From: an uncultured Erythrobacter sp.
GTDB taxonomy: Bacteria > Pseudomonadota > Alphaproteobacteria > Sphingomonadales > Sphingomonadaceae
NCBI GenBank assembly: GCA_913055155.1
Contig: CAJXJR010000009.1
Span: forward strand, 62,001 to 126,000
DNA: 64,000 bases
Reading direction: 5' to 3'
Under the pieces are notes generated by a model. The model was not told the origin of the DNA, made no database searches, and saw nothing but the letters and a program-made list of their open reading frames with translations. Position numbers and translations under genes: made by a program. Below are positions 1-64,000 of this stretch, piece after piece (the first letter of the stretch is position 1; every line of letters begins with the position of its first letter).

Positions 1-420
1 GCGGCCCAGCTGGAAAAGCCAGTTTTCCACCCCGCGAAAGGGCATGTCGCCCGGATCGCGCGGCTCAGCCGCCATGGCGGACTGTTCTTCGGCTTTCAGC
101 GTGTAATAGGCGACCGCCAGCTTGCCGGCGGCCAGCACGTGCTTGTCATCGCCATGCTGCTGCAACAGCGCGTGGATGGAACTGGACAGGCGCGCGCCGG
201 CACGGATGCGCAGCGCGGCCTCGCGCAGGTCTTCCGCCTTGCCCTTCACTTTCCTGAAGAGCGTATCGAAGTCCTGCATGTCCTGCGTTGCCAGGTCACT
301 GCCAAGGCGCTGGAAATCATAGCCTTGCGCGATGCGGGAGAGCATTTCGCGCTGGCCGGGCAGCTCGATCTCGACCGCGGCGCCCGCGCCCACAATTACT
401 GCGGTCTTCGTTCGTATCAT
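1..420 (-). CDS. SIR2-like domain protein, N-terminal part (runs off left edge)
   Basis: Only the first 140 codons are in the window; the C-terminus lies beyond position 1. The frame is open and starts with ATG at 418-420. The N-terminus reads TAVIVGAGAAVEIELP, which matches the nucleotide-binding opening of bacterial SIR2-like proteins (usually V-G-A-G-A-S...G-L-P). Further on, residues about 81-110 contain SIHALLQQHGDD and AAGKLAVAYYTLKAE, resembling the 'SIDxFL..H.DD...GKLAIA..L.AE' stretch common in these proteins. Members of this superfamily often act as NAD-consuming effectors in antiphage defence, but others are unrelated, and the catalytic Asn/His residues lie outside the window. The second Ser of GAGAS is Ala here. 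The family call is from memory of the motif and is moderate. Confidence 0.5.
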   Translation of the reverse strand, partial: MIRTKTAVIVGAGAAVEIELPGQREMLSRIAQGYDFQRLGSDLATQDMQDFDTLFRKVKGKAEDLREAALRIRAGARLSSSIHALLQQHGDDKHVLAAGKLAVAYYTLKAEEQSAMAAEPRDPGDMPFRGVENWLFQLGR

Positions 421-436
421 TGGTAGCCTGATCCCT

Positions 437-472
437 CGCGCGCCCTTGAACGCAACCGTTCTAGGGCGCGCG
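437..472 (-). terminator. Long hairpin between the RNA helicase and the SIR2-like gene
   Basis: Perfect 10-base arms (437-446 and 463-472) enclose a T-T mismatch, a second 5-base stem (448-452 with 457-461) and a CAAC loop. It lies just after the stop of the helicase gene and just before the start of the SIR2-like gene, both on the minus strand. There is no T-run on either side, so it would be a tail-less terminator or an RNA-stabilising structure. The structure is read directly; its role is inferred. Confidence 0.55.
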
Positions 473-499
473 TGGTTAAGATTAGGCTATCCTAGGTAT

Positions 500-1921
500 T
501 CAACCCTGGGATTGCGCGCCGCCGCGACGCTGGCCGCGCTGACGACGGTTGCCGCCGCCCTGCCCCTGGCCACCGGGCTTGCCACCGCCATGACGGCGCT
601 TGGGCCCGCCGCGACCGCGACCGCCCTGGCCGCCGTGGCCACCGCCGCGATTGCCCTTGGGCTTGTCACCGCTGCGCATGTCGGCAGAGGCACCGCGCGG
701 CTTGGGTTTCACCCGCTGGCGCTGCTGCTTGGGCGCAGGCTTGGTCGGGCCGACGCCTTCCACCACGGCGCGGAAGTTTTCCGGCAGCGGCAGGCGTTCG
801 AAGCTCGCATCGGTCTGCTTGTTGATGTCCTTCAGGTATGCGCGTTCGTCCTCGGCGCAGAAGGCAATCGCCACGCCATCGGCACCGGCGCGCGCGGTGC
901 GGCCGATGCGGTGGACATACTGCTCGGGCACGTTGGGCAGCTCGTAGTTGATGACGTGCGAAACGCCCGGAATGTCGATCCCGCGCGCGGCAACATCGGT
1001 CGCCACCAGGATCGGCGTCTTGGCCCGCTTGAATTCATCCAGCGCGCGCTGGCGCTGCGGCTGGCTCTTGTTGCCGTGGATGGCGTTGGCGGGGATGCCC
1101 ACCTGGCCCAGCTTTTTCACCACGCGATCCGCACCGTGCTTGGTGCGGGTGAAGATGAGGACGCGTTCGAACTCGCCCGGAACCGGGTGGCGTTCGGACA
1201 GGATCAGTTCCAGCAGTGCCTGCTTCTCGTCCTGCTGAACCATGAACAGGAACTGCTCGATGCGTTCCGCCGGGGTGCTTTCGGGCGTGACGGATACCTG
1301 CACCGGATCGTGGCAATAGCCGGAAACCAGTTCCTTGATCTGCTTGGGCATGGTGGCGCTGAAGAACAGCGTCTGGCGATCGGCCGGCGCCAGGTCACGG
1401 ATGCGGCGCAGGGCATGGATGAAGCCCAGGTCCAGCATCTGGTCGGCTTCGTCCAGCACCAGGATTTCCAGGCCGGAGAGGTTGAAGGCCTTCTGGTCGA
1501 TCAGGTCGAGCAGGCGACCGGGCGTGGCAACCAGGATATCGCAGCCGCGGTGCAGCTTGTTGCGATCCTTGTTCACCGAAGTGCCGCCGACGATGGAATG
1601 GACCTTCAGGCCCGCCAGCGCGCCATAGTCCTTGGCGCTCTGGGCGATCTGGCCAGCCAGTTCGCGCGTGGGAGCCAGCACCAGCATGCGGCACGACTTG
1701 AACGGGATCTGGTTGTCGGCCTTGCGCAGGTTATCGATGCTGGGAAGCATGAAGGCTGCGGTCTTGCCGGTGCCCGTCTGCGCGATGCCCAGCAGGTCGC
1801 GCCCTTCCAGCACGGCGGGAATGGCCTGCGCCTGGATCGGCGTGGGCACCTTGTAGCCCTGCATGTCGAGCGCCTGCATCACCGGCTGCGACAGGCCAAG
1901 GTCGGAAAATTGGATAGTCAT
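500..1921 (-). CDS. rhlE: DEAD-box ATP-dependent RNA helicase, RhlE type
   Basis: 473-residue superfamily 2 RNA helicase that unwinds RNA duplexes using ATP. All core motifs are visible: the Q motif (TPIQAQAIP), motif I AQTGTGKT (about residues 47-54), PTRELA, TPGRLLDL, the DEAD box (VLDEADQML), SATMP, and the helicase-C motifs ATDVAARGIDIP and HRIGRTARAG. From about residue 395 a basic, Gly/Arg-rich tail follows, typical of RhlE-like enzymes and likely RNA-binding and disordered. It starts with ATG at 1921 and the upstream region is AT-rich. A second, more divergent DEAD-box helicase lies at 37620. In proteobacteria these enzymes serve ribosome assembly, mRNA decay and cold growth; the exact role here is inferred. 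Confidence 0.93.
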   Translation of the reverse strand: MTIQFSDLGLSQPVMQALDMQGYKVPTPIQAQAIPAVLEGRDLLGIAQTGTGKTAAFMLPSIDNLRKADNQIPFKSCRMLVLAPTRELAGQIAQSAKDYGALAGLKVHSIVGGTSVNKDRNKLHRGCDILVATPGRLLDLIDQKAFNLSGLEILVLDEADQMLDLGFIHALRRIRDLAPADRQTLFFSATMPKQIKELVSGYCHDPVQVSVTPESTPAERIEQFLFMVQQDEKQALLELILSERHPVPGEFERVLIFTRTKHGADRVVKKLGQVGIPANAIHGNKSQPQRQRALDEFKRAKTPILVATDVAARGIDIPGVSHVINYELPNVPEQYVHRIGRTARAGADGVAIAFCAEDERAYLKDINKQTDASFERLPLPENFRAVVEGVGPTKPAPKQQRQRVKPKPRGASADMRSGDKPKGNRGGGHGGQGGRGRGGPKRRHGGGKPGGQGQGGGNRRQRGQRRGGAQSQG

Positions 1922-2217
1922 TATAAGTATTTAACTCGCAATATATGCGGTGAGCGCGCAGCCATGCAGGCGCGCGCCATCGCGGGGTTTGAAAACCGCC
2001 CGCGTGAAAAGGGAAGCTTTGGGAAAAATGACCGAAGGGCTGCCGGGGTGGGAGTTTTTGTATCCACCGCTTCACGCTGGCGCGCGCTTCGATGGGGGCC
2101 ATGTGGGGGAGAACGCGCGAAAAGTCAATTTCTTTCACTTGTCCGCACGATTATTTCGGTTGCCCGCGTGCGCGATTGCGCGCACCTTCCACGCCATCGG
2201 GATTGGGGGAATGCCGG
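1922..2217. promoter_or_regulatory. Divergent intergenic region between helicase and NRAMP-type transporter
   Basis: About 296 bases without a gene. The helicase side (1922-1945) is AT-rich (ATAAGTATTTAACTCGCAATAT) compared with the rest of the window, as expected for a promoter and 5' leader, but I cannot place -35/-10 boxes with confidence. I looked for a manganese (yybP-ykoY) riboswitch ahead of the transporter and did not recognise its conserved core. A good ribosome-binding site (GGGGGA) sits 8 bases before the transporter start. Confidence 0.35.
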
Positions 2218-3459
2218 ATGGATCGTAACGTGTTTCGCCGCATGGCCGGGCCGGGCCTGTTGTTCACCGGCGCTGCCATCGGCACGTCGCACCTTGTCCA
2301 GTCGACTCGCGCAGGCGCCATGTTCGGCGCGGCGCTGATCGGGGTGATCGTGCTCGCCAACCTGCTGAAGTACCCGGCCTTCCGCTTCGGCATGGATTTC
2401 GCCCACGCCCGGCGGCAATCGCTGCTGACGGGCTATCGCGAACTGGGCCTGTGGGCGCTGGCGCTGTTCCTTGTCACCGTGATCCCGCTGGTGCCCATCG
2501 TCTGGGCCGCGCTGGCAGCCGCAACGGCGGGGATCATCGGGGCGATAATCGGCCCCTTCCTGTCCGTCCCCATGCTGGCCAGCCTAGTGCTGCTGGCGGC
2601 ATCGGCGTTGCTGCTGCTGGGTGGCTATCGCCTGCTCGACCGGGTCAACGCGGTGATGCTGGCCTTCCTTGTCATTTCAACGCTTATTACCACCGCCATG
2701 GTCTTGCCGCGCGTGGAGTGGGGCACGCTGGTGGACTTCACCTGGACGCGCGAAACAACGGCGCTGCTGTTCATCGTCGCGCTGGCGGGTTTCATGCCCA
2801 ACCCGATGGACGTGTCGGTGGTCGTCTCCGTCTGGAAGGTGGAGGCCGACCACACGCTGCCGCCCGAAGCGCACCCGACGATGAATGAAGCGCGCACCAG
2901 CTTCCGCCTGCCCTACATCATGACCTCGTTCATGGCCGTGTGTTTCTGCATCATGGGCGCCGGCGTGATGCACGCGCAGGATATTGCGCCTGTCAGCGAT
3001 GCGCCCGGCTTCGCCAGCCAGCTGGTGAACCTGTATCGAGAGGCGCTGGGCGAAGGCGCGGCCATCCTCGCCGCCATCGCCGCACTGTCGGTGATGCTGA
3101 CCACGGTAATCGCTGCCGTCGACGCCTATTGCCGCACTCTGCCCGTTGCCGTTGCCGTGTGGCAGGGGCGCGAGGACGAGAGCGTCGGCAAGCGCGCCTA
3201 CCTGTGGTCTTGCATCGGCCTGGTGGGTCTTTCCATCGTCGCGCTGTTCACCCTGATGAGCGAGTTCACCGTCTTCCTCGACTTCGTGACGTCAGCCACC
3301 TTCGTGGTCGCGCCGTTGATCGCCCTGCTCAACCTGCTGGTGGTGACTCGTTGCGACCTGCCCGACGATGCGCGCCCGAGCACGGCGATGAAGGCGATCT
3401 GCGTCACGGCGATCGCGGTAATGGGCGCGCTGGCAGTGATGTACTTCGTGCTGGTCTAG
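2218..3459 (+). CDS. NRAMP-family metal ion transporter, divergent metal-site motifs
   Basis: 413-residue inner-membrane protein with about 11 hydrophobic segments. The opening GPGLLFTGAAIG...AGAMFG and the later GFMPNPMDVSV are recognisable as NRAMP TM1 and TM6. In canonical Mn2+/Fe2+ NRAMP carriers TM1 carries DPGN and TM6 carries MPH. Here the DPGN position reads roughly GTSH and MPH reads MPN, so the metal-coordinating Asp and Asn are missing. It thus belongs to a divergent NRAMP branch whose substrate cannot be assumed to be manganese. ATG at 2218 is chosen because GGGGGA lies 8 bases upstream and the hydrophobic opening follows directly. It is convergent with the oxidoreductase at 3464, only 4 bases away. 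Confidence 0.8.
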   Translation: MDRNVFRRMAGPGLLFTGAAIGTSHLVQSTRAGAMFGAALIGVIVLANLLKYPAFRFGMDFAHARRQSLLTGYRELGLWALALFLVTVIPLVPIVWAALAAATAGIIGAIIGPFLSVPMLASLVLLAASALLLLGGYRLLDRVNAVMLAFLVISTLITTAMVLPRVEWGTLVDFTWTRETTALLFIVALAGFMPNPMDVSVVVSVWKVEADHTLPPEAHPTMNEARTSFRLPYIMTSFMAVCFCIMGAGVMHAQDIAPVSDAPGFASQLVNLYREALGEGAAILAAIAALSVMLTTVIAAVDAYCRTLPVAVAVWQGREDESVGKRAYLWSCIGLVGLSIVALFTLMSEFTVFLDFVTSATFVVAPLIALLNLLVVTRCDLPDDARPSTAMKAICVTAIAVMGALAVMYFVLV

Positions 3460-3463
3460 CCGC

Positions 3464-4594
3464 TCAGCCTTGCGCCTGCTGGGCTTCTTCCAGCACGCTC
3501 AGGTCCCATTCCAGCTGGCCAAGGTCGGCGCGGCGAAAGGTGCGGATCGCGCCATGGTCGCGCGCCTCCACCTTCTTCACGAAATCGGGGTCGCCGATCA
3601 GCGCGCGGCCCACGGCGACAAGGTCGCACTCGCCGGCCTCGATCATGCGTTCGAGGTCTTCGATAGCCTCGGCCACGCGCGCGCCCGGTTCTGCATCCTG
3701 CGTGAAGGTGTCCATCACGTCGGTATCCAGGCCGACGGAGCCCACGGTAATCACCGGCATGTCGCCCAGCGCCTTCGCCCAGCCCGCCAGGTTGCGGGTG
3801 TCACCTGCCCACTGCGGCTCCCAGAACCGGCGAGTGGAGGCGTGGAGCACGTCGACGCCGGCATCGCGCAGGATCGTCACCAGCGTGGCCAGCTCCGCCG
3901 GCGTTTCGGCAATACGGGCCTCGTAATCGACTTCCTTCCACTGCGACAAGCGCAGGGCGATCACGAAATCAGGCCCGCAAGCGTCGCGAATGGCGGCAAC
4001 GATCTCCGCCGGAAAACGTGCGCGGTGGGCAATGTCGTCGCCGCCATAGCCATCGGTGCGGCGGTTGCTGCCCGCCCAAAGGAACTGGTCGAGCATGTAG
4101 CCGTGTGCGGCGTGCACCTCGACCCCTGCAGCGCCGACCTGCTGCGCCACCTTGGCCGAGCGGACGAACCCCTCGCGGATGTCCGCCAGCTCATCGAGCG
4201 TCGCCGCACGCCCGCTTTCCTTGCCGGGATAGGCAAGCCCCGAGGGGCTGAGCGCATCGCCATCGCTGCGCATCGCCCCCTCGTGCCACAGCTGCAGCAA
4301 CATCGCCCCGCCCGCTTCGCCCACGGCGTCAACACAGGTCTTCCATGCATCGGCGGTCTTCTCCGTCAGCCATGCCGCCGTGGGCTGCACCGTGGCCGAG
4401 GGATGGTCGATGGCCGCAGACTCGCCGATAATCAGCGAACAGCCCCCCTCGGCGCGCCGCGCATAGTACTCCGCCAGCGCCTGCGTGGGCGCCCCGCCCT
4501 CGCACATCCCGCGCTGCATGGCGGGCATGACGAAACGGTTAGGCAGCGTCAGCGGGCCGAGCTGGAAGGGTGTGAAGAGGGGGGAGGTGCTCAC
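3464..4594 (-). CDS. NADH:flavin oxidoreductase, old yellow enzyme family
   Basis: 376-residue FMN-dependent TIM-barrel ene-reductase. The sequence opens with SPLFTPFQLGPLTLPNRFVM, the standard start of this family. QLWHEG (about residue 97) and the substrate-binding pair in HAAHGYMLDQFL (about residues 158-169) are present, as is the FMN-phosphate strand VAVGRALIGDPDFV near the end. Known members reduce activated alkenes or 2,4-dienoyl-CoA-type substrates with NAD(P)H; the physiological substrate is not evident. There is no C-terminal iron-sulfur or NAD-binding extension, so it is the short single-domain form. The start is GTG at 4594, overlapping the TGA of pgi by the tetranucleotide GTGA, implying translational coupling. 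Confidence 0.88.
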   Translation of the reverse strand: MSTSPLFTPFQLGPLTLPNRFVMPAMQRGMCEGGAPTQALAEYYARRAEGGCSLIIGESAAIDHPSATVQPTAAWLTEKTADAWKTCVDAVGEAGGAMLLQLWHEGAMRSDGDALSPSGLAYPGKESGRAATLDELADIREGFVRSAKVAQQVGAAGVEVHAAHGYMLDQFLWAGSNRRTDGYGGDDIAHRARFPAEIVAAIRDACGPDFVIALRLSQWKEVDYEARIAETPAELATLVTILRDAGVDVLHASTRRFWEPQWAGDTRNLAGWAKALGDMPVITVGSVGLDTDVMDTFTQDAEPGARVAEAIEDLERMIEAGECDLVAVGRALIGDPDFVKKVEARDHGAIRTFRRADLGQLEWDLSVLEEAQQAQG

Positions 4595-6117
4595 CCCAAC
4601 CCCGCTTCCTTCAGCAGCGCCTCGGTACTCGCGTCGAACTTCTCGCCGCCAGCCTCGATCTTCTTGGCGATTTCCTTGCCCAGTTCCACGCCGAACTGGT
4701 CGAAGGGGTTGATGTCCAGCATCACCGCCGCCGCGAACACGCGGTGTTCGTGGAAGGCGATCAGCGCGCCGAAGGTGGCGGCGTCGAGGTCGTCGCACAG
4801 GATCGTGGCACTGGGGCGATTGCCGGGGTAGTTGCGGTGCGGATCGTCGGAGTGGCGGCCCGCCATCAGCGCGGCCCCTTGGGCAAAGCAGTTCATCAGC
4901 AGGATGTGGTGGTGCGCTGCATCCAGCATGTCGCCCGGCTCTATGCTGGCGATGAAGTCTATCGGCACGAGGTGCGTGCCCTGGTGCAACAGCTGGAACA
5001 CCGCGTGCTGGGCATCGGTCCCCACCCCGCCCCAGGTGATCGGCGCTGTCGGGCCGCTCGGCTCGCCGTCCACGGTCACGCTCTTGCCGTTCGACTCCAT
5101 CTCCAGCTGTTGCAGGTAATCGGGCAGCAGCCGCAGCCGTTCGTCATAGGCGAACACGGCGCGGGTCTGCGCGCCTTTCAGGCGGCTGTAGTAAAGATCG
5201 CCAAAGGCCGCCCGCAGCGGCAGGTTGGCGCGCCCCTGGGTATCGCGGAAATGCCGGTCCACCTGCGCGGCGCCTTCCAGCATGTCCTCGAATTCCTCCC
5301 ACCCGATGGCCATGGCGATGGGAAAGCCGATGGAGGACCACAGCGAATAACGCCCGCCCACGCTTTCCGCGAAAGGCAGGATGCGGGTTTCGTCCACGCC
5401 CCATTCCACCGCCTTTTCCGGGTAGGCGGTCAGAGCGATCACCCGGCCGGTGGGATCGGCAACGCCGCTGTCGGCCAGCCATTTCAGCGCCGAATGGGCA
5501 TTGGTCATGGTCTCGATGGTGGTGAAGGTCTTGCTCGCCACCGCCACCAGCGTGGTTTCGGGGTCGCAAGCCTCGAACGCTTCCTCCAGCGCCACGCCGT
5601 CGATGTTGGAGACCACGTGCACGTCGACAATCGGCTTGTCGCGCCCCAGCGCGTCCACCGCCAAAGCCGGGCCAAGGGCAGAACCGCCGATGCCGACGTG
5701 GATCACGTGCTTCACCTCTCCCAGCGCGCCCTGGTGGATGGCTTCCACGAGCAGCTTCATGCGCGCGCGCAGCGCCTCGGCTTCCTCCACGCTCGCCTCG
5801 CGCCCCACGCCGCGCAACGCGGAGTGTTCGGCGGCGCGGTTTTCGGTGGGGTTCACCACCTCGCCGGCAAACAGCCTTTCGCGCATGATATCGAAACCGG
5901 ATGCCTCGGCCAGCGCCTCGAACTCGCCCAGCAGTTCGTCGGTCAGGTGCGTTTTCGACCAGTCGAACAGGATGCCGCGCTTCTCACCCGAAACGTCCAG
6001 TTCCAGCCGGGTGGCAAGCTTGTCCAGCCGGTCGGGATCGGCAGCAAACAGCTCTTCCAGCGTGGGATCGGGGTGCAAGGCCAGCGCTTTCCAGGCTTCA
6101 TCGCGGGTGATGGTCAT
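4591..6117 (-). CDS. pgi: Glucose-6-phosphate isomerase
   Basis: 508-residue cytosolic enzyme interconverting glucose 6-phosphate and fructose 6-phosphate. The sugar-phosphate-binding strand VIHVGIGGSALGP (about residues 138-150), the SKTFTTIETMTN phosphate loop and GGRYSLWSSIG match PGI signature 1 regions. QQLEMESNGKS (about residues 338-348) and the catalytic-region histidine in QLLHQGTH are also seen. Length is slightly below the enterobacterial form (about 550) and typical for alphaproteobacteria. ATG at 6117 opens with MTITRDEAWKAL. It is followed by, and coupled to, an ene-reductase. It is divergent from lepB across a 216-base gap. Confidence 0.96.
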   Translation of the reverse strand: MTITRDEAWKALALHPDPTLEELFAADPDRLDKLATRLELDVSGEKRGILFDWSKTHLTDELLGEFEALAEASGFDIMRERLFAGEVVNPTENRAAEHSALRGVGREASVEEAEALRARMKLLVEAIHQGALGEVKHVIHVGIGGSALGPALAVDALGRDKPIVDVHVVSNIDGVALEEAFEACDPETTLVAVASKTFTTIETMTNAHSALKWLADSGVADPTGRVIALTAYPEKAVEWGVDETRILPFAESVGGRYSLWSSIGFPIAMAIGWEEFEDMLEGAAQVDRHFRDTQGRANLPLRAAFGDLYYSRLKGAQTRAVFAYDERLRLLPDYLQQLEMESNGKSVTVDGEPSGPTAPITWGGVGTDAQHAVFQLLHQGTHLVPIDFIASIEPGDMLDAAHHHILLMNCFAQGAALMAGRHSDDPHRNYPGNRPSATILCDDLDAATFGALIAFHEHRVFAAAVMLDINPFDQFGVELGKEIAKKIEAGGEKFDASTEALLKEAGLG

Positions 6118-6333
6118 CGAGGGGCGATTCCTTTCCTACGGCTATCGCCCTTGGCTAGGCCCTGTGGCCATGATTGAAAACCGCAAATGCCGACCCTTTT
6201 TTCCGCACATGCGAAGAAGACGGGTTTTTGCCTCCAGGACAGTGCTCCATGTGCTCCACATTAGGTCGTCCCCACCCCCTTGGCGCGCCTATATGCTTGA
6301 CGCGGCGCGCCTGTCGCAACAAGACCGCCGCCG

Positions 6334-7134
6334 ATGACTGACAACGTAACCCCCCGCGAAGTGGTGGAGCCCGATGCGGCGAAGCCGGAGAAGAAGGAAG
6401 ACTGGAAGAGCTTCGGCTGGTTCCTGGTCAAGCTGGTGATCGTGGTGCTGGTGTTCCGCACCTTCGTTTTCACCAGCTTCAACATCCCGTCCGAAAGCAT
6501 GATGCCGCGGCTGCTGGTGGGCGATTACCTGTTCGCCGCCAAGTGGCCGTACGGCTATTCGCGCTATTCATTGCCGTTCGATATCGACGTGGGCGATGGC
6601 CGGATCTTCGAAAGCCTGCCCGAACGCGGCGACGTGGCGATCTTCAAGCATCCCATCGACCACACCGACTACATTAAGCGCGTGATCGGCCTGCCGGGCG
6701 ATACGGTGCAGATGGTGGACGGTCAGCTGGTGCTGAACGGCACGCCGGTGCCGAAGGAACGGATCGAGGATTTCATCGTCGAAATCCGCGCGGACGAGCG
6801 TTGCTATTCGGGTCGTTTCTCGATGCAGACCGAAGACGGCACGCCCGCCTGCCGCTATCCGCAGTATCAGGAAACGCTGCCTAATGGTGTGACCTACAAC
6901 GTGCTCGATCTTGGTGTGGTCGGCGTCGACAACACCGCGCCCGTGGTGGTTCCCGAAGGCCACGTGTTCATGATGGGCGACAATCGCGACAACTCGCAGG
7001 ACAGTCGCCGCGCATCCGTCTCCGGTGGCTGGGTTGGCCTGGTGCCGACCGAGAACCTGGTGGCGCGCGCCAGCTTCATGTACTGGTCATGGGGCAACGG
7101 CGTGCGCTGGAGCCGGATCTTCAAAGGCATATGA
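6334..7134 (+). CDS. lepB: Signal peptidase I
   Basis: 266-residue inner-membrane serine protease that removes Sec/Tat signal peptides on the periplasmic face. A single N-terminal membrane segment (about residues 27-46) follows a charged cytoplasmic leader. The catalytic Ser is in NIPSESMMP (Ser55) and the general base Lys in DYIKRVIGLPGD (Lys115). The box GDNRDNSQDSR lies near the C-terminus. It is the first gene of a lepB-rnc-era cluster; its TGA overlaps the ATG of rnc. The 216-base upstream gap contains no clear promoter that I can fix. Confidence 0.96.
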   Translation: MTDNVTPREVVEPDAAKPEKKEDWKSFGWFLVKLVIVVLVFRTFVFTSFNIPSESMMPRLLVGDYLFAAKWPYGYSRYSLPFDIDVGDGRIFESLPERGDVAIFKHPIDHTDYIKRVIGLPGDTVQMVDGQLVLNGTPVPKERIEDFIVEIRADERCYSGRFSMQTEDGTPACRYPQYQETLPNGVTYNVLDLGVVGVDNTAPVVVPEGHVFMMGDNRDNSQDSRRASVSGGWVGLVPTENLVARASFMYWSWGNGVRWSRIFKGI

Positions 7135-7802
7135 GCAAGCTGGAGCCCGCCACCCGCGACTGGCTGGAAGCGCGCGGCTTCACCGTGCGCAACGAGGCCT
7201 TGTGGCACGAGGCGTTGACGCACGGCAGCATGGGTGAGACCAAGGATTACGACCGGCTGGAATTCCTGGGTGACCGGGTGCTGGGCCTGACCATCGCCGA
7301 CTGGCTGTACGACCATTCCGACAGCGCGGAAGGCAAGCTGGCGCAGCGGCTGAACGCGCTGGTGAGCAAGCACACCTGCGCGGGCCGGGCGCGGGCGCTG
7401 GGCACCAGTGACCACGTGCGGCTGGGCAAGCAGGCGCGCGAAGATGGTGCGCACGACAGCGACAACGTGCTGGGCGATATCATGGAAGCACTGCTGGGGG
7501 CAGAGTTCCTTGAAGCCGGGTTCGATACCACCCGCGACCTTATCCAGCGGATCTGGCGCGACGTGTTCGAAGGCGAGACCGGGCGCCGCAAGCATCCCAA
7601 GAGCGCCTTGCAGGAATGGGCCGCGGGCAACCAGCGCCGCCCGCCCGAATACCGCGTGACCGACACCAGCGGCCCCGATCACAATCGCCGCTATACGGTA
7701 GAGGTCTCGGTCCACAACGTCGGCGCGGTACAGGCCACCGCCAGCGGCAAGCGCGAAGCCGAAACGCAGGCCGCGCGCCTGTTCATGGAGAAGTACGGAT
7801 GA
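7131..7802 (+). CDS. rnc: Ribonuclease III
   Basis: 223-residue double-strand-specific endoribonuclease that processes rRNA precursors and some mRNAs. The RNase III signature DRLEFLGDRVL covers residues 41-51, and the second acidic cluster is DNVLGDIMEALLGAEF. A C-terminal double-stranded RNA-binding domain spans about residues 150-223 (KSALQEWAAG...KREAETQAARLFMEKYG). ATG at 7131 overlaps the lepB stop (ATGA), and its own stop overlaps the era start, so all three genes appear translationally coupled, the standard order in many proteobacteria. Confidence 0.96.
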   Translation: MSKLEPATRDWLEARGFTVRNEALWHEALTHGSMGETKDYDRLEFLGDRVLGLTIADWLYDHSDSAEGKLAQRLNALVSKHTCAGRARALGTSDHVRLGKQAREDGAHDSDNVLGDIMEALLGAEFLEAGFDTTRDLIQRIWRDVFEGETGRRKHPKSALQEWAAGNQRRPPEYRVTDTSGPDHNRRYTVEVSVHNVGAVQATASGKREAETQAARLFMEKYG

Positions 7803-8704
7803 GCGAATCCGAAACCCAGAAATGCGGCCTCGTCGCCGTGATTGGCGCCCCCAATGCAGGCAAGTCCACGCTGGTGAACCAGCTGGTGGGGCAGAAGGTC
7901 GCCATCACCAGCGCCAAGGCGCAGACCACCCGCGCCCGCCTGCTGGGCATTGCCTTGCAGGACAACGTGCAGATGATCCTGGTCGATACCCCCGGCATCT
8001 TCGAGCCGAAGCGCCGATTGGACCGTGCGATGGTCAGCGCCGCGTGGGAAGGCGCGGTGGAAGCCGATGCCGTGCTGCTGGTGGTCGATCCGATCAAGCA
8101 GCGCCGCCACGAGCTGATGCCGCTGGTGGAGCAGCTGAAGGACCGCAAGGAGCGCAAGATCCTGGTGCTCAACAAGGTCGACGTGTCGAAGAAGGAACCG
8201 CTGCTGGAACTGGCGCAGGAGCTGACGCAGCTGGCGGACTTTTCCGAGGTGTTCTTCGTCTCCGCCCTGACAGGCGACGGCGTGCCCGAACTGAAGGAGC
8301 ACCTGGCCGCGATGATGCCCGAGGGGCCGTGGCACTACCCGGAAGACCAGGTTTCCGATGCAAGCGAACGCCTGCTGGCCGCCGAAGTGACGCGCGAACA
8401 GCTGTACCAGCAGCTGCACGACGAACTGCCCTATGACGCCGCCGTGCGCCCGGAAAGTTATACCCAGCGCAAGGATGGCTCGGTCGAAATCCACCAGCAG
8501 GTGGTGATCGCGCGCGACAGCCAGAAGCCCATCGTTCTGGGCAAGGGCGGCAGCCGCATCAAGTCCATCGGCGAGGCCGCACGCAAGGAACTGATCGAAA
8601 TGCTGGGGCAGAAAGTCCACCTCTTCCTGCACGTGAAGGTGGACGAGAAATGGGCCGACAACCGCGAAGTCTACGAGGAAATCGGGCTGGACTGGGTGAA
8701 GTAG
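7799..8704 (+). CDS. era: GTPase Era
   Basis: 301-residue GTPase that binds the 3' end of 16S rRNA during 30S maturation. G1 is GAPNAGKST (about residues 16-24), with G3 DTPG (about 65-68) and G4 NKVD (about 125-128). A C-terminal KH RNA-binding domain (about residues 205-290) contains VLGKGGSRIKSIGEAARKEL. ATG at 7799 overlaps the rnc stop (ATGA). It ends 3 bases before the oppositely oriented gene at 8708, leaving no room for a separate terminator. Confidence 0.96.
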   Translation: MSESETQKCGLVAVIGAPNAGKSTLVNQLVGQKVAITSAKAQTTRARLLGIALQDNVQMILVDTPGIFEPKRRLDRAMVSAAWEGAVEADAVLLVVDPIKQRRHELMPLVEQLKDRKERKILVLNKVDVSKKEPLLELAQELTQLADFSEVFFVSALTGDGVPELKEHLAAMMPEGPWHYPEDQVSDASERLLAAEVTREQLYQQLHDELPYDAAVRPESYTQRKDGSVEIHQQVVIARDSQKPIVLGKGGSRIKSIGEAARKELIEMLGQKVHLFLHVKVDEKWADNREVYEEIGLDWVK

Positions 8705-8707
8705 GAA

Positions 8708-9301
8708 TTAGTCAGCGGCAGTGTCGAGAACGAAGTCGACCCTGATTGAGTCGACGTAACGTGCGGGGACACGATCTTCCCCCCGGTGGATCGCGAACTG
8801 GTGTCCTACACTTTGCTCGCAAGCCACTGCTGCAAACCCATCTTCAGATCGGGCCTGCGATTCGCAGTCTTGAATCCGGCCTTCTTCATCGATCAGGACC
8901 AACACGTTGACGGTGTGTCGTTCTTTCTCACCAGGCATGGTCGAAACCGAAATAACGAGATCCGGTGACGGTACGAAATTTCCGTCCCGCTCGCTTGGTG
9001 ACTCGGACCTTGTCGATCGCACGATTGTGGCTGCGGTCATACCGTAAGTGCGTTCGCCGTCCGGACCTCGCGCGGGCGAACCAAGCCGCTTTCCGATCGT
9101 GGGCTCACACAATTGAGCACCCAGCTCATCGCTCACCCGCGGATACAGGACAGTGCACTCAAGTACGTTGCCTCGAGGAGTGACGAAAAACTCCATCTGA
9201 ACCTCAGCCAGATATCCGGGCATATAGCGCCGCATGAAACGGGCATCGGCGTCCGGCATCGCAATTCCGGCGGCCTGCAGGAAGAGAAGGAAAGACAACA
9301 T
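8708..9301 (-). CDS. Secreted protein with two TonB-C-terminal-like repeats
   Basis: 197 residues with a short hydrophobic N-terminus (MLSFLLFLQAAGIAMPDADA) that could be a signal peptide. Two copies of a TonB-C-like pattern follow. The first is at about residues 33-95 (VQMEFFVTPRGNVLECTVL ... CEPTIGKRL); the second at about residues 130-192 (VLVLIDEEGRIQDCESQA ... ACEQSVG). Each pairs 'G-x-V/I-x-x-C' with a later Cys. Sphingomonads carry many such stand-alone TonB-C-like periplasmic proteins of unknown function. There is no proline-rich spanning region and no membrane anchor beyond the leader, so it is not a complete TonB. Confidence 0.55.
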   Translation of the reverse strand: MLSFLLFLQAAGIAMPDADARFMRRYMPGYLAEVQMEFFVTPRGNVLECTVLYPRVSDELGAQLCEPTIGKRLGSPARGPDGERTYGMTAATIVRSTRSESPSERDGNFVPSPDLVISVSTMPGEKERHTVNVLVLIDEEGRIQDCESQARSEDGFAAVACEQSVGHQFAIHRGEDRVPARYVDSIRVDFVLDTAAD

Positions 9302-9340
9302 ATTGAAGGGCTAACACGCACCTCGAAGGTTGTCAGCCAC

Positions 9341-10753
9341 TCAGCCGTTCGCCGCGCTATCCCGCTGCGTAAATCGCGCCACGCTTGCCAGTGCCGCCAC
9401 CACGGCCAGCGCGCAGCTGACGTAGAGCGGGGTCGGGCCAAGGCCCAGGCCGCTCGCCAGCACGATGCCGATCACCACGGCGGCCATGGTCTGCCCGAAC
9501 AGGCGCGCGGTGGAGAGCAAGCCGCCCGCCGCCGCTGCCCGGTCCCTTGGCGCGCGGCCGATCAGCAGGCGCGAATTGGGGCTGAAGAACAGGCCGAAGC
9601 CCATGGCCGTAAGGCTGAGGCGCCAGGCGATGCCCCATTCGCCCGGCTGGTCGGGCATGGTGGCCAGCAGCAGCAGGCCGACGATGGCCACGCCCATGCC
9701 GGTGACGCCCAGCTTGGTCGCGGCGATCCTATCGGACGCCCAGCCCGCCAGCGGGGAGACCACCAGCATGGTGAGCGGGAACGGCAGCAGCAGCATGCCC
9801 ACGGTTTGCGGGGCATAGCCCATGCCGTTCTCCAGCCGGAAAGGCAGGCCCAGCATCAGCGCGCCTGCGGCGATGAAGCTGGCGAAGTTGGCCAGCGCCG
9901 ACAGGCCGATCACGGGCCTTGCCAGCAGGTCTACCGGGAACACCGGCGCCTCCCGCCGCTTTTCCCGCCGGATCAGCGCCAGCAGCGCCACCACGCCCAG
10001 CGCAAAGGCAGCCACGCCCCAGCCCAGCGCATCGTGCGTTGCCAACTGCACGCCGCCCACCAGCAGCAGCATGGTAAGCGCGCTCAGGCTGGCGCTGCGC
10101 CATTGCAGCGGCTGGTCGCGCGGTTCGGGATCGGGCAGCGCGCGGCCCAGCAGCAGCGAGATTACCGCCATCGGGGCGGCGGCGACGAACACGGTCTGCC
10201 ACGGCAGGTGCCCCACGATGTAGCCGCCCAGCGTTGGCGCAAGGGCTGCCGAACTGGCCACGATCACGCTGTTGATCCCCATGCCGGTGCCCAGCCGCGT
10301 GGCAGGATAGATCTGTCTCAGCATGGCCGCAGAGACGCTGAGGGCCATGGCCGCGCCGATGCCCTGCAGCGCGCGCAGGCCCAGCAGGATCACGAAGTTG
10401 TCGGCGAAGAAACAGGCAGCGGAGGCAAGCATGAACAGCGCCTGCCCGCGCTGGTACAGCCGCCGGTGGCCCATCCTGTCACCCAGGGAGGAGAATGGCA
10501 GCAACAGCATTACCAGCACCAGCTGGTAGACGGTCACCACGTTGGTCACCGCAGATTCGCTGACGCCAAGGTCGCGGGCGATGGTGGGCAAGGCGACGTT
10601 GGGAATGGCGCCGTCGATCACCAGCAGCGAGGTGCCGAAACTGATGGCAATGATCGCCCACAGCCGACGCGGCCTGGGCAGGCCTGGGTGGTCATCCACC
10701 ACCCTGCCCGGTCGCGCCGCGCGCGTGTGCTCATGCCGTTCCATCGCCGCCAT
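9341..10753 (-). CDS. MFS transporter, DHA2-like drug exporter
   Basis: About 470 residues with 12-14 hydrophobic segments. Near TM1 it has LLVIDGAIPNVALPTIARDL, very like the DHA2 motif 'LDxTIVNVALPxI', and the loop 2-3 motif GDRMGHRRLYQRG is the MFS motif A. Proton-driven efflux of small hydrophobic compounds is the family expectation; no substrate can be read from sequence. A TTG at 10771 and ATGs at 10753 and 10744 are possible starts; I take 10753 because it gives a short charged leader before TM1, but this is weak. It is monocistronic, downstream of topA on the same strand. Confidence 0.85.
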   Translation of the reverse strand: MAAMERHEHTRAARPGRVVDDHPGLPRPRRLWAIIAISFGTSLLVIDGAIPNVALPTIARDLGVSESAVTNVVTVYQLVLVMLLLPFSSLGDRMGHRRLYQRGQALFMLASAACFFADNFVILLGLRALQGIGAAMALSVSAAMLRQIYPATRLGTGMGINSVIVASSAALAPTLGGYIVGHLPWQTVFVAAAPMAVISLLLGRALPDPEPRDQPLQWRSASLSALTMLLLVGGVQLATHDALGWGVAAFALGVVALLALIRREKRREAPVFPVDLLARPVIGLSALANFASFIAAGALMLGLPFRLENGMGYAPQTVGMLLLPFPLTMLVVSPLAGWASDRIAATKLGVTGMGVAIVGLLLLATMPDQPGEWGIAWRLSLTAMGFGLFFSPNSRLLIGRAPRDRAAAAGGLLSTARLFGQTMAAVVIGIVLASGLGLGPTPLYVSCALAVVAALASVARFTQRDSAANG

Positions 10754-10792
10754 GTGAGCGCGGCAAGGCAATTGTGCAAGCGCGAAAGGCAG

Positions 10793-13345
10793 CTAGCTCT
10801 TGGCTGCCGCCTTCTTCTTGGCCGGAGCTTTCTTCTTGGCTGCGGTCTTCTTCCTGGCAGGCGCCTTGCGCTTCTTCTTCGCCGGGCCCTTCGCCGCCTT
10901 GGCAGCGATCAGTTCCAGCGCCTTTTCCAGCGTGAGGTCTTCCTGGCTGGTGTCCTTGGGCAGCGTCGCATTGACGCTGCCGTCGGTAACATAGGCGCCA
11001 TAGCGCCCGTCCATCAGCTTGACCTCGTCGCCCGCCTCGGTCTTGCCGAGCACCTTCAGCGGCTCGCGGGAACCGCGCCCGCCGCCCTTGCGGCTGGCGG
11101 CCTGCGCCAGCAGGTCGACCGCGCGGTTCATGCCGATCTCGAAGATCTCAGCCGTGTTCTGCAACTTGCCGTAAGTGCCCTCGTGCCGCACGGCAGGGCC
11201 ATAGCGCCACAGGCCCGCTTCGATATCCTTGCCGGTATCGGGATGCTGGCCGATCACGCGCGGCAGGCTGAGCAGTTTGAGCGCCCATTCCAGGTCGAAA
11301 TCGTCGATATCCTTGGGGATGGAGGCGCGCTTGGCATCCTTGCCCTCGCCCAGCTGGACGTAGGGGCCGAAGCGCCCGGTCTTGCGCTCCACCGGCAGGC
11401 CGGTTTCGGGGTCTTCGCCCATCACGCCGTCGTTCGATCCGTCCTCGCCGCCGGGCTGGCCGAACTTGCGCCGGAAGGTGCACTCCGGATAGTTTACGCA
11501 GCCGATAAACGCCCCGTAGCGCCCGCCGCGCAGGTGCAGTTCGCCGCCTTCGCGGCCTTGCTCCGCGCACAGCGGGCACCAGCGCGGTTCGTGCCCGTCG
11601 TCGCGTTCAGGGAAGAGGAAATCCTCGAGGAAGGTGTCCAGCACCTCGGTCACTTCCGAAGGCTGGCGTTCCATCACCTCGTCGCTCTTGGGCTTGAAGT
11701 CGCGCCAGAAGTCCGAAAGCAGTTTCTTGTATTCGAAGCGCCCGCCGGAAACCTCGTCCAGCTCGTCTTCCAGCTCCGCAGTGAAGTCGTAAGCGACGTA
11801 GCGCGGAAAGAAGCGCTCTAGAAACGCCGTCAGCAGGCGACCCGAATCCTCTGCGAAGAAACGGTTTTTCTCCATCCGCACATAGTCGCGATCACGCAGC
11901 GTCTGGATGGTGGAGGCATAGGTGGACGGGCGCCCGATGCCCAGCTCCTCCAGCCGCTTGACCAGCGATGCCTCGGAAAAGCGCGGCGGCGGCTGGGTGA
12001 AATGCTGGGTCGCCTCCACGGCCTTCTTCGCCGGCACATCGCCCTTGCGCATCAGCGGCAGCAGGTTCTCGTCATCCTCCTCGCGCTTCTCATCGAAGCT
12101 TTCCGAATAGACCGCCAGGAAGCCGGGGAACTTCACCACCTGGCCGGTGGCGCGCAGGTCGTGCTGGCCGGTGGCATCGCGCATGGTGACGGTCGTGCGT
12201 TCCAGTTGAGCGGTGGCCATCTGGCTGGCCATCGCGCGCTTGTAGATCAGGTCGTACAGCTTGGCCTCGTCACCCGATCCGGCGCGCTCGCGGCTGAAAT
12301 CGGTGGGACGAATGGCTTCGTGCGCTTCCTGCGCGTTCTTGGCCTTGGTCTGGTAGAAGCGCGGCTTTTCCGGGCGGTATTGGTCGGAGAACCTGTCCGC
12401 AATGGCATCGCGGCAGGCAAGAATCGCGCTCATGTCCATCTGCACGCCGTCGGTACGCATGTAGGTGATGGCGCCCGCTTCATACAGCGTCTGTGCACAG
12501 CGCATGGTGTGGCTGGCGGAAAAGCCCAGCTTGCGCGCGGCTTCCTGTTGCAGGGTGGAGGTGGTGAACGGCGGTGCGGGGTTGCGCTTTACCGGCTTGG
12601 TCTCGACCTCCTCTACCGTGAAGGTGCCCTGCTCCACGGCTGCCTTGGCGGCATCGGCCGTGCCCTGGTTGCCGATCGACATGCGCTCCAGCTTATCGCC
12701 CTGGAAGCGCACCAGCTTGGCATCGAACCCGGTGCCGTCCTGCTCCATCTTCGCCGTAACGGACCAGTATTCCTCGGGCTTGAACACCTCGATTTCGCGC
12801 TCGCGCTCGCAGATCAGGCGCAGGGCGACCGACTGCACGCGGCCCGCCGACTTGGCACCCGGCAGCTTGCGCCACAGCACCGGCGAAAGGGTGAAGCCGA
12901 ACAGGTAATCCAGCGCGCGGCGGCCCAGGTAGGCATCGATCAGGTCCTGGTCGAGGTCGCGCGGGTGCTTCATCGCCTCGGTCACCGCGGACTTGGTGAT
13001 GGCGTTGAAGGTCACGCGCTCCACCTTGGCGGGCAGGGCCTTGCGCTTCTTCAGCAGGTCCATCACGTGCCAGCTGATCGCCTCGCCCTCGCGGTCGGGG
13101 TCAGTCGCCAGGATCAGGCGGTCGGCATCCTTCGCCGCATCGGCAATTGCCTTTACCTGAGAACGGTTGCGCTGGTCGGCATAGACTTCCCAGTCCATCG
13201 CGAAATCCTCGTCCGGGCGGACAGAGCCGTCCTTGGGCGGCAAGTCGCGGACGTGGCCATAGCTGGCGAGGACCTTGAAGTCCTTGCCCAGGTATTTCTC
13301 GATGGTCTTCGCCTTGGCGGGCGACTCGACGATAACAAGTTGCAT
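10793..13345 (-). CDS. topA: DNA topoisomerase I (omega protein)
   Basis: 850-residue type IA topoisomerase that relaxes negative supercoils. It opens MQLVIVESPAKAKTIEKYLG, the Toprim strand, with acidic metal ligands in ATDPDREGEAISWH (about residues 85-100). The active-site Tyr is in ITYMRTDG (about residue 293). One clear C4 zinc motif (CPLC...C...C, about residue 585-615) is followed by weaker repeats. The final ~40 residues are almost only Lys, Ala and Arg, a basic DNA-binding tail like those of actinobacterial and sphingomonad TopA. A TTG five codons upstream is possible, but ATG at 13345 matches the family N-terminus exactly. Confidence 0.96.
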   Translation of the reverse strand: MQLVIVESPAKAKTIEKYLGKDFKVLASYGHVRDLPPKDGSVRPDEDFAMDWEVYADQRNRSQVKAIADAAKDADRLILATDPDREGEAISWHVMDLLKKRKALPAKVERVTFNAITKSAVTEAMKHPRDLDQDLIDAYLGRRALDYLFGFTLSPVLWRKLPGAKSAGRVQSVALRLICEREREIEVFKPEEYWSVTAKMEQDGTGFDAKLVRFQGDKLERMSIGNQGTADAAKAAVEQGTFTVEEVETKPVKRNPAPPFTTSTLQQEAARKLGFSASHTMRCAQTLYEAGAITYMRTDGVQMDMSAILACRDAIADRFSDQYRPEKPRFYQTKAKNAQEAHEAIRPTDFSRERAGSGDEAKLYDLIYKRAMASQMATAQLERTTVTMRDATGQHDLRATGQVVKFPGFLAVYSESFDEKREEDDENLLPLMRKGDVPAKKAVEATQHFTQPPPRFSEASLVKRLEELGIGRPSTYASTIQTLRDRDYVRMEKNRFFAEDSGRLLTAFLERFFPRYVAYDFTAELEDELDEVSGGRFEYKKLLSDFWRDFKPKSDEVMERQPSEVTEVLDTFLEDFLFPERDDGHEPRWCPLCAEQGREGGELHLRGGRYGAFIGCVNYPECTFRRKFGQPGGEDGSNDGVMGEDPETGLPVERKTGRFGPYVQLGEGKDAKRASIPKDIDDFDLEWALKLLSLPRVIGQHPDTGKDIEAGLWRYGPAVRHEGTYGKLQNTAEIFEIGMNRAVDLLAQAASRKGGGRGSREPLKVLGKTEAGDEVKLMDGRYGAYVTDGSVNATLPKDTSQEDLTLEKALELIAAKAAKGPAKKKRKAPARKKTAAKKKAPAKKKAAAKS

Positions 13346-13426
13346 GGTGGTGTTTGGCAATCCTTACGCGTGTACGTACGCGCGAGGGTGGTGCGGCTTG
13401 CGAAGATTCGTCAAGTGGCCTTGTGG

Positions 13427-14104
13427 CTACTCGAAGGTCTTTGCCGCGCTGGCATCGCGTTCGACGACGATCAGCCGGTACAGCGCCACGGCCATGCCGA
13501 TGCCCAGCATGCTGGATGCGCTTGAGATCAGCTGGGTAATGCCGATCCCGATAGGATCGCCGGGTTCGAACTGCGTCCCCGCCAGCAGCGAGATTACGCC
13601 GGGAACGACCACCAGCACCAGGATGGCAACAAGGATCGCGAACTCGCTGCCCCGGGTGCGCTCCCAGCTTTCCTTCATCGAGGCTATCGGGCCCTTGCCC
13701 TGCGCGATCAGCAACGGCTGCGCCACGCTCCACCGCGCCATCAGGTAGAGGCCCGGAAAGATGATGAGGAGGAATCCCACCCCCACGGCCAGCGAATAGA
13801 TGATCGAGAACCCGGCGTAGGCGAGAATGACGTCGTCGGCATCCGGCTGGATGTAGCCATGCTGGCGCAACATGGCATCGATCAGCAGGTAGGCCGCGAC
13901 CACGGCAATGACAAAGCCCGCCACGGCAAGCGACACCTGCTGCGCGATGGAGGTATAGGTCAGGCCGAAGAACGCCATGGACCCGTTGAGCACCGTCAAC
14001 ACCACCACGAAGATCGCTGCGGGGATCGCGCAGCGCTCCACCACGTCCAGCGTCGTCTCGATGACGCGGCCTGTCTTCAATTCCCTTGCCGGTGCGATAT
14101 CCAT
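13427..14104 (-). CDS. Integral membrane protein, YciC/GDPD-membrane-domain-like
   Basis: 225 residues with about six long hydrophobic segments and a soluble N-terminal leader (MDIAPARELKTGRVIETTLD). The motif FPGLYLMARWSVAQPLLIAQGKGPIASMKESWERTRG is typical of bacterial multi-pass proteins annotated as glycerophosphoryl-diester-phosphodiesterase membrane domain or UPF0259: 'aRw.la.P.ll.eg.g...al..Sw.lt.G'. There are no catalytic residues, so a structural or scaffold role is more likely than an enzyme. It starts with ATG at 14104 and lies 82 bases upstream of topA on the same strand. Confidence 0.6.
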   Translation of the reverse strand: MDIAPARELKTGRVIETTLDVVERCAIPAAIFVVVLTVLNGSMAFFGLTYTSIAQQVSLAVAGFVIAVVAAYLLIDAMLRQHGYIQPDADDVILAYAGFSIIYSLAVGVGFLLIIFPGLYLMARWSVAQPLLIAQGKGPIASMKESWERTRGSEFAILVAILVLVVVPGVISLLAGTQFEPGDPIGIGITQLISSASSMLGIGMAVALYRLIVVERDASAAKTFE

Positions 14105-14174
14105 GCTGCCCCCTGTCCTTGCGACCCCACGCGCACGACAGTCGCAAATTCAAACATGCTGTCAAGTCAGCCAG

Positions 14175-14546
14175 TTAGGCCACTTTGCGCACTTTCAGCC
14201 ATGCGGCGACGAACAGCGCGGCAAACAGCAGGTCCACCGCCCCGCCCAGCGCCATGTCGTCCGCCGCCTGTCCCTGCGACCAGAAGGCCAGCGCAGGCAC
14301 GCCGAAGCTCACCTTCTCGAACACGGTCAGCGGCAGGAAGGCGGCGTAGCGCAGCGGATCGCGCGCTATCACCAGGAACACGCCCTGGAACACCAGCGCG
14401 ATGCCGGCGAAGGCGAAATACAGCAGCCGGTGCGGATCGGGCGCGTCGGTGAAATAGAGCATGGGCACGGCGAGAAAGCCGTAGATAGCGGCGACCAGGT
14501 AGACCCGGCGGACGAAGGTTGCTGCGGATTGGGCGGTATCAGGCAA
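14175..14546 (-). CDS. Small four-helix membrane protein of unknown function
   Basis: 123 residues, four hydrophobic segments (about residues 15-33, 40-60, 67-88 and 98-117) joined by short loops. I do not recognise a named family. The probable start is TTG at 14546, just overlapping the end of the broken dprA reading frame, so it seems to be the next gene in the plsY-dprA transcription unit. The alternative is an internal ATG at residue 29, which would remove the first helix. Its reading frame is intact although the neighbour upstream is not. Confidence 0.55.
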   Translation of the reverse strand: MPDTAQSAATFVRRVYLVAAIYGFLAVPMLYFTDAPDPHRLLYFAFAGIALVFQGVFLVIARDPLRYAAFLPLTVFEKVSFGVPALAFWSQGQAADDMALGGAVDLLFAALFVAAWLKVRKVA

Positions 14547-14984
14547 GGCTCACTCTTCCCCCGGCGTGGCGTTCCAGCCGGCCGGCGATTTCCAGTTCCA
14601 GCAGCGCCATCTGCACCGCGCCCGGCGTGGTACCTGTCTGGCGCACCAGTTCGTCCACGGCAACCGGCGCGCTGGAAAGGATGGCCGCCACTTCATCGGC
14701 GGGCAGGTCCTGGTCGGCATCGTCGTACACGAAATGCTCGGGCAGTTCCTGCACGTGGGAGCGCGGGCTGCCTGCACTTCGGCCTCTACCCGCTGGCGCG
14801 GCGCGGGCTTGTAGTTTCGCTTGGCCCCGCGTGCGGCAAGGTCGGGCAGCGCCTCAACCGCGTCCTGCGCAGTGCCGAAACGACGCAGCAGCTGGGCATA
14901 GCTGACAGGGCCGATATTGGCCGAGCGCAGCAAGCGGATACGGGCAAAGGCCTCTTCCTGGGTGAGCGTGGGCGCGTCGGTCAC
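14539..14984 (-). pseudogene. dprA: dprA remnant: central DNA-binding fold deleted, ends out of frame
   Basis: DprA loads RecA on incoming single-stranded DNA and is usually about 360 residues. Here the first ~74 codons (GTG at 14984, ending near 14763) encode an intact N-terminal SAM-like region containing LLRSANIGPVSYAQLLRRFG and KPAPRQRVEAEV. They are followed at once by the last ~72 codons in a different frame (14754 to 14539: QELPEHFVYDDADQ ... AGRLERHAGGRVSLA), the DprA winged-helix tail. The whole Rossmann-like core, normally 200 or more codons with the GxRxxS/T and GIDxxAH-type motifs, is absent. The start GTG overlaps the plsY stop (GTGA). It reads as an internal deletion with a frameshift, so it is non-functional unless this is an assembly error. 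Confidence 0.85.
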
Positions 14985-15592
14985 TTGCCCTGCCCGACCT
15001 TCGGCTCCTCACCCCGCAGTAGCCTGCCGATGTTGGCTCGGTGCAGCCACAGCACCAGCACGGCGATGGCCGCCGTTACCGGAACGTAGGCTTCCAGCCC
15101 CAGTGCCGCCGCAGCGATGCTGGCTGCGATCACCGCGCTCATCCCCGCCAGCGAGCTGATGCGCGAAAGGTAGACGATGGCGATCCAGATAACCGCATAG
15201 GTAAGGCCGATCGGCCAGGCGAGGCCGAAGGCGACCCCGGCATTGGTAGCCACGCCCTTGCCGCCCTTGAACTTCAGCCAGACGGGGAAGCAATGCCCCA
15301 GCACCGCGCCCAGAGCGGCAAGCGGCACCGGGCCATAGGCAGCTTCCGGCATGGTGGCCGGCGCATCGAACAGCGCCTTCGCCAGCAGCACCGGCACCAG
15401 CCCCTTGGCCAGGTCCAGCACCAGCGTCGCCGCCGCCAGCTTCTTCGATCCCGTGCGCAGCACGTTGGTGGCGCCGATATTGCCGCTGCCGATAGTGCGG
15501 ATATCGCCCATGCCGCCCGCCTTGGCCAGCAACAGGCCGAAAGGGATCGAGCCGCAGGCATATCCCAGCAGGAATCCGAGAACTTGTTCCAT
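14981..15592 (-). CDS. plsY: Glycerol-3-phosphate acyltransferase PlsY
   Basis: 203-residue inner-membrane enzyme that transfers acyl from acyl-phosphate to glycerol 3-phosphate, the first step of phospholipid synthesis. The three PlsY motifs are clear: GSIPFG with GSGNIGATNVLR (about residues 14-47), GHCFPVWLKFKGGKGVAT (about residues 103-120), and the last-loop LHRANIGRLLRG. About five hydrophobic segments. ATG at 15592. Its TGA overlaps the start of the dprA remnant, so the original order plsY-dprA, usual in alphaproteobacteria, is kept. Confidence 0.95.
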   Translation of the reverse strand: MEQVLGFLLGYACGSIPFGLLLAKAGGMGDIRTIGSGNIGATNVLRTGSKKLAAATLVLDLAKGLVPVLLAKALFDAPATMPEAAYGPVPLAALGAVLGHCFPVWLKFKGGKGVATNAGVAFGLAWPIGLTYAVIWIAIVYLSRISSLAGMSAVIAASIAAAALGLEAYVPVTAAIAVLVLWLHRANIGRLLRGEEPKVGQGK

Positions 15593-15652
15593 CTCCAGCC
15601 TCTTACCCGCAATTCAGATGCTTGTGAAAGCCCTGCAATTCGCTCTAGGGCG

Positions 15653-16459
15653 ATGAACGTGACCGTCGATGCCTCTTCCCCCGTGCTGCTGTTCGATTCC
15701 GGCCTTGGCGGGCTGAGCGTGCTGCGCGCCGTGCGCCAACACTTGCCCGGTGCGCCGGTGATCTACGCGGCCGATTTCGCGGGCATGCCCTATGGCGAGA
15801 AGACCGAGGCGCAGGTTGCCGCTCGCGTGGCCGGGCTGCTGGGGCGGCTGGCCGAGCGCTTTCACCCGCGCCTGATCTGCATCGCCTGCAACACCGCCAG
15901 CACCATTGCCCTGGGCATGGTGCGCGAGGTGCTGGAGACGCCCATCGTCGGCACCGTGCCCGCGATCAAACCTGCTGCGGCGATGACGCAGACCGGCACC
16001 ATCGGCCTGCTGGGTACGGCAGCCACGATCCGGCAGGCCTATGTCGACAACCTTGAGGCGGAATTTGCATCGGGCAAGCGCCTGCTGCGCCATGCCGCGC
16101 CCGAACTGGTCGATGCCGCCGAGCTGAAACTGCGCGGCGGTACGCCCGATCCCGCGATCTTCGAACGCGCGGCACAGGGGCTGCTGCAACAGCCGGGCGG
16201 CGCGGATATCGACGTGGTCGTGCTTGCCTGCACCCACTTCCCGCTGGTGCAGGAGGAGCTGGACAAGGCGTTCGGCGGGAAAGTGCAGTTTGTTGACGGA
16301 GCGCAAGGAATCGCCCGTCGCATCGCCTATCTGACGCAGGGCCAGTCGTTCGACCGGCAAGACGAAGACTTTTCGATTGTGACAGGTGATGACCAGGATA
16401 ACCCAGCTCTTCTCGAAAGCCTCGCCAGATACGGAATCGGCAGAATCCTGCGAATCTAA
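15653..16459 (+). CDS. murI: Glutamate racemase
   Basis: 268-residue cofactor-independent racemase supplying D-glutamate for peptidoglycan. The opening [16 protein letters not shown] carries the DSGxGG motif. The two catalytic cysteines are in [11 protein letters not shown] (about residue 83) and [11 protein letters not shown] (about residue 194). It is divergent from plsY across 60 bases. ATG at 15653 follows GGGCG weakly. The gene ends 43 bases before the best candidate start for hemA. Confidence 0.95.
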
Positions 16460-16502
16460 TGCGAACCGTTCGCAAACTTCGTGCTTCAAACATGAGGCCG
16501 GA

Positions 16503-17786
16503 TTGACTAAATCCGCCGCCACGGGAAGCCGCGATTCCACCAGCGGCGCAGCTTGGACAGGTACGCTGAACTACGACCAGATCTTCGACCAGGCCATCGA
16601 CCGCCTGCACACCGAGGGGCGTTACCGCGTCTTCATCGATATCCTGCGCAACAAGGGGGCCTTCCCCAATGCGCGCTGTTTTGCCGGGCACAACGGGCCG
16701 AAGCCGATCACGGTGTGGTGTTCGAACGACTACCTTGCCATGGGGCAGCACCCCAAGGTTGTCGCCGCCATGGAAGAGGCGCTGCACGACGTCGGCGCCG
16801 GTTCGGGCGGCACGCGCAACATCGGTGGCAACACGCACTATCACATCCAGCTGGAGCAGGAACTGGCAGACCTGCACGGCAAGGAAGCCGCGCTGCTGTT
16901 CACCAGCGGATACGTTTCCAACGATGCGACGCTGTCCACGCTGGCCAAGCTGCTGCCGGGCTGCATCATCTTCTCCGACGAGCTGAACCACGCCAGCATG
17001 ATCGCCGGCATCCGCAATTCGGGCTGCGAGAAGCGCATCTTCCGCCACAACGATGTGGCGCACCTGGAAGAGCTGCTGGCCGCCGAAGACCCGGAAACGC
17101 CCAAGGTGATCGCCTTCGAAAGCGTCTATTCGATGGACGGCGACGTGGCCCCGATCCACGCGATCTGCGACCTGGCGGACAAGTACAACGCCCTCACCTA
17201 CATCGACGAAGTGCATGCCGTGGGCATGTACGGCGAACACGGCGGCGGCATTTCCGAACGTGACGACGCCGCGCACCGCATCGACCTGATCGAAGGCACG
17301 CTGGGCAAGGCTTTCGGCGTGATGGGCGGCTATGTCGCGGCCAGCAAGAAGGTCATCGACTGCATCCGCTCCTACGCGCCGGGCTTCATCTTCACCACTT
17401 CGCTCAGCCCCGTGCTGGTGGCCGGCGTGCTCGCCTCGGTCCGCCACCTGAAGGCCAGCAGCGTGGAGCGTGACGGACAGCAGGCCGCAGCCGCCATGCT
17501 GAAGGACAAGTTGCGTGCCAAGGGCCTGCCGGTGATGGACAGCACCACGCATATCGTGCCCGTGATGGTGGGCGATCCGGTGCGCGCCAAGAAGATCAGC
17601 GATATCCTGCTGGCCGAATACGGCGTCTACGTGCAGCCGATCAATTTCCCCACCGTGCCGCGCGGCACCGAACGCCTGCGCTTCACCCCCGGCCCCGCCC
17701 ACACCGAAGCGATGATGGACGAACTGGCCGATGCCCTGGTGGAAATCTGGGACCGGCTGGACCTGGAACTGCGCGAGGCGGCCTGA
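16503..17786 (+). CDS. hemA: 5-aminolevulinate synthase
   Basis: PLP enzyme condensing glycine and succinyl-CoA to 5-aminolevulinate, the C4 haem route of alphaproteobacteria. [37 protein letters not shown] and the PLP lysine in [13 protein letters not shown] are present. Family members usually begin MNYDQIF; here that Met codon is CTG (16566-16568), preceded by GGACAGG. In-frame alternatives are TTG at 16503 (427 residues, extra tail [13 protein letters not shown]) and ATG at 16389 inside murI. Starting at CTG gives 406 residues, the normal length. I list the TTG start but the true start is open. A hairpin follows the stop. Confidence 0.94.
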
Positions 17787-17793
17787 GCCGCCC

Positions 17794-17810
17794 TGCCCGG
17801 AATCCGGGCA
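17794..17810 (+). terminator. Probable hemA terminator hairpin
   Basis: Perfect 7-base stem TGCCCGG / CCGGGCA with loop AAT, 8 bases after the hemA stop. A TTTT run occurs at 17823-17826, slightly too far to be a classical tail. It lies before the start of the c-di-GMP gene on the same strand. Confidence 0.5.
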
Positions 17811-17905
17811 ATTCCCGGTCGGTTTTAGCGCCAAATTAACCATTAGGCTCCAATGCTCCCCACGGGTCCGGAATACCGGCCCTCGGTTGCATGTGTTGGA
17901 GTGAG

Positions 17906-20074
17906 ATGGCGGTAAAAGGCCTCCTGAAAGGACTTGCCGGCGGACGGGGCGACGATAGCGAAGCCCTGCGCCGCGAGGTGCTCGATGACTTCGAGCAGGC
18001 GGGGATCGGCTGGATCTGGGCCAGCGATGCGGAAGGCCGCCTGATCTACCTCTCGCCCAAGGCCCTGGAATGCCTGGGCAGCGACGCCGCCAACCTGCTG
18101 GGCCAGCCGCTTGTCTCCATCTTCGAGATCGATCGCGACAATCCCGACGAGAAGAGCGACCGCCCGCTCAATTTCCAGCTGTCGACACGCAACAAGCTGT
18201 CCGACCTGGTGGTGAAATTCACCGGGAAAACCGACAAGCCGCGCTGGTGGAGCCTGTCCGGCCATCCCAAGGTCGATGCCGACGGCACTTTCCGCGGTTA
18301 TCGCGGCAGCGCCAAGGACATCACCCTCGCCTTCCAGCGCAAGCTGGAGGATTCACGCATGGCCGAATACGATTCGCTCACCGGCCTTGCCAATCGCCAC
18401 CGCATGGACCGGCGGCTCGATTCCACCCTCGCCGCCTACAAGAGCGCCAAGCGCGCCTGCGCGCTGATGATGCTGGATCTCGACAAGTTCAAGTACGTCA
18501 ACGACACCATGGGCCACCCTGCCGGCGACGACCTGCTACGCCAGGTGGGTGATCGCCTGCGCGCCGTGATCGGCAATCGCGGCGAGATCGGCCGGCTGGG
18601 CGGTGACGAATTCCAGGTGATCCTGCCCGATATCGACGATCGCGGGGAACTGGGCGAACTGGCCGACAAGATCATCCAGATGCTCTCCTCCCCCTACCAG
18701 GTGGAAGGCAAGCGCGCGATCATCGGTGCCTCCGTCGGCATTTCCATCGCGCCGTACGACGGGCTGGAACGCGACGAACTGACGCGCAGCGCCGACCTTG
18801 CGCTGTATGCCGCCAAGAACGGCGGGCGCGGCATGTACCGCTTCTATTCGGCAGAGCTGAAAGACGTCGAGCAGGAACGCCAGATCATGCTCGACGACAT
18901 GCGCGAGGCGATGGAGAAGGATCAGCTCCAGCTGCATTACCAGCCGGTGGTGCGCACCAGTGACAACGTGATTGTCGGCTTCGAGGCGCTGATGCGGTGG
19001 GAGCACCCCGACAAGGGCAATATCCCGCCGATGCACTTCATCCCGGTGGCCGAGGATTCGGACATGATAAACCGCCTTGGCGAATGGGCGATCCGCCGGG
19101 CCTGCGAGGACGCGATGCAGTGGCCGGAGAACGTCCGCGTGGCGGTGAACGTTTCGGCCAAGCAGTTCGCCAACAAGGGCTTTGTCGCCGTTGTCACCCA
19201 GGTGCTGGGCGAAACCGGCATCGATCCGGACCGGCTGGAACTGGAACTGACCGAGACAGTCTTCGTCGGCGACCTGGAGACCACCGAAAAGACCTTCGCC
19301 GCGCTCAAGCACCTGGGCGTGCGACTGGCACTGGACGATTTCGGCACCGGCTATTCCTCGCTCAGCTACCTGCGCTCTGCCCCGTTCGACAAGCTGAAGG
19401 TGGACAAGAGCTTTGTCGACAGCTGCACGCAGAAAGACCAGAACAGCGCCAAGATCATTTCCGCCATCATCGGCCTTTCCAATGCGCTGGGCATGGATGT
19501 GACGGTGGAAGGCGTGGAAGCCTTCGACCAGTTCGACCTCGTCTGCAAGAAAGGGGCGAAGTACATCCAGGGCTGGATCTATTCCAAGGCACGCCCGCAG
19601 GCGGAAATCCTCGAGGAAATCGCCAGCGGCGGCTACCAGATCAAGCCCAGCGGGCCCGATACCTACCGCCCCGAACGCCGCAGCGTGTTCCGCCGGATCG
19701 GCGTGATCCACGAGGATCACCGTTATGAAGCGGTGATGCGCGATCTTTGCAAGACCGGATCGCGGATCGAGGGCCTGGTCGGCGTGCCGGTGGGCACCGG
19801 GCTGGTGCTGGACCTTGGCGGCGGCCAGTTGGTGGTGTGCGAAGTGCGCCGCAGCGAGGATGCCACCATCGGCGTGGAGTTCGAGACCCCGCTGATCAGC
19901 GACGGTTCGGGCGGCCTGTGCACCCGCCACCGTGTCTCGCCCTATGCGCTGGCCGCAGCCGGCATGCCGCTGACCTCATTGCCGCCGGGGAACTATCCCA
20001 ACGCCATGCTGGGCGGTGGCGACAGCCCCAAGAGCCAGCCGCAATTCATGCAGGTAACGGTTTCACGACACTGA
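17906..20074 (+). CDS. PAS-GGDEF-EAL-PilZ cyclic-di-GMP signalling protein
   Basis: 722 residues, no membrane segment, so cytosolic. Order: a PAS-like sensor (about 25-150, IGWIWASDAEGRLIYLSPKA ... RGSAKDIT), GGDEF (about 155-310, intact RLGGDEFQ), EAL (about 325-570, with GFEALMRW, NVSAKQF, ELTETVF and DDFGTGYSSLSYLR intact), then a PilZ-like tail (about 590-710: PERRSVFRR..., RDLCKTGSRIEGL). Both enzymatic signatures are intact, so cyclase and phosphodiesterase activity are each possible; EAL looks complete. The PilZ tail would let it sense its own product. ATG at 17906 is preferred over 17891 because GGAG precedes it. It stands alone between hemA and a haem lipoprotein. Confidence 0.9.
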   Translation: MAVKGLLKGLAGGRGDDSEALRREVLDDFEQAGIGWIWASDAEGRLIYLSPKALECLGSDAANLLGQPLVSIFEIDRDNPDEKSDRPLNFQLSTRNKLSDLVVKFTGKTDKPRWWSLSGHPKVDADGTFRGYRGSAKDITLAFQRKLEDSRMAEYDSLTGLANRHRMDRRLDSTLAAYKSAKRACALMMLDLDKFKYVNDTMGHPAGDDLLRQVGDRLRAVIGNRGEIGRLGGDEFQVILPDIDDRGELGELADKIIQMLSSPYQVEGKRAIIGASVGISIAPYDGLERDELTRSADLALYAAKNGGRGMYRFYSAELKDVEQERQIMLDDMREAMEKDQLQLHYQPVVRTSDNVIVGFEALMRWEHPDKGNIPPMHFIPVAEDSDMINRLGEWAIRRACEDAMQWPENVRVAVNVSAKQFANKGFVAVVTQVLGETGIDPDRLELELTETVFVGDLETTEKTFAALKHLGVRLALDDFGTGYSSLSYLRSAPFDKLKVDKSFVDSCTQKDQNSAKIISAIIGLSNALGMDVTVEGVEAFDQFDLVCKKGAKYIQGWIYSKARPQAEILEEIASGGYQIKPSGPDTYRPERRSVFRRIGVIHEDHRYEAVMRDLCKTGSRIEGLVGVPVGTGLVLDLGGGQLVVCEVRRSEDATIGVEFETPLISDGSGGLCTRHRVSPYALAAAGMPLTSLPPGNYPNAMLGGGDSPKSQPQFMQVTVSRH

Positions 20075-20171
20075 CCTGCGTTTGGCGCGCGAGCCTTGAC
20101 CTGCATCAATGCTGGCCAAATGAACACTGTCATCATACCATAGAGTTTGGGCCGTATAGTGGGAGATGACC

Positions 20172-20711
20172 ATGCGAATTCAGACTGCCATCGGCGCCGG
20201 GCTGCTCAGCCTTGCGCTTGCTTCTTGCAACAATGCTCCTGCCGACGAAGGCACGACCGAAGCCGCTGCCCCGGCGCTGACCGAACTGCCGGTCAGCATC
20301 AATGCCACCATGGTCGGTCTGATCGACAACTCTGCCGACTACATCTGGACCGTGGGCAACGGCGACATGCCCAAGAACGAACTCGACTGGGACCTGGTGC
20401 GCAGCGCCACTTACGACATGATCCTGGGCGGCCAGGTGATGAAGGTGCCGGGTACGGGCGAATTCGACCACCAGTGGACCGCCGAGGAAAACTGGCAGGA
20501 ATGGGCAGACCAGCTGACGCTGATCGGTCAGGATGCTCTGCCCCTTGCCGAAGCGCAGTCCACCGACGTGGAAGCCTGGCGCGCCATCGGCGATCGCCTG
20601 ATCGAGAACTGCGAAGGCTGCCACAATGCCTTCAAGCCGGAACTGCCGTCCGAAGGCATCCTGCACCGTTCGACCGAGCGCGAATCGCGCGGCATCAGCA
20701 TGTTCGACTAG
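20172..20711 (+). CDS. Periplasmic lipoprotein with a c-type haem motif (cytochrome c'-like)
   Basis: 179 residues with a lipoprotein signal (LLSLALASCNN, acylated Cys about residue 18) and a single CxxCH haem-binding motif, CEGCH, near the C-terminus (about residue 153) after AWRAIGDRLIEN. A haem site at the end of a helix-rich domain is the layout of cytochrome c' (about 130-150 residues); here a longer N-terminal region is added. Function is not known; a role in electron transfer or gas binding is only an inference. ATG at 20172 is preferred to 20166 because GGGAG then has normal spacing. It is convergent with the decarboxylase gene at a shared hairpin. Confidence 0.6.
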   Translation: MRIQTAIGAGLLSLALASCNNAPADEGTTEAAAPALTELPVSINATMVGLIDNSADYIWTVGNGDMPKNELDWDLVRSATYDMILGGQVMKVPGTGEFDHQWTAEENWQEWADQLTLIGQDALPLAEAQSTDVEAWRAIGDRLIENCEGCHNAFKPELPSEGILHRSTERESRGISMFD

Positions 20712-20728
20712 GGGACGATCGCGGTGTG

Positions 20729-20753
20729 GCCTGCGCTGGCAATCAGCGCAGGC
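20729..20753. terminator. Bidirectional terminator between haem lipoprotein and ornithine decarboxylase
   Basis: Perfect 10-base inverted repeat (729-738 and 744-753 of this kilobase) around the loop GCAAT. The right arm includes the stop codon and last codons of the decarboxylase gene, so a coding end doubles as terminator stem. No T-run is present. The position between converging genes supports the role. Confidence 0.6.
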
Positions 20754-21948
20754 TCACCACGTTGTCGCTGCTGCGCGGATCGGGGCGATCGCCGCGATAC
20801 AGGCTGAACATCGGCTCGTCCGCCACCAGCACCGCTTCGCTGGCACCGAAACCGTTGAAGGCTGTTTTCATCGCTGCGCCATATGCGCCAAGCATGCCGA
20901 TCTCGATATAGTCGCCGGCCTGGATATCTTCGGGCAGCATGAAGGGCCCCTTCATGTAGTCCGCATCGTCGCAGGTCGGGCCGTAGAAGGCGAACTCGGC
21001 CAGCGGCTGCAGCAGGTCGTCCTCCAGCGCCACCACCGGGAAACGCCAGGCCACGTGCGCTGCATCGAACAGCGCGCCATAGGCGCCGTCGTTGATGTAC
21101 AGCTCGTCGCCGCGGCGCTTTTCCACCTTCACGATGATGCTGGAATATTCCGCGCAAAGCGCCCGGCCCGGCTCTGCCCACAGCTCTGCCGAATAGGAGA
21201 TCGGCAAGGCTTCGAAATGCTGGTGGATCAGCTGGAAGTAGTCCTCCAGCGCGGGCGGGTCGAGATCCGGATAGACGCTGGGAAAGCCGCCGCCGACATC
21301 GACGATGTCCACCGTCACCGCCGCCTCGGCGATCGCTGCGCGCACGCGCTCCAGCGCCTGCACATAGGCAAACGGCGTCATCGCCTGGCTGCCGACGTGG
21401 AAGCACACGCCCAGCGCATCGCAATGCTGGCGGGTGGCCTGCAGCAGCGGCGCGGCATCGGCAAGGTCGACCCCGAACTTTGCCGCCAGCGACAGCTCCG
21501 AATGTTCGGAGGATACGCGCAGGCGCACCAGCAGGTTCAGGTCCGCAGCCGGCGTGCCGTCTTCGGCGGTGGTCGCCTCCACGATCTTTTGCAGCTCTTC
21601 CAGGGTATCGAGGCTGTAGGTCTTCACCCCGTGCTCGAAATAGGCCTCGCGCACGGCGCGGCGGGTCTTCACCGGGTGCATGAAGCACAGCACGGCTTCG
21701 GGCAGCGTGGCGCGCACCATGCGCACCTCTGCGATCGAGGCGACATCGTAATGGGTGACGCCTGCATCCCACAGGATGCGGATCAGGTCGGGAGAGGGAT
21801 TGGCTTTCACCGCGTACATCGCCTTGCCCGGAAACTTCTCGGTGAAGAATCGGGCAGCGCGCGACGCTGCGTGCGGGCGCAGCAGGGTCACGGGTTCATC
21901 CGGCTCGAGGGCGCGGACTACAGCCTTGGCGTCGGGATACTGGAGCAA
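20743..21948 (-). CDS. Ornithine decarboxylase (alanine-racemase fold, type III PLP enzyme)
   Basis: 401-residue PLP decarboxylase producing putrescine from ornithine, the first committed polyamine step. The PLP lysine is Lys48 in YAVKANP. CFHVGSQ, DVGGGFPSVYP, and AEPGRALCA follow. The active-site cysteine motif GPTCDDADYM (about residue 325) is that of ornithine/lysine-type rather than diaminopimelate or arginine decarboxylases. Some homologues also take lysine, so specificity is inferred. The only plausible start is TTG at 21948, about 9 bases after AGGGGG. A putative DHS-like partner enzyme lies 2.7 kb away at 24679 on the same strand. Confidence 0.88.
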   Translation of the reverse strand: MLQYPDAKAVVRALEPDEPVTLLRPHAASRAARFFTEKFPGKAMYAVKANPSPDLIRILWDAGVTHYDVASIAEVRMVRATLPEAVLCFMHPVKTRRAVREAYFEHGVKTYSLDTLEELQKIVEATTAEDGTPAADLNLLVRLRVSSEHSELSLAAKFGVDLADAAPLLQATRQHCDALGVCFHVGSQAMTPFAYVQALERVRAAIAEAAVTVDIVDVGGGFPSVYPDLDPPALEDYFQLIHQHFEALPISYSAELWAEPGRALCAEYSSIIVKVEKRRGDELYINDGAYGALFDAAHVAWRFPVVALEDDLLQPLAEFAFYGPTCDDADYMKGPFMLPEDIQAGDYIEIGMLGAYGAAMKTAFNGFGASEAVLVADEPMFSLYRGDRPDPRSSDNVVSLR

Positions 21949-22092
21949 TTCAAGGGACCCCCTAACGTGTCAAACAACAAGCAGCTGCCTTGCGGTGGGA
22001 ATCCCTTGGGGCAGCGGAAGCGCGCATTTAAGCCGGATAGGGTGAATTGCAAGTGAATTCGGACGGGTCGTTCCCGCAGCCGCGATTCCCGC

Positions 22093-22644
22093 CTAGAACT
22101 TCACGTCCGGCACCTGGTCCACGACGCCCTTTTCGCTGTCATCCAGGCGATGGAAGTCGGCAGGCTGGAACCCCAGCATCCCGGCAAACAGCACGGCGGG
22201 AAACGATTCGCGACCGGTGTTATAGCGCGACACGGCAGCGTTCAGCGCGCGGCGGGCGGCGGCCAGCTTGTCTTCCACGTCGGCCAGCTCGCGCTGCAAT
22301 TCCTGGAAATTGGCGCTCGCCTTCAGGTCGGGATAGGCCTCTCCCAGGGCCAGCAGGCGATCCAGCGCCACGCGCAGCTGGGCTTCGTCCTGCGAATTGA
22401 TGGACCCCTGCGCGGCGGTGTTGCGCGCGGTAATCACCTGCTCGAAAGTCTCCTGCTCGTGCGCGGCATAGCCCTTCACCGTGTTCACCAGGTTGGGGAT
22501 CAGGTCGTGTCGCTGGCGCAGCTGGGCATCGATAACGGCCACGCCCTGGTTGACGTTCTGCCGCAGCCCCACCAGCCGGTTGTAGATGCCGACGCCCACC
22601 AGAAGCACCACGCCGACGACGATGAGAATGATGATTGTATCCAT
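22093..22644 (-). CDS. lemA: LemA family protein
   Basis: 183 residues: an N-terminal membrane anchor (about residues 4-22, IIILIVVGVVLLVGVGIYNRL) followed by a helical bundle on the far side. The LemA hallmarks are clear: YNRLVGLRQNV...AVIDAQLRQRHDLIPNLV and the C-terminal YNTGRESFPAVLFAGMLGFQ. The function of LemA is unknown; it is often encoded beside membrane proteases or DUF3137 proteins. ATG at 22644 follows GTGGGGG and is preferred to GTG at 22653. It is divergent from the two DUF3137 genes. Confidence 0.93.
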   Translation of the reverse strand: MDTIIILIVVGVVLLVGVGIYNRLVGLRQNVNQGVAVIDAQLRQRHDLIPNLVNTVKGYAAHEQETFEQVITARNTAAQGSINSQDEAQLRVALDRLLALGEAYPDLKASANFQELQRELADVEDKLAAARRALNAAVSRYNTGRESFPAVLFAGMLGFQPADFHRLDDSEKGVVDQVPDVKF

Positions 22645-22744
22645 GGCCCCCACTCTACAGTTCCCCTGTTAAACAATTGTGTGCCATCATAAGCAGTAAA
22701 GGCAATGGGGTTTGCGCTTTGCTGCGCGCGCAGGGGGAATTTTG

Positions 22745-23683
22745 ATGATCGAGCGTCCCGATGTGAACGCGCTGATGGCGGGCGAGCTCGGCCAGTTCCT
22801 GCAAGGTCAGGTGTCGGTGCGCGAGGAAGCGCGGGCGAAGACGCGCAACCGCTATTTCCTCTCTGCCGTGGTGTTGCTGCCGATCCTGGCTTTCGTGTGG
22901 TTCACCCCGCTCGGCGATTTCCGCATTTTCCTGACCATGGCGGGCGGCATGGGCGCCTTCTGGTGGTCGAACCTGCCGGTGATGGCGGCGAAGAAGGAAA
23001 CCAAGTCGGGCATCAACGCGGCAATCGCGCAGGCGCTGGGGCTCAACTACCAGCACGATTGCGACGCGGGGGCGGGTTTTACGAGGGCCAAGGCGCACAA
23101 GATGTTTCCCGGCTATTCACGCTCCAACTTCGAAGACCTGTGGTCGGGCGACATGCAGGGCCTGCCCTTCACCCTGCACGAGGCGCACCTGGAACAGCAG
23201 CAGGGCAGCGGCAAGAACCGGCGCTGGGTTACCGTGTTTCGCGGGCCGGTGATAACCATCGGTTTCGCGCGCGATTTCCATGCCACCACACTGGTCACGC
23301 GGTCAGGCCATCACAAGAAGTTCCTGTTCTTCGGCGAGGCGGACGAGATCACCGTGGATGGCCAGGTGCTGCAGAAGGCCGACATGGTGCATCCCCATTT
23401 CGAGGACGCCTTCACCGTCTTCACCACCGACCAGACAGAGGCCCGCTATCTTGTCCACCCTGCCTATATCGAGCGATTGATCGCGCTGGAAAACGCCTTT
23501 CAGGGCAAGGATATCAAGACCTTGTTCAAGGACGGCGAGCTGACCATCGTGCTGAAGGCGGAAAACATGTTCGAAAGCGGCGCGATCGACCACACCCGCG
23601 ACCGCGAGATGGTGGAAACCTGTGTCAACCAGTTCATGGCCATGGCCGACCTGTGCGCCCAGCTGAACGAGATGGAGCGTTGA
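22745..23683 (+). CDS. DUF3137 domain membrane protein, first copy
   Basis: 312 residues. Two hydrophobic segments near residues 40-80 (YFLSAVVLLPILAFVWF and the following stretch) divide a short cytosolic N-terminus from a long soluble domain. The soluble part has the DUF3137 pattern: FRGPVITIGFARDFHATTLV, then VHPHFEDAFTVFTTDQTEARYLVHPAYIERL and the near-C-terminal NMFESG. DUF3137 has no assigned activity; it regularly co-occurs with LemA, as here, divergently. Its paralogue follows 28 bases later with the same architecture. ATG at 22745 follows GGGGGAATTTTG. Confidence 0.85.
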   Translation: MIERPDVNALMAGELGQFLQGQVSVREEARAKTRNRYFLSAVVLLPILAFVWFTPLGDFRIFLTMAGGMGAFWWSNLPVMAAKKETKSGINAAIAQALGLNYQHDCDAGAGFTRAKAHKMFPGYSRSNFEDLWSGDMQGLPFTLHEAHLEQQQGSGKNRRWVTVFRGPVITIGFARDFHATTLVTRSGHHKKFLFFGEADEITVDGQVLQKADMVHPHFEDAFTVFTTDQTEARYLVHPAYIERLIALENAFQGKDIKTLFKDGELTIVLKAENMFESGAIDHTRDREMVETCVNQFMAMADLCAQLNEMER

Positions 23684-23711
23684 GGCAGCTTTGCCTGGCA
23701 GGGGCTAGCGC

Positions 23712-24656
23712 GTGATCGGGAACCTGGATGCCGATGCCCTGATGCAGGGCGCGCTGGGCCAATGGCTGGCGGAGCAGGAAGGGCCGCGGCGCGAAGCCGT
23801 CGCCCGGTCCAACAAGCGTTTTGCCATCGCCGCACTGGTATCGGCCGCCCTGCTCTACCTGATCTTCAAGGACGGGCTGGCCGGCGCCGGCTTCTGGTTC
23901 GTGCTGTTCCCCTTCGCCATCGGCATACCCATGATCTGGGCCTACCGGCCGCGCTGGAGGGCGAAGCAGGCGGTGAAGACCGGCATCAACGAAGCCATCG
24001 CGCAGGCCGTGGGCATTACCTACAGCCATCGCGGCAATCCCGATCCGGCCTACAGCCTGCTCCACGCCCACCGCATGCTGCCGGGGCACAATCGCCAGAG
24101 CTTCGAGGATTTCTGGGAAGGGGACGTGGCGGAACAGCCCTTTCGCCTGTTCGAGGCGCACCTTGTCCAGCGGACGAACGACAGCCAGGGGCGGTCACGC
24201 TCGACAACGAAGTTCCGCGGGCCCTTCCTGACCATCGGCTGCGCCGAGCCGTTCCACGGCACCACGATCGTGCAGCGCGCCGGAAGGCACAAGCGTTTCG
24301 GCTTTTTCGGTGGCAAGGCGGATTCGATTTCGGCCGCGGGCAAGCAGCTGGACCTGGTCGACATGGTGCACCCCGAATTCGAGGATGCCTTCGACATCTA
24401 CGCCACCGACCAGGTGGAGGCGCGCACCCTCATCCACCCCAGCTACGTAGAGCGGCTGATCGCCATCGAGCAGGCTTTCGCCGGCAGCGAGCTTCGCGCG
24501 CTGTTCTGCGACGGCACCATCACCGTGATGCTGTCGGCCAGCAACATGTTCGAGAGCGGCAACCTCGATCCAGCCAGGGACCGCGAAAAGGTGGCGCAGA
24601 CGATCCGCCAGTTCCGCTCGCTGGCCGAACTGGCGATCGAGCTGAACCGGCGGTAA
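23712..24656 (+). CDS. DUF3137 domain membrane protein, second copy
   Basis: 314 residues, a tandem paralogue of the preceding gene. It shares the opening LDADALMQGALGQWL, two N-terminal membrane segments, FRGPFLTIGCAEPFHGTTIV, VHPEFEDAFDIYATDQVEARTLIHPSYVERL and NMFESGNLDPARDREKV. The start is GTG at 23712. It is convergent with the DHS-like gene, with a weak GC hairpin in the 22-base gap. Roughly half of the residues agree with copy one by eye, so this is an old duplication and not a recent one. Function unknown. Confidence 0.85.
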   Translation: MIGNLDADALMQGALGQWLAEQEGPRREAVARSNKRFAIAALVSAALLYLIFKDGLAGAGFWFVLFPFAIGIPMIWAYRPRWRAKQAVKTGINEAIAQAVGITYSHRGNPDPAYSLLHAHRMLPGHNRQSFEDFWEGDVAEQPFRLFEAHLVQRTNDSQGRSRSTTKFRGPFLTIGCAEPFHGTTIVQRAGRHKRFGFFGGKADSISAAGKQLDLVDMVHPEFEDAFDIYATDQVEARTLIHPSYVERLIAIEQAFAGSELRALFCDGTITVMLSASNMFESGNLDPARDREKVAQTIRQFRSLAELAIELNRR

Positions 24657-24678
24657 TCGTCAGGCGCCGCGCGGCGTC

Positions 24679-25734
24679 TTACTTATCGAACAGCTTGGCC
24701 CAGCGACGCTTCTCGCGGGTCTTCCAGTGTTCGCGGTGGTAGGCGTCCGACGCCAGCAGCGGCATCACCGAACCGGCTTCGGCAAACACCATCTGCTCGA
24801 TCGCGGTAGAGACCTTGCCCCAGCTTGCGGCCTCTTGCAGCGTGGAGGACGAGCAGGCCCCGTCGCGCACGTCGGCAACGGTGATCTGCACCGCGTACTT
24901 GTGCACGGCGACGTCTTCGTGGCCCAGGATCTCGGCGCAGACGACGGTATCCTGGATGAAGTTCTTGGGCACGCCCCCGCCAACCATCAGCAGGCCCGAT
25001 TCACCGGCCTTGATCTTGATGTCGGTCAGTTCGCGGAAGTCCGCCACGGCATCGATCATCAGGTAGGGCTCGCCCTTGGCCATCTGGTCGACCTGGTGCT
25101 TCACCAGCCCGAACCCGGCAGAGCTGTCGACGAAGGCCGGGCAGAAGATCGGCACGTCATGCTCGTAGGCGAGCTTGACCAGGCTGTTTTCCTTCTTGCC
25201 GTGTTCGGCCAGGTACTTGCCCATCTCGCGGATGAAGGCGCGGCTGGAATAGGGGCCCGGCGGCAGCGAATTGGCGATCTTGTTGATCGTGAAATCGCAA
25301 TCCTGCAGCTGCTCTTCGTCGATGTAGGTATCGTAGATGCGATCGATGTAGAGCGAACGCAGCGTATCGTCGTCGGGCACTTCCAGCGCCTGGTAGTGCT
25401 TGTGGCCAAGCCCTTCGAAGAAATCCATGTCGACGATGGTGGCACCCGTGGCAACGACGCAATCGACCATGTTGCTGCGGATCAGTTCGGCATACAGGTC
25501 CATGCAACCGCCCGCGCTGGTGGAACCGGCGATCACCAGGAAAATGGTGCAGTCCTTGTCTTCCAGCATCTGGTTGTAGATCTTCGTCGCATTGGCGAGA
25601 TCGCGGCTGGTGAAGCTCATCTTGCCCATCGAATCGATTATCGGACGGGCATCGAAACTGGTGATGTCGATATGCTCGACCTGCGTGGAAAGCAGTTCCG
25701 CCTTGCGCGTGTCGTTGATCTGGCTGTCGCTCAT
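24679..25734 (-). CDS. Deoxyhypusine-synthase-like polyamine enzyme (homospermidine or bis-guanidino polyamine synthase)
   Basis: 351 residues of the deoxyhypusine synthase fold. IAGSTSAGGCMDLYAELI, the NAD-binding TGATIVDMDFF, GLLMVGGGVPKNFIQD with the position of the DHS catalytic lysine, and AASWGKVS near the C-terminus are present. Bacteria lack eIF5A, and related bacterial proteins make homospermidine or, in some annotations, 1,9-bis(guanidino)-5-aza-nonane. I cannot choose between them. An ornithine decarboxylase on the same strand fits a polyamine route through putrescine. ATG at 25734 begins MSDSQINDTRK. It is divergent from threonine dehydratase. Confidence 0.85.
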   Translation of the reverse strand: MSDSQINDTRKAELLSTQVEHIDITSFDARPIIDSMGKMSFTSRDLANATKIYNQMLEDKDCTIFLVIAGSTSAGGCMDLYAELIRSNMVDCVVATGATIVDMDFFEGLGHKHYQALEVPDDDTLRSLYIDRIYDTYIDEEQLQDCDFTINKIANSLPPGPYSSRAFIREMGKYLAEHGKKENSLVKLAYEHDVPIFCPAFVDSSAGFGLVKHQVDQMAKGEPYLMIDAVADFRELTDIKIKAGESGLLMVGGGVPKNFIQDTVVCAEILGHEDVAVHKYAVQITVADVRDGACSSSTLQEAASWGKVSTAIEQMVFAEAGSVMPLLASDAYHREHWKTREKRRWAKLFDK

Positions 25735-25856
25735 CGTCTTCAAGTCTCCTGTCCGTATGCCCCGGACAACGGGTGTTATGGTGCATCGGTTCCGCCGATG
25801 CGGGCGCGCGCCATTAGGTGCTGGCATTGGTTTGGTAAAGCCGTAATAACGCGCCG

Positions 25857-26834
25857 ATGGCGAATTCCCAGCAACAACGTGAACCCACCCGCGAAGGCGT
25901 GATCGAAGCCGCGCGCAAGGTAGCCGAAATCCTGCCAGCTACGCCCTTGATTCCGGTTGAGATCGGCGATGCGCAGGTGTGGGTGAAGGCAGAGTGCCTG
26001 CAACCCATCGGCGCGTTCAAGATCCGCGGGGCCTGGCACCGGCTGAGCGCGATGGACGAGGCCGAACGGGCCAGGGGCGTTGTCGCGGTTTCCAGCGGCA
26101 ACCATGCGCAAGGGGTGGCCTGGGCCGCGCGGCGGCTGGGCATGGCGGCCACCATCGTGATGCCGCAGGACGCGCCCCCCATCAAACTGGGCCGCACGAA
26201 AGAACTGGGCGCCGAAGTCGTCACCTACGACCGCATGACCGAGAACCGCGAGGAAATCGCGCAAGGGCTGGCGGCGGAAAAGGGCGCGACTTACGTCCAC
26301 GCCTTTGGCGATCCGTGGGTGATCGAGGGGCAAGGCAGCGCCGGGATCGAAGTGCTCGCCCAGCTGGAGGCACAAGGCGCCCCTGCCCCCACGCGCGTAC
26401 TCGCCTGCTGCGGCGGCGGCGGTCTTTCGGCAGGCCTCGCCCTCGCCTGCCCCGATGCCGAAGTGGTGCCGGTGGAGCCCGAAGGGTGGGACGACGTCTG
26501 CCGCTCCATCGAAACCGGCGAAATCCAGTCGATCATCGACAACCCGCCGCCCACCGCTTGCGATGCCTTGCAGACGTTCCAGACCAGCCCGATCAACTTT
26601 GCCGTGTTGAAACAGCGCTGCACCTATGGCCTTCGCGTCACCGAGGAAGAAGTGCGCGAAGCGCAGCGGTTCGCCTTTGCCGAACTGCGGCTGGTGCTGG
26701 AACCGGGTGGCGCGGTGGCGCTGGCGGCTGCGCTTTCAGGCAAGGCGAAGCTGGACGGCACCACGGTGATCCTGCTCTCGGGCGGCAACGTCGACCCGCA
26801 CCAGTTCTGCCGCACGGTCTGGCCGACAAATTAG
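25857..26834 (+). CDS. Threonine/serine dehydratase, catabolic type
   Basis: 325-residue fold-type II PLP enzyme deaminating threonine and/or serine to 2-oxobutyrate or pyruvate. The PLP lysine lies in IGAFKIRGAW (about residue 58), with SSGNHAQGVAWAA (about 81) and the glycine loop CCGGGGLSAG (about 183). It lacks the C-terminal ACT regulatory domains of biosynthetic IlvA, so feedback inhibition by isoleucine is not expected. Serine-racemase-like activity cannot be excluded. It starts with ATG at 25857 and is divergent from the DHS-like gene. Confidence 0.88.
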   Translation: MANSQQQREPTREGVIEAARKVAEILPATPLIPVEIGDAQVWVKAECLQPIGAFKIRGAWHRLSAMDEAERARGVVAVSSGNHAQGVAWAARRLGMAATIVMPQDAPPIKLGRTKELGAEVVTYDRMTENREEIAQGLAAEKGATYVHAFGDPWVIEGQGSAGIEVLAQLEAQGAPAPTRVLACCGGGGLSAGLALACPDAEVVPVEPEGWDDVCRSIETGEIQSIIDNPPPTACDALQTFQTSPINFAVLKQRCTYGLRVTEEEVREAQRFAFAELRLVLEPGGAVALAAALSGKAKLDGTTVILLSGGNVDPHQFCRTVWPTN

Positions 26835-26902
26835 GTTTCATTTGACAATCTAATTTCCAGTCCGCAGGCTCCGCTCCACAACAGGGAGAGGAGAGCCCCG
26901 CC

Positions 26903-27325
26903 ATGAACACCGAAATGCTCGCCCCGGCAGCCGCGCTTGCGGTCTGGTCGATGGTCATGTTGCTATGGATGGCCGCCACCCGCCTGCCCGCACTTGCGAA
27001 ACTGAAACTTCCGCCAGAGCAGTCGCGCGGAGGCAGGGGCTCGGACCTCGACGGTGTCCTCCCCGCGGAAATCCAGTGGAAGGCACACAACTACAATCAC
27101 CTGATGGAACAACCTACGGCCTTTTATGCGGTCGTGGTGATCCTTGCGCTGACCGGTGGATCACAGTTCGACCTGTATCTTGCCTGGGCCTATGTCGCCA
27201 TCCGCGTGGTGCATTCGCTGTGGCAGGCGCTGGTCAACACGATCCCGGTGCGCCTGACACTGTTCACCGTTTCCAGCCTGCTGCTGACCGTGATGGCGGT
27301 GCGCGCGCTGTTGGCGGTGATCTGA
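26903..27325 (+). CDS. MAPEG family membrane protein, first copy
   Basis: 140 residues with four hydrophobic segments (about 8-26, 70-88, 90-107 and 115-135). The conserved motif of this superfamily, E/H-x-x-N-H-L-x-E-Q/A-P-x-x-F, is seen as WKAHNYNHLMEQPTAFYAV, and AIRVVHSLWQAL in the third helix. MAPEG proteins include glutathione-dependent transferases and peroxidases of lipids, but bacterial members are mostly uncharacterised. GGAGAGGAGA stands before the ATG at 26903. Its TGA overlaps the ATG of the second copy. Confidence 0.85.
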   Translation: MNTEMLAPAAALAVWSMVMLLWMAATRLPALAKLKLPPEQSRGGRGSDLDGVLPAEIQWKAHNYNHLMEQPTAFYAVVVILALTGGSQFDLYLAWAYVAIRVVHSLWQALVNTIPVRLTLFTVSSLLLTVMAVRALLAVI

Positions 27326-27774
27326 TGGCCTTCCTGCAAGCCGTGGTCGCGCTGGCGGCCTGGACCATGGTGATGTGGCTGTGGATGTATGCAACGCGCT
27401 TGCCCGCGATGAGCGCGGCCAGGGTCGACCCTGACAGCCTGGCCCGCGATCCCGATGCTTCGCTGGACAAGCTGTTGCCGCCGCGCGTCAGCTGGAAGGC
27501 ACACAATTACAACCACCTGCACGAAGCGCCCACGGTGTTCTACGCCGTGGCGCTGGTGCTGGCGCTGATTGCCCTGACAACGCAGGCCCTGACCCCCACC
27601 CTGCTTGCAGTCGGGGCGATCCTTTCCTGGCTTTATGTCGCTCTGCGCGTCGTGCATTCGCTGGTGCAGGCGACCGTCAACAAGGTGGTGCTGCGCTTCC
27701 TGCTGTTCGCCGCCAGTTCGCTTGTGCTGGCAGCGCTGATAGCGATCGCGGCGATAGCGGTATTCGCCGCCTAG
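27325..27774 (+). CDS. MAPEG family membrane protein, second copy
   Basis: 149 residues, paralogue of the preceding gene with the same four-helix layout and motifs WKAHNYNHLHEAPTVFYAV and ALRVVHSLVQATVNKVVLR. ATG at 27325 shares bases with the previous TGA (TGATG), so the two are translationally coupled and could form a hetero-oligomer; known MAPEG proteins are trimers. A loop insert (ARVDPDSLARDPDASLDK) lengthens the first extramembrane segment relative to copy one. Confidence 0.85.
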   Translation: MAFLQAVVALAAWTMVMWLWMYATRLPAMSAARVDPDSLARDPDASLDKLLPPRVSWKAHNYNHLHEAPTVFYAVALVLALIALTTQALTPTLLAVGAILSWLYVALRVVHSLVQATVNKVVLRFLLFAASSLVLAALIAIAAIAVFAA

Positions 27775-27862
27775 GTATCACCACCAAGGGCGCGCTTCAC
27801 GCGATATGGTAAACATGCCGCTAACCCTGTTCGCAATGAAACCTTGCGAGAAGGACAGCACC

Positions 27863-28315
27863 TTGGCCCATATCCTTGTGGTCGATGACGACGAGATCCT
27901 GGCGGAAAACACCGCGCGCATCCTGATCGATGCCGGGCACGCCTGCGACTGGGTCACCGATACCGATGCCGCCTTCATCGCGCTGCACCGGCGCCGGCCC
28001 GACCTGCTGCTGCTGGACCAGAACATGCCGCGCGAGAATGGCGCCACCTTCCTGCGGCGCCTGCGCCTGTCTTCACGCTTCTACGACTTGCCCGTGGCCA
28101 TGCTGACGGCAGTGAAAGGCAAGGAGGAGGAACAGATCGCCTACTACAACGGCGCTCAGGACTACATTCGCAAGCCGTTTACCGAGCGCGACCTGGTATA
28201 TCGCGTCAGCCGCCTGCTGCTGCAGCGGGCCGGGCGCCGCAAGCATACGCCGCTGGAGGAAATGGTTAGCCCGCGCGCCACCAACGGCCAGGTCATGGCC
28301 GTGCGCATGGTGTAA
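27863..28315 (+). CDS. Single-domain response regulator (CheY-like receiver)
   Basis: About 150 residues forming one receiver domain and a short basic tail (QRAGRRKHTPLEEMV). The acidic pair is in ILVVDDDEIL, the phosphoacceptor Asp in DLLLLDQNMPREN, the switch Thr in AMLTAVKGK, and the conserved Lys in YIRKPFTERD. No output domain and no nearby histidine kinase, so an orphan regulator acting by protein contact is likely. TTG at 27863 has AAGGA 7 bases upstream and places ILVVDDD at the normal distance; ATGs at 27806 and 27836 are alternatives that add an atypical leader. Confidence 0.8.
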   Translation: MAHILVVDDDEILAENTARILIDAGHACDWVTDTDAAFIALHRRRPDLLLLDQNMPRENGATFLRRLRLSSRFYDLPVAMLTAVKGKEEEQIAYYNGAQDYIRKPFTERDLVYRVSRLLLQRAGRRKHTPLEEMVSPRATNGQVMAVRMV

Positions 28316-28321
28316 CGGCGG

Positions 28322-29716
28322 TCAGACTTCGGCGAGGTCGGAGATGAAATTGTCGGTCCAGCGCTGCACGTTTTCCTCGCGCACGGTGACGATCATCTTC
28401 TCGTAGCGGCTCTTGCGCTCGTCCAGCGTCATGTCCAGCGCCAGGCGGATATTGTGCGCGATATCGTCCACGCTGTGCGGGTTGACGAGCAGTGCCCCCT
28501 CCCCGTCGCAATCCAGCTGCTGCGCTGCCCCGGCAAAGCGCGACAGGATCAACACGCCGGGATCTTCCGGATCCTGCGCAGCGACATATTCCTTGGCGAC
28601 CAGGTTCATGCCGTCGCGCAGCGGGGTGACCAGGCCGATCTTGGCCGCGCGATAGAAGCCGAACAGCTCCTCTTGCGGATAGCCCTTGTTGACATAACGG
28701 ATGGGCACGAGGTCCACGTCCGACCGCGCGCCGTTGATCTGTCCGGCCTTCTGCTCCAGCGTCTCGCGGATCTGCTGGTAACTGCCGATATCCTCGCGAC
28801 TGGGCGGCGCGATCTGGATGAACACCAGGTCGCGCACCCGGTCCGGATGGCGATCGAAGAAGCGGGAAATCCCGTCGAGCCTTTCCGGCAGGCCCTTGGA
28901 ATAGTCCAGCCGGTCCACCCCGATCATCGCCGTGCGATGGCGGGTAGAAGACAGCAGCCGTTGCTGCGCCTGTCGTGCCTCGCCGGTGTCGCCCTTGGCG
29001 GTGAAGAAATCGTAGTCGATGCCGATGGGATAGGCTCGTGCGACCGTGGTGCGTCCGTCCAGCGTCACTTCGCCGGTTTCGTAGTCCACCTCGGCCCCCA
29101 GTTCCTTCCAGCAATAGTGCAGGAAGCTGTCGAGCCAGGTGTCGCACTGGAAACCCAGCAGGTCGTATTGCAGCAAGGTGCGTACCAGCCGTTCGTGATA
29201 GGGCAGCGAGACGAACAGGTTGGTCGGCGGCCACGGCGTATGCAGGAAAAAGCCCATGCGGTTGGTCAGCCCGCGTTTGCGCAGGCAGTCGCCCAGCGGC
29301 ATCAGGTGATAGTCATGCACCCAGACAAGGTCGTCCTTGTCGATCAGCGGCATCACGCTTTCGGCAAAGCGCTCGTTCACGCGCTCGTAGCCCTTGCCGA
29401 ACTCGCGTTCGTACTGGGTCAGGTCGATGCGGTAGTGGAACAGCGGCCACAGCGTGGAATTGGCATAGCCGTTGTAATATTCCTCGATATCCTGGTGTTC
29501 GAGGTCGATCGTGGCCGTGGTCACGCCCTCGGCCGATTGCATGTAGTTGATCGATCCGGTGAATTCGTCGGTTTCCTGCCCCGACCAGCCGAACCAGATG
29601 CCGCCATTGTCCTTCAGCGCCGAATTCAGCGCGCCTGCCAGCCCGCCCTGTGCCCCTGCCACACCGCGCGCCTTGGGAACGGCGACGCGGTTCGAGATCA
29701 CAACAAGACGTGGCAC
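28322..29716 (-). CDS. otsA: Trehalose-6-phosphate synthase
   Basis: 464-residue GT20 glycosyltransferase making trehalose 6-phosphate from UDP-glucose and glucose 6-phosphate. It opens LVVISNRVAVPKARG..., with the glucose-phosphate site HDYHLMPLGDCLRK (about residues 134-147), GVDRLDYSKGLPERL (about 248-262) and the nucleotide site LRDGMNLVAKEYVAAQ (about 350-365). It is the last gene of a three-gene trehalose operon, 9 bases after the GH15 gene. ATG at 29716. Confidence 0.95.
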   Translation of the reverse strand: MPRLVVISNRVAVPKARGVAGAQGGLAGALNSALKDNGGIWFGWSGQETDEFTGSINYMQSAEGVTTATIDLEHQDIEEYYNGYANSTLWPLFHYRIDLTQYEREFGKGYERVNERFAESVMPLIDKDDLVWVHDYHLMPLGDCLRKRGLTNRMGFFLHTPWPPTNLFVSLPYHERLVRTLLQYDLLGFQCDTWLDSFLHYCWKELGAEVDYETGEVTLDGRTTVARAYPIGIDYDFFTAKGDTGEARQAQQRLLSSTRHRTAMIGVDRLDYSKGLPERLDGISRFFDRHPDRVRDLVFIQIAPPSREDIGSYQQIRETLEQKAGQINGARSDVDLVPIRYVNKGYPQEELFGFYRAAKIGLVTPLRDGMNLVAKEYVAAQDPEDPGVLILSRFAGAAQQLDCDGEGALLVNPHSVDDIAHNIRLALDMTLDERKSRYEKMIVTVREENVQRWTDNFISDLAEV

Positions 29717-29725
29717 TTGAGCCTC

Positions 29726-31525
29726 CTAGCGGACGGTATTCCAGCTCTTCGATAGCAGTCCGGCACAGTTGATTATACCCACCAGCGAGTAGGTCTGGGG
29801 GAAGTTCCCCCACAGCTCGCCGGTTTCGAAATCCATGTCTTCCGACAACAGGCCGGAACCGGTGCGGTGCGCCAGCATGGTGCAGAACAGCTGCCGCGCC
29901 TCCTCCTTGCGATCCATCAGCGCCAGCGCCTCGATCAGCCAGAAAGTGCAGATGTTGAAGGCGGTCTCCGGCGCGCCGAAATCGTCCTCTGCGGCATAAC
30001 GCAACATGTGTTCCCCGCGGCGCAGGTCGCGCTCGATCATCTCGAAGGTGGAGAGGAATTTCTCGTCATCCGGGGCGATGAAGCGAAGCTCCAGCAGTTG
30101 CAGCAGGCTGGCATCGAGATAGTCGCTTTCGAAGCTGGCGCCGTAGTGGCCGCCCTCCCCATTTTCCTTCCACGCCTTTTCCTCGATCGTGGCGGCGATG
30201 GTATTGGCGCGCTCGCGCCAGAAGGTCGCGCGCTCTTCCTTGCCAAGGTAGGCAGCGGCATTGGCCAGGCGATCGCAGGCCGCCCAGCTCATCACCGCGG
30301 AATAGGTGTGCACTTCCTGCCGGGTGCGGAATTCCCACAGGCCGGCATCGGGCTGGTCGTGCATGGTCCACGCCATCTCGCCCACCTGCTCGAGGCTTTC
30401 GAAATCGCGATCGTCGGCCATGCGCAGCAGGCGCCGGTCGATAAAGCCCTGCACCGTGGGCAACACGATCTGGCCATAGCAATCGTGCTGCACCTGCTTG
30501 TAGGCGGCATTGCCCACGCGCACCGGCCCCATGCCGCGATAGCCGGCCAGCCAGCTGGCCGTGGTCTCGTTCAGTTCGGCAACGCCCATCACCGAATAGA
30601 GCGGCTGGATCTGCCCGCCCGCTGCCGCATCGACGATGTTGCGCAGGTAGCCGAGGTACTTCTCCAGCACGTCCAGCGCGCCAAGCCGGTTGAGCGCCTG
30701 CACGGTGTAGTAGGAATCGCGGATCCAGCAGTACCGATAGTCCCAGTTGCGTTCCGAATTGGGCGCTTCGGGGATCGAGGTGGTCAGCGCGGCGACGATG
30801 GCGCCGGTTTCCTCGTGCTGGCAAAGCTTCAGCGTGATCGCCGCGCGGATCACTTCCTGCTGCCATTCGAACGGCGTCGCCAGGCTGCGCACCCAGTTCT
30901 GCCAGTAGCTGCGCGTGGACTGCTCCATCTGCCGCACCTGTTCGCGCAGGTTGCCGTTGAAGGGTTCGTCCGGGCCGAGGAAGAAATGCGTGTCTTCCTC
31001 GATGCGGAACACCCGCTTGTCGAGGATGTAGCCCACCGCCGCATCGGTGGAGAGGCGCAGCGCCTGCCCTTGGGTCAGGTAGCGGATGTGATTGGTACCA
31101 TTGGTGGCATCGGCCACCTCGGCGCCATAGTTCTTCATCGGCTTCAGCACGACCTTGATGCGCGGATTGCCCGCGATGGGCCGCACGATGCGGGCATAGG
31201 CAACCGGACGATACATCCGGCCGGAGCGTTCGTAGCGCGGGCAGAAATCGAGGATTTCCACTGCGCTGCCATCTCCGGCTTCGAGCCGCGTCAGCAGGAT
31301 CGGCGTGTTGCGGATATATTCCTGGTGCGAAGAGGTTTGCCCCTCCAGTTCGAAACGCCAGACGCCAACGTCCTGCGCATCTCCGTTCAGCAGCGCGCAG
31401 AAGGTAGGATCGCCGTCCACCCGGGGCACACAGCCCCAGACGATCCCGCCGCGGTTGTCGATCAGGCCGGAAACCTGGCAATTGCCGATCGGCCAGAGGT
31501 CCAAATCACTTTGATGAGCAGTCAC
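29726..31525 (-). CDS. Glycoside hydrolase family 15 protein (glucoamylase/trehalase-like)
   Basis: 599 residues with an N-terminal beta-sandwich region followed by an (alpha/alpha)6 barrel. NWDYRYCWIRDSYYTVQALNRLG (about residues 267-290) is the GH15 core with the general-acid region, and SEDMDFETGELWGNFPQTYSLVG near the C-terminus holds the second catalytic segment. Mycobacterial and archaeal homologues in trehalose clusters act as trehalases; others are glucoamylases. The absence of a signal peptide means a cytosolic substrate. Here it sits between otsB and otsA, so trehalose hydrolysis is the more likely role. Start GTG at 31525 overlaps the otsB stop (GTGA). Confidence 0.87.
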   Translation of the reverse strand: MTAHQSDLDLWPIGNCQVSGLIDNRGGIVWGCVPRVDGDPTFCALLNGDAQDVGVWRFELEGQTSSHQEYIRNTPILLTRLEAGDGSAVEILDFCPRYERSGRMYRPVAYARIVRPIAGNPRIKVVLKPMKNYGAEVADATNGTNHIRYLTQGQALRLSTDAAVGYILDKRVFRIEEDTHFFLGPDEPFNGNLREQVRQMEQSTRSYWQNWVRSLATPFEWQQEVIRAAITLKLCQHEETGAIVAALTTSIPEAPNSERNWDYRYCWIRDSYYTVQALNRLGALDVLEKYLGYLRNIVDAAAGGQIQPLYSVMGVAELNETTASWLAGYRGMGPVRVGNAAYKQVQHDCYGQIVLPTVQGFIDRRLLRMADDRDFESLEQVGEMAWTMHDQPDAGLWEFRTRQEVHTYSAVMSWAACDRLANAAAYLGKEERATFWRERANTIAATIEEKAWKENGEGGHYGASFESDYLDASLLQLLELRFIAPDDEKFLSTFEMIERDLRRGEHMLRYAAEDDFGAPETAFNICTFWLIEALALMDRKEEARQLFCTMLAHRTGSGLLSEDMDFETGELWGNFPQTYSLVGIINCAGLLSKSWNTVR

Positions 31526-32256
31526 AGCCCTAACCAATGGTGCACTGCAGCAGGGCTGGCAAGGCCGTATTTGGCGCAAGTGGGCTCTCTGTCCCCCACA
31601 AGTATGCCGAATCCACCCATTTGCGTCGCAGCCAGCATGCCGTCTTCGTCGGTGATATCGTCGCCCACGAACACCGGCACGCCGCCGCGAAACGGGTCCA
31701 CGTCCATGAAACTGCGCAAGGCCGCGCCCTTGTTGGCGCCGCGCCCGACAAATTCGATCACGCACTTGCCGCGCTTCACGTCCAGTTCGTGCTTCGCCGC
31801 CAGCGCATCGGCAAAGGCTTCGCCCTCTCCTTCAAGCGAGGGATTTGCGCGGAAATGCAGCGCGGCGCCGTGCGGCTTGTCTTCCAGGTCGAACCCGCGC
31901 GCGGCAGCAAAGTCGGCCACTTCGGCAAGCACGGCCTGCGACAATCCGCTGGGCACTTCGCCGATGCTGCTGCCGTCTGCCGCGCGGCAATCGCTGCCGT
32001 GCGAACCGGAAACCGCCACGGTGATGTGGCCCAGGTGTCTTTCCAGGTCTGCGATCCCGCGACCGCTAACCAGCGCCAGGCGCCCGTCCAGCTGCCGCGA
32101 AAGATCGTGCAGGCGATCCATCAGGCCGCCCGGCACGTGAATGGAATCCGGCGTTGGCGCCAGGTCCACCAGCGTACCATCGAAATCGAGGAACAGCGCC
32201 AGCGGTCGCTGCCGGGCAAGCGACGCGATACTGGGGGCAGGAGGCAATGCAGGCAT
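31522..32256 (-). CDS. otsB: Trehalose-6-phosphate phosphatase
   Basis: 244-residue HAD-superfamily phosphatase releasing trehalose from trehalose 6-phosphate. HAD motif I is LFLDFDGTLVDLAPTPD (nucleophile Asp about residue 24), with the second motif in LALVSGRG, motif III lysine in GANKGAALRSF, and motif IV in VFVGDDITDEDGM. First gene of the otsB-GH15-otsA unit. ATG at 32256; it is divergent from the stress-protein gene, with 204 bases between. The overlap with GH15 means the three trehalose genes are probably co-translated. Confidence 0.93.
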   Translation of the reverse strand: MPALPPAPSIASLARQRPLALFLDFDGTLVDLAPTPDSIHVPGGLMDRLHDLSRQLDGRLALVSGRGIADLERHLGHITVAVSGSHGSDCRAADGSSIGEVPSGLSQAVLAEVADFAAARGFDLEDKPHGAALHFRANPSLEGEGEAFADALAAKHELDVKRGKCVIEFVGRGANKGAALRSFMDVDPFRGGVPVFVGDDITDEDGMLAATQMGGFGILVGDREPTCAKYGLASPAAVHHWLGL

Positions 32257-32397
32257 TGCCGCCCGGTCTAGCGACCAGCATGCACATTACAAGGGAATGG
32301 TGGCGCAGCAGGGCCCGGCCCCATCGCCCACACATTGCCCATGCATTTGCCCCGCAAATCGACCACCGCCAGAGCACTCGCCGGAGATGGCAGCGAA

Positions 32398-32425
32398 TTG
32401 CGGTGTGGCCGTTTTCGCGTATGCT
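32398..32425 (+). promoter_or_regulatory. Possible sigma70-type promoter before the stress-protein gene
   Basis: TTGCGG (32398-32403) and TATGCT (32420-32425) are separated by 16 bases, 36 bases before the GTG start at 32461. It is the best -35/-10 pair I can see in this divergent gap; similar matches can arise by chance in such sequence. A strong ribosome-binding site, GGAGG, follows just before the start. Confidence 0.35.
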
Positions 32426-32460
32426 CCGGTTGGAAAAGCCAAGCCCGCCGGAGGTCACCA

Positions 32461-32880
32461 GTGTACTCTCGCATACTCGTTCCCGTCGATCTCGAAGAAC
32501 CAAGCTCGTGGCGCAAGGCGGTTCCGACCGCAATGGCTATGGCAAAGGCCTTCGATGCAAGCGTGACGCTTTGCACGGTGGTGCCCGAAAGCCTCGCCGC
32601 GCTGAAGGCAGAGTGGACCTCTGTTTCGATGCGGTCATTGCTTGAAGAAGCGCGCACCAGGCTGCTGGTGCTGGCCAGGGAACTGGGCCACGAGGATCTG
32701 GATATCGAAGTGAGGATGGGCAGCATTCCCGGCGGCATACTCTCCGCTGCCGAAAGCCTGGCCATAGACCTGATCGTGCTTTCTTCCCATCGGCCCGAAA
32801 TGAAGGACTGGCTGCTTGGCGCGAATGCGGCGCGAGTCGTGCGCCATGCGAAATGCTCGGTCATGGTCGTGCGCGAATGA
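32461..32880 (+). CDS. Universal stress protein (UspA family)
   Basis: 139 residues, one Usp domain. It opens YSRILVPVDLEEPS, and the ATP-binding-type end motif is partly there as GSIPGGILSAA ... DLIVLSSHRPEMKDWLLGANAARVVRHAKCSVMVVRE, resembling the 'G-S-x-(9)-G-S-x-x-x-x-V' pattern with GANAARVV in place of GSVSxxV. Start is GTG at 32461 with a near-perfect GGAGG 7 bases upstream. Its TGA overlaps the ATG of the VIT1-like transporter, placing it at the head of a cation-transport run. Confidence 0.85.
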   Translation: MYSRILVPVDLEEPSSWRKAVPTAMAMAKAFDASVTLCTVVPESLAALKAEWTSVSMRSLLEEARTRLLVLARELGHEDLDIEVRMGSIPGGILSAAESLAIDLIVLSSHRPEMKDWLLGANAARVVRHAKCSVMVVRE

Positions 32881-33635
32881 ACGGCGTACGACCGTCCCGC
32901 CGCAACTTGCGCGAAGAACATTCGCTCACCAGCATTCGCAACCGGATCAACCGCCCCAGCGGCGAAAGTCCGGTCGGCGACTTCATGCTTGGCGGCATCG
33001 ATGGTGTGGTTACCACCTTTGCCATAATCGCCGGCAGCGCGGGCGGGCACCTGTCTTCCACAACCGTCATCATCCTGGGCATCGCCAACCTGCTGGCGGA
33101 CGGCTTCAGCATGGCCGTCAGCAACTATGTCGGCACACGGGCGCGCCAGGAAGAGGTGAGCCAGAGCCGTGCCGACGAGGACTGGCAGATCGACGCCTTC
33201 CCCGAAGGCGAACGCAGTGAAATCCGCGAGATCTTCGCCCGCAAGGGTTTCAGCGGAGAAACGCTGGAGGAAATCGTCGAGGTCATTACGTCCGACCGCC
33301 AGGTGTGGGTCGAGACGATGATGGCCGAAGAGCTGAAGATGAGCGAAATATCCGCGCGCCCGGTAAGAGCGGCCCTCACCACCTTCGGCGCCTTCGCCTT
33401 GTGTGGCCTTTTCCCGCTGTTGCCCTTCCTTTTCGGTATCGGCGATTTCGCGGCCATGTTCGGCGCGAGTGCGGCGCTTGGCGTTGTGACCTTCATTGCT
33501 CTTGGCGCCGGCAAGGGCCGCCTGGTCGGGCGGCCTCCGCTGCAGTCCGCGCTGGAGACGCTGGCGATCGGCTCTGTGGCCGCGATCCTCGCCTACGGGG
33601 CAGGCTCCGGCCTCAACTGGCTGTTCGGCGGGTAG
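32877..33635 (+). CDS. VIT1/CCC1-family transporter (iron/manganese)
   Basis: 252 residues with about five hydrophobic segments. GDFMLGGIDGVVTTFAIIAGSAGG (about residues 33-56) and GIANLLADGFSMAVSNYVGTRARQEE (about 67-93) are the standard motifs of this family. The cytosolic metal-binding helices EREIREIFARKGFSGETLEEIV-like segment (about 113-135) and METMMAEEL are present. Known members move Fe2+ or Mn2+ out of the cytosol with proton exchange. There is no rubrerythrin domain. ATG at 32877 overlaps the Usp stop. Confidence 0.86.
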   Translation: MNGVRPSRRNLREEHSLTSIRNRINRPSGESPVGDFMLGGIDGVVTTFAIIAGSAGGHLSSTTVIILGIANLLADGFSMAVSNYVGTRARQEEVSQSRADEDWQIDAFPEGERSEIREIFARKGFSGETLEEIVEVITSDRQVWVETMMAEELKMSEISARPVRAALTTFGAFALCGLFPLLPFLFGIGDFAAMFGASAALGVVTFIALGAGKGRLVGRPPLQSALETLAIGSVAAILAYGAGSGLNWLFGG

Positions 33636-33706
33636 CCGGTATACGAACAGAGCCAGGCCGGGTATGGTGCGAACGGGTCGTGGAGCGGGATGAAACCAGC
33701 CATAGA

Positions 33707-36349
33707 ATGCAGCGCCAGAACCCTTACAGTGACCCCGTTGACACGCTGCTGCGCGCCTATGCCGTGCGCATCGACCAGGGCCTTGGCCAGGGTGAAGCGG
33801 AACAGCGCGCGGCAAGTTTCGGCCCAAATGCGATCGCGGCGGAAAGCCCCGCTTCCGCTGTTACCCTGCTGCTACATCAGTTTGCGAACCCGGTCGTCTA
33901 TCTGCTGACCGCTGCGGCCGTGCTGGCCTTTGCCTTCGGCCAGCGAGTGGAAGCCGCCGCGGTTATCGCGGTGCTGCTGATCAACACGGCAATCGGATAT
34001 GCCGCCGAAATGAAGGCAATCCGTTCGATGGAGGCGCTGCGGTCGCTCGGCCATCGCTCGGCCCGGGTCTTGCGCGACGGACGCCAGAAAGTGGTGCCGG
34101 CAGAACAGCTGGTGCCTGGCGACATCGTGCTTGTCGAAACGGGCGATCTGGTTTCGGCGGACCTGCGCATCGTCGAAGGCGCGAACCTGGCGGCAAATGA
34201 ATCGACCCTGACGGGGGAATCCGTTCCGGTCGAGAAATCCGCAGCGCCCGTTCCCCGGGACACCCGCCTGGCCGAGCGATCCAGCATGCTGTTCAAGGGA
34301 ACCGCGGTGACGCGCGGCACGGGCACGGGCCTTGTCGTTGGCACCGGGCACCAGACGGCGCTGGGCGAGATTACCGAGCTGGTAAAACAGGCAAGGTCAA
34401 CGCGCTCGCCGCTGGAGAAACGGCTGATCAAGGTGGCAGGCCAGCTCGTCTGGCTGACCATCATCATTGCCGCGCTGGTCGTCGTTGCAGGCCTGCTTCG
34501 CCAGGCCGACACGTTCCTTATGGTGACGACCGGCATTGCCCTGGCAGTGGCGGCCATTCCAGAGGGCTTGCCGGTCGTGGCCACCCTGGCCCTGGCACAG
34601 GGGATGTGGCGCATGGCCCGCCAGAACGCTCTTCTGCGACAGCTCTCCGCGGTCGAGACGTTCGGCTCGGTCACGCTGATCCTGACCGACAAGACCGGCA
34701 CGCTCACCGAGAACCGCATGGCGGTGGAAGCAATATGCCTGCCTGCCGCCGACCTCGCGCCCGCTAGTCACCAGGATGGCGCAATCGAGGATGCAGAGCA
34801 GCCGATGCTGCACGGCCTGCTGACGGTAGCCGCCTTGTGCAGTTCCAGCGAACTGGATGCAGACACCGGCGACGGGGTTGGCGATCCGCTGGAAATCGCC
34901 CTGATGCGCGCCGCCGCCAACGCCGGGCTGCCTCGCGAACAGCTCATCGCGCGCAACCCACAGGTCAAGCTGCATGGCTTTGCAGCCGAAGTGCGCATGA
35001 TGGCGACAGTGCATCGGCACGACGATGGTTTCCTCTTTGCGGTGAAGGGCGCTCCCGAAGTCGTTGTCGAGCATTGCACCAGGCTGCGCTACCTCGACCG
35101 GGACCTGGACCTGGATCCGCAATTGCGCGGGCAATGGCTGGAACTGGTATCGCAACTCGCCAGTGAAGGCATGCGGGTGATTGCCCTGGCGCGAAAGATT
35201 GCGCCCACTGCTGATGAAGACCCTTACGGCAACCTGGTCTTGCTTGGCCTTGTTGGCCTGCGCGACCCGGCCCGCGCGGACGTGGCAGAGGCGATCGCCG
35301 CGTGCCATGACGCCGGCATCCAGGTGGCAATCGTCACCGGTGATCACGCGGTGACCGCGGTCAACATCGGTCGCCAGGTCGGCCTGCCGGTCGACGGGCG
35401 CACGCCCGTGGAAGGCCATTCGCTGGCGCGGATGGATTTCGATGAGGACGCCCTGCGATCGACCACGGTATTTGCCAGGGTCAATCCCAGCGAGAAGCTG
35501 GCTCTGGTGAAAGCTTTCCAGGACGCCGGCCAGGTGGTGGCGATGACAGGAGACGGCGTGAACGATGCCCCCGCCTTGCGCCAGGCCGATATCGGGGTCG
35601 CCATGGGAAAGAGGGGCACCGACGTTGCCCGTGAGGCGGCCGACATGGTGCTGCTGGACGATGCCTTCAGTTCGATCGTTGCGGCCATTCGCGAAGGCCG
35701 CATCATTTTCGAGAATATCCGCCGTTTTGCCACCTACCTGCTGGCGTGCAATCTCAGCGAGGTGCTGGTCGTCGGCCTTGCCGTGCTGCTGGCCCTGCCC
35801 TTGCCAATCCTGCCGTTGCAGATCCTGTTCCTTAACCTGGTGACCGACGTGTTTCCCGCTTTTGCACTGGCAACCGCGAAGGGCGACAAGGCGATCATGA
35901 CGCGCCCGCCACGCCCTCCGGCCATGGCATTGCTGGGACTGCCCCAATGGCGTCGCATCATCTTGCATGGCCTTGCCCTGACAGGTGCCGTCTTCGCAGC
36001 CATGGCCATGGCAAGCCAGTGGCTCGCGCTGGCCGATGCAGAGCTTGTGACGGTCACCTTCCTCACGCTGGCGTTCTCGCAATTGTGGCACGTGTTCAAT
36101 TTGCGGCACCCTGATGCCGGTGTCTTACGCAACGAAATCACGCGCAGTGCCTGGGTCTGGGTGTCGATCGGATTTTGCAGCCTGCTGCTGTTGCTCGCGG
36201 TCTACCTGCCGCAATTGCGCATGGTGCTGGGCCTGGCGCTTCCGACCGCGGCCATGTGGACCCTGGCGATCCTTGCCAGCCTTGCACCATTGGCGCTTAT
36301 CCAGCTGGCGCAGGGTATCGTGCGCATGTCACGAAAGGCCGGGAATTGA
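33707..36349 (+). CDS. P2-type cation-transporting ATPase (Ca2+/Mn2+-like)
   Basis: 880-residue pump. The N-terminal domain is followed by about ten membrane segments. LTGESVPVEK is the actuator motif and DKTGTLTENR carries the phosphorylated Asp (Asp328). MTGDGVNDAPALRQADIGVAMG is the hinge. TM4 has VAAIPEGLP and TM6 NLVTDVFPAFALA, similar to the Ca2+-binding PEGL and NxxxD patterns of SERCA/PMR1-type pumps; the usual NLVTDGLPALALG is altered at two sites. Ca2+ or Mn2+ export is the family expectation, Mg2+ and Na+ remain possible. ATG at 33707; its TGA overlaps the next start. Confidence 0.88.
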   Translation: MQRQNPYSDPVDTLLRAYAVRIDQGLGQGEAEQRAASFGPNAIAAESPASAVTLLLHQFANPVVYLLTAAAVLAFAFGQRVEAAAVIAVLLINTAIGYAAEMKAIRSMEALRSLGHRSARVLRDGRQKVVPAEQLVPGDIVLVETGDLVSADLRIVEGANLAANESTLTGESVPVEKSAAPVPRDTRLAERSSMLFKGTAVTRGTGTGLVVGTGHQTALGEITELVKQARSTRSPLEKRLIKVAGQLVWLTIIIAALVVVAGLLRQADTFLMVTTGIALAVAAIPEGLPVVATLALAQGMWRMARQNALLRQLSAVETFGSVTLILTDKTGTLTENRMAVEAICLPAADLAPASHQDGAIEDAEQPMLHGLLTVAALCSSSELDADTGDGVGDPLEIALMRAAANAGLPREQLIARNPQVKLHGFAAEVRMMATVHRHDDGFLFAVKGAPEVVVEHCTRLRYLDRDLDLDPQLRGQWLELVSQLASEGMRVIALARKIAPTADEDPYGNLVLLGLVGLRDPARADVAEAIAACHDAGIQVAIVTGDHAVTAVNIGRQVGLPVDGRTPVEGHSLARMDFDEDALRSTTVFARVNPSEKLALVKAFQDAGQVVAMTGDGVNDAPALRQADIGVAMGKRGTDVAREAADMVLLDDAFSSIVAAIREGRIIFENIRRFATYLLACNLSEVLVVGLAVLLALPLPILPLQILFLNLVTDVFPAFALATAKGDKAIMTRPPRPPAMALLGLPQWRRIILHGLALTGAVFAAMAMASQWLALADAELVTVTFLTLAFSQLWHVFNLRHPDAGVLRNEITRSAWVWVSIGFCSLLLLLAVYLPQLRMVLGLALPTAAMWTLAILASLAPLALIQLAQGIVRMSRKAGN

Positions 36350-37356
36350 TCGCGATCCTCCTGCCCTGGCTCCAGTTTTTCGTCTGCGCGATGCTGATCG
36401 GTTTCGCGGGGCACAAGCTGACCCGCTATGCCGGTGTTATCTCACGGCGGACCGGCCTGCCCAGTTCCTGGATCGGCCTGGTCCTGCTCTCGACCGCGAC
36501 GTCGCTGCCCGAACTGTTCACCGGCATCAGTTCCGTCACCTTGTTCGACGCACCGGACATCGCGATGGGGGACGCGCTGGGCAGCTGCATCCTCAACCTG
36601 GCCCTGCTGGTGGCGCTGGATGCCCTGAGCCGCGATGAATCGATCTATTGCCGGATCAACCAGAGCCACGTGCTGACGGCAGGCTTCGGCGTGATCCTGA
36701 TCGGCATCGTCGGCCTGACGATCCTGACCGCCGGAACGATCGTGGGCCGTGCCATCTACCATTTCAGCGCCTACACGCCGCTGATCATCCTCTTGTACTT
36801 CGTCGCCATGAGGGCGACTTTCATGCACGAGCGCCGCCTCGCGATCACCGCACCCGCAGGGGATGATGCCGATCCCCTCACCCTCCGGCAAGCAATGGTG
36901 CGATACCTGGCAGCCGCGATCGTGGTGGCTATTGCCGGCAGCCTGCTGCCTTCCGCCGGCTTGCAGATTGCCGCCGTAACCGGTTGGCAAGCAAGCTTCG
37001 TCGGCACGCTGTTTATCGCGATGGCAACCTCGCTGCCCGAATTCGTGGTGATCGTCAGCGCCCTGCGTCGCAACTCGGCAGACATGGCAATCGCCGCCCT
37101 GCTGGGCAGCAACCTGTTCGACATCCTGGTGATCGCGCTGGACGATCTCGCCTACACCAAGGGCAGCATCTTCGCAGCCGTCTCTCCCGCAAATGCAGCC
37201 TCGGCGCTGGCCGCCGTCATCATGAACGGCATTTTCGTCGTGGCCCTGCTCTACCAACCGCGCAACCGCCTGTTCGGAACGATCGGCTGGACAAGCATGT
37301 CATTGGCCTCGGTCTATTTCGTCAGCGCCTATTTCATCTACCTCTATGGTGCCTGA
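36346..37356 (+). CDS. CaCA-family Na+/Ca2+ or H+/Ca2+ exchanger
   Basis: 336 residues, about ten membrane segments in two inverted halves. The two alpha-repeats are STATSLPELFTGISSV...GDALGSCILNL (about residues 48-85) and AMATSLPEFVVIVSAL...AALLGSNLFDI (about 224-261); the acidic residue of 'SxPE' is kept in both. In the first, GSC replaces the usual GSN. These carriers exchange Ca2+ against Na+ or H+. Start is TTG at 36346, overlapping the ATPase stop (TTGA), so expression follows the pump. It ends the cation-transport run. Confidence 0.85.
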   Translation: MIAILLPWLQFFVCAMLIGFAGHKLTRYAGVISRRTGLPSSWIGLVLLSTATSLPELFTGISSVTLFDAPDIAMGDALGSCILNLALLVALDALSRDESIYCRINQSHVLTAGFGVILIGIVGLTILTAGTIVGRAIYHFSAYTPLIILLYFVAMRATFMHERRLAITAPAGDDADPLTLRQAMVRYLAAAIVVAIAGSLLPSAGLQIAAVTGWQASFVGTLFIAMATSLPEFVVIVSALRRNSADMAIAALLGSNLFDILVIALDDLAYTKGSIFAAVSPANAASALAAVIMNGIFVVALLYQPRNRLFGTIGWTSMSLASVYFVSAYFIYLYGA

Positions 37357-37502
37357 CCGTGGATGGCGGCGCGCATGCCACCACAGGTCGCTTCCGGCAG
37401 GAGGAGTTGGCACCGCAGACAATCCGGGCTTCAGGCGCAACACGCCTTGCCCCGGATTCCACAGAGGCCCGAATCCATTTTTCGCAAGCCAAGAGCAAAA
37501 TC

Positions 37503-37519
37503 CCGCCCTATGGGGGCGG
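37503..37519 (-). terminator. Hairpin with T-run on the minus strand, no minus-strand gene upstream
   Basis: CCGCCC (37503-37508) pairs perfectly with GGGCGG (37514-37519). Read on the minus strand the stem is followed by GATTTTG, a short T-run. In plus orientation no T-run follows. The 263-base gap 37357-37619 otherwise contains no recognisable gene. It may end transcription of the exchanger or an antisense transcript; this is inference. Confidence 0.35.
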
Positions 37520-37619
37520 CAAGCACGCAAACTCGATTGCCTTGGCATGCTATACGCAAAGAGCGCGTTCGTCATTCGCGGCGAACTGGCGTGCCCCCCT
37601 TCGATATTAGGCCACTGCC

Positions 37620-39431
37620 ATGAATTTCCCTGACCTTCCCTCCAGCCTCGAGGCTGCCCTTGCCGAGCGTGGATACGCCACGGCGACTCCGGTGCAGGCC
37701 GAAGTCATGCAAGCCGATGCTGCGGGGCGAGACCTGGTCGTTTCCGCCCAGACCGGTTCGGGCAAGACTATCGCCTTCGGCCTTGCCATGGCGCAGGAAC
37801 TGCTGGGCGACAGCGAAAGCATGCCTTTTGCGGAACAGCCGCTGGCCCTTATCGTCGCGCCAACCCGCGAACTGGCCCTGCAGGTCAGCCGCGAGTTGGG
37901 CTGGCTCTACGCCAAGGCTGGCGGGCGCATTGCCACCTGCGTTGGTGGAATGAACCCTCAGCAGGAACGCAAGGCGCTGCGCTCTGGTGCAACCATCGTG
38001 GTTGGCACTCCCGGCAGGCTGCGTGACCACCTTGAGCGCGGCGCGCTAGACCTGTCAGGACTGAAAGTCGTGGTACTCGACGAAGCGGACGAAATGCTCG
38101 ACATGGGCTTTCGTGAAGAGCTGGAGGAAATCCTCGATGCAACGCCGGAATCGCGCCGGACGCTGCTGTTCTCGGCCACGATGCCGCGCCCGATCGAGGC
38201 CCTTGCCCGTCGATACCAGCGCGACGCCCTGCGTATCGCCACGATCAGCGAAGGGCGCGGCCATGGCGACATTTCCTACCAGGCCGTCACGGTTTCTCCA
38301 CCGGAGATCGAGAACGCGGTGGTCAATCTGCTGCGCTATCATGAGGCGGAAACCGCCATCCTGTTCTGCGCGACGCGCGAAAAGGTGCGCCACCTGCATG
38401 CCACCTTGCAGGAACGCGGCTTTGCCGTGGTGGCCCTGTCGGGCGAACATTCCCAGTCGGAACGCAACCAGGCGCTGCAAGCCCTGCGCGACAGACGTGC
38501 GCGGGTGTGCGTCGCCACCGATGTGGCCGCACGCGGGATCGACCTGCCAACGCTGAGCCTCGTCATTCACGTCGAAATCCCGCGCGATGCAGAGACTCTC
38601 CAGCACCGATCGGGACGCACAGGCCGCGCCGGAAAAAAAGGCACCGCGGTGCTGATCGTGCCCTTTTCCAGGCGCAAGCGCGTGGAATCGATGCTGCGCC
38701 ATGCGAAGATCACCGCAGAATGGATCGATGCGCCCGACCGCGATGCCATCAAGACCAGAGACCGCAAGCGACTGCTCGAAAAGCTGCTGGAACCCGTCGA
38801 AATAGACGAAGGCGACCGCGAACTGGCCCAACGCCTGCTGGCCGAGCGCACACCGGAGCAGATCGCCGCGATGCTGGTGCAAGCCCACCGAGCCAGCATG
38901 CCCGAACCCGAAGATCTGATCGCCAACACGCCGGAGGCCCGGCGCGCGGCGCAGAAGGAGCGCCACCGTCCTGGCTTCGAGGACACCGTCTGGTTCCGCA
39001 TGGCGCTGGGCCGACGCCAGAATGCAGACCCGCGCTGGATCCTGCCGCTGCTGTGCCGACGCGGGCATATCACCCGTAACGAGATCGGTGCCATCCGGAT
39101 TGGGCCTGACGAAACCTATTTCCAGATCCCGCGCCAGATCGCCGGGAAGTTTGCCGATGCGGCTGCGCGATCAGCCCAGGCCGATGGTGACGAGGAGCCC
39201 GTTGTGATCGAACTGTCCGACACCGGGCCGCGCGATGTTGCCCGCGGCAATCGCAAGCGTTTCCCTGCGCGCCGCAATGCGGACACACCGCGGGTGAAAG
39301 CACGGCCCGCGCACCGCAAGTCTGACAAGACAGAAGGGAAGAAGAGTGGCAAATCCGGCAAGCCATTCAAGGGCAAGCCGAAAGGCGGCGCGAGGGGAAA
39401 GCGCGCCGCACCAAAGGACAGGCGCGGCTAA
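37620..39431 (+). CDS. DEAD-box RNA helicase with DbpA-like C-terminal domain (DeaD/CsdA type)
   Basis: 603 residues. The helicase core has the Q-motif glutamine in ATPVQAEVM, AQTGSGKT (about residues 42-49), PTRELA, TPGRLRDH, VLDEADEML, SATMP, ATDVAARGID and HRSGRTGRAG. Residues about 445-520 (FRMALGRRQNADPRWILPLLCRRGHI ... IGAIRIGPDETYFQIP) are a DbpA/DeaD RNA-binding fold, which targets rRNA or structured RNA. The last ~70 residues are Lys/Arg-rich and disordered. ATG at 37620. It follows the cation-transport genes at a distance of 263 bases. Likely helps ribosome biogenesis or cold growth. Confidence 0.92.
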   Translation: MNFPDLPSSLEAALAERGYATATPVQAEVMQADAAGRDLVVSAQTGSGKTIAFGLAMAQELLGDSESMPFAEQPLALIVAPTRELALQVSRELGWLYAKAGGRIATCVGGMNPQQERKALRSGATIVVGTPGRLRDHLERGALDLSGLKVVVLDEADEMLDMGFREELEEILDATPESRRTLLFSATMPRPIEALARRYQRDALRIATISEGRGHGDISYQAVTVSPPEIENAVVNLLRYHEAETAILFCATREKVRHLHATLQERGFAVVALSGEHSQSERNQALQALRDRRARVCVATDVAARGIDLPTLSLVIHVEIPRDAETLQHRSGRTGRAGKKGTAVLIVPFSRRKRVESMLRHAKITAEWIDAPDRDAIKTRDRKRLLEKLLEPVEIDEGDRELAQRLLAERTPEQIAAMLVQAHRASMPEPEDLIANTPEARRAAQKERHRPGFEDTVWFRMALGRRQNADPRWILPLLCRRGHITRNEIGAIRIGPDETYFQIPRQIAGKFADAAARSAQADGDEEPVVIELSDTGPRDVARGNRKRFPARRNADTPRVKARPAHRKSDKTEGKKSGKSGKPFKGKPKGGARGKRAAPKDRRG

Positions 39432-39451
39432 CCGATCACATTCCAAGGGGA

Positions 39452-39528
39452 TGGTAGCGGAGGAGGGACTCGAACCCCCGACACGCGGATTATGATTCCG
39501 CTGCTCTAACCACCTGAGCTACTCCGCC
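39452..39528 (-). tRNA. tRNA-Met (CAT), elongator type
   Basis: 77 bases including an encoded CCA. On the minus strand the acceptor GGCGGAG pairs with CTCCGCT. The D-arm GCTCAGGTGGTTAGAGC, the anticodon arm GCGGA-ATCATAA-TCCGC and the T-arm GGGGGTTCGAGTCCCTC follow in order. The anticodon is CAT. The body resembles alphaproteobacterial elongator tRNA-Met and differs from initiator (which has C1-A72 and the GGG/CCC stem) and from tRNA-Ile2. It is transcribed opposite the helicase gene that ends 20 bases away. Confidence 0.93.
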
Positions 39529-39626
39529 ATCCGGCAAGCCTGCGTGCGCCGAATGGGCGGCAGGCGAGGCGCGCATTTAGGTCCGCTTTTCTCTCCGGTC
39601 AACCTGCCAATTTACCCCGCCACAAA

Positions 39627-40292
39627 TCAGTCGGCAGAGGCAGCTGCCGCCTTGTTCATGCGCAGCACCTTGGCCGCCAGCCCGCGATTGAGCGCGGCAT
39701 CGAAGGCACGCTTCAATTCGGGCACGCCGGCGGTGAACTGGGCCAGGCCATCGCGGTCGAACTTGGCCATCCGCAGGTCGTTGGTAACACGCACGGTGGC
39801 CGAGGCGTTTTCGCCGGTAAGCAGGCTCATTTCCCCCAGGAAATCGCCGGCGCCGCATACGCCCACGATCTTGCCCTCGTGCTCGATCGCGGCAGCACCT
39901 GCGGCGATGTAGATCAGCGGCGGATTGGCCTGTCCCTGCGTCATCAGCACTTCGTCGGGCCCGGCATCGCGCCATTGCATCAGGCCCAGCAGGCGGCGCT
40001 GGTGATCGGGTTCCTGCACTTCCAGCACGCCTTCCAGCAACTCACGCTCTTCCGCGCTGAGGTGGTGCGCGCGCGTGCGCAGCACCAGCCGGACGAGTTG
40101 CACCGCGTTGACGATGACGAAGGCGATCACGAGCAGGTTGCCGACTGTCCCCAGCCCGACCAGTAGCACGACAGCCAGCGCGGCCAGCCCGGCGACAAGC
40201 GCCACGATGCGCAACCAGCGCATGGACGTCATGGCCATGGCCGCCACCAGCAGCCCGCCTGCAGTCAACGCGGCGATCTCAGAGTAACCCAT
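39627..40292 (-). CDS. Membrane protein with cyclic-nucleotide-binding domain
   Basis: 221 residues. Two or three hydrophobic segments (about residues 5-65) precede a cNMP-binding jelly roll (about 80-205). The cNMP pattern is recognisable as YIAAGAAAIEHEGKIVGVCGAGDFLGEMSLLTGENASATVRV; the phosphate-binding cassette 'GExxLL...R-A-x' is partly matched (GEMSLLTGENASATV) but the Arg is replaced by Ala. The layout resembles Popeye-domain proteins. The role is not known. Start is ATG at 40292. It lies between tRNA-Met and the 2'-5' ligase-like gene. Confidence 0.75.
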   Translation of the reverse strand: MGYSEIAALTAGGLLVAAMAMTSMRWLRIVALVAGLAALAVVLLVGLGTVGNLLVIAFVIVNAVQLVRLVLRTRAHHLSAEERELLEGVLEVQEPDHQRRLLGLMQWRDAGPDEVLMTQGQANPPLIYIAAGAAAIEHEGKIVGVCGAGDFLGEMSLLTGENASATVRVTNDLRMAKFDRDGLAQFTAGVPELKRAFDAALNRGLAAKVLRMNKAAAASAD

Positions 40293-40324
40293 GACAGTTC
40301 CCCCTGCCGGAAAGCTTTGCCGGT

Positions 40325-40858
40325 TCAGCGCCTATTGTGCCCGCGAAAGGCGAATTTACCAAGACGTTCCCAAGGACCACCGAGGTAGGCATGCAGGCCC
40401 AGCCCGGTAAAGCCGAAATCGCGCGGCTGCACGCGCGGGGCAAGCTCTGCCTGCAGTGCCTTGGCTTCCTCTATGCTCACCTTGTTCTGCACGGTCACAT
40501 GCAGGCGCGGCTTGTGCTCGTCCTGCGGGGTCAGCATGCCGTGGAAACGGTCTGCCATCTGCTGCCACAGGTCGATCATCCCTTCGCTTTCCAGTTGCAG
40601 CGCAGTGCCCTTGCCCAGCTTCATCACGCCGACCAGCCGCGCGGGCACCGGCGGGTTGTCGCGCACCAGTTCCTTCAGGCAATCGCGCACTTCGCCTTCT
40701 GCACTGGGCGGCAAGGCGTGGAACAGCGTGACGTGGGCTTTCAGGAAATTGCGTTCGGGCGGGAAATGGTCCTGCCGCAGCTGGTTGGCCCAGCTGAACA
40801 GGTCCGGCGGCATCTCGGCAGTGACGATAAGGGGGGCCGGGGCGCGGTCCCCGCTCAC
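40325..40858 (-). CDS. 2'-5' RNA ligase/phosphodiesterase-like protein (2H family)
   Basis: 177 residues of the 2H phosphoesterase fold. The two HxT/HxV-type motifs are HVTLFH (about residues 42-47) and HVTVQN (about 119-124), the catalytic signature of LigT/ThpR-like enzymes. Their natural substrates are unclear; they act on 2',3'-cyclic phosphates or 2'-5' bonds. Start is GTG at 40858, overlapping the stop of mltG (ATGTGA), so it is coupled to the acpP-fabF-mltG unit. Confidence 0.78.
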   Translation of the reverse strand: MSGDRAPAPLIVTAEMPPDLFSWANQLRQDHFPPERNFLKAHVTLFHALPPSAEGEVRDCLKELVRDNPPVPARLVGVMKLGKGTALQLESEGMIDLWQQMADRFHGMLTPQDEHKPRLHVTVQNKVSIEEAKALQAELAPRVQPRDFGFTGLGLHAYLGGPWERLGKFAFRGHNRR

Positions 40859-41826
40859 ATCTCGCCCCGCTCTCGGCGCAGGGCGAACCAGCGTTCGACC
40901 GCCTCGTTATGTTCCTGCAGCGTGGCGTTGAACTCGTGCCCGCCGGAACCGTCGGCGACCATGAAGATGGCGTCGGTCTGCGCCGGATTGAGCACCGCCT
41001 CTATGCTGGCGCGGCCCGGATTGGTGATCGGCCCCGCTGGCAGACCCGCCATCTGGTAGGTGTTGTAGTCGTTGATATCGGCGATCTCCGACTGGCGGAT
41101 CCGCCGCCCCAGCGGGCGCCCACGGGTGATCGGATAGATGATTGTCGGGTCCGCCTGCAGGAAGATGCCCTGGCGGATGCGGTTGGAATAGAGCCCGGCG
41201 ACCATGCGCCGTTCTTCCGGCACGCCGGTTTCCTTTTCCACGATGGAGGCCAGGATCACCGCTTCCTGCGGCGTGGTCGCCACGGTGCGGTCCGTGCGAC
41301 GCGGCCACAGTTCGGCAATCGTCTCGTCCATGGCGCGCTGCATCCGGGCGAGCACGGCCACGCGCTCTTCCCCGCGTTCGAAGTCATAGCTTTCGGGCAG
41401 CACGCTGCCTTCCTCGGGCACGGGGATTTCGCCCACCAGCAGCGGCTCTGCCATCAGGATATCGTGCACGATCACCGAAGGCGTGCCTTCGGGGATGGTG
41501 ATGAAACGGCGGATCACGTCGCCGTGCTGGAACAGGTCGAGGATGCCGGCATTGCTGATGCCCGGCGGCAGCAGGAATTCGCCTGCCTTGATCGGATCGC
41601 TGCTGCCCAGCACCCTTGCCCGCAGCAGGAAGGCATCGGCAGAGGCGATGTGGCCCTCTTCCGCCAGTTGCTCCGCCACCGAGGTCAAAGTTGCGCCCGA
41701 AGGCACGATGAAGGCGGTCTCCTCCTCCACCTGCGCCGTGCCGTACCAGCCCAGCGCGAACCAGCCGCCCACGACTGCCACCGCCAGGATTCCCAGCGCG
41801 ACGACAGCCGCCAGCAGCTTTTTCAT
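40855..41826 (-). CDS. mltG: Endolytic murein transglycosylase MltG
   Basis: 323-residue inner-membrane enzyme with one N-terminal anchor (about residues 4-27) and a periplasmic LysM-like plus YceG-type catalytic domain. The catalytic Glu is in ASIVEKETGVPEERR (about residue 200). It cuts nascent glycan strands and sets their length. The sequence FLQADPTIIYPITRGR and YNTYQMAGLPAGPITNPG are conserved in the family. It follows fabF by 13 bases, as usual in many proteobacteria. Confidence 0.93.
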   Translation of the reverse strand: MKKLLAAVVALGILAVAVVGGWFALGWYGTAQVEEETAFIVPSGATLTSVAEQLAEEGHIASADAFLLRARVLGSSDPIKAGEFLLPPGISNAGILDLFQHGDVIRRFITIPEGTPSVIVHDILMAEPLLVGEIPVPEEGSVLPESYDFERGEERVAVLARMQRAMDETIAELWPRRTDRTVATTPQEAVILASIVEKETGVPEERRMVAGLYSNRIRQGIFLQADPTIIYPITRGRPLGRRIRQSEIADINDYNTYQMAGLPAGPITNPGRASIEAVLNPAQTDAIFMVADGSGGHEFNATLQEHNEAVERWFALRRERGEM

Positions 41827-41839
41827 GGTGCCTGTACTC

Positions 41840-43102
41840 CTAGTCCTCGACGCGCTTCATCACCAGCGAGGCATTTGTGCCACCAAAGCCGAAGCTGTTG
41901 TTGAGCACCGCCTTCACCTCGCGCTGCTTTGCAGTGAGCGGAACCAGGTCGACACCTTCGGTGCCCTCGTCCGGGTTCTGCAGGTTGAGCGTGGGCGGCA
42001 CCACCTGGTCGCGCATGGCGAGGATGCAGAAGATGCTCTCCACCGCGCCTGCGCCGCCCAGCAGGTGGCCAATGGCGCTCTTGGTGCTGCTCATCGAGGC
42101 GCCGCCAAGGTCGTCGCCCAGCACGCGCTTGACCGCGGCCAGTTCGATGGTGTCGGCCATGGTCGAGGTGCCGTGGGCGTTGACGTAGTCGATATCCGAC
42201 CCCTCGAGCCCGGCCTTCTTCAGCGCCATGCGCATGGCGTTTTCCGCGCCCTTGCCTTCGGGGTGCGGCGCGGTGACGTGATAGGCATCGCCCGACAGGC
42301 CATAGCCCACCACTTCGGCATAGATCGTCGCGCCGCGCGCCTTGGCGTGCTCGTACTCTTCCAGCACCACCACGCCGGCGCCCTCGCCCATGACGAAGCC
42401 CTGGCGGTCCTTGTCGTAGGGGCGGCTGGCTTCGGTCGGGCGATCGTTGAAAGCTGTGTTGAGCGCGCGGGCCTGGGCGAAACCGGCAATGCCGATGGGG
42501 CAGATGGTCGCCTCTGCGCCGCCTGCCAGCATGATATCGGCATCGTCGTCGCGGATCATGCGCGCGGCATCGCCGATGGAGTGCGCACCGGTGGAGCACG
42601 CCGTCACCACGGCATGGTTCGGGCCCATCAGGCCGTACTTGATCGAAACCTGGCCGCTGATCAGGTTGATCAGGCGCCCGTGCACGAAGTGGGGCGAGAC
42701 ACGGCCCGGCCCGCGCTCGTGCAGGTTCACCGATTCCAGCTCGATACCCGGCAGGCCGCCGATACCCGAACCGATCGAGCAGCCGGCGCGCAGCTTCAGC
42801 TCGTCGCTCATCTCGGTCAGGCCGGCATCCTCGATCGCCTGCCCCGCAGCATCGATGCCATAGATGATGAACGGATCGACCTGGCGTTGCACCTTGCTGT
42901 CCACCCGCTTGTCGGGGTCGAATCCCCAGGGGTGGTCAGCCGGTTTCACTTCGCCTGCGATGGTGCACTTCTGCCCCTCGGTATCGAAGCGGGTGATCGT
43001 GCCGATCCCGCTTTCGCTGGCCAGCAGGTTCTTCCAGGTGGTCTCCACGTCGCCACCCAGCGGGGTTACGAGGCCAAGGCCGGTTACGACAACGCGCCGC
43101 AT
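41840..43102 (-). CDS. fabF: 3-oxoacyl-ACP synthase II
   Basis: 420-residue condensing enzyme for fatty acid elongation. It opens RRVVVTGLGLVTPLGG. The catalytic Cys is in TACSTGAHSIGDAARM (about residue 169), and the two His in VNAHGTSTMADTIEL (about residue 309) and KSAIGHLLGGAGAV (about residue 346). ATG at 43102 follows GGAG; a TTG five codons upstream is possible. A hairpin with T-rich tail lies between acpP and this gene. Confidence 0.95.
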   Translation of the reverse strand: MRRVVVTGLGLVTPLGGDVETTWKNLLASESGIGTITRFDTEGQKCTIAGEVKPADHPWGFDPDKRVDSKVQRQVDPFIIYGIDAAGQAIEDAGLTEMSDELKLRAGCSIGSGIGGLPGIELESVNLHERGPGRVSPHFVHGRLINLISGQVSIKYGLMGPNHAVVTACSTGAHSIGDAARMIRDDDADIMLAGGAEATICPIGIAGFAQARALNTAFNDRPTEASRPYDKDRQGFVMGEGAGVVVLEEYEHAKARGATIYAEVVGYGLSGDAYHVTAPHPEGKGAENAMRMALKKAGLEGSDIDYVNAHGTSTMADTIELAAVKRVLGDDLGGASMSSTKSAIGHLLGGAGAVESIFCILAMRDQVVPPTLNLQNPDEGTEGVDLVPLTAKQREVKAVLNNSFGFGGTNASLVMKRVED

Positions 43103-43119
43103 AATCTTTCTCCGCAATC

Positions 43120-43148
43120 AAGAAAGGCCCAGCCATCGTGGCTGAGCC
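43120..43148 (-). terminator. Attenuator-like hairpin between acpP and fabF
   Basis: On the minus strand GGC-T-CAGCCA pairs with TGGCTG-G-GCC across a 3-base loop; one mismatch separates a 6-base and a 3-base stem. TTTCTTG follows at once. It is the best formed factor-independent terminator in the window and stands inside an otherwise continuous acpP-fabF unit, so partial termination giving more acpP than fabF transcript is the inferred role. Confidence 0.6.
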
Positions 43149-43199
43149 TCCCATCCCCGTCCGCGTCGGCGGGAGCTTTCGCGAACAGGGCAGCCGGTG

Positions 43200-43436
43200 T
43201 TAGCCGGCGTTTTCTTCGATGTACTTGTTGGCATCGCCGACGGTGTTGATTTTTTCGGCAGCATCGTCGGGGATTTCCACGCCGAACTCTTCTTCGAAAG
43301 CCATCACCAGTTCGACAATGTCGAGGCTGTCCGCGCCCAGGTCGTCGATGAAGCTGGCGTCCGGAGTCACCTTGTCTTCTTCGACGCCGAGATGCTCGAC
43401 AACGATCTTCTTCACGCGTGCAGCGATATCGCTCAT
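43200..43436 (-). CDS. acpP: Acyl carrier protein
   Basis: 78-residue acidic protein that carries acyl chains on phosphopantetheine. The attachment Ser is in [19 protein letters not shown] (Ser37). Length and charge are normal. GAGAGGG precedes the ATG at 43436. First gene of acpP-fabF-mltG. Confidence 0.97.
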
Positions 43437-43580
43437 GTATGCCCTCTCACTTTGGGGTTTCGAATTACGCTTTCGCCCTAATGAACGCGCGCGGGCAAGG
43501 CAAGTGCCCTGGCATGACCTTGCCTAATTTAGCATCTGCGGCCTAGCATGGAAGAAACGGCATCTTGCGGGAGAGCCAAC

Positions 43581-43985
43581 ATGCACATTTTCCGGTTGCT
43601 GGGGCCTTGCCTCGCTGTCGCCCTCACCTGCGCACCGGCCCATGCACAGCACCCCTCGGCAGAACTGGATCGACTGCAGGCCGAACAGGATCACGCGCGC
43701 GACGAGTTGGAACGGGCCCGCGCCAATATCGCCACCAACTATCCGCAGATGGCGGCAGACATGGTCGCCCGCGTGCGCATGGAAGAGGCCGCGATATCGC
43801 AGGAACGCTATCGCCAGGCGATGCAGGTCCACGAACAGGACATGGCCGCGCACAAGGCCGAGCTGGAGCGGGCCGCCGCCGAACAGTCCCGATACGAGGC
43901 AGAGGTGCGCCGCGCCGAAGAGGAACGCGCCCGTTACGAAGCCGAAATGGCAGAATACCGCCGCCTGTATGGAGACGACAAATGA
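43581..43985 (+). CDS. Secreted coiled-coil protein of unknown function
   Basis: 134 residues. A signal peptide (MHIFRLLGPCLAVALTCAPAHAQ) precedes an almost purely helical, Glu/Arg/Ala-rich region (about residues 28-134) with heptad-like spacing, ending in RYEAEVRRAEEERARYEAE. It looks like a soluble periplasmic coiled coil. No named family is recognised. GGGAGAG precedes the ATG at 43581 and the TGA overlaps the start of the next gene (ATGATG), so it is coupled to another secreted protein. Confidence 0.6.
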   Translation: MHIFRLLGPCLAVALTCAPAHAQHPSAELDRLQAEQDHARDELERARANIATNYPQMAADMVARVRMEEAAISQERYRQAMQVHEQDMAAHKAELERAAAEQSRYEAEVRRAEEERARYEAEMAEYRRLYGDDK

Positions 43986-44953
43986 TGCGCCGGCGCACCC
44001 TCGTCATAGCGGCCCTGCTGGGAACCGCACTGGCTGGCAGCGCCTGGGCCCAGGACGACAGCCATGCCCGGCAGGTCTACATCGAACGCCTTCCCTGCGG
44101 CGGGATGGATTGCAGCTATACGCCGGAACAGCAGGAGCGCATGCGCCGCAGCGAGGAGCTGCAAAGACTGATGACCCGGTTCGCCAGCGATCTTTACGAT
44201 GGCAGCTCCACGCAAGGCTGGGGCACCAGCTACGAAAACCTCGATGGCAATATCGCGATCCTGGAACGCAACCTCGGCAACCTGCAGCAGCTGGCCACCA
44301 CTGCCCGGCGGATCGACAGCCTGTGGGCACAGCTCAACGGCGATTCCCGCGGTCCGGCATCGCTGGAGCGCCTCCAGAGCTTCATCGACAGCACCTCGCA
44401 GATGCTGGAGCGCGAACGGGAAATCCGCGAGGTGTACAAGAATTCGCGCGAACTCACCCTGTCAATCGGGCCGGCAGCCGGCGGCGCGGCACCGCAAACC
44501 CGCGCGAGCCGCGATGCCACTGCAACCCCTGCCCCGACACCGCCTGCAAACCGGCGATCCCGGCGCGCTGGCACTGACGAACAGTGGAGCAAACGCGTTC
44601 CCGCCTATTTCTTCTGCTTCGCCCATTACTCGGCACAGCGTTCGGACCTGTACATCAGCGAAATCGGCATCTGGCATGCCTGGTATGCCTATGGCGAGGC
44701 AGAAATAGAGCGGCGCCTCCGAGCCGAATATCGCGGCCAGATGAACAGGCTGGGCGAGCTGGCCGGCATCTTGCCAAGCAGCGGTTGCAACATAGTCTGG
44801 CATACCAGCGATACGCCGGACTACGCCAGCGCCCTTGCCGAAGTCGAAAGGCGTCGTAACTTCCAGCTGGACGGGGCGGAAACCTCTCGCAGCATTACGG
44901 TTCGCCCGGTTGAGGGATGGGGCAGCGACCGCGGTCGGCTGGAAGCCTATTGA
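43982..44953 (+). CDS. Secreted protein of unknown function, partner of the coiled-coil protein
   Basis: 323 residues with a signal peptide (residues 1-23, ...ALAGSAWAQ). A helical region (about 45-165) is followed by a low-complexity Pro/Ala/Thr linker (about 168-190) and a C-terminal domain with four Cys spread around HAWYAYGEAEIERR and GCNIVWHTSDTPDY. An early CGGMDC motif could bind metal or form a disulfide. I recognise no family. ATG at 43982 (a second at 43985) overlaps the previous stop. Confidence 0.55.
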   Translation: MMRRRTLVIAALLGTALAGSAWAQDDSHARQVYIERLPCGGMDCSYTPEQQERMRRSEELQRLMTRFASDLYDGSSTQGWGTSYENLDGNIAILERNLGNLQQLATTARRIDSLWAQLNGDSRGPASLERLQSFIDSTSQMLEREREIREVYKNSRELTLSIGPAAGGAAPQTRASRDATATPAPTPPANRRSRRAGTDEQWSKRVPAYFFCFAHYSAQRSDLYISEIGIWHAWYAYGEAEIERRLRAEYRGQMNRLGELAGILPSSGCNIVWHTSDTPDYASALAEVERRRNFQLDGAETSRSITVRPVEGWGSDRGRLEAY

Positions 44954-45055
44954 TAGCCTGAAATCAGGCGGAACGGGCTTCTGTCCAGCCAGACCATGCG
45001 CATGCTGCACACCGGGAGTCTGGAAACACACGCTTCTCTTGCGCGTTCCGGGTGC

Positions 45056-46408
45056 ATGATACTCGAAAAGATCAAGACACCCGGCCTTTCCCACCTTTCC
45101 TATCTCGTCGGTTCCGGCAGCCAGGCTGCCGTGATCGACCCGCGCCGCGATTGCGAGATCTACCTCGAAAAGGCGCGCGCCGAAGGGCTGACCATCACCC
45201 ATATCTTCGAAACGCACCGCAACGAGGACCTCGTCTCGGGCGCACCGATCCTGGCCGAATGGACCGGGGCAAGGGCGCTGCACGGTCCCAATGCGGCGGG
45301 AGAGGTCGCCTATGCCGAAACCGCGCGCGAGGGCGATGAGTTCTGCATCGGCCAACTGCGCATCGAAGTGCTGGAAACGCCCGGCCACACCGACGACAGC
45401 CTCTCCTTCGTCCTGCACGACAGCGCCTATCCCGATGGGCCGGTGGGGGTGTTCACCGGCGATGCGCTGTTCGTGGGCGACGTGGGCCGCACCGATTTCT
45501 ATCCCGATCGCGCCCGCGAAGTGGCAGACCTGCTGTACGACAGCCTGCACAAGCTGCTGGCGCTGGGCGACCAGGCCATCGTCTATCCCGCACACGGAGC
45601 GGGTTCCGTCTGCGGATCGGGCATGGCGGAGCGAGAGTTTTCCACCATCGGCCACGAACGAGGCAACAATCCGCGCCTGCAGATCGAAAACCGCGACGAT
45701 TTCATCGAGGCCAAGCTTGCCGAAGTGCACTACCAGCCGCCCTATTTCCGCCTGATGGAACGGCTCAACCTCGAAGGTGGCAGCACGCCGCCAAGGGTGA
45801 CGCGCCCGGCCAACCTCACCCTTGCGCAACTGGAGGAAGCGGAGGCCGACCACGTGATCGACATTCGCGAACCCGGCGCCTGGTGCGCGGGTCACATTTG
45901 CGGCAGTTGGTGCCTGCCCGTCTCGATGATTCCTGCCTTTGCCGGCTGGTTCGTCGAGGAAGGGGAAAGCATTGCCCTTGTCTGTTCCGACCGGCAAGCG
46001 CTGCAAACCGCGCACGAGCACCTCATCCGCATCGGCCTCGACAACGTGACCGGCGGCTATACCGGCGTCGTGCCGGCAGCCGCCCAGGGCCGCAAGCTGG
46101 GTCAGGTGCCGATGATTGGAACCGAAGAGGTCGCCCGCAGGCTGGAAGCCGACGAGAATGGCTGGACGCTGATCGACGTGCGCGCCCAGGACGAACGGGA
46201 CGAGGCAAGGATCGACGGATCGCGCCACATCTATGCCGGTCACCTGAACGAACAGTGGCGGGAACTCGATCCGCTGCAATCCTACACCCTGATGTGCGCC
46301 AGCGGCATGCGCGCCACGGTCGCCGCCAGCTGGCTGGCCAGCAAGGGCTTCGACAATGTCGATGTCTATCTCGGATCGATGGGCGCCTGGGCCAGCGCCC
46401 ACGGCTAG
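45056..46408 (+). CDS. MBL-fold hydrolase fused to two rhodanese domains (persulfide/thiosulfate metabolism)
   Basis: 450 residues. An ETHE1-like metallo-beta-lactamase domain (about 1-245) is followed by two rhodanese domains (about 255-350 and 360-450). Later metal ligands are normal (ETPGHTDDSLSF, FTGDALFVGDVGRTD, VYPAHGAGS), but the first motif, HxHxDH, reads THRNEDLVSG, a variant known in a sub-group of these fusions. The rhodanese catalytic Cys are in IALVCSDRQAL and YTLMCASGMRATV; both loops are present. ATG at 45056. The family acts on glutathione persulfide or related sulfane sulfur; substrate is inferred. Confidence 0.82.
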   Translation: MILEKIKTPGLSHLSYLVGSGSQAAVIDPRRDCEIYLEKARAEGLTITHIFETHRNEDLVSGAPILAEWTGARALHGPNAAGEVAYAETAREGDEFCIGQLRIEVLETPGHTDDSLSFVLHDSAYPDGPVGVFTGDALFVGDVGRTDFYPDRAREVADLLYDSLHKLLALGDQAIVYPAHGAGSVCGSGMAEREFSTIGHERGNNPRLQIENRDDFIEAKLAEVHYQPPYFRLMERLNLEGGSTPPRVTRPANLTLAQLEEAEADHVIDIREPGAWCAGHICGSWCLPVSMIPAFAGWFVEEGESIALVCSDRQALQTAHEHLIRIGLDNVTGGYTGVVPAAAQGRKLGQVPMIGTEEVARRLEADENGWTLIDVRAQDERDEARIDGSRHIYAGHLNEQWRELDPLQSYTLMCASGMRATVAASWLASKGFDNVDVYLGSMGAWASAHG

Positions 46409-46444
46409 GCGGTCTGGCGGCAACCGGGCAATGCCCGCTACAAG

Positions 46445-46900
46445 TCAGCGATATTCCGTTACGGCGATCGCCGCGAAGAACCGCTCGCGCGCTTGCGGCC
46501 CGGCAAGGTAATCCTGCGCTGCCAATGTCAGCGAGCGGGGTTTTCCCGCCCTTGCCTGCAAACGTACCGTGGCGACCCCGGTGCCGTGCGATGCAATCAC
46601 CTGCAGCTTCGTCAGCGCGTTGAGCGGATAGTGCATGTCCGCCAGCTTCGGCACCTCGGTGCGCAGGTCCCAGTCGGCCATGGCGACATGCGCCTGCCGG
46701 TTGCGGGTAATCTGCCGTTCGATCACGGAATCGGCGACGAAATTGAACGCCTGGTAGCTGCCGCCCAATCGCTGCCAGCCCGGCCCGGTGCGCAGGAAAT
46801 ACAGTTTATCGTCGATAAGGAACGCCGAATAGACCGCCGCGCTGCGGATCAGTCCCGGCGCTCGCAGCAGCCAGTCGAGACGCAATAAATCGCCAGCCAT
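46445..46900 (-). CDS. Hypothetical protein
   Basis: 151 residues, soluble, no signal peptide. Alternating beta strands and short helices: SAFLIDDKLYFLRTGPGWQRLG, then VIERQITRNR and the HVAMADWDLR-MHYPLNALTKLQVIASHG stretch. The pattern is loosely like a PH/GRAM-like lipid- or peptide-binding fold, but I cannot support a family. The ATG at 46900 is the first with the conserved-looking opening MAGDLLRLDWLL; an open frame extends upstream. It lies 94 bases after the gene at 46995. Confidence 0.5.
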   Translation of the reverse strand: MAGDLLRLDWLLRAPGLIRSAAVYSAFLIDDKLYFLRTGPGWQRLGGSYQAFNFVADSVIERQITRNRQAHVAMADWDLRTEVPKLADMHYPLNALTKLQVIASHGTGVATVRLQARAGKPRSLTLAAQDYLAGPQARERFFAAIAVTEYR

Positions 46901-46994
46901 GCCCTGGTGCCCCGCTTCGTTTGCACTTCCGTTCTGGCTGCGCAGACTGCCGTCGCAAACACGCGTCGGTCCATCCCACAAGTTTGGTAGGCGC

Positions 46995-47939
46995 TCAGTC
47001 GTCCGGTTCCCGCAAGGCTGCTCGCTCGGCCAGCTGGCGTTCGGCACGGCGCCGCTCCGCGATCCGGCGCAGGCCCTGCTGCGCCTCGTCATCGGAGCGG
47101 TCGTTATGCAGCGCCTGGCGATAGCGCGCCTCGGCCAGGTCGAAGGCCCCGCCCTGCTCGGCGCACAGGCCCGCGTTGAACATCAGCGACGGGTGCTGCG
47201 GGTGCGCTGCAAACAGCATCTCGAACATGTTGCAGGCCTCGCGCTCGTCCTCCTCCGTCATGCGGATGGCATCGCGAAAGGCGTTGCGCGCATCGCGCTC
47301 CAGCCCGCGGCGGCTTTCCATGATGCGGATATCCTGCACACGGTAGCGCGGGGCGAGATTGGCGCGAGTCTGGTCGGCGATCTGTTCCAGCCAGCCATCG
47401 ATGGTGCCCGAAAAGTCGGGCTTGTCGTCGAACTGCGGGCAATAGCTCACGGTCGTGTTGCGGCGCGCATCGCTGGACCACAGCAGGAGGCCGTCATAGC
47501 CTACCAGCCGCATTTCGGGAGAAAGGGTGGCGGTAACCCGCAGGCAATCGGTCTCCACATCGCGGTGCTCGATACATTCGCCGTCCTCGTCTTCCTCGGC
47601 ACAGACGCTGCGCGTGGCGCGATAGCGCGATTCGCTGAAATCGGGCTCGACATAGCCTTGCAGCAGCGCGTCGGCCTCGTCCGCCAGTTGCGACACCAGC
47701 ACGGTGAACCACGGCTGCCCGCCGACGGAGACCTGGCGCAGCCGGTCCTCGACCAGGAACGACAGGCGTGCACCGTCAGGCCCGGCAAAGCGATCGACCG
47801 CAATGGCCTCGACCGTGGCAGCCTCGTCGCTGCCCGCCGGATAGACGCCCGCTATCCGCAAGGTCTCTGCCTGCGCCGGTGCGGCCAGCCAGCAACCCAG
47901 CGACAGCAAGACCGCGATAGGAAACGAATGCATTGCCAT
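46995..47939 (-). CDS. Secreted protein with C-terminal TPR-like helices
   Basis: 314 residues with a signal peptide (about 1-24, ...CWLAAPAQA). A mixed domain with several Cys (CAEEDEDGEC, CLRVTATL, CPQFDD) is followed by a helical region (about 225-300: ACNMFEMLFAAHPQHPSLMFNAGLCAEQGGAFDLAEARYRQAL), typical of one or two tetratricopeptide repeats. It sits on the same strand downstream of aspS. No function is assigned; protein binding by the TPR region is an inference. ATG at 47939, second Met at residue 3. Confidence 0.6.
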   Translation of the reverse strand: MAMHSFPIAVLLSLGCWLAAPAQAETLRIAGVYPAGSDEAATVEAIAVDRFAGPDGARLSFLVEDRLRQVSVGGQPWFTVLVSQLADEADALLQGYVEPDFSESRYRATRSVCAEEDEDGECIEHRDVETDCLRVTATLSPEMRLVGYDGLLLWSSDARRNTTVSYCPQFDDKPDFSGTIDGWLEQIADQTRANLAPRYRVQDIRIMESRRGLERDARNAFRDAIRMTEEDEREACNMFEMLFAAHPQHPSLMFNAGLCAEQGGAFDLAEARYRQALHNDRSDDEAQQGLRRIAERRRAERQLAERAALREPDD

Positions 47940-48019
47940 TCCCCCTTGCTGGCAGAGGGTTAGGCTGTGCAGGCGCGCGCTTCAACCTGCCATGAACGGG
48001 GCCGAGCCGCGGGCCGGAA

Positions 48020-49801
48020 TCAGCTGTCCTTGGGCGGTTCCACCGTGCGGATATGCACGTCGCGCAGCTGGCGTGCGCTCACTTCGCTGGGGGCGCCCAT
48101 CATCAGGTCCTGCGCCCGCTGGTTGAGCGGGAAGGCGATGACCTCGCGGATGTTCGGCTCGTCCGCCAGCAGCATCACGATGCGGTCGATGCCCGGCGCA
48201 GAGCCACCGTGCGGCGGTGCGCCCAGCTTGAACGCCTCGATCATGCCGCCAAAGTTCGCATCCACGTCTTCCTTGGTATAGCCGGCGATTTCGAAGGCCT
48301 TGTACATGATGTCCGGGCGGTGGTTACGGATGGCGCCGCTCGACAGTTCGTAGCCGTTGCAGACGATGTCGTACTGCCACGCCTTGATCTCCAGCGGGTT
48401 CTGCGTTTCCAGCGCCTCCATCTCGCCTTGCGGCATGGAGAACGGGTTGTGGCTGAAGTCGATCTTCTTCAGTTCATCGTCGTATTCGAACATCGGGAAG
48501 TCGACGATCCAGCAGAACTTGAAGCAGCCCTGTTCGATCAGCTCCAGGTTCTCGGCGGTGCGGGTGCGGGCAAGGCCTGCCAGCTTCACCGCGTCCTTTT
48601 CCTTGCCAGCGGCAAAGAACAGGCCATCGTTCTCGCCAAGGCCGAGTTCCTCGTACAGCCTGGCCATGTTTTCCGGCCCGTGGTTCTTGGCGATGGGGCC
48701 GCCGAATTCGCCCTGCTTGCGGGTGACGTAACCCAGGCCGGAGAAGCCTTCCTTGCGCGCCCAGTCGTTCATCTCGTCGAAGAACTTGCGGCTCTTCTCA
48801 TTGGTGTTCGGCGCCGGGATTGCACGCACCACGCCGCCGCTGCCCACGATCTTTTCGAAGATGCCGAAGCCGCTCTTTTCGAAGTGGTGGGAAACGTCGG
48901 AGATCAGGATCGGGTTGCGCAGATCGGGCTTGTCGGTGCCGTACTTCAGCATGGCTTCGGCATAGGGGATGCGCGGGAATTCGCCGGCGGGCGTCACGTC
49001 CTTGCCTTCGCCGAATTCCTCGAACACGCCGGCCAGCACCGGTTCGATCGCCTGGAACACGTCTTCCTGCGTGACGAAGCTCATTTCGAAGTCGAGCTGG
49101 TAGAATTCGGGGCTGCGGTCAGCGCGCAGGTCTTCGTCGCGGAAGCACGGGGCAATCTGGAAATAGCGGTCGAAACCGGCGACCATCAGCAGCTGCTTGA
49201 ACATCTGCGGGGCCTGCGGCAGCGCGTAGAAGCGGCCCGGATGCAGGCGGCTGGGCACCAGGTAATCTCGCGCGCCCTCGGGGCTGGAGGCGCCCAGGAT
49301 CGGGGTCTGGAACTCGGAGAAGCCCTGGTCGGTCATGCGGCGACGCAAGGATGTGATCACGCGGTTGCGCAGCATGATGTTGGCGTGCACGCGCTCGCGC
49401 CGCAGGTCGATGAAGCGGTACTTCAGGCGCGTGTCTTCCGGGTAATCCTCTGCCGAGTTCACGATCAGCGGCAGCTCGCTGGCATGGCTCTGCACCGTCA
49501 CGGCGCGGGCGAACACTTCGATCTCGCCGGTAGGCAGGTTGGGATTGACCGCCTCGGCATCGCGCGCCTTCACCTCGCCATCGATGGTGATGACGCTTTC
49601 CAGCTTCAGCGAATCGAGCAGTTCCAGGGCGGGCGAATCCTCGTCCGCCACCACCTGCGTGATGCCGTAATGGTCGCGCAGGTCGACGAACAGCACGCCG
49701 CCATGGTCGCGCTTGCGGTGAATCCATCCGGACAGGCGAACGGTCTCGCCAACGTTTTCTTTGCTCAGCGCGGCGCAGTTGTGGGTACGATAGGCGTGCA
49801 T
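48020..49801 (-). CDS. aspS: Aspartyl-tRNA synthetase
   Basis: 593-residue class II synthetase of the bacterial type. It has an N-terminal OB-fold (about 1-110: [27 protein letters not shown]), motif 2 region [23 protein letters not shown] (about residues 219-241) and motif 3 [12 protein letters not shown] near the C-terminus, with the GAD-type insert between. In alphaproteobacteria without complete asparaginyl route it can be non-discriminating; discrimination cannot be read here. ATG at 49801 matches the family N-terminus MHAYRTHNC. It is divergent from rnd. Confidence 0.96.
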
Positions 49802-49988
49802 GGGGACTCTTTTCATCAAGCAGGTTATGGCGCTAAGGGCGCGCGAACGGTCGCGGGCAGCAGAACGCCAGTTCTTACGCGCGCGCTAACAGGCGAAGCA
49901 GGGACTTTTGTCAAGGAGACACAACCTTGGACAAGGACCATCGCGGAGCCGCAGGACGGTGAACCGGCCGGATACGAAAAGAAGACGA

Positions 49989-51194
49989 ATGCAAATCCAT
50001 CCCCTGATTACCAAGACCGACGAGCTGGCTGCCCTGTGCGAACGGCTGGCCCGGCATGACTTCGTGTGTGTCGATACCGAATTCATGCGCGAGAACACCT
50101 ATTACCCACTCCTGTGCCTGATCCAGATCGGCAACGAGGACGAAGCCGCCGCGATCGACCCGCTGGCCGACGGCATCGACCTGACCCCGCTGCTGGACCT
50201 GCTGACCGACAACGAGGACGTGCTGAAGATCTTCCACGCCGGCGGGCAGGACGTGGAAATCATCTACAACCTGACCGGCAAGACGCCGCACCCCATCTTC
50301 GACACGCAGATCGCGATGATGGCGATCAGCCAGAGCGAGCAGATCGGTTATGCCAACCTCGTCGAATCGTGGCTGAACACCACCATCGACAAGGGCGCAC
50401 GCTTTACCGACTGGAGCCGCCGCCCGCTGACCGACAGGCAGCTGGAATATGCCATCGGCGACGTCACCTACCTTGCCAAGATATTCCCCAAGATCCTGAA
50501 AAAGCTGATCAAGACCGATCGCGGCCACTGGCTGAACGCGGAAATGGAAAAGCTGGCCGATCCTGCCAACTACGCCAACGACCTGGACCTGGCATGGCGC
50601 CGTATCCGTGCGCCGGGCCGCAACCCGGCGGTGCTGGGCCGGCTGAAGGCGCTGGCCGCCTGGCGCGAGACCGAGGCGCAGGACAAGGACATCCCGCGCG
50701 GCCGTATCATCCGTGACGAGACGCTGGCCGACCTTGCCAGCCACCCGCCCAAGAAGCAGGCCGACCTTGCCAAGGTGCGCGGGCTTTCCAACGCGTGGAA
50801 GGAAAACGAGATCGGCAAGCGGCTGATGCGCGTACTGGACAAGGCCCAGCCGCTTTCACCCGAGGAAATGCCCGAAAAGCCCAAGCGCGGCGCCCCGCTG
50901 GGCAAGGAAGGCGCGCTGGTGGCCGACCTGCTCAAGCTGCTGCTGAAAATCCGCGCCCGCGAAATCGACGTGGCCGCTCGCCTGCTGACCCGTTCGGACG
51001 AGCTGGAAGCGCTGGCCGCGGGCGTGCGCAAGCTGCAGGTGCTGGAAGGCTGGCGCTACGAGGTATTCGGCAAGGACGCGCTGGACCTGGTCGAAGGCAA
51101 GCTGGCCTTCGCCGTCGAGAAAGGCCGCCTGAAGATGACCCATATCGACGACGTGAAGGCGGAAATGGCAGAGGCAGAGGCCGCCGCCGAGTGA
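49989..51194 (+). CDS. rnd: Ribonuclease D
   Basis: 401-residue 3'-5' exoribonuclease trimming tRNA 3' ends. The DEDDy exonuclease acids are DTE (Asp29, Glu31), FHAGGQDVEIIYNL, and YAIGDVTYLAKIF, where Tyr and Asp complete the site. Two HRDC-type domains follow (about 210-290 and 310-375). It is longer than 200-residue minimal forms and normal for RNase D. ATG at 49989 is used, after GAAAAGAAGACG. Its TGA overlaps the oxyR start (GTGA). Confidence 0.93.
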   Translation: MQIHPLITKTDELAALCERLARHDFVCVDTEFMRENTYYPLLCLIQIGNEDEAAAIDPLADGIDLTPLLDLLTDNEDVLKIFHAGGQDVEIIYNLTGKTPHPIFDTQIAMMAISQSEQIGYANLVESWLNTTIDKGARFTDWSRRPLTDRQLEYAIGDVTYLAKIFPKILKKLIKTDRGHWLNAEMEKLADPANYANDLDLAWRRIRAPGRNPAVLGRLKALAAWRETEAQDKDIPRGRIIRDETLADLASHPPKKQADLAKVRGLSNAWKENEIGKRLMRVLDKAQPLSPEEMPEKPKRGAPLGKEGALVADLLKLLLKIRAREIDVAARLLTRSDELEALAAGVRKLQVLEGWRYEVFGKDALDLVEGKLAFAVEKGRLKMTHIDDVKAEMAEAEAAAE

Positions 51195-52087
51195 GCACAT
51201 ACCTTCCCACCATCAAGCAGTTGCAGTACCTCGTCGCCCTGCACGAGCAGCAGCACTTCGGCCGCGCGGCAGAGGCCAGCTTCGTCTCGCAAAGCACCCT
51301 GTCCGCCGGTATCCGCGAGCTGGAATCGCTGCTGGGCGTGACCCTGGTGGAGCGCAGCCGCCGCGTGGTGCGCTTCACTCCGCTGGGCAATGCCGTGGTG
51401 GAAAAGGCCCACCGCGTGCTGCGTGAAGCGGAAGAACTGGCCGAACTGGTGCAGGCCGCCGGAAAGCCGCTGTCGGGCGAACTGCGGATGAGCGTCATCC
51501 CCACCATCGCGCCCTTCCTGCTGCCGCGCATCCTGCCGCGCCTGCGCCGCGAACGCCCGCAGCTTAAGCTGTTCCTGCGTGAGGAAACCACAGAACAGGC
51601 GCTGGAATCGCTGCACCACGGCCGGGCCGATTGCGTGCTGCTGGCCCTGCCCTTTGCCTGCGGCGAGGTGGAGAAAGCCAAGATCTGCGACGATGCGCTG
51701 TTCGTTGCCTTCCCCAAGGACGATCCCCGCGATCCCCCGGCGGAAATCCCGCCCGAGATGATCGAGGAAGGCCGCCTGTTGCTGCTGGAAGACGGCCACT
51801 GCCTGAAGGAACACGCGCTGGCCGCCTGCAACCGCCCGGAACTGAACGCCAGCGCCACCATGATCGGCACGTCCTTGCACACGCTGGTGCAGATGGTGGA
51901 CAACGGCCTTGGCGTCACCATGCTGCCGCAGATGGCGATCGATGCCGGCATCCTGCACGAGACCGACGTGGTCGCCCGCCCCCTGCAAGGCGACAAGACC
52001 AGCCGCGAGATCGCCCTGGTATGGCGCGCGAACAGCCCGCGTGCCGAGGAATTCCGGCTGCTGGCAGAGGAACTGCGCGCCGGTTAG
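51191..52087 (+). CDS. oxyR: OxyR-type LysR regulator of the peroxide response
   Basis: 298-residue LysR regulator. The N-terminal helix-turn-helix (about residues 8-65) reads LHEQQHFGRAAEASFVSQSTLSAGIRELE. The redox pair of OxyR is conserved: Cys204 in LLLLEDGHCLKEHAL and Cys213 in AACNRP, nine residues apart as in E. coli (199/208). A peroxide-formed disulfide would activate antioxidant genes. Start is GTG at 51191, overlapping the rnd stop. No katG or ahpC is adjacent. Confidence 0.92.
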   Translation: MSTYLPTIKQLQYLVALHEQQHFGRAAEASFVSQSTLSAGIRELESLLGVTLVERSRRVVRFTPLGNAVVEKAHRVLREAEELAELVQAAGKPLSGELRMSVIPTIAPFLLPRILPRLRRERPQLKLFLREETTEQALESLHHGRADCVLLALPFACGEVEKAKICDDALFVAFPKDDPRDPPAEIPPEMIEEGRLLLLEDGHCLKEHALAACNRPELNASATMIGTSLHTLVQMVDNGLGVTMLPQMAIDAGILHETDVVARPLQGDKTSREIALVWRANSPRAEEFRLLAEELRAG

Positions 52088-52181
52088 GCAGGTCGTCATG
52101 CACCGTCACCGTGTCGCACGCAGCAAGACCTGCGCACAGCGGGCATGTTTCTGATATGCTTGGCCCCGCATGGAGGTGAAA

Positions 52182-52421
52182 ATGGTGTGCTGCAAAGTGA
52201 TCGTGGTGCGGGCCAAGGGCGGCGAATCCGAAGACTGGGGCGCCTTCGATTTCCTCGCCCTTCCCTCTCCCGGCGATCGAGTCATGATCGAACGGGCCGG
52301 GGCGGAAAACTATGCCACCGTGCTGTCGGTGCACCATTGCCCCGCCCCTTCCGGGCAAGGCGGCGAACCGACGGCGGAAGTGGTCGCCAAATGGACCGGT
52401 TCCGGACACAAGATCAGGTAG
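52182..52421 (+). CDS. Small conserved-looking hypothetical protein
   Basis: 79 residues, opening MVCCKVIVVRAKGG and ending in AEVVAKWTGSGHKIR; two adjacent Cys and a His-Cys (VHHCPAP) are suggestive of metal or redox use but prove nothing. ATG at 52182 stands directly after GGAGGTGAAA, a strong ribosome-binding site. I recognise no family. It is monocistronic between oxyR and pgsA. Confidence 0.55.
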   Translation: MVCCKVIVVRAKGGESEDWGAFDFLALPSPGDRVMIERAGAENYATVLSVHHCPAPSGQGGEPTAEVVAKWTGSGHKIR

Positions 52422-52674
52422 CCGAAGGCCGAGCGGCCTCCCCGATACGGCGCGGCGATTTTCCTACTCTACGCAATCCGGGCAACGGCGCGCCATGGTC
52501 GATGCCCGCCACCCCTGTCCAGCCCGACAGTGCGCGCCAGCAAGACGGGCCCTTTGCAACACGCACGGACGAAAGGTTACACCGCTCTCGGCCCGATCCG
52601 GCACAACCCTCGGAAACAAAAGCCTTTTCAGGACAACCGAAGTTTTTCAGAACGCCCCCTTGGGCGCTCCACCT

Positions 52675-53268
52675 TCAATCCATGTGCTTCAGGCCCACGC
52701 GCAGGTAATCCCAACCGGTAATCACCGTCAGGATGGCCGCGCCCCACAGGGTAACCAGGCCAACCGTGTGCGGCACGTTGGCGGCGATCTCGCCCACCTG
52801 CACCGTCCAGCCCGGCAGGCCCTGCCCAAGGATCAGAGAGCCGAGCGAGACCAGCTGGAATGTGGTCTTCCACTTGGCCAGCTTGCTGACCGGCACACTG
52901 ACCTGCAGGCCGCCCAGGAATTCGCGCAGGCCCGACACCGCGATCTCGCGAATCAGGATGATGAGCCCTGCGATCACGTGCATGTCGCCCACATATGGCC
53001 CGCGCAGGATGCCTTGCGCGGCCAGCACCAGGATGACGGTTGCGACCATGATCTTGTCGGCGATCGGATCGAGGAAGATGCCCAGCTTGCTTACCGCGCC
53101 GCTGCTGCGCGCCAGCATGCCGTCGAAATAGTCGGTAATGCCCATCAGGCAGTACAGCGCGAAGGCCGTCAGGTAGCCCAGCTCCCACCCCGGCCACCAC
53201 AGCAGGAAGGCCAGCAACGGCAGCGCCAGGATACGGCTGAGCGTCAGGATATTGGGCAAGGTCCACAT
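52675..53268 (-). CDS. pgsA: CDP-diacylglycerol-glycerol-3-phosphate 3-phosphatidyltransferase
   Basis: 197-residue membrane enzyme for phosphatidylglycerophosphate, the first step of phosphatidylglycerol synthesis. The CDP-alcohol phosphotransferase motif D-G-x2-A-R-x8-G-x3-D-x3-D is present as DYFDGMLARSSGAVSKLGIFLDPIADK (about residues 47-73). Four hydrophobic segments surround it. ATG at 53268 opens MWTLPNILTLSRIL. The 253-base gap 52422-52674 has no gene; a short hairpin (52651-52668) 6 bases past the stop could be a tail-less terminator. Confidence 0.94.
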   Translation of the reverse strand: MWTLPNILTLSRILALPLLAFLLWWPGWELGYLTAFALYCLMGITDYFDGMLARSSGAVSKLGIFLDPIADKIMVATVILVLAAQGILRGPYVGDMHVIAGLIILIREIAVSGLREFLGGLQVSVPVSKLAKWKTTFQLVSLGSLILGQGLPGWTVQVGEIAANVPHTVGLVTLWGAAILTVITGWDYLRVGLKHMD

Positions 53269-53394
53269 CGTGCATTGCGCCCTAGCCGCTTTCTTGCCCG
53301 GGAAAAAGCTTGGCCTGCACTGGCCATTATCCTTAAAGCGTCACACTCTGGAGACACAGGCGGCCAGATTGGCGCGGCAAGCAGCAAAGGCACT

Positions 53395-54729
53395 ATGTTC
53401 ACATCCACCCACCTGCTGAAGCAACGCCGGTTCCTGCCGCTGTTCTGCACCCAGCTGCTCAACGCCTTCAACGACAATCTGTACAAGACGACGATGGTGC
53501 TGTTCGTCGTCTACAGCGTCTACAATTCGGCAGAGAGCGAGACGATGTTTTCCGGCGTGGCATCGGCGGTGTTCATCCTGCCGTTCTTCCTGCTTTCCGC
53601 CATCGCCGGGCAGCTGGCGGACCTGCGCGACAAGGCCGCCATCATCCGCAAGGTGAAGGCAGCCGAAATCGGCATCATGAGCGTGGGCGCCTTCGGCCTG
53701 TTCCTGTCGTGGGAAGGCATCGCGGTGGAAGCGCTGGCCATACCGCTGCTGATGCTGGCGCTGTTCGCGATGGGCGTGCATTCCACCTTCTTCGGCCCGA
53801 TCAAGTACGCCATCCTTCCGCAACATCTTGAAAAGAATGAAGTCCTTGCCGGGACCGGGCTGGTGGAGGCAGGCACCTACATCGCCATCATGACCGGCAC
53901 TATCATCGCCGGCGTACTGGCCGAACACATCGAGATTGCCGCAGCCGCGATCCTGGTATTTGCCCTGATCGGCTATGCCACCAGTCGCCAGGTGCCCCCT
54001 GCCCCGCCACAGGGAGAGCCGGAGAAGATCGACTTCAACCCCTTCACCAGTTCGTGGCGGATGATCCGCGAATGCACCCACAACCGCGAGGTATTCTACG
54101 CCATCATCGCCATCAGCTTCTTCTGGACCATCGGCAGCGTGCTGTTCATCCAGTTCCCGCCCCTGGCCAAGAACGTGCTGCTGGCCGACCCGACGGTCGC
54201 CAGCCTGTTCCTGGTGTTCTTCTCCATCGGCGTGGCGGTGGGCTCGGTGGCGGTGAACCTGCTGCTGAAGGGCGAGGTTTCGGCGCGCTATTCGCCCGTT
54301 TCGGTGCTGCTGATGGCAGGCATGGTCGCGGTGTTCTATTTCGTCTGCAAGGCATGGAACGCGGGGCTGCGCGATACCCAGCTGATGGATATCGCCACCT
54401 TCCTTTCCTACCCGCTGGCCTGGGCGGTGCTGGGCAGCCTGCTGCTGATCGCGATCTTCGGCGGCATGTTCGTGGTGCCGCTTTACGCCTTTCTCACCAC
54501 CAAGGTGCCGGCATCGCAGGCCAGCCGCGCGGTGGCGGCGAACAATATCGTCAATTCCGGGGCGATGGTGGTGGGATCGCTGCTGGCCCTGGCGCTCAGC
54601 GCCGTGGGAATTCCGCTGGCCGAACAGGTGCTGCTGAGCGCGGGCATGTGCCTGGTCTCGGTCTGGCTGGGCGCGAAGCTGTACCAGGCGGAACGGCAGG
54701 CCGCGGCGCAGCTCGCCGCTGCGGAATGA
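53395..54729 (+). CDS. MFS transporter, LplT-like (lysophospholipid carrier branch)
   Basis: 444 residues with about 12 hydrophobic segments. It opens FLPLFCTQLLNAFNDNLYKTTMVLFVVYS, the signature of the lysophospholipid transporter LplT family. GQLADLRDKAAIIRKVKAAEI is the loop 2-3 motif, and FGPIKYAILPQHLEKNEVLAGTGLVEAGTYIAI the central motif. In other bacteria the carrier is fused or next to acyltransferases; here none follows. Substrate inferred from family. ATG at 53395, preceded by AAAGG. It is divergent from pgsA. Confidence 0.85.
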   Translation: MFTSTHLLKQRRFLPLFCTQLLNAFNDNLYKTTMVLFVVYSVYNSAESETMFSGVASAVFILPFFLLSAIAGQLADLRDKAAIIRKVKAAEIGIMSVGAFGLFLSWEGIAVEALAIPLLMLALFAMGVHSTFFGPIKYAILPQHLEKNEVLAGTGLVEAGTYIAIMTGTIIAGVLAEHIEIAAAAILVFALIGYATSRQVPPAPPQGEPEKIDFNPFTSSWRMIRECTHNREVFYAIIAISFFWTIGSVLFIQFPPLAKNVLLADPTVASLFLVFFSIGVAVGSVAVNLLLKGEVSARYSPVSVLLMAGMVAVFYFVCKAWNAGLRDTQLMDIATFLSYPLAWAVLGSLLLIAIFGGMFVVPLYAFLTTKVPASQASRAVAANNIVNSGAMVVGSLLALALSAVGIPLAEQVLLSAGMCLVSVWLGAKLYQAERQAAAQLAAAE

Positions 54730-54939
54730 TCAGAAGATAAAGGTGATCGTCGCCAGGAAGCCTGCGGCATAGGTGGCGGCGACCGTTTCCAGGTCCTGGC
54801 GCGAAAGGCCCAGCGCCAGCCGTTTGCGCCACGGCGCCATCGGTTCGATTTCGTTAGCGCGCGCCAGCACGTGCGGCGGCAGGGAGGCGCGGAACGGGTG
54901 GCGGGCCGACTCGGTGGTAAGGACAAGTGAACGTCTCAT
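54730..54939 (-). CDS. Small hypothetical protein with C-terminal hydrophobic segment
   Basis: 69 residues. A basic, Arg/Pro-containing first half (MRRSLVLTTESARHPFRASL) is followed by LSRQDLETVAATYAAGFLATITFIF, a hydrophobic end that could anchor in the membrane. It lies directly against the MFS gene on the opposite strand, the stops being adjacent. No family is recognised, and the coding call rests on a clean frame, a plausible ATG at 54939 and its place between two real genes. Confidence 0.45.
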   Translation of the reverse strand: MRRSLVLTTESARHPFRASLPPHVLARANEIEPMAPWRKRLALGLSRQDLETVAATYAAGFLATITFIF

Positions 54940-55041
54940 GGCCCCGGTTTAACGATTTGCTAACCATTTGGCTCCCCGTCCTGTGGACATGTTCAGATGC
55001 GGGACGGGGGACAAGTCCGGGGCAGCGCCGTCAGGCCGTCG

Positions 55042-55452
55042 TCAGCCTTCCGCCATCTTGAGGATGATCTCCCACTCGCGGGGCGTGATCTCCGCAACCG
55101 ACAGGCGGCCAAGACGGACGAGTTCTATGCCTTCGAGATCGGGATTGGCCTTGATCGCCTTCAGCGTGACGGAGTTGTCCAGCGCACGCACGGGCTTGAC
55201 GTTGACTGTGGGCCACTTGCCTTCCGGGTCGGTCGGGTCGATCAGCCCGGCCTTGCTCACCTCGGCGATGCCGACGATCTCCAGCCCCTTGTTGGAGTGG
55301 TAGAAGAAGCACTGGTCGCCCTCCTGCATGGCGCGCAGGTTGTCGGCCGCGCGGTGGTTGCGAACACCGTCCCACACGGTCTCGCCGTCTTCCACCAGCT
55401 GGTCCCAAGAGTACTTGAACGGTTCCGATTTGATGAGCCAGTAGTTGGGCAA
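55042..55452 (-). CDS. EVE domain-containing protein
   Basis: 136 residues, a single EVE (PUA-like) domain. It begins LPNYWLIKSEPFKYSWDQL and contains WDGVRNHRAADNLRAMQEGD and CFFYHSNKGLEIVGIAEV, the classic EVE signature. EVE domains bind modified bases such as 5-methyl- or 5-hydroxymethylcytosine in DNA or modified RNA; the stand-alone housekeeping form has unknown targets. TTG at 55452 is taken as start because AAGGAGAG lies just upstream; a longer open frame to 55506 lacks a family-like N-terminus. Confidence 0.88.
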   Translation of the reverse strand: MPNYWLIKSEPFKYSWDQLVEDGETVWDGVRNHRAADNLRAMQEGDQCFFYHSNKGLEIVGIAEVSKAGLIDPTDPEGKWPTVNVKPVRALDNSVTLKAIKANPDLEGIELVRLGRLSVAEITPREWEIILKMAEG

Positions 55453-55560
55453 TTCTCTCTCCTTTGCGATGCCGCCCTCCCTAACGGGTGGAGCCTCTTG
55501 GGGCAATTAACGGGATGTTGAACATGTTGAGCGATAAGCGGTCCGTTGAATTGGGGAACT

Positions 55561-57228
55561 GTGCGCTTGGACAAAGCGACTGACACGACATCGGCACCCG
55601 CCGACCGGAAGATCCGCAGTGCGGAGCGCGACATGATCGCGCTCGGCATCGCCATTGCGGCTGTCATCCTGTTTGTCGGCACCGGCGGCACCCTGATGCC
55701 GCAGATCGTGCGCGCCTGGTTCGGCGGCGGCGACGCGCCCAACCTGCTGCTGACCAATGCCGTCCTGCTCAACATCGCCCTGCTGATCTTCGGCTGGCGG
55801 CGATACAAGGACCTGCACACCGAGGTGGAAGTGCGCCGCGTGGCGGAAAAGCGCGCCCGCGAGCTGGCGGAGCGCGACCCGCTGACCGGGTGCCTCAACC
55901 GTCGCAGCGGACCGCCGGCGATGGAGCGCCTGCGCAGCATGCTGGAGGGCACGCACCGCGAGATCGCGGTGATGATGATCGATCTCGACAACTTCAAGCA
56001 GATCAACGACCTTAACGGCCACCAGATGGGGGACAGGGTGCTGACCACCGTGGCGCGGCGTATTCGCGACGCCCTGCCCGAAGATGGCCTGCTGGCCCGG
56101 ATCGGCGGCGACGAGTTCGCTTGCGCCGTGCCCTTCGACTACAACGCCCGCGAAGAGGTGGACGACATTGTCACCGCCATCATTCGCTCGGTTTCCGCGC
56201 CGATCGAATCCAACCAGATGACGGTGGAAGCCACCATCTCCATCGGCGTGGCGCAATCGGGTGGCAACTTCGCCGTGCAGCCCGAAGCCGATGCCGACGC
56301 GCTGATCCACCGCGCCGATATCGCCATGTATCACGCAAAGAAGCGCGGGCGGAACCGCTACTACTGGTTCGAACCGCAGATGGAAGACGAGCTGCGCTTC
56401 CGCAACGAGCTGGAGGCAGGTATCCGCCGCGGCATCCCGGCGGGCGAATTCGTGCCCTATTACGAACAGCAGATCGACCTGGAGACGGGCAAGCTGTCCG
56501 GCTTCGAGATGCTGGCCCGGTGGAAGAGCCCGCGCTACGGCGTCGTCAGCCCGGAAATCTTCATCCCCATCGCCGAGGAAATCGACCTTATCGGCGAGCT
56601 TTCCGAGCAGCTGATCCGGCAGGCTCTGGAAGACGCCAAGGACTGGGACCCCAGCCTCACCCTCTCGGTCAACATCTCGCCCGTCCAGCTGCGCGATCCG
56701 TGGTTTGCGCAAAAGCTGCTGCACCTGCTGGTGGAAAGCGGCTTCCCCCCTGCCCGGCTGGAAATCGAGATTACCGAAAGCTGCCTGCACGAGAACATCG
56801 GCGCGGTGCGCTCGATCGTCTCCAGCCTCAAGAACCAGGGCATCCGCATCAGCCTGGATGATTTCGGCACGGGCTATTCCAGCCTCTCGCAGCTGCGCTC
56901 GCTGCCGTTCGACCGGCTCAAGATCGACCGCAGCTTCGTTTCCGAATTGACGGGCGAAGGCGAAGGCAAGGCGCTGGTCGAAGCCATCGTCTCGCTGGGC
57001 AAAGGCCTGGCGCTGCCGGTAACCGCAGAGGGCATCGAGAACAGCGACGTGCTGGGCCAACTGAAAGGCATGGGCGAGCTGAAGGGCCAGGGCTACCTCT
57101 ACGGCAAGCCCGAAGATGCGGACGCCACCCGCAACCGCCTTGCGGCCCTGGGCATGCTGACCCAGGCACAGCACGTAGCCAGCGAAGGCGGCAGCGTCGC
57201 AGCCATCGAACAGCGCAAGGCAGGCTAG
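55561..57228 (+). CDS. Membrane GGDEF-EAL protein (EML variant)
   Basis: 555 residues. Two N-terminal membrane segments (about 25-45 and 60-80) with only a short loop between, a short coiled linker (VEVRRVAEKRARELAE), GGDEF (about 105-265, RIGGDEFACAV) and an EAL domain (about 275-535). The EAL triplet reads EML (GFEMLARWK); the catalytic Glu is kept and the rest (NISPVQL, EITESCL, DDFGTGYSSLSQLR) looks complete. GTG at 55561 follows GGGGAA; a TTG five codons upstream is possible. The GGDEF site also looks intact. Membrane location suggests sensing in or near the inner membrane. Confidence 0.88.
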   Translation: MRLDKATDTTSAPADRKIRSAERDMIALGIAIAAVILFVGTGGTLMPQIVRAWFGGGDAPNLLLTNAVLLNIALLIFGWRRYKDLHTEVEVRRVAEKRARELAERDPLTGCLNRRSGPPAMERLRSMLEGTHREIAVMMIDLDNFKQINDLNGHQMGDRVLTTVARRIRDALPEDGLLARIGGDEFACAVPFDYNAREEVDDIVTAIIRSVSAPIESNQMTVEATISIGVAQSGGNFAVQPEADADALIHRADIAMYHAKKRGRNRYYWFEPQMEDELRFRNELEAGIRRGIPAGEFVPYYEQQIDLETGKLSGFEMLARWKSPRYGVVSPEIFIPIAEEIDLIGELSEQLIRQALEDAKDWDPSLTLSVNISPVQLRDPWFAQKLLHLLVESGFPPARLEIEITESCLHENIGAVRSIVSSLKNQGIRISLDDFGTGYSSLSQLRSLPFDRLKIDRSFVSELTGEGEGKALVEAIVSLGKGLALPVTAEGIENSDVLGQLKGMGELKGQGYLYGKPEDADATRNRLAALGMLTQAQHVASEGGSVAAIEQRKAG

Positions 57229-57282
57229 GCCGACCCTTCGCGAAGCATTGCGAACCTGCGCTTGCGCCCCTAGGTGGCGCTG

Positions 57283-58092
57283 ATGCGCATTTCCTTCACC
57301 AAGATGCATGGCCTGGGCAACGATTTCGTCGTGTTGGACGCGCGTGAAACGCCCCTGCCCGCGCTGGAGGCCGATAGGGTGCGCGCGCTGGCAGACCGCA
57401 CGCGTGGCATCGGCTGCGACCAGCTGATCGTGCTGGAGGACGATGCACAGGCCACCGTGCGCATGCGCATCTACAATGCCGACGGCGGCGAGGTGGAAGC
57501 CTGCGGCAATGCCTCGCGTGCGATCGGCCTGCTGCTGGGCAAGCCTGCCACCATCGCCACGGCCGGCGGATTGATTACCACCGCGCCAGAGACTGGCGGC
57601 ATCGCCGTGGACATGGGTGAACCGCGCTTCGAGTGGGACGCGATCCCGCTCGCCTACCCGATGGATACCGCTGCCATGCCGGTGGGCTGGGACAGGCTGG
57701 AACAGCCGCTGGCGGTGAACGTGGGCAATCCGCACGTGGTGTTCTTCGTCGAGGACGCCGACAAGGTGCCGCTCGAGGTGCTTGGCCCGCAGATCGAAAC
57801 CGACCCGCTGTTCCCCGATCGCATCAACGTGAACGTCGCCACGGTGGTGGACCGCCAGACGATCCGCCTGCGCGTGTGGGAACGCGGGGTGGGCCTGACC
57901 CGTGCCTGCGGCACCGGTGCCTGCGCCACCGCGGTGTCTGCGATGCGGCGCGGCTTGGTGGAGCGCGAAGTCACCGTCCACCTGCCCGGCGGCCCGCTGC
58001 TGATCGGCTGGGACGAAGACAATCGCATTACCATGACCGGCCCGGCGACCGAGGCCTTTCGCGGGTCCTTCGAATGGGACGACTACGCGTGA
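57283..58092 (+). CDS. dapF: Diaminopimelate epimerase
   Basis: 269-residue cofactor-free epimerase giving meso-diaminopimelate for peptidoglycan and lysine. The two catalytic cysteines are in NADGGEVEACGNASR (about residue 71) and RACGTGACATAVS (about residue 211). ATG at 57283 begins MRISFTKMHGLGNDFV. First gene of a plus-strand unit in which each stop overlaps the next start: dapF-mtaB-ftsY-yciB. Confidence 0.95.
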   Translation: MRISFTKMHGLGNDFVVLDARETPLPALEADRVRALADRTRGIGCDQLIVLEDDAQATVRMRIYNADGGEVEACGNASRAIGLLLGKPATIATAGGLITTAPETGGIAVDMGEPRFEWDAIPLAYPMDTAAMPVGWDRLEQPLAVNVGNPHVVFFVEDADKVPLEVLGPQIETDPLFPDRINVNVATVVDRQTIRLRVWERGVGLTRACGTGACATAVSAMRRGLVEREVTVHLPGGPLLIGWDEDNRITMTGPATEAFRGSFEWDDYA

Positions 58093-59264
58093 GCCAGCCG
58101 GAAGTTATCTCCCTGGGCTGCCGCCTCAACATCGCCGAGAGCGAGCGGATCCGCACGCTCATCAGCGGTGAGGAGAACGTCGTGGTGGTGAACAGCTGCG
58201 CGGTCACCATGGAGGCCGTGCGCCAGACCCGGCAAGCGATCCGCAAGGCCCGCCGCGCGCGCCCCGATGCGCGGTTGCTGGTCACCGGCTGCGCCGCCGA
58301 TATCGAACGCGAACAGCTGGCCGCCATGCCCGAAGTCGATGGCCTGGTGCCCAACACGCAGAAACTGGATGCCCGCGCGTGGAACGTGCCTGAGCGCACG
58401 CAGCCCGTGCCGCCAAGACACACCCGCGCCTTCATCGCCGTGCAGAACGGCTGCGACCATGCCTGCACCTTCTGCGTGATCCCGCAGGGGCGCGGAGAAA
58501 GCCGCTCGCTGACCGTGGCGCAGGTGCTGCGCGAAGTGGAACGCCACCTCGACCAGGGCGCGCCCGAAGTGGTGCTGACCGGCGTCGACGTTACCAGCTG
58601 GGGGCACGACCTGCCGGGCAAGCCACCGCTTGGCGAACTGGTAAAGGCAGTGCTCGACGAATTCCCGCAATTGCAGCGCCTGCGCATGTCATCGCTCGAC
58701 GGGGTGGAGATCGACCCGCTGCTGTTCGACCTGTTCACCGGCGAACCGCGGGTGATGCCGCACCTGCACCTGTCGCTGCAGCACGGCGCGGACCTTATCC
58801 TGAAGCGCATGAAGCGCCGCCATCTGCGTCATGACGCCGTGGACTTGGTGCGGCGCCTGAAAGCCGCGCGCCCGGATATCGCCATCGGCGCAGACCTGAT
58901 CGCGGGCTTCCCCACCGAAAGCGAGGAACACCATGCCGACAACTGCTCGATCATTGCCGAGCTGCCCGTCGTACACGGCCACGTGTTTCCCTATTCGCCC
59001 CGCCCCAACACGCCCGCCGCACGCATGCCGCGGCTGGACAAGGCCGTTATCAAGGCACGCGCGGCCGACCTGCGCGCCGCCGTTGCAAAGGCACGCGCCG
59101 CCTGGCTCGACAGCCTTGTGGGCGAAAGCCAGCGCGTGCTTACCGAGACCGACGGCACGGGCTATGCCGAGAACTTCGCAAGGGTGGCCGTGCCCGAAGG
59201 CACAGCGCCCGGTACGATCGTGTCCGTTACGCCCACAGCCGTAGAGGAAGGCCTGCTAAAGTGA
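58089..59264 (+). CDS. mtaB: tRNA (t6A37) methylthiotransferase MtaB
   Basis: 391-residue radical-SAM enzyme that converts t6A37 to ms2t6A37 in tRNA. An N-terminal UPF0004 domain has three cysteines (GCRLNIAESE, NSCAVTMEAVRQ, VTGCAAD), and the radical-SAM cluster motif is CDHACTFCVIPQGRG (about residues 123-137). The TRAM domain is short. The QTRQAIRKARR stretch and the overall layout fit MtaB rather than MiaB. Start GTG at 58089 overlaps the dapF TGA. Confidence 0.92.
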   Translation: MSQPEVISLGCRLNIAESERIRTLISGEENVVVVNSCAVTMEAVRQTRQAIRKARRARPDARLLVTGCAADIEREQLAAMPEVDGLVPNTQKLDARAWNVPERTQPVPPRHTRAFIAVQNGCDHACTFCVIPQGRGESRSLTVAQVLREVERHLDQGAPEVVLTGVDVTSWGHDLPGKPPLGELVKAVLDEFPQLQRLRMSSLDGVEIDPLLFDLFTGEPRVMPHLHLSLQHGADLILKRMKRRHLRHDAVDLVRRLKAARPDIAIGADLIAGFPTESEEHHADNCSIIAELPVVHGHVFPYSPRPNTPAARMPRLDKAVIKARAADLRAAVAKARAAWLDSLVGESQRVLTETDGTGYAENFARVAVPEGTAPGTIVSVTPTAVEEGLLK

Positions 59265-60388
59265 GCAAACCCAGCTGGACCGAAAGACTGTTCGGCGGCT
59301 TTCGCAAGACGTCCGACCGCCTGTCCGAGAACCTTTCCGCCGCAGTCGAAACGGCAGAGCCGGTTGTCGAAGAGGAAGAGGCGCCAGAACCGGCCGATGA
59401 ACCGGCTCCGGAACCGACACCCGAGCCTGAACCCACGCCTGAGCCTGCGCCCGAGGCCGCTCCCGCGCCGTCGCCGTCGCCTGCCCCTGTTGAGGAGCCT
59501 GCGCCTGCGTCCGCTCCTGCCTCCATCGTCTCCAAGGTCGCCGGCACGATGCGCACGGCCCGGCTGGACGATGCCACGCTAGATCATATCGAGGACGCGC
59601 TGATCGTTTCCGACCTTGGCCCCAGCGCAGCAGGCCGGATTCGTGAAAAGCTGGCCGAGAAACGCTTTGGCCTGACGATCACCGAGCGCGAACTCAAGGA
59701 AGCCGTGGCAGAGGAAATCGCCGCCATCCTGCGCCCGGTTGCCGTGCCGCTGGAAATCACCGCCTTCCCGCGTCCGCAGGTTATCCTGGTGATCGGGGTC
59801 AACGGCAGCGGCAAGACCACCACCATCGCCAAGCTGGGCCACTGGTTGCAGGAAGACGACTATGCCGTGATGCTGGCCGCCGGCGACACCTTCCGCGCGG
59901 CGGCCATCGGCCAGTTGAAGATCTGGGCAGAGCGCCTGGGCGTGCCCATCGTGACCGGCCCGGAAGGTGGCGACCCGGCTTCCATCGTGTTCGATGCGGT
60001 TAAGAAGGCCACCGATATCGGCACCGATGCGCTTATCGTGGATACCGCCGGCCGCCTGCAGAACAAGCGCGAGCTGATGGACGAACTGGCGAAGATCCGG
60101 AAGGTGCTGGGCCGCCTCAACCCCGAGGCGCCGCACGACGTGATCCTGGTGCTGGATGCCACCAACGGCCAGAACGCCCTGTCGCAGATCGAGATCTTCA
60201 AGGAAGTGGCCGGCGTCACCGGCCTGATCATGACCAAGCTGGATGGCACCGCGCGCGGCGGCGTGCTGGTGGCGGCGGCAGAGCAGTACGGCCTGCCGAT
60301 CCACGCCATCGGCGTGGGCGAGACGCTGGACGACCTGCGCCCGTTCGATCCTGACCTTGTGGCCCGTGTAATTGCAGGAGTGGCCTGA
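59261..60388 (+). CDS. ftsY: Signal recognition particle receptor FtsY
   Basis: 375-residue GTPase that docks ribosome-SRP complexes at the membrane. The N-terminal ~85 residues form an acidic Pro/Glu/Ala tract ([18 protein letters not shown]...), typical of the FtsY A domain in the family. The NG domain follows with P-loop [15 protein letters not shown] (about residues 178-192), [20 protein letters not shown] and [10 protein letters not shown]. Start GTG at 59261 overlaps the mtaB stop. Confidence 0.96.
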
Positions 60389-61044
60389 TGGCTGATGAAA
60401 CCGCCAAGCAGAAACCCAAGTCCGGCTGGCTGAACCTCGCCGTCGATTACGGCCCGCTGCTGGTCTTCTTCCTGGTCTACAAGTACTACGCGCCCGAAAG
60501 CGCAGGCGAGGACACGGCGGGCGAGATCCTGGCGGTGATCCAGGGCACCGGCGCCTTCATCATCGCCGCCATCGCCGCGCTGGCGATCAGCAAGTGGCGG
60601 CTGGGCAAGGTCAGCCCGATGCTGTGGCTTTCCACCGCGATGATCGTGGGATTCGGTGCGCTGACGATCTATTTCCAGGACGAACGCTTCATCCAGTGGA
60701 AGCCCACAATCGTCTACGTCCTGTTCGCCGTGGTGCTGCTGGTGGGATATGCCAAGGGCAAGTCGCTGCTGAAAGTGCTGCTGGAGGCTGCATTCGAAGG
60801 CCTGTCCGACGAAGGCTGGCTGAAGCTGTCGCGCAACTGGGGGCTGTTCTTCATCGTGCTGGCCGCGCTCAACAGCGCGATGGTGTTCATGGTCAGCTTC
60901 GAGACATGGCTGGCCGCCAAGCTGTGGTTGTTCCTGCCGCTAACCTTCCTGTTCACCTTCACCCAGGTGCCCATGCTGATGCGCCACGGACTGGCCGTGG
61001 AGGAAAAGGAAGAGGTGATCCAGGATCCGCCGCGCACCGAATAG
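60388..61044 (+). CDS. yciB: Septation protein A / inner membrane YciB family
   Basis: 218 residues with about five hydrophobic segments. It contains DYGPLLVFFLVYKYYA near the start, SPMLWLSTAMIVGFGALTIYFQDERFIQWKPTIVY in the middle, and LSRNWGLFFIVLAALN, all typical of YciB/IspZ. Homologues affect cell division and envelope integrity, with no defined biochemical activity. The ATG at 60388 shares bases with the ftsY TGA (TGATG). Confidence 0.92.
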   Translation: MADETAKQKPKSGWLNLAVDYGPLLVFFLVYKYYAPESAGEDTAGEILAVIQGTGAFIIAAIAALAISKWRLGKVSPMLWLSTAMIVGFGALTIYFQDERFIQWKPTIVYVLFAVVLLVGYAKGKSLLKVLLEAAFEGLSDEGWLKLSRNWGLFFIVLAALNSAMVFMVSFETWLAAKLWLFLPLTFLFTFTQVPMLMRHGLAVEEKEEVIQDPPRTE

Positions 61045-61047
61045 CCG

Positions 61048-61455
61048 ATGGGCGCCGATAACCTTTCCGGCCAGTGGAGCGGGGAGTTTGCCTATCCCGG
61101 ACAGGCAGGCCCGGTCACGCCATTCCTGGCCCTGATCGAAGACCATGGCGGGCGCGTGACCGGCACGATCGTGGAACCGAACACCATCGAAGGCGGGACG
61201 CTGGAAGCCGAACTGGTGGGCACCCACGATGGCAGTTCCATCGATTTCACCAAGACCTATGCTCCGCGCGCCTCGTCCCACTATGACAAGCCTGTCGACT
61301 ACGTCGGCAGCGTGAGCGAGGACGGCGCGCTGATCCGCGGCGTGTGGAGCCTGCAAGACTGGGACGGCACTTTCGAGATGCGGCGCGAACTGTCGCGCGA
61401 AGAGATGCTCGAACGCGAAGAGAACGTCAGGCTACCCGAAGGCGTAAAACGCTAG
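61048..61455 (+). CDS. Conserved-looking hypothetical protein
   Basis: 135 residues, no signal peptide, mostly beta-strand-like: [64 protein letters not shown], then a charged C-terminal helix ([16 protein letters not shown]). The 'G-x-W-S/x-G-x-F/Y' start and repeated strands suggest a lipocalin-like barrel, but I cannot name a family. It follows yciB by 3 bases. Its TAG overlaps the stop of kup on the other strand by four bases. Confidence 0.6.
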
Positions 61456-63344
61456 ATTTCCACCTGGCTGCCCAGTTCCACCACGCGGTTGGTGGGCAGG
61501 CGGAAGAATTCCATTGGCGTTGCCGCGTTGCGCATCATCCACGCGAACAGCTTTTCGCGCCAGACCATCATGCCCGGCTTCTCGGCACTCAGCAGGGTCT
61601 GGCGACTGAGGAAGAAGCTGGTTTGCATCATGTCGAACTGCCCCCCGCACAGATCGTGCCGCTGGAGCGCCGTGGGCACGTCGGTTTCCTGCATGAAACC
61701 GTAATTCAGCACCACGCGGAAAAACCCGTCGCCAAGTTCCTGCACGCTGAATCGGTCTTCCTCGCCGACATAGGGCACATCGGCAATGTTGACCGTCAGC
61801 ACGATCACACGTTCGTGCAGCACCTTGTTGTGCTTGATGTTGTGCAACAGCGCAGAGGGCGTGCCCTTGCTGCCCGAATTCATGAAGATCGCCGTACCAG
61901 GCACGCGCGCGGTGCTGCCGCGGGCGGACTTGGCGAAGATATCCAGCGGCAGGCCCGCTTCGGTCATGCGCTGACGCATCAGCGCGCGCCCCTTCGACCA
62001 TGTGGTGAGCAGGGTGAAGGCCATCGCACCCACCAGCAGCGGGAACCAGCCACCATCGGGCACCTTGGTCAGGTTGGCGGCGAAGTAGGCGCCGTCCACG
62101 ATCAGGAAGGTCAGCACGACCGGCGCGGCCACCCACCAGCGCCATTTCCACACGCCCACCAGCAGCGCGGCCATCAGCAAGGTGTCGATCGTCATCGCGC
62201 CGGTCACCGCGATGCCGTACGCGCTGGCAAGGTTCGACGAATTCTGGAAGGTCAGCACCAGCAGGATCACCGCGCACATAAGCGCCCAGTTGATGACCGG
62301 GATATAGATCTGGCCATGGTGTTCATCGCTGGTGTGGCGGATCGACAGGCGCGGCACGAAGCCCAGCTGGATCGCCTGGTGGGTGATGGAAAACGCGCCC
62401 GAGATCACCGCCTGGCTGGCGATGAAGGTGGCGCAGGTGGCCAGGATCACCAGCGGCAGGCGATAGGCTTCCGGCGCAAGGAAGAAGAACGGACTCATGA
62501 TCGCCTCTTCCGCTGCGGCATCGGGAAGGCCCAGGATCATGGCGCCCTGGCCGAAGTAGTTGATCACCAGGCACGGCATGACAAAGCCGAACCACGACAG
62601 CTTCATCGGCCCGCGCCCGAAATGGCCCATGTCGGAATAAAGCGCCTCTGCCCCCGTCACGGCCAGTACCACCGAGCCAAGCGCGAGGAAGGCGAACCAC
62701 TTGTCGGTGAGGAAGAACTGGATCGCGTACCACGGGTTCAGCGCCCAGAGGATTTCCGGCGTGTTGAACAGCTGGACCACCCCCAGCAGGGCGATGGTGC
62801 TGAAATAGAGGATCATCACCGGCGCGAACATCGCCCCCACCTTGGCCGTACCGCGCCTTTGCAGCACGAACAGGCCGATCAGCAGGCCAAGGGCAATGGG
62901 AATGACGAAGGGGTCTAGGTCGTGGTTCACGACCGTCAAGCCTTCCACCGCGGAAAGCACGGAAATGGCCGGCGTAATCATCGAGTCGCCGTAGAACAAA
63001 GCCGTGGCGGCCACGCCCAGCAGCACCACCAGCCAGCTGGAACCGGTCTTGCCCATGCTGCGCGACAGCAGGGCAACCAGCGCCAGGCTGCCGCCCTGCC
63101 CGTTGTTGTCGGCCCGCATCAGGATGGTGACATACTGGATCGCCACCACCAGCGTCATCGACCAGAAGATCAGGCTGACCACGCCCAGGATGTGCAGGTC
63201 GTCGATCGGCAGGCTGTGCGCGCCGCGAAAGGTCTCGCGGAAGGCATATAGCGGCGACGTACCGATATCGCCGAAGACGATGCCAATGGCACCGGCGGCG
63301 AGTTTCAGCTTGGCAGAACTCCGGTCTGGTCCGGTTGCGCTCAT
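61452..63344 (-). CDS. kup: Low-affinity potassium transporter Kup
   Basis: 630-residue inner-membrane K+:H+ symporter with about 12 membrane segments and a C-terminal cytosolic region (about 450-630). The start [20 protein letters not shown] and [14 protein letters not shown] are Kup hallmarks. The C-terminal cytosolic domain ends [13 protein letters not shown] at 63344. It overlaps the gene at 61048 by CTAG at 61452-61455. A gene on the same strand lies upstream at 63436. Confidence 0.96.
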
Positions 63345-63435
63345 ATGGATTTGCAGCCCACGTGGCCCGTATCGAACGGCGAAGCGGGCGCGTTAGCAGC
63401 ACTGGAGCCCTGCCGCAACATGATGCGGTGCAGCA

Positions 63436-64000
63436 TTACTCCCCGTCTTCCGCGGGGGCTCCCTCCGGCGAAGGTGCTGCTATCGGTGGCTGGCCTGCCT
63501 GCATGGCCCCCAGCATGGCATCGAGTCGCGCCAGGCGATCTTCCATCCCGGCCCTGCCCTCGGCATCCTCGGGCGCACCTTCCAGCGTTTCGCGCCAGAC
63601 CTGCCGCGCTTCCATCAACCGACCCTGCCGCACCAGCGACACGCCGAGGAAGTAACCCGGGGCAAGGTTATCGGGCTTCACCGCCGAAGCGCGCTGGAAG
63701 GCATAGAGCGAAGCCTGCGACAGCGCCCCGTCGGCGTGCTCTGTCAGGGCGATGGCCTGTGCCAGCCACGCTTCGAAATCCTGCGGATCCTGCCGGGTAA
63801 CGCCTTCCAGCATCTGCGCTGCCTCGGCATAGCGGCCGCGGCGCGCCATGGCGTCGGACACAACCAGCATTTCGCTGGCCGAGCGATCGCCTTGCGAGAC
63901 GAATTCGCGCCGCGCCTCGACCACGTCGAATTCCTGCTCGCTGGCAGCTTCTACGGCTGCTTTCGGCGCGGAAGGCAGTTCGGGGCTGGCCTGCAAGGCA
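63436..64000 (-). CDS. TPR protein, CcmI/CycH-like C-terminal part (runs off right edge)
   Basis: About 188 codons of an open frame whose start lies beyond 64000. The visible part is built of TPR helices: EMLVVSDAMARRGRYAEAAQMLEGVTRQDP, DFEAWLAQAIALTEHADGALS, APGYFLGVSLVRQGRLMEARQVWRETLEGAPEDAEGRAGMEDRLARL. The order and the 'GAP-x-D-A' turn before a final helix are typical for the C-terminal domain of CcmI/CycH, which holds apocytochrome c for haem attachment, or related NrfG-type proteins. The anchor and start are outside the window, so the name is provisional. It is on the same strand as kup, 91 bases upstream. Confidence 0.6.
   Translation of the reverse strand, partial: ALQASPELPSAPKAAVEAASEQEFDVVEARREFVSQGDRSASEMLVVSDAMARRGRYAEAAQMLEGVTRQDPQDFEAWLAQAIALTEHADGALSQASLYAFQRASAVKPDNLAPGYFLGVSLVRQGRLMEARQVWRETLEGAPEDAEGRAGMEDRLARLDAMLGAMQAGQPPIAAPSPEGAPAEDGE

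Follow-up and report, generated by a model that had tools for sequence, protein, structure and literature searches.

In DprA proteins, the Rossmann-fold core deals with single-stranded DNA and with the loading of RecA, and ComM is the helicase of the recombination step. In published accounts, DprA is described as shielding incoming single strands and recruiting RecA, with ComM aiding recombination (PMC11472951). DprA can have three domains, SAM/HHH-like, Rossmann, and winged helix; in Riemerella, inactivation of dprA abolished transformation and the Rossmann domain was held to be essential (PMC6533540). DprA, ComEC, ComF, and ComM serve the uptake of gene transfer agent DNA in Rhodobacter capsulatus (PMC10883770), and the alphaproteobacterium Liberibacter crescens takes up DNA by means of a Tad pilus (PMC8513845).

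Natural damage to this pathway has been described in Haemophilus influenzae, Acinetobacter baumannii, and Piscirickettsia salmonis, where, as at the locus studied here, single transformation genes are inactivated and others are kept (PMC2689351, PMC11472951, PMC12955456). As described there, comM and pilD were hit by frameshift in Haemophilus (PMC2689351), comM was largely hit by mobile elements in Acinetobacter (PMC11472951), and comEC was hit by transposable elements in Piscirickettsia, with dprA intact (PMC12955456). A comM frameshift has not kept one H. influenzae strain from transforming better than the strains closest to it (PMC2689351), and transformation is still measurable in Acinetobacter strains without ComM (PMC11472951). 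Our literature search found no transformation report for Erythrobacter or the Sphingomonadales among the matches listed.

The Erythrobacter locus differs from these cases in that dprA itself is hit and that both dprA and comM carry plain deletions. Compared with a three-domain DprA, the remnant still has its two outer domains and its position after plsY, but the Rossmann core is missing and the frame is broken; it is no longer a DprA.

The two ends of dprA adjoin in different frames

The source genome (G000) comprises 3.10 Mb in 21 contigs and is rated 100% complete. Within it we analyzed a stretch of 64,000 nucleotides (the window). The minus strand carries, in order, plsY, the dprA remnant, a small membrane-protein open reading frame (ORF), a further ORF that matches GPDPase_memb, and topA. 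The features of the locus are listed below.

14981..15592, minus strand: plsY, glycerol-3-phosphate acyltransferase, intact, upstream of the dprA remnant (PF02660, 177.7 bits)
14767..14984, minus strand: dprA 5' remnant of about 73 codons, GTG start at 14984 (PF21102; alignment with whole dprA of relatives)
14766..14767, minus strand: junction of the dprA deletion, 655 bp or about 218 codons, comprising the whole PF02481 match (pairwise alignments)
14539..14766, minus strand: dprA 3' remnant, winged helix, in another frame (PF17782; alignment with relatives)
14550..14984, minus strand: 144-amino-acid open frame that starts at the GTG of the 5' remnant and runs from DprA_N into about 71 residues out of frame (ORF list)
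14175..14546, minus strand: membrane-protein ORF, open, downstream neighbor of the dprA remnant (ORF list)

The original prediction held that only the two ends of dprA are left here, joined out of frame between intact neighbors, and this was confirmed. The 5' remnant matched DprA_N (PF21102) over 64 of 64 model positions at 88.2 bits (cut-off, 22), so this domain is complete. DprA_WH (PF17782) matched the ORF at 14754-14539 over model positions 8 to 61 of 61 at 63.7 bits (cut-off, 22.9), and the stop of this 3' remnant is the same stop as in the dprA genes of relatives. The distance between the two frames, 14984-14754, is 230, which is not divisible by 3. The 144-residue frame had PF21102 as its sole Pfam match at E values up to 1, and this match covered only its first half. 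The GTGA overlap expected between plsY and dprA is in place, shared by the plsY stop and the dprA start codon. At the other side, the TTG start of the membrane-protein ORF overlaps the dprA end. This ORF has a BphX match under the cut-off and is kept at the same place in several relatives; it is not in G001 and lies 680 bp further on in G017.

The predicted loss of the central core, put at 200 or more codons, was likewise confirmed. The Rossmann core profile (PF02481) matched nowhere in the 3.10 Mb of the genome, the two remnant frames included. When the full-length DprA of relative G033 was searched against this genome, only residues 1 to 85 and 297 to 373 were matched, both at this locus. 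Thus, these profile and full-length searches found no second dprA, nor did they locate the lost core at any other place in the genome. From the sequence, loss of the core together with the frameshift means that neither a full DprA nor a shortened in-frame version can be made, and DprA function should be gone without the core.

Compared with its relatives, dprA lacks 655 bp spanning the core

Nine relatives from the same genus, each with a whole dprA directly behind plsY, were aligned pairwise with the locus. A net gap of 655 bp was found against all nine, which supplied the intact genes and the deletion end points that the original prediction had called for. In eight the gap was single; in the G018 alignment, the aligner split it into 358 and 297 bp. 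G017 differs by another 680 bp past the dprA stop. A multiple alignment of the locus was also made, in which four of ten relatives tried were kept by an ORF filter. Six of the nine pairwise alignments put the junction at 14767/14766, and the other three put it at 14764-14758. Since 655 leaves a remainder of 1 on division by three, the deletion is out of frame, which accounts for the offset of 230 between the remnants.

Computed against G033, the deletion begins at most a base or two from where the PF02481 match starts and extends about 15 codons past the end of that match. The deletion therefore takes the core almost exactly, which we regard as chance. By eye, the two sides of the junction agree at few bases, if any.

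The remnants show no clear decay

The remnants had been described as still well conserved. All ten genomes aligned over 66 and 70 codons, and at the sites where the nine relatives agree we counted differences private to this genome. The counts are small: 1 of 50 in the N-terminal part and 0 of 40 in the C-terminal part. Put through the same test, the relatives each had 0 of 49 in the N-terminal part and 0 to 3 of 40 to 43 in the C-terminal part, seven of the nine being at 0. For plsY, this genome had 4 private differences at 121 sites, and the relatives had 0 to 3 at 117 to 120. The conservation claim thus holds. With near relatives at roughly 80 to 85% DNA identity over most aligned segments, remnants without clear decay point to a loss that is probably recent, little time having passed relative to that divergence, or else to an assembly error.

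comM carries a second frameshifting deletion

A search for comM elsewhere in the genome, proposed along with the original prediction, found the gene broken.

G000 contig C4:107616-109009 (locus L160): comM, lacking 67 bp near model position 47 and so put out of frame (TIGR00368 and alignment)

TIGR00368 matched here in two pieces, model positions 2 to 47 and 65 to 499, in different frames. The 67-bp gap was found against all three relatives compared (G033, G013, and G012), and three or four identical bases were seen by eye at the junction. The remainder of comM is not decayed, with 8 private residues of 391, compared with 4, 7, and 9 of 387 to 392 in the relatives.

Uptake genes are damaged in several places across the genus

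We surveyed 40 genomes of the genus, this one included. PF02481 matched in 37, and in 35 of these the match ran in one frame over almost the full model; the exceptions were G006, in two frames, and G020, cut by contig ends. No match was found in this genome, G004, or G062. The last two were not counted as further losses: plsY was also without a match in both (G004 is 69% complete), so the dprA locus seems to be absent from the assemblies. The dprA of G020 runs over two contig ends (L184, L189), and G020 was not counted as a proven loss either; it has no comEC match and is rated 99% complete. In G006 (L162), a frameshift in the middle of the core splits dprA. The frameshift may be genuine or may stem from a sequencing error, and the comM of G006 is unsplit.

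comM formed one full stretch in 35 of the 40 genomes, the exceptions being this genome, G010, G027, G029, and G032. G027 is a 70%-complete assembly that is itself in pieces. In G029 (L165/L164) and G010 (L169/L168), comM is cut at the Walker A codons, with the shared bases AACCT seen by eye. The two halves in G029 are about 103 kb apart, and an ORF of 536 amino acids that by eye looks like a large serine recombinase starts about 60 bases inside the left junction. In G010, where the halves lie on two contigs, the end sequences are like those of G029 and the same ORF start is found. comM is likely a site-specific island target in these two genomes. In G032 (L170), the same Walker A place is cut by about 1.1 kb with an ORF of 312 amino acids, creatininase-like by eye. 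An island insertion of the kind in G029 and G010 was rejected for the comM of our genome, which has a 67-bp deletion at a different place.

The search for comEC called for by the original prediction found it present here and open over 776 amino acids with a PF03772 match; it was found in 38 of the 40 genomes, the exceptions being G004 and G020. A comF-like match lies in an open frame of 219 amino acids, under the family cut-off, as in all 40 genomes. ComEA (TIGR00426) exceeded the curated cut-off in none of the 40, with weak matches in 4, and PilT (TIGR01420) in none, with weak matches in all 40. GTA_TIM (PF13547), the one gene transfer agent marker used, matched in none of the 40; a control search with it found the Caulobacter vibrioides gene. 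Loss of gene transfer agent reception was dropped as the main story on these grounds, a single marker having been searched. Damage to dprA, comM, and comEC is scattered over the genus.

dprA is very probably a young pseudogene

We have high confidence that this genome's dprA is a pseudogene of recent origin; this confidence attaches to the pseudogene and not to the reason for it. A single internal deletion of 655 bp removed the Rossmann core and shifted the frame, leaving plsY and the downstream ORF untouched, and comM carries an independent frameshifting deletion of 67 bp. The recombination arm of DNA uptake would thereby be weakened or disabled, with the ComEC channel and the ComF-like protein left. 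The reason would most likely be that selection for this arm lapsed in the lineage. The best reading is a recent loss of function in the recombination arm of DNA uptake, in a species represented in our comparison by one strain.

The breaks might instead be real but mean little for competence, dprA having been lost by chance in a genus in which comM breaks are common. This overlaps with the preferred explanation, which concerns the pseudogene. We consider it possible, if rather unlikely. Since 5 of the 40 genomes have no comM in one stretch, the double hit in dprA and comM is suggestive only, and the frameshifted dprA of G006 stands beside a comM in one stretch. comEC and the comF-like gene are open here, the Haemophilus comM-frameshift strain still transforms well (PMC2689351), and Acinetobacter without ComM does so at rates still measurable (PMC11472951). 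Against this, the damage in this genome falls on two genes of the same pathway, and the sampled regions show few other breaks, if any.

An assembly error is less probable still. On this account, dprA is whole in the strain, and 655 bp of it, as well as 67 bp of comM, went missing during assembly. Remnants without clear decay would look the same after a very recent deletion, and the genome is a draft of 21 contigs. However, the dprA junction lies inside a contig of 158 kb, and the 14-base flanks of the deletion ends, which alone were compared, have no long repeat in common. It would also be a coincidence for two such errors to strike the same pathway, one in each of two genes.

Two controls bear on the assembly. 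In the first, 51 frames of G033 were sought in the window and flagged if absent, partly covered, or with a stop. Unbroken frames numbered 33 and flagged frames 18; in the four frames with stops that we inspected, the stops precede likely starts, and two weak stop-bearing frames (+38974_39429 and -81131_81496) stand outside this inspection. The second control used frames conserved between G033 and G013 in the 64-kb window plus 100 kb around comM (164 kb). Of 106 such frames, 75 were unbroken here, 14 had no counterpart, and 17 were flagged, among which dprA and comM were the only clear breaks. By codon-position pattern, the other 15 (stops inspected for 14) comprised five shadow frames, two unclear frames (+52238_52540 and -110111_110734), and eight coding frames. 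Four of the eight had a stop in the first 35 aligned residues, one had a stop near the C-terminal end, and three were short (+10452_11045, -94894_95292, and +105361_105735). The early stop lies just before a plausible methionine start in three of the four; for the fourth (+36898_38250), the start is presumed from decarboxylase sequences. Because the three short frames and the two without a clear coding signature are left, the background of broken genes may exceed zero. A generally poor assembly is unlikely, since the flagged frames are mostly explained and 75 conserved frames in the two regions are unbroken.

That the remnants work as separate small proteins, one DprA_N and one winged helix, is hardly credible: both domains match well and are conserved and the winged-helix piece has an in-frame GTG of its own, but by eye no clear ribosome-binding site precedes this GTG, the N-terminal product must carry about 71 out-of-frame residues, recency explains the conservation, and none of the 37 other genus genomes with PF02481 has such an arrangement.

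What the loss means for DNA uptake

The original prediction went on to suggest that this lineage lost competence recently. This is only partly supported. The recent loss of dprA and the broken comM fit it, but the lineage need not have been competent before: ComEA and PilT had no match over the cut-off in any of the 40 genomes (weak matches in 4 and in all 40), comEC and the comF-like gene are open here, in Rhodobacter capsulatus the proteins of this set serve gene transfer agent DNA (PMC10883770), and comM loss in other bacteria does not always abolish transformation. From the loss of dprA, we infer that natural transformation may have ended. A tentative further idea, to which we give little weight, is that DNA import was recently uncoupled from recombination, ComEC and the ComF-like protein being kept and DprA and ComM lost. 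If so, DNA brought into the cell would be a nutrient or go to waste rather than supply genes.

The dprA loss is ordinary pseudogenization, a known process caught early. It offers a clean and young natural loss of the RecA loader and the ComM helicase in an alphaproteobacterium whose relatives keep both. Most of the genus keeps dprA and comM, and the literature matches listed contained no report of transformation for it. Comparing recombination in this lineage with that in its sisters would bear on whether dprA and comM matter for gene exchange in the genus.
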